A stretch of DNA of 11,001 bases from an uncultured Bdellovibrio sp. (GTDB lineage: Bacteria; Bdellovibrionota; Bdellovibrionia; Bdellovibrionales; Bdellovibrionaceae): NCBI RefSeq assembly GCF_946478835.1, contig NZ_CAMLDV010000120.1, positions 1 through 11,001 of the forward strand. Direction: 5' to 3'. This document shows, in pieces, positions 1-11,001 of the stretch. The translations under genes and the position numbers were made by a program. Below the pieces are notes generated by a model. The model was not told the DNA's origin, did no database searches, and was given only the letters and a program-made list of their open reading frames with translations. Positions within the stretch are counted from its first letter, which is position 1. Each line of letters begins with the position of its first letter.

Positions 1-53
1 AAATCAACGCTGAAATCGATATCGTTATAAAAGACCAATCAGAAAAATCCTAA
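1..53 (+). CDS. 3' end of an unidentified upstream gene (partial)
   Basis: Of the three plus-strand frames, the one starting at base 3 stays open longest and ends at TAA 51-53. It gives only about 16 residues, with an acidic and lysine-bearing tail (NAEIDIVIKDQSEKS). It is followed at once by a terminator-like hairpin (67-90), as expected for the end of a gene. The other two frames stop at bases 11-13 and 28-30. No family can be assigned from so little sequence, and the reading as a gene end is an inference from frame openness plus the hairpin. Confidence 0.35.
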   Translation, partial: INAEIDIVIKDQSEKS

Positions 54-66
54 AACTCGACCAAGG

Positions 67-90
67 GCGATCTCAAGTTGAGACGCTTTT
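67..90 (+). terminator. Possible intrinsic terminator
   Basis: GCG (67-69) pairs with CGC (84-86), and TCTCA (71-75) pairs with TGAGA (79-83), with one bulged A at 70 and a 3-nt loop. TTTT follows at 87-90. This is an 8-bp stem with a short T run, directly after the presumed end of the upstream gene at 53. The stem is modest and the T run short, so it may be inefficient. Confidence 0.45.
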
Positions 91-106
91 GGCCGATAAG
101 TTCCCT

Positions 107-340
107 ATGATGGAACACGAACTTTTAAGCCTTATTTCAGTCGTTTTGTTTTGCGGATGCTGTCACCAGTTTATCAAAACCGTTGTGACGCCGATTCCGC
201 TTCTCGCGTCTGAAAGACCTTATGCGCGTGCGGCAATGCAGCTTGGCAAGTTCTACAAGTCTGTCGCTTGGGGCGCTATGACAGGTGCTTTCCTTGTGGG
301 TCTTGTTGTGTCCTTTCAACAAGTCTTTACAGCACTCTAA
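107..340 (+). CDS. Hypothetical small two-helix membrane protein
   Basis: I do not recognise this 77-residue product. It begins MMEHELL and shows two hydrophobic stretches, roughly residues 6-22 (LLSLISVVLFCGCC region, with three cysteines) and residues 54-71 (AWGAMTGAFLVGLVVSF). A basic, proline-containing linker joins them, so a hairpin-like inner-membrane protein is plausible. The frame also has a TTG at 89, but that codon lies in the T run of the preceding terminator-like hairpin, so I prefer ATG 107 or the adjacent ATG 110. No good Shine-Dalgarno precedes either; GATAAG at 95-100 is the only purine-rich stretch. It lies 67 nt before the aldehyde dehydrogenase gene on the same strand. The weak start signals keep confidence moderate, although the helix-loop-helix pattern suggests real coding. 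Confidence 0.5.
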   Translation: MMEHELLSLISVVLFCGCCHQFIKTVVTPIPLLASERPYARAAMQLGKFYKSVAWGAMTGAFLVGLVVSFQQVFTAL

Positions 341-397
341 TTACAACTCTACTGCTCCGCGGTTTACCTGGGGCTTTGTTTATGGCAGCCTTTTCTT

Positions 398-402
398 GGA
401 GG
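398..402 (+). promoter_or_regulatory. Shine-Dalgarno that sets the aldehyde dehydrogenase start
   Basis: GGAGG lies 5 nt before ATG 408. The reading frame is open further upstream, to a possible ATG at 285, but those extra 41 residues overlap the preceding small gene and do not resemble an aldehyde dehydrogenase. The SD and the family-typical N-terminus (TVNPATGD) both select 408. Confidence 0.85.
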
Positions 403-407
403 TTGTT

Positions 408-1763
408 ATGAGTTCATTTTCAACTGTCAATCCTGCAACCGGAGACACCCTTAAAACTTATCAACATGTCACTTGGGATGAAGCGCAGAAAGCGATTCAA
501 GCCGCGTCTCAAGATTTTCAAATTTGGCGAAAGGCTTCTTGGGAAGAACGTTCCCAGGCTCTTCATAAATTGGCGGCGGCTTTGCGCGCTCATAAAACTG
601 AGTTTGCGCAAATGATGAATCAGGAAATGGGAAAACTTCTGAGTGAAGGTAAAGCTGAAATCGAAAAGTGTGCTGTCACATGCGAGTTCTATGCGAAAGA
701 AGCTCCCGGAATGTTGCGCAATCAACCGGCGGTGTCGTCGCCTTACACTTCAGCGGAAGTCAGTTTTCAGCCCTTGGGAGTTGTTTTTAGTATCATGCCT
801 TGGAATTTCCCGGTGTGGCAGACGATTCGTTTTGCGGCACCAGCCTTGATGGCGGGAAATGTGATCGTCTTAAAGCACGCCGATCTCACTGCGGGCACAG
901 CCGAGATGCTCGGAAAAATTTTTGCGGATCTTACTCCCAATTATAAACTTTTGCGTAACATTCAAGTCGATCACGAGGTCGCAGCACAAGTGATTGCCGA
1001 TGCCAATGTGCGCGGAGTGACTTTCACGGGAAGCAGTGCTGGGGGACGAGCTGTTGCCACGGAAGCGGCTAAAAATTTGAAAAAGATCGTTTTGGAATTA
1101 GGTGGCAGTGATGCTTACTTGGTTCTTGATGATGCCGATGTGGAAATGGCCGCAAAGACATGTGTGAAGGCGCGCTTGGTAAATTGTGGGCAAAGCTGTG
1201 TCGCGGGAAAAAGATTTATTGTCGATGAAAAAGTCTCTAAAGAGTTCATTGATATTTTTGTTAAAGAAATGAAGGCCGCGGAAATTGCTCCGCTGGCGAA
1301 TGTGAAATTTCAAAAACAAATCGTGGAGCAAGTTGAAAAACTAAAATCCTGGGGCGGTAAAGTGGTTTTGGGAGGATCGGCTCCTCAAGGTGCGGGCGCT
1401 TATTATCCGGCGACGGTGATTGTTTTTGAAAAAGACCATCCTGAAATTCATAAGATGGAAGTGTTTGGTCCTGTTGCCTCGATCCTTGTTGTTAAAAACA
1501 CGCAGGAAGCCCTGAAGGCGGCGAATTCCTCTCCGTATGGACTTGGCGGTGGCATCTTCACGCGCGATCTTAAAAAAGGAAAAGAACTCATAGAAAAAGA
1601 GTTGCAGGCCGGATTTGTCGTGGTGAATGATTATGTGAAGTCCGACCCGCGTATTCCGTTCGGGGGCGTGAAAGAGTCCGGCTACGGACGGGAATTGGGA
1701 CATTTTGGAATTCTCGAGTTCGTAAATATTAAAACGGTGGCCGTTGCAGGGGAAATGAAGTGA
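408..1763 (+). CDS. NAD(P)-dependent aldehyde dehydrogenase, Sad/succinate-semialdehyde dehydrogenase type
   Basis: This 451-residue protein belongs to the aldehyde dehydrogenase superfamily and, from memory, most resembles E. coli Sad (YneI). That enzyme oxidises succinate semialdehyde to succinate with NAD+ in 4-aminobutyrate and related catabolism. Visible motifs are NPATG at 8-12 and PWNFP at 131-135 with the oxyanion Asn133. The general-base Glu230 lies in LELGGSD, the nucleophile Cys264 in GQSC, and the cofactor Glu351 in EVFGP; the C-terminal PFGGVKESGYGREL is near 417-430. Two conserved loops are altered: the usual GIPxGV segment is replaced near 175-182, and about 10 residues are missing near 290-297, where the GDP...LGP segment normally lies. 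The catalytic set is complete, so activity is likely, but the substrate is only inferred. The last 4 nt overlap tilS (GTGA), so the two genes are probably co-transcribed. Confidence 0.92.
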   Translation: MSSFSTVNPATGDTLKTYQHVTWDEAQKAIQAASQDFQIWRKASWEERSQALHKLAAALRAHKTEFAQMMNQEMGKLLSEGKAEIEKCAVTCEFYAKEAPGMLRNQPAVSSPYTSAEVSFQPLGVVFSIMPWNFPVWQTIRFAAPALMAGNVIVLKHADLTAGTAEMLGKIFADLTPNYKLLRNIQVDHEVAAQVIADANVRGVTFTGSSAGGRAVATEAAKNLKKIVLELGGSDAYLVLDDADVEMAAKTCVKARLVNCGQSCVAGKRFIVDEKVSKEFIDIFVKEMKAAEIAPLANVKFQKQIVEQVEKLKSWGGKVVLGGSAPQGAGAYYPATVIVFEKDHPEIHKMEVFGPVASILVVKNTQEALKAANSSPYGLGGGIFTRDLKKGKELIEKELQAGFVVVNDYVKSDPRIPFGGVKESGYGRELGHFGILEFVNIKTVAVAGEMK

Positions 1764-2710
1764 AGTTACTAAGAGCAAAGCAGGATCTGGATCATCATGT
1801 TTGGAAATTGATTAAACTTCACTCCTTGCAGGAAAAAAAGATCCTGATTGCTCTTTCGGGCGGCACGGACTCAGTCGCTCTTCTTCGTGTGCTTTCCAAA
1901 ATTCATAAAAAAGAACTTTTAGGCGCTTGTTATTTTCATCACGGCGAGGATTCCAATCAGGAGTATCGCAAAGAAGCGCAAGTTTTTTGCGAAAAGCTCT
2001 GTAAAAAACTAGGCATTAGTTTTTTCCCTCTGAAATCTTCGATGCTTGCCAAATCCGAAGCCGAATATCGTGAGCTTCGTTACGAGGCTTTGGATCGCTT
2101 GATGAAAGATGAGAAATTTCAGATCTTGGCGACAGGACATCATCGCGATGATCTTTTAGAAACACGTTTGTTAAGATTGATTCGCGGCACGGGAGCGCAA
2201 GGTTTTCAAGCGATGCATGTTTTTAAAGACAGCATCTTCCGTCCGTTTTTAGAGGTCACAAAAAAAGAACTGAAAAAATATTTGCGTGAAGAAAAATTAC
2301 GCATTTTCGAGGATCCTTCGAACTCCAAACTGGACCCTTTGCGTAATTGGATTCGTGAAGAATGGTTGAAGGAATTGGAGCGTCGTACACGAGGTGCATC
2401 GGCGGCCTTAGCACGCTCGCTTGAAACTATCGCACTTGAAATTGAAAATCGCCCGTGGGGTGATCTCCTGAGTCAAAATGAGTCTTATAAGACACAGGGG
2501 CTTTCGCGTGGTTTTTATCTCACTTTAAGCCCGTTTGAACAAAAAAGATTGCTGGCGCAGTACCTTTTTGCCCTCGGAAAACGCGATTTTTCCCAATCTC
2601 ATCTTGAAGAAATTCAAAAGCGCCTGGACAAGTCACAAAAAGTGATCACATTCAAAGTCGGTGGCTGTCACTGGGAAGTTAACGCAGAGCAAGTCAAGGT
2701 CCAGTCCTGA
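1760..2710 (+). CDS. tilS: tRNA(Ile)-lysidine synthetase
   Basis: TilS is a cytoplasmic enzyme that uses ATP and lysine to convert C34 of the CAU-anticodon tRNA-Ile to lysidine, so that it reads AUA instead of AUG. The 316-residue product has the N-type PP-loop SGGTDS at 33-38 and a YFHHGEDS segment at 58-65. TGHHRDDLLET is at 125-135, RGTG at 142-145, RPFL at 161-164, and EDPSN with RNWIR at 184-199; all are family hallmarks. The C-terminal region after about 210 is short, so this is a compact form, well below the roughly 430 residues of the E. coli enzyme. The start is GTG at 1760, with AGGGGA 6 nt upstream inside the end of the aldehyde dehydrogenase gene. The two genes overlap by 4 nt, which suggests translational coupling. 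ftsH follows, and tilS-ftsH adjacency is common in bacteria. Confidence 0.95.
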   Translation: MKLLRAKQDLDHHVWKLIKLHSLQEKKILIALSGGTDSVALLRVLSKIHKKELLGACYFHHGEDSNQEYRKEAQVFCEKLCKKLGISFFPLKSSMLAKSEAEYRELRYEALDRLMKDEKFQILATGHHRDDLLETRLLRLIRGTGAQGFQAMHVFKDSIFRPFLEVTKKELKKYLREEKLRIFEDPSNSKLDPLRNWIREEWLKELERRTRGASAALARSLETIALEIENRPWGDLLSQNESYKTQGLSRGFYLTLSPFEQKRLLAQYLFALGKRDFSQSHLEEIQKRLDKSQKVITFKVGGCHWEVNAEQVKVQS

Positions 2711-2764
2711 TTTGAGAGGGAGTAATTCTCTTTGCGAAGTTTCTTTTTTTGAGATGGCATCCGT

Positions 2765-2782
2765 GTTACCCTTGAGGGTGAC
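2765..2782 (+). promoter_or_regulatory. Leader hairpin upstream of ftsH
   Basis: GTTACCC (2765-2771) and GGGTGAC (2776-2782) form a 7-bp RNA stem with one G-U pair and the tetraloop UUGA. No T run follows, so it is not a typical terminator. It lies 15 nt before the ftsH Shine-Dalgarno AAGGA (2798-2802). GAGG (2774-2777) could instead pair with CCTC (2787-2790), which would exclude the first stem. A regulatory role is inference. Confidence 0.35.
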
Positions 2783-2808
2783 TTGACCTCTGACCGAAAG
2801 GAACTGAA

Positions 2809-4749
2809 ATGCGATCTACTCAGAAAACGCTGGCTCTCTGGTTCTTCCTGATCATCATGGCTGTTTTTCTATTTCAAGCCTATGAGAGTAAGCACCAAAA
2901 AGTGATCACTGATTTTAACTACCCGAAATTCTCTGAAGCGGTGAAATCTGGTGAAGTGGCTTCTGTCACATTCCGCCAAGACACAAGTGAGATTGTTGGC
3001 GAATTAAAACCAGAATTCGAAAAGAAGTACAACGGAACGCACTTTGCGATCGTGGGTAACACCGGCGACAAGGGCCTTGCGTTTCTTCAAGAAAATGGAA
3101 TCACTCCAAACTATGAACGCGCTGATAGCGGTGGCTTCTTCCAAACATTTATTGTGAATTGGTTGCCACTGATTCTTATCGTAGCGATGTTCCTCTTCAT
3201 CATGCGCCAAATCCAAGTTGGCGGCGGTAAAGCCATGTCTTTTGGAAAAAGCCGTGCGCGCCTTCTAACGGAGCACAAAAACCGTGTGACGTTCAAAGAA
3301 GTAGCTGGTGTTGATGAAGCCAAAGAAGACTTGCAAGAAATCGTGAGCTTCTTGAAAGATCCAAAAAAATATACAAAATTGGGTGGTCGTATCCCTAAAG
3401 GTGTTTTGCTTGTAGGTCCTCCGGGAACAGGTAAGACATTGCTTGCACGCGCGGTAGCGGGTGAAGCGGGTGTGCCATTCTTTACAATCTCTGGTTCTGA
3501 CTTCGTAGAGATGTTCGTGGGTGTCGGTGCGAGCCGTGTCCGTGATTTGTTTGAACAAGGTAAGAAAAATGCTCCGTGCTTGATCTTTATCGACGAGATC
3601 GATGCCGTAGGTCGCCATCGTGGTGCCGGCATGGGTGGCGGTCATGACGAGCGCGAGCAAACTCTCAACCAATTGCTTGTTGAGATGGATGGTTTTGAAT
3701 CTTCTGAAGGTGTGATCTTGATTGCGGCGACAAACCGTCCTGACGTTCTGGATCCTGCGTTGTTGCGTCCAGGTCGTTTCGACCGTCGTGTGGTTGTGAA
3801 TAAGCCAGACCTTAAAGGTCGTGAGCAAATTCTTGCCGTGCACATGCGTAAGACGCCATTGGGACCTGATGTGGAAGCAACAAAGATTGCGCGCGGAACT
3901 CCGGGCTTCTCAGGTGCTGATCTTGAGAACTTGGTGAATGAAGCGGCATTGATCGCAGCTCGCACAGATAAAAAATATCTTGAGATGGAAGACTTTGAAA
4001 AAGCGAAAGACAAAGTCATCATGGGTTCTGAAAGAAAATCGATGGTGATCTCGGATGAAGATAAAAAAGTGACGGCGTACCATGAAGCAGGTCACACGCT
4101 TGTTGGTAAGAAACTGGCGGGTCTTGATCCAATTCATAAAGTGACAATCATTCCTCGCGGAATGGCTTTGGGTGTAACGCAAACATTGCCTGAAAAAGAA
4201 AGCGTGTCTTTGTCTAAGAGCAAAGCAGAAAACATGATTGCTTTCTTGTTCGGTGGTCGTGCTGCTGAAGAAGTGATCTTTAAAGATGTCACAACAGGTG
4301 CTGGAAATGACATTGAACGTGCCACAGATATTGCGCGCCGTATGGTGTGTGAATGGGGTATGAGTAAATTGGGACCTTTGGCATTTGAAAAACGTGGTGG
4401 CGAAGTGTTCTTGGGAATGCAATACGGTCACTCCGGTCATAAAGATTATTCAGAATCTAAAGCTGAAGAAATCGATGCGGAAGTTTCTAAATTTATCGAT
4501 CACGGTTACGAAACAGCCGTGCGTATCTTGACTGACTACAAAGATGCGTTGGAAAGATTGGCGCAAGCCCTTCTTGAATACGAAACCATCGACGGTCACG
4601 AAGTAGAAATGCTTGTGAACGGTGCTGCCGTCACGGAGATTGAAAAATACCGTAACAGCAAAAAGGACGGTGGCTTGGGTGTGGCAGTGACTCCGAAAAA
4701 GGACACTTCCGGCGACCCCGTGGGTAACACCGGTCCTGTGACAATTTAA
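2809..4749 (+). CDS. ftsH: ATP-dependent zinc metalloprotease FtsH
   Basis: FtsH is the membrane-anchored hexameric AAA+ protease that removes damaged membrane proteins and selected cytoplasmic regulators. The 646-residue product has a first transmembrane helix at about 7-24, an extracytoplasmic domain at about 25-112 and a second helix at about 114-133. The AAA+ core carries Walker A GPPGTGKT at 203-210, pore-loop FVG at 236-238, Walker B LIFIDEID at 258-265, and the second region of homology at 308-327 with the arginine fingers R320 and R323. The zinc site is HEAGH at 425-429, with the third ligand most likely Asp501 in TTGAGND. Length and motif order match the family, with a glycine-rich polar tail after 615. 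ATG 2809 has AAGGA 6 nt upstream. The gene ends in a strong terminator 15 nt downstream. I see no convincing heat-shock promoter in the leader. Confidence 0.98.
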
Positions 4750-4764
4750 TTTTTTGCAGACAAC

Positions 4765-4791
4765 GGCTCAGGCAGATCGCCTGGGCCTTTT
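4765..4791 (+). terminator. Strong intrinsic terminator after ftsH
   Basis: GGCTCAGGC (4765-4773) pairs with GCCTGGGCC (4779-4787), a 9-bp GC-rich stem with one G-U pair and the 5-nt loop AGATC. TTTT follows at 4788-4791, with another TTTT a few bases on. It lies only 20 nt before the cdaA start codon, leaving no room for a conventional promoter in between. It may therefore act as a partial terminator or attenuator for the cdaA operon. Confidence 0.85.
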
Positions 4792-4811
4792 AACGTTTTA
4801 GAGGCATCTTG

Positions 4812-5624
4812 ATGTTGCAACAGTTTGTCGACAACTTGGTATTCATCGTCCAGCATCTGCGCGTTCAAGACGCGATAGACATGCTTCTCGTGTGGATGGT
4901 TGTGTATCGCATTCTGGTTCTGATCAAAAGAACCGGCACCATCCAAATGCTCTCCGGTTTGGGAGTTCTTGCCATCGGATACATCTTAAGTATCTGGCTT
5001 GAGCTTTTCACCTTTAACTGGATCTTAGAAAAATTCTTCTCAAATCTTTTTGTGATCGTGGTTGTCTTGTTCCAAGGGGAGATTCGTCGGGCCTTGGCTC
5101 ATATCGGAAGCAATCCGTTCTTTAGCGATGCTTCAACAATTCAAGAAACTCAAGTGATTGAAGAAATCGCGAAGGGCGTAATTCTCACCGCACAAAAAGG
5201 TTTCGGCGCTTTGGTGGTGGTTGAGCGTGAGATCGTGATCGACTACCACATCGAATTTGGAACAGAAATGGATTCGAAAGTTTCGGCGGAACTTTTAGCT
5301 TCCATCTTCCATCCGGAAAGCCCCATGCATGATGGGGCGGTTTTAATTCGTAACGGAAAAATTCACTCCGCAGGTTGTTTCCTGCCTCTTAGTAAAAATC
5401 CAGCCCTTGATAAAAACTTGGGAACTCGTCACAGAGCCGCAATCGGTTTGACTGAAGAAACCGATGCCTTGGTTTTTGTGGTCTCTGAAGAAAATAAATC
5501 CATCGGTATCGTTCAAGGGGGTCACTTGAGTCCGAATGTGGAATTAGGTGACATCCGTAAAGCCCTCTATGAAACTTTCGGCCTTAAATACAAAGCCTTC
5601 TCTCAACAAGGGGAGGTGTCGTAA
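4812..5624 (+). CDS. cdaA: Membrane diadenylate cyclase CdaA (c-di-AMP synthase)
   Basis: CdaA (DacA) joins two ATP molecules into the second messenger c-di-AMP. The 270-residue product has an N-terminal membrane part with about three hydrophobic helices between residues 20 and 88. The link QGEIRRALAHIG (88-99) leads into the DAC domain. The diagnostic motifs are DGA at 174-176 and the RHR of GTRHRAA at 204-210, which bind and activate ATP, and VSEE is at 224-227. I place the start at ATG 4812, which has AGAGG (4800-4804) 7 nt upstream; an in-frame TTG at 4809 is spaced less well. The stop overlaps the next start by 1 nt. Followed by cdaR and glmM, it reproduces the arrangement in which CdaR and GlmM bind and modulate CdaA in Firmicutes. 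That such control operates here is inference. Confidence 0.95.
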   Translation: MLQQFVDNLVFIVQHLRVQDAIDMLLVWMVVYRILVLIKRTGTIQMLSGLGVLAIGYILSIWLELFTFNWILEKFFSNLFVIVVVLFQGEIRRALAHIGSNPFFSDASTIQETQVIEEIAKGVILTAQKGFGALVVVEREIVIDYHIEFGTEMDSKVSAELLASIFHPESPMHDGAVLIRNGKIHSAGCFLPLSKNPALDKNLGTRHRAAIGLTEETDALVFVVSEENKSIGIVQGGHLSPNVELGDIRKALYETFGLKYKAFSQQGEVS

Positions 5625-6046
5625 TGAAACGCCGCTGGTCGAATATGCTGACTGAAAATTTCAGCTATAAAGTTGTCGCTCTTTTTATTTCTTTGATCTT
5701 ATGGCTGACTATCCTAGGGCGCAGAGACTTTGTCTTAAGTAAAAACATTGATATTGAGCTTGTAACAGCTCCAGGAACCCATGTCGTGGCGCAGACTACA
5801 GACCACATCAAGGTAAAAGTTTCGGGCCCGAGATCGGCTTTAAAAAAGTTCTTGGAGAGTTCTTTATCTCAGAGTATTTCTCTTGATATTTCACAAAGGG
5901 GCGAAGGGGTCGTTTATGTCGACATTCCTTTGAATAAAATAGAAGTGCCCATTGGTGTAAGAATTCTGGGTGTCCGTCCTAATCAGATCCAGGCGGAAGT
6001 CGTAAAAGTGAAAGGCCCAACTCATGACGAACAAAAAGGTCAGTAA
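5624..6046 (+). CDS. cdaR: YbbR-domain protein, CdaR-like regulator of CdaA
   Basis: In Firmicutes, CdaR is a membrane-anchored protein with extracytoplasmic YbbR domains that binds CdaA and modulates c-di-AMP synthesis. This 140-residue product has a basic N-terminus and one transmembrane segment at about 16-32 (KVVALFISLILWLTI), preceded by the family-typical Asn. The rest is a beta-rich stretch compatible with a single YbbR domain (for example VKVSGPRSALKKF at 64-76). B. subtilis CdaR carries several YbbR domains, so this is a minimal form. A very strong SD (AAGGGGAGG, 5608-5616) sits 7 nt before ATG 5624, and the start overlaps the cdaA stop by 1 nt. The 3' end overlaps the glmM frame by 23 nt if the upstream glmM start is used. 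The assignment rests on topology and context more than on distinctive residues. Confidence 0.85.
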   Translation: MKRRWSNMLTENFSYKVVALFISLILWLTILGRRDFVLSKNIDIELVTAPGTHVVAQTTDHIKVKVSGPRSALKKFLESSLSQSISLDISQRGEGVVYVDIPLNKIEVPIGVRILGVRPNQIQAEVVKVKGPTHDEQKGQ

Positions 6047-7427
6047 AGTGGTTGATAAGAAATCTTCGAAGTTGTTCGGTACGGATGGTATCCGTGGGAC
6101 TGCCAATCAGTGGCCCATGACTCCAGACATGGTTGTTAAAATCGGTCAGGCGATTGGTTACATGCTTCAAAAGCAAGCTCAGCATCTTCCTGCGGCGTCT
6201 CGTAAAGTGGTTATCGGAAAAGACACGCGTCTTTCTGGTTATATGATCGAACAAGCTTTGGCGAGCGGTTTGAACTCCATGGGAATCTTCGTTCAACTTG
6301 TAGGCCCACTCCCAACTCCGGGTATTGGTTATTTAACTCGCACGATGAGAGCCGCGGCGGGAATCGTGATTTCCGCTTCTCACAATCCATTCCACGATAA
6401 CGGTATTAAAGTTTTCGGCGCAGATGGTTTTAAAATTTCTGAAGAGATGGAAAAAGAAATTGAGCGCTTGGTTCTTGAAGAGGACCTCAGTGCTTTGTTG
6501 CCTCCAAGCAAAGAAATCGGCCGCACGAAACGTATCGAAGACTCGCAAGGTCGTTACATCGTTTACGTTAAAGGCACGTTCCCTCTTGAATACACACTGG
6601 ATGGAATGCGCATCGTTCTTGATACAGCGAATGGGGCCTCTTACAAAGTCGCTCCGTCTGTATTCCAGGAGTTGGGTGCCGAAGTGATTCAATTGGGTGA
6701 CGATCCTAATGGAACAAACATCAACGACAAAGTCGGTGCTCTTTATCCACAAAAACTTTCTGAAGCGGTTCAACAGTACCGTGCGGATGTTGGTATCAGT
6801 CTTGATGGTGATGCTGATCGCGTGATCATGGTGGATGAAAAAGGGGAGATCGTAAACGGAGACCGTATTCTTGCGATCTGTGCTCTTCATATGAAAGAGC
6901 GTGGTCTGTTGAAAGGTGACACCTTGGTGGCAACACAGATGTCGAACTTCGGTCTTGAAAAACGCATGAATGAAGCAGGCATCAAGCTTGTGAAAACGGG
7001 CGTTGGTGATAAATACGTTGTCGAAGAGATGAGAAAAAATGGTTACAACCTGGGCGGTGAACAATCAGGTCACATTATTTTCTTGGATCACACGACAACA
7101 GGGGACGGTTGTATCGCAGCCTTGGGTGTCCTTGCGGTGATGAAACAAACGGGTAAGAAAATGAGTGAACTGAATCGCGTTTTTGAAGACGTGCCTCAGG
7201 TTCTTATCAACTGCCGTGTAAAGCGCCGCACAGAGCTTCATGAGCTTGCTGGCTACAATGATCTGATCCGTACAATTGAAAAGAAACTCAATGGCGATGG
7301 ACGTGTATTCGTTCGTTTCTCAGGCACAGAGCCGGTGATCCGCGTTCTTGTCGAGGGACCCGATAAAGCGCAAATCAATATGTTTGCCGAAGAGATCGCC
7401 TCCTTCCTAGAAAAAGAGCTGTCATAG
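6024..7427 (+). CDS. glmM: Phosphoglucosamine mutase
   Basis: GlmM converts glucosamine-6-phosphate to glucosamine-1-phosphate, the step before UDP-GlcNAc for peptidoglycan and lipopolysaccharide. The 467-residue product has FGTDGIRG at 18-25 and the phosphoserine loop SASHNP at 117-122, whose catalytic serine is S119. It also has the Mg-binding DGDADR at 261-266, sugar-binding GGEQSGH at 344-350 and phosphate-binding RFSGTEP at 431-437. Two starts are possible. ATG 6024 has AAAGG 8 nt upstream but adds a lysine-rich N-terminus of 17 residues before FGTDG. GTG 6048, with AAAAAGG 8 nt upstream and placed just after the cdaR stop, gives 459 residues, closer to the usual length of about 445-450. 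It is the third gene of the c-di-AMP/cell-wall operon; in Firmicutes GlmM binds and inhibits CdaA. Confidence 0.97.
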   Translation: MTNKKVSKVVDKKSSKLFGTDGIRGTANQWPMTPDMVVKIGQAIGYMLQKQAQHLPAASRKVVIGKDTRLSGYMIEQALASGLNSMGIFVQLVGPLPTPGIGYLTRTMRAAAGIVISASHNPFHDNGIKVFGADGFKISEEMEKEIERLVLEEDLSALLPPSKEIGRTKRIEDSQGRYIVYVKGTFPLEYTLDGMRIVLDTANGASYKVAPSVFQELGAEVIQLGDDPNGTNINDKVGALYPQKLSEAVQQYRADVGISLDGDADRVIMVDEKGEIVNGDRILAICALHMKERGLLKGDTLVATQMSNFGLEKRMNEAGIKLVKTGVGDKYVVEEMRKNGYNLGGEQSGHIIFLDHTTTGDGCIAALGVLAVMKQTGKKMSELNRVFEDVPQVLINCRVKRRTELHELAGYNDLIRTIEKKLNGDGRVFVRFSGTEPVIRVLVEGPDKAQINMFAEEIASFLEKELS

Positions 7428-7428
7428 T

Positions 7429-8154
7429 ATGAAACATAAAATTCGCCTTGGTGTGAATGTGGACCACGTAGCAACCCTACGTCAGGTTCGAGGTGGAACT
7501 ACGCCTTATCCGAATCTTTTGGATATGGTAAAGAAATCCGTGAAAGGTGGCGCTGAACAAATCACGATCCATCTTCGTGAAGACCGTCGTCATATTCAGT
7601 TGGAAGACTTAAAGCTTCTCTCGAAGTCTTGTCCTGTGCCTTTGAATTTGGAAATGGCAGCGACTCCGCAAATGGTTTCGTTTGCGAAAAAATACCGTCC
7701 TGATTGGGTGTGCTTTGTTCCTGAAAAAAGAGCCGAGCTAACAACAGAGGGTGGCCTTGACGTAAAGAAAGGCTTTAAGAAAATGGCTCCGATGGTTGAA
7801 AAACTTCAACGTATCGGTATCGAGATTTCGATGTTTATTGAGCCTTCCCTTGAGCAAGTTGAAGCGTCTTATGAAATTGGAGCTGACGCTGTTGAATTTC
7901 ACACAGGAAAATGGGTTCACCTCACAGGTCCTCGTAAACAAAAAGAATGGGATCGTTTGGTGGATGCAGCGGAGTGGGCCAATTACTTAGGTCTTAATGT
8001 TCACGCCGGTCATGGTCTTGATTATCACCATTCAAAACTCATCAACAAACTTCCCTACCTTCAAGAAGTGAACATCGGTCACTCGTTGATCTGTTACGCT
8101 CTTGAGGACGGTCTTGAAGCGTCTGTTCGTAAGATGAGAAAGATCTTAAAGTAA
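7429..8154 (+). CDS. pdxJ: Pyridoxine 5'-phosphate synthase
   Basis: PdxJ condenses 1-deoxy-D-xylulose 5-phosphate with 3-amino-2-oxopropyl phosphate to pyridoxine 5'-phosphate, the ring-forming step of DXP-dependent vitamin B6 synthesis. The 241-residue TIM-barrel protein is full length. It shows LGVNVDHVATLRQ at 7-19, ITIHLREDRRH at 45-55 and NLEMA at 73-77. EFHTG is at 156-160, NVHAGHGL at 190-197 and NIGHSL at 215-220. By alignment from memory, the catalytic His48, Glu75 and His195 correspond to His45, Glu72 and His193 of the E. coli enzyme. The start lies 1 nt after the glmM stop. The Shine-Dalgarno is weak (AGAG at 7415-7418), so translation probably depends on coupling to glmM. The stop overlaps the tsaE start by 1 nt. 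Confidence 0.97.
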   Translation: MKHKIRLGVNVDHVATLRQVRGGTTPYPNLLDMVKKSVKGGAEQITIHLREDRRHIQLEDLKLLSKSCPVPLNLEMAATPQMVSFAKKYRPDWVCFVPEKRAELTTEGGLDVKKGFKKMAPMVEKLQRIGIEISMFIEPSLEQVEASYEIGADAVEFHTGKWVHLTGPRKQKEWDRLVDAAEWANYLGLNVHAGHGLDYHHSKLINKLPYLQEVNIGHSLICYALEDGLEASVRKMRKILK

Positions 8155-8600
8155 TGTCGACAATCCTGAACTCGGAAAGAACAGTGAAGAATCTCATTGA
8201 GCTTAAAGAGTTCTGGAAAGAATTTTTGCCACACTTGAGTGATCGCTGCATTTTACTAATGAGCGGTGATGTCGGTGCTGGCAAAACGACGTCTGTGCAA
8301 ATGATTGCCGAAATCCTCGGGATGCGGGACGTTCAATCGCCGTCCTTTGCGATTCATCTGCGCTATGAAAACGCCGAAGGAAAATCACTAGACCATATCG
8401 ATCTTTATCGCTTGAAAGACGACGATGATTTAGAAAGCTCCGGCTTTTGGGATCTCTTCGCTCCGAAACAAGGTCTGATTATTATCGAATGGGCGAATCG
8501 CCTGGATTTTGATTATTTGCCGCTCAATTGGCAAAGAGTCGAAGTGAAGTTTGAAAAAACATCGGCAGAGTCTCGAAAAATCCTCTGCCGAGTCGTCTAA
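8154..8600 (+). CDS. tsaE: tRNA threonylcarbamoyladenosine biosynthesis ATPase TsaE
   Basis: TsaE is the P-loop ATPase that works with TsaB and TsaD to place N6-threonylcarbamoyl on A37 of ANN-decoding tRNAs. The 148-residue product is of normal length and carries Walker A GDVGAGKT at 38-45. The family signatures SPSF (62-65), HIDLYRL (81-87) and IEWANRL (111-117) are all present. ATG 8154 overlaps the pdxJ stop by 1 nt, and no clear Shine-Dalgarno is visible, so coupling to pdxJ is likely. It is the last gene of the operon; the bidirectional terminator begins within its stop codon. Confidence 0.95.
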   Translation: MSTILNSERTVKNLIELKEFWKEFLPHLSDRCILLMSGDVGAGKTTSVQMIAEILGMRDVQSPSFAIHLRYENAEGKSLDHIDLYRLKDDDDLESSGFWDLFAPKQGLIIIEWANRLDFDYLPLNWQRVEVKFEKTSAESRKILCRVV

Positions 8601-8620
8601 AAGGTACGCCGTACCTTTTT
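8599..8620. terminator. Bidirectional intrinsic terminator between convergent genes
   Basis: AAAAGGTAC (8599-8607) and GTACCTTTT (8611-8619) form a perfect 9-bp stem with a 3-nt loop. The plus strand ends in TTTTT and the minus strand in TTTT, so it can serve tsaE and the convergent nuclease gene. It begins inside the tsaE TAA stop and lies 14 nt past the nuclease stop. Confidence 0.85.
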
Positions 8621-8633
8621 GCATTGTCTTGCG

Positions 8634-9284
8634 TTAGTTATATCCGTTTTTATAAGCTAAATCGTAGTCAGGGAAGAATACTCTTTTCCAGACGGGGATC
8701 TGCTCGATATTTTCCGGAGAAAGAACTTTTTTAAGTTCAAAATCGCCAACAGGATTTCTGCCGACTTGTTTACGAACTCTTAAGCGGAATAAGTACGGAG
8801 CTTCCGTTTCTTTATAATCATTCGAGAATACGCCACGTTTATTGTCGAAAGCTTCTTTCGCGGCTTTGCTGTATTTGCTCACGACACCTTTATCAAAAGG
8901 GTAGATGAAATAAATCATGCCCCAACCTTGACGAAGCATTTCCTCATTCAAATCTTTTCCGTCTTTAAGTAATCGACCTAAGATACGTCCATGTTTATCG
9001 ACATCACTGTCTTCAGAAAGAATAAGAACGGAACCCTCCGGTGCCATTGCTCTTAAAGCGTCACGAGCTTTTAAAGAAACATCACCTTGAGTGTTCTTAT
9101 AAAAATCAACTTCGGGAGTATCAACACCCATCAAACGCACTTTGTATCTTTCGTCATCGTCAACACCCACGGCTGTCAGCGTATCGCCATCGTGAACGCT
9201 CACAACCTTTAAACGAATGCCTTCGGCAAAAAGAGTGGCAGGGAAAAGAAGGATCAATAATAAAAGACTGCGTAGGTAATTCAT
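8634..9284 (-). CDS. Exported thermonuclease (staphylococcal nuclease-like domain)
   Basis: This 216-residue protein has an N-terminal signal peptide of about 20 residues (hydrophobic 6-15, likely cleavage after LFA), with no lipobox cysteine. An SNase-fold domain follows. The staphylococcal nuclease active-site set, aligned from memory, is complete. Asp34 in HDGDT, Asp55 in GVDTPE (55-58), and Glu58 belong to the calcium and base side, and Arg50 and Arg100 (DKHGR) are the two phosphate-binding arginines. The family cleaves DNA and RNA with Ca2+. A C-terminal tail of about 45 residues beyond the domain (RKQVGRNP onward) contains several aromatic residues. It is expected to act in the periplasm or outside the cell. 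The start at 9284 lacks a clear Shine-Dalgarno. The gene lies downstream of a hairpin terminator and may have its own weak promoter, which I could not identify. Confidence 0.92.
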   Translation of the reverse strand: MNYLRSLLLLILLFPATLFAEGIRLKVVSVHDGDTLTAVGVDDDERYKVRLMGVDTPEVDFYKNTQGDVSLKARDALRAMAPEGSVLILSEDSDVDKHGRILGRLLKDGKDLNEEMLRQGWGMIYFIYPFDKGVVSKYSKAAKEAFDNKRGVFSNDYKETEAPYLFRLRVRKQVGRNPVGDFELKKVLSPENIEQIPVWKRVFFPDYDLAYKNGYN

Positions 9285-9320
9285 AAATTGCAGTCTTAAT
9301 TCGAGTAATCCGGAAACGCA

Positions 9321-9344
9321 AGAAGCCTCTAAATCGAGGCTTCT
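9321..9344 (-). terminator. Hairpin terminator after the exported-protein gene
   Basis: AGAAGCCTC (9321-9329) and GAGGCTTCT (9336-9344) form a perfect 9-bp stem with a 6-nt loop. On the minus strand it is followed by TTGCGTTT, an interrupted T run. It sits 41 nt past the stop of the 165-residue gene and 36 nt before the nuclease start, so it probably separates the PAD-partner transcript from the nuclease gene. Confidence 0.6.
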
Positions 9345-9385
9345 AAGTCAGTAGGAAATACTAAAGTGTCTAAAAAGCCGACGCT

Positions 9386-9883
9386 TTATTTGCTGCCTTT
9401 GCTTTTCTTATTCAAAGGATTCTTCTGTGACTGCGGAAAACGAGCGCCAATTCCGTGATCTTTTAGATTATTGGTAACCTCTTTGCAGTCGGAATAACCG
9501 GTGCGGTTTCGCCAAGCAATCTGTGCAGAGGGAGGAACTCCAGGTTGAGTGGAAACATTTAAAGTGATGCGTTTACGAAGATGACGATTGAACGATTTTT
9601 CAAAGGGACTGCAAGCTTCCGGAATCGTTTTAAAAACGACTTCGGAAACTTTACCCGAAGAACTGTCTTGCACACTTTCAACCGCCATAGGGCAGGTGAC
9701 AGTGTCTGACGACGAAGTGATTTTAATTTCAGCATGATCCAAATCACTGACATTCACAAAACCAGAAAGATTTTGTTTTTCCAGCCATGCATCATTGAGT
9801 TTGCAAGAGTAAAGAGGCTCAGCGGCAGAGGCGGTATTAAGAATCCCCAAGAAAAGAAATGTACTGAGAGCGGTTTTCATCAT
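9386..9883 (-). CDS. Exported protein of unknown function, coupled to a PAD-like gene
   Basis: I do not recognise a family for this 165-residue protein. It has a clear signal peptide (about 1-20, cleavage likely in TASA-AEP). The mature part has four cysteines (27, 64, 91 and 133), an even number compatible with two disulfides in the periplasm. The middle is rich in beta-type and serine/threonine stretches, and the tail is strongly basic (KNPLNKKSKGSK). There is no lipobox. The start has an excellent Shine-Dalgarno, AAGGAGGT, 5 nt before ATG 9883; a second ATG follows at 9880. The Shine-Dalgarno lies inside the last codons of the upstream PAD-like gene and the frames overlap by 4 nt (ATGA), so the two are almost certainly co-transcribed and translationally coupled. 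A role as partner, inhibitor or substrate of the PAD-like protein is possible but unproven. Confidence 0.85.
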   Translation of the reverse strand: MMKTALSTFLFLGILNTASAAEPLYSCKLNDAWLEKQNLSGFVNVSDLDHAEIKITSSSDTVTCPMAVESVQDSSSGKVSEVVFKTIPEACSPFEKSFNRHLRKRITLNVSTQPGVPPSAQIAWRNRTGYSDCKEVTNNLKDHGIGARFPQSQKNPLNKKSKGSK

Positions 9884-11001
9884 TTCTTACCTCCTTGAGG
9901 ACGGCAGTAGCGAATGGCATGACTCGAACAATGCAAGTTGCCTTGTTGGACGTGAGCAAAATGAGTGTCGATGTAATCTGTTTTTAATCCGAGGCCTTTT
10001 ATCTGCTTGTCGATGTCAGCTTTAAAGGCGGGATTGACAGGATCGGGCATGATATAGGTATTTCCGACAATCTCACCATTTGTGGGATTCGGAAATAAGG
10101 AAAGTCCTGTGCCCATAGCATACGACGCGGGCTGTTTATCGTAGTCCATCATACCCTGATAGATGTCGGGAATATCGAGAGTCTTTGGAGAACATTGAGG
10201 GTATTTTTGTTTCAGTTTAGCTAAAAGATCTTTTTTGAATTGTTGAATGGCTTTTTCAACAGATTCATTGAAGTCTTTAAATTCTTTATCTGACTCAATG
10301 ATTTTCGCCAAATCCTTGTTCGTCATTTGAAGGCATTCTTTGGCTTCTTCCATTTTTGCGTTTGATTTCAAATAACCGGCTTTTTTCATTTGACGTTGTA
10401 TTTTATTGAGGATTTCATTTTTGCGAGTGACCAGGCGCTGTCTTTCTTCAGCTGATTTAGGTTCCATATCGTCAAGGGCCTGAAGTTCCTTGTAGAGACT
10501 TTCAACTCTTGGGTCCGTGATCGAAAGAACGCCGGCAAAAGATTTGGTGATCGACAGTTCCCAAAGCAATTGAGAAACGCCTTTTCCCGAGCGAGTTTTT
10601 CCTGGAGACGGCGGTAAATTTTGTGATCTTTTGCTGGCCGTGTAAGCCGCACAAATTTCACGATACCCTGATTGTCTCACACGAGTGAGAAGCTCTTCGC
10701 CTGAGACTCCGGGAAAATCGAAAACTTTTCCGTCGGGATTTCCTTTTAAAACTTCAAGACCTTTTTTAGGACTCGCAAACGCCAAGGCAAAATCGCAAGG
10801 CGGTTTTTGCGAAGGGTCTTTGAGAGTTTTAAACATCTCATCTGTATGACCCACCTTAAGAAAATCAGAAGGCGTTTTCACTGCGGCTTCCATATTTGTG
10901 CAAGTGGATTTAGCGTAAGAGTCCCACTCATTGTTGGTAAAATGATCAGCTACTAAAAGACAAAGTCCGTTGACGGCTTCAATTTTTCCAACGCTGTTAC
11001 C
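9880..11001 (-). CDS. Protein-arginine deiminase (PAD)-family protein, N-terminus outside the window
   Basis: The frame is open from TGA 9880 to the window edge without a stop, giving 373 visible residues; the ATG at 10893 (visible residue 37) is internal. I read it as the catalytic domain of the vertebrate-type PAD family, which converts peptidyl-arginine to citrulline, usually with Ca2+. Aligned from memory to human PADs, SDFLKVGHTDEM (45-56) matches the segment SDWLSVGHVDEF, placing the catalytic His at 52 and Asp at 54. FASPKKGLEVLK (75-86) matches the LLASP segment, and LDIPDIY (275-281) matches IIDIPQLF. GLGLKTDYID then leads to GNLHCSSH (354-361), matching GEVHCGTN, so Cys358 is the nucleophile. 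Glu8 may be a calcium ligand. The first catalytic Asp lies outside the window. A helical, lysine/glutamate-rich insertion (about 100-243) is much longer than in animal PADs. Export is likely from its coupled exported neighbour, but the signal peptide cannot be seen. Confidence 0.85.
   Translation of the reverse strand, partial: GNSVGKIEAVNGLCLLVADHFTNNEWDSYAKSTCTNMEAAVKTPSDFLKVGHTDEMFKTLKDPSQKPPCDFALAFASPKKGLEVLKGNPDGKVFDFPGVSGEELLTRVRQSGYREICAAYTASKRSQNLPPSPGKTRSGKGVSQLLWELSITKSFAGVLSITDPRVESLYKELQALDDMEPKSAEERQRLVTRKNEILNKIQRQMKKAGYLKSNAKMEEAKECLQMTNKDLAKIIESDKEFKDFNESVEKAIQQFKKDLLAKLKQKYPQCSPKTLDIPDIYQGMMDYDKQPASYAMGTGLSLFPNPTNGEIVGNTYIMPDPVNPAFKADIDKQIKGLGLKTDYIDTHFAHVQQGNLHCSSHAIRYCRPQGGKK
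9889..9896 (-). promoter_or_regulatory. Strong Shine-Dalgarno within the PAD-like gene
   Basis: The minus strand reads AAGGAGGT here, near-perfect complementarity to the 16S 3' end. It is formed by the last Gln-Gly-Gly codons of the upstream gene and lies 5 nt before ATG 9883, which supports coupled translation of the pair. Confidence 0.85.

What the first reader, a model, noticed from the sequence alone, without database searches (positions are those of the whole stretch)
9880..11001. Vertebrate-type peptidyl-arginine deiminase homologue in a Bdellovibrio-like bacterium
The visible 373 residues reproduce the order of PAD catalytic-domain landmarks. These are a possible GNLE-like Ca-ligand segment at the edge (VGKIEAV), the SDFLKVGHTDE His/Asp motif, an FASP block, LDIPDIY, a GLGL...YID block and the terminal NLHC cysteine. 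Overall similarity is low, so routine annotation might call it hypothetical. Protein citrullination is rarely studied in bacteria; if this enzyme is exported or delivered into prey it would be a new way to modify host or self proteins. The fold assignment comes from motif order and residue identity; the predation link is speculation.
Basis: partly seen in the sequence, partly recalled or inferred. Interest (0 to 1): 0.8.

Follow-up and report, generated by a model that had tools for sequence, protein, structure and literature searches.

The report
Exported PAD enzyme with secreted partner
A Bdellovibrio-type bacterium carries an exported, single-domain relative of the animal enzymes that turn protein arginine into citrulline, and its gene runs straight into one for a small exported protein that has stayed beside it in many distant relatives and may hold it in check.

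Summary

'Vertebrate-type' does not hold: PAD_N and PAD_M were not found; what is left is an export signal plus the catalytic domain.

It overlaps the PAD stop codon (ATGA) and encodes a 165-aa exported protein of no known family, with four cysteines invariant in 28 of 28 aligned relatives. In 368 genomes of the phylum, 32 of 36 counted partner places lie beside a PAD, 30 downstream and 2 upstream. It is predicted to be an eight-stranded beta protein.

Best explanation: an exported citrullinating enzyme with a cognate periplasmic inhibitor, comparable to Bd3459/Bd3460 and staphopain/staphostatin. The enzyme family is well supported; activity, inhibition and a role in predation are inference.

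The parts
9880..11001 (-). PAD gene, 3' part: last 373 codons and stop, running off the window; corresponds to residues 181-553 of P0001
10837..10851 (-). GHTDE motif with catalytic His and Asp (His232, Asp234 of P0001)
   Evidence: conserved H 70 and D 70 of 71
9928..9939 (-). NLHC motif with catalytic Cys (Cys538 of P0001)
   Evidence: C in 69 of 71, one of the other two cut by a contig end
10972..10992 (-). VGKIEAV, which is GGNIEAV in P0001: glycine-asparagine-glutamate segment, altered at the window edge (probable sequence error)
10309..10644 (-). Variable stretch without counterpart in the two-domain bacterial PADs P0055/L097 (approximate limits); partly low confidence, then helices in the model
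9386..9883 (-). Partner gene: 165-aa exported protein, four invariant cysteines (C27, C64, C91, C133), predicted eight-stranded beta fold
9880..9883 (-). ATGA overlap of PAD stop and partner start (a second ATG follows directly)
9890..9895 (-). AGGAGG, a likely ribosome-binding site of the partner gene, inside the PAD gene
   Evidence: sequence; function by consensus only
8634..9284 (-). SNase-type nuclease gene with signal-like N-terminus, 101 nt after the partner; possibly the same transcript
   Evidence: PF00565 1.6e-14; also after the partner in L002 and L096, about 2 kb further on in L001

Best explanation
An exported PAD-fold arginine deiminase, reduced to signal peptide plus catalytic domain, is made together with a small exported partner. 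Asp126, His232, Asp234 and Cys538 would convert arginine side chains of proteins to citrulline (inferred from fold and residues; recalled chemistry of PADs). The enzyme lacks PAD_M, which holds most calcium sites of animal PADs. The co-encoded four-cysteine beta protein most likely binds the enzyme in the producer's own periplasm and keeps it inactive until it leaves the cell or acts in prey (inferred). Shown by computation here: PAD family and fold, conserved catalytic residues, export-like N-termini, no detectable PAD_M, and a conserved gene pair. Inferred: citrullination, inhibition, and targets outside the producer.
For: Enzyme; catalytic residues in 69 of 71 relatives. Export-like N-terminus in 65 of 70 PADs with a fitted start (58 with the first start) against 49 (29) of 101 other long frames. 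PAD_M and PAD_N not found in P0001 up to E 10, while PAD_M is found in P0055 in the same call. Pair: 16 of 16 loci L001-L016 have the partner within -4 to +4 nt of the PAD stop, 11 of them with a 4-nt overlap; 32 of 36 counted partner places in 368 genomes beside a PAD, both gene orders; tandem duplication of the whole pair in G219. Partner is exported-looking and evolves faster than the enzyme (lower identity in 350 of 351 pairs). Precedents: Bd3460 beside Bd3459 in B. bacteriovorus (PMC4686830, abstract and passages); lipocalin-like inhibitors beside secreted cysteine proteases (PMC2873492, passages).
Confidence: 0.45

Rival explanations
1. The partner is a helper, not an inhibitor: a periplasmic folding factor for the disulfide-rich enzyme or an in-trans regulatory subunit that replaces PAD_M and is needed for activity.
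For: PAD_M not found and a separate beta protein is always made in step where the pair exists; conserved cysteines in both proteins.
Against: 9 of 39 clade-A and 23 of 29 clade-B PADs have no such partner and nearly all keep their catalytic residues; the partner's fast change fits an inhibitor at least as well.
Confidence: 0.25
2. The enzyme is a nutritional or digestive arginine or peptide deiminase that helps use prey or environmental arginine, with no effector role.
For: PAD-fold relatives act on small guanidines (agmatine deiminase, arginine deiminase; named in PMC8826395); a secreted nuclease gene lies next to it in the window.
Against: Best family and fold matches are protein-arginine deiminases, not free-arginine enzymes.
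Confidence: 0.2
3. The enzyme modifies the bacterium's own envelope or secreted proteins, and the partner tunes it.
For: Several relatives look membrane-anchored or like lipoproteins (by eye), which would keep them on the producer; none of the 9 lipoprotein-like ones listed has a partner.
Against: The enzyme of the window's group has no anchor.
Confidence: 0.2
4. The window's copy is a decaying gene whose invariant segment has been lost.
For: Three residues that are invariant or nearly so in relatives are changed within 65 nt.
Against: The frame is open over 373 codons; elsewhere only 3 residues differ from P0001.
Confidence: 0.05

Closest known systems
Animal peptidylarginine deiminases (PADI1-4)
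   Different: About 20% identity over the aligned part; no PAD_N or PAD_M found; exported; several conserved cysteines; co-encoded partner
Two-domain bacterial and fungal PADI (PMC8826395) and the bacterial examples P0055 and Streptomyces L097
   Same: Same catalytic domain; P0055 and L097 also begin with export-like segments (by eye)
   Different: They carry a PAD_M (P0055, PF08527) or an extra N-terminal stretch of about 260 residues before the PAD domain (L097); the window's group does not
P. gingivalis PPAD
   Same: Bacterial citrullinating enzyme with a distant PAD_C-like domain (PMC8826395; its secretion is recalled)
   Different: An extended agmatine deiminase, phyletically distinct from PADI; not compared directly here
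Bd3459/Bd3460 of Bdellovibrio bacteriovorus
   Same: Exported enzyme with an exported, co-transcribed protein that binds and blocks it in the predator (PMC4686830)
   Different: Peptidoglycan endopeptidase and ankyrin-repeat protein; unrelated families; that pair is proven, this one is not
Staphopain/staphostatin and C10 protease/Bfi pairs
   Same: Secreted cysteine enzyme beside a small, poorly conserved, lipocalin-like inhibitor gene (PMC2873492 passages)
   Different: Proteases; no sequence relation shown; the partner's barrel-like match here is weak

Membership tests
PAD catalytic-domain family (PF03068) | Profile score over the curated cut-off | tested here: met
   54 bits against 25 for the window fragment; 51.7 for P0001
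PAD catalytic-domain family (PF03068) | Fold of the PAD catalytic domain | tested here: met
PAD catalytic-domain family (PF03068) | Catalytic Asp, His, Asp and Cys | tested here: met
   His, Asp and Cys in the window; first Asp in P0001; all four in 69 of 71 relatives
PAD catalytic-domain family (PF03068) | Calcium site within the catalytic domain (PAD2 Q350, E354; E of GNLE) | tested here: inconclusive
   Q125 in 63, E188 in 58, position 129 E in 42 of 71. Equivalence by motif; E188 is also aligned with the Glu of GNLE in P0055; the role of Q350/E354 is recalled, the PDB titles only show that they were mutated
PAD catalytic-domain family (PF03068) | Turns peptidyl-arginine into citrulline | not testable with these tools
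   Needs an assay
[quoted passage not shown]
   Neither found in P0001 up to E 10; the model aligns from residue 37 onward with PAD4 296 onward, leaving no room for both domains
Two-domain bacterial/fungal PADI | A (divergent) PAD_M before the catalytic domain | tested here: not met
   As above for P0001; the longer N-termini of clade-B members such as L061 were not resolved
Enzyme-immunity (enzyme-inhibitor) pair | Adjacent, co-oriented genes kept together | tested here: met
   32 of 36 counted places
Enzyme-immunity (enzyme-inhibitor) pair | Both products exported to the same place | tested here: inconclusive
   Both have signal-like N-termini by a hydrophobicity test; no dedicated predictor or experiment
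Enzyme-immunity (enzyme-inhibitor) pair | Partner binds and blocks the enzyme | not testable with these tools
   No complex prediction or assay available
Calycin/lipocalin-like small inhibitors (staphostatin type) | Small barrel fold | tested here: inconclusive
Bd3460-type ankyrin self-protection protein | Ankyrin repeats | tested here: not met
   No Pfam family for the window's partner; model is mainly strands

The most novel reading that the evidence does not exclude
Predatory Bdellovibrionota use protein citrullination outside their own cytoplasm, on prey or envelope proteins, with an exported single-domain PAD; and the four-cysteine beta protein beside it is a new family of dedicated, genetically encoded PAD inhibitor that protects the producer.
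Probability: 0.3. Interest if true: 0.85.

Novelty: new variant of a known kind. Interest (0 to 1): 0.55.

Why it matters
Human PADI2 is described as absolutely needing the binding of up to six calcium ions (PMC8826395, section 7). A natural, exported catalytic domain without PAD_M would show what this fold does without that switch. If the partner is an inhibitor, it would be a natural protein inhibitor of a PAD-fold enzyme; PADs are of medical interest (many inhibitor-bound structures are listed). It would also add a second kind of enzyme-immunity pair to predatory bacteria after Bd3459/Bd3460. Both genes are small and come from a genus of bacterial predators, so the claim can be tested directly.

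Tried and rejected
Whole genome of the window: none is held. The first genome-contig scan with the fragment alone gave no relative; the alignment of 24 relatives gave 16 loci. An exact 35-base piece of the window edge gave 0 matches in viral contigs. Plasmids searched with one clade-B PAD gave one distant match, in Streptomyces sp. NBC_01435.

PAD_M in disguise: Pfam up to E 10 found none in P0001. A family for the partner: Pfam gave none for the window's own and, among the 28 members, one hit of one member to a plant virus coat protein (0.0042), which I take as chance; NCBIfam none; Foldseek none at E 0.001 or better. NCBIfam has no PAD hit for P0001 either, only two matches far under their cut-offs. 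The two-cysteine partners of a clade-B group (A5, 6 rows) may be distant kin of the four-cysteine ones: hhalign probability 85.6, but the aligned part includes the signal peptide; left open.

Partner as dedicated citrullination substrate: set aside because arginine content is not kept; the mature part of one partner (L042) has none. The gene before the PAD in G155 (490 aa): no NCBIfam family; its counterparts in L001 and L002 gave nothing over a cut-off in Pfam.

Literature: searches joining Bdellovibrio, Bacteriovorax, Bdellovibrionota or predatory bacteria with PAD or arginine deiminase and PAD with protein inhibitor and periplasm listed no paper whose title or shown abstract start is about such an enzyme or pair. 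One search showed 15 of 3,041 papers; one search showed all 5 and all 4; none of these was opened. The library lacks preprints and most subscription journals.

Rows dropped: from the tree, L047 (contig end), L077 (catalytic residues lost) and L008 (near copy of L007); from the 71-row alignment, a PAD fragment of L045. Of the 77 genomes matched, the 30 best matches came as loci and 40 more stretches were fetched, later G105 and G219; the other weaker matches were not read. In one search a second weak partner hit of G001, away from its PAD, was not counted and two rows of G132 were merged. G105's PAD is a 51-codon remnant at a contig end and is counted as beside the partner.

Full report
What is in the window. 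The minus-strand frame 9880-11001 is open for 373 codons and runs off the end. It is the C-terminal two thirds of a peptidyl-arginine deiminase: PF03068 at 1.7e-14, 54 bits against a cut-off of 25, with human PAD4 as the best match by sequence among solved structures (1.8e-5; 2.5e-15 with a profile of 38 relatives). The nearest protein, P0001 (98% identity, 553 aa, Bdellovibrio sp. HCB-162), is already named a protein-arginine deiminase family protein, as are P0002 and P0005; P0008 is called hypothetical. The name is therefore not new.

What that means for 'vertebrate-type'. Cummings and colleagues (PMC8826395; abstract, sections 5 and 7, and passages seen) describe a three-domain PADI in animals and late-diverging cyanobacteria and a two-domain PADI with a divergent PAD_M in fungi, actinobacteria and proteobacteria. 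The window's enzyme has neither extra domain as far as these searches can tell. The residues thought to hold the calcium site within the catalytic domain are mostly kept (Q125 in 63 and E188 in 58 of 71; position 129 is E in 42, Q in 16), but the equivalence is by motif and I count it as inconclusive.

Export. By a crude hydrophobicity test, 65 of 70 PADs of the phylum (58 with the first start codon instead of a fitted one) begin with an export-like segment, against 49 (29) of 101 other long frames in L001-L016. Nine members look like lipoproteins by eye, and none of these has a partner gene. Two cysteines (C249, C450) are present in 71 of 71 and others in most, which fits an oxidising compartment. 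Export as such is not unique: the two-domain PADs P0055 and L097 also begin with export-like segments by eye.

The partner. The gene after the PAD, 9386-9883, overlaps the PAD stop by ATGA and has AGGAGG before it. It encodes a 165-aa protein with a signal-like N-terminus. All 16 loci L001-L016 have such a gene within -4 to +4 nt of the PAD stop, 11 with the 4-nt overlap, although identity to the window's partner goes down to 9%. In the aligned set of 28 only the four cysteines are invariant. To check that these are relatives and not only neighbours, I cut off the signal peptides and trained a profile for each row only on rows under 30% identical to it: 23 of 28 were found again at E below 0.01 among 6,727 frames (for L021 the frame found was that of its near copy L024). 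Not found at that level were L014 (0.021), L042 (0.04), L050 (1.8), L015 (no hit) and the window's own row, which was not in the searched set.

How tight the pairing is. In 368 genomes of the phylum the PAD profile matches 77; the Pfam model alone matches 61, and 0 of 14 control genomes. The partner profile matches 35 genomes. Of 36 partner places counted, 30 lie directly downstream of a PAD, 2 directly upstream (G252, G311), and 4 in genomes without a PAD match (G104, G208, and the weaker G132 and G348). G104's and G208's partner genes lie on short contigs, so a PAD elsewhere in an incomplete assembly is possible. One genome has two PAD-partner pairs in tandem (L095). On a quick tree of 68 PADs, 28 of 39 rows of one large clade carry the four-cysteine partner downstream (P0001 counted by the window's own partner); with the two upstream cases it is 30 of 39. 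In the other clade of 29, one group of seven has a two-cysteine small gene in six, and the rest have none. The label needs 8 changes on the tree against a mean of 26.5 in shuffles, so it is clustered, but losses or further gains did occur.

Most likely working. An exported enzyme without PAD_M could be dangerous to its maker. A small exported protein, made from an overlapping gene and changing fast, is what an inhibitor or immunity protein would look like. In Bdellovibrio this arrangement is proven for another enzyme: Bd3460 is exported, co-transcribed with Bd3459, binds it and blocks it, and its loss damages the predator (PMC4686830; abstract and passages). Secreted cysteine proteases also sit beside small genes for lipocalin-like inhibitors; the Bacteroides ones are 15 to 23% identical to staphostatins (PMC2873492; passages). 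These are precedents, not evidence for this pair. A folding helper or activator is the main rival, and the data here cannot exclude it.

Limits. The window's own 5' part was not seen. Its last 65 nt carry changes at three positions that are invariant or nearly so in relatives, and I treat them as probable error. No complex was modelled and no activity measured. Export rests on a home-made test.

Noticed in passing
window 10937-11001: Four residue changes against P0001 cluster at the window edge, three at positions invariant or nearly so in relatives; all four read as C>A or G>T against L096. Probable edge error.
   Followed up: partly
window 8634-9284 (-): SNase-type nuclease with signal-like N-terminus follows the PAD-partner pair, also in L002 and L096.
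   Followed up: partly
L096 7447-8919 (-): A 490-aa protein with a proline-rich middle and no NCBIfam family ends 18 nt before the PAD in the window's close relative G155; similar genes precede the PAD in L001 and L002.
   Followed up: partly
L095 1516-6401 (-): Tandem duplication of the whole PAD-partner pair in genome G219.
   Followed up: partly
L052 2417-4641 (+), L053 2445-4455 (+): Partner lies upstream of the PAD instead of downstream.
   Followed up: partly
L091 3947-4420 (+), L092 1083-1586 (+): Partner-like genes without a PAD match in the genome; both on short contigs or near a contig end.
   Followed up: partly
L077 2893-4401 (-): Lipoprotein-like PAD relative with catalytic positions D, M, N, S: probably a dead enzyme.
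   Followed up: no
L063, L064, L065, L066: Genome G065 has five PAD matches on different contigs; the four read have no partner beside them.
   Followed up: no
L058, L061, L068, L081, L083, L088: A clade-B PAD group is followed by a different small exported protein with two conserved cysteines (A5); kinship with the four-cysteine partner is open.
   Followed up: partly
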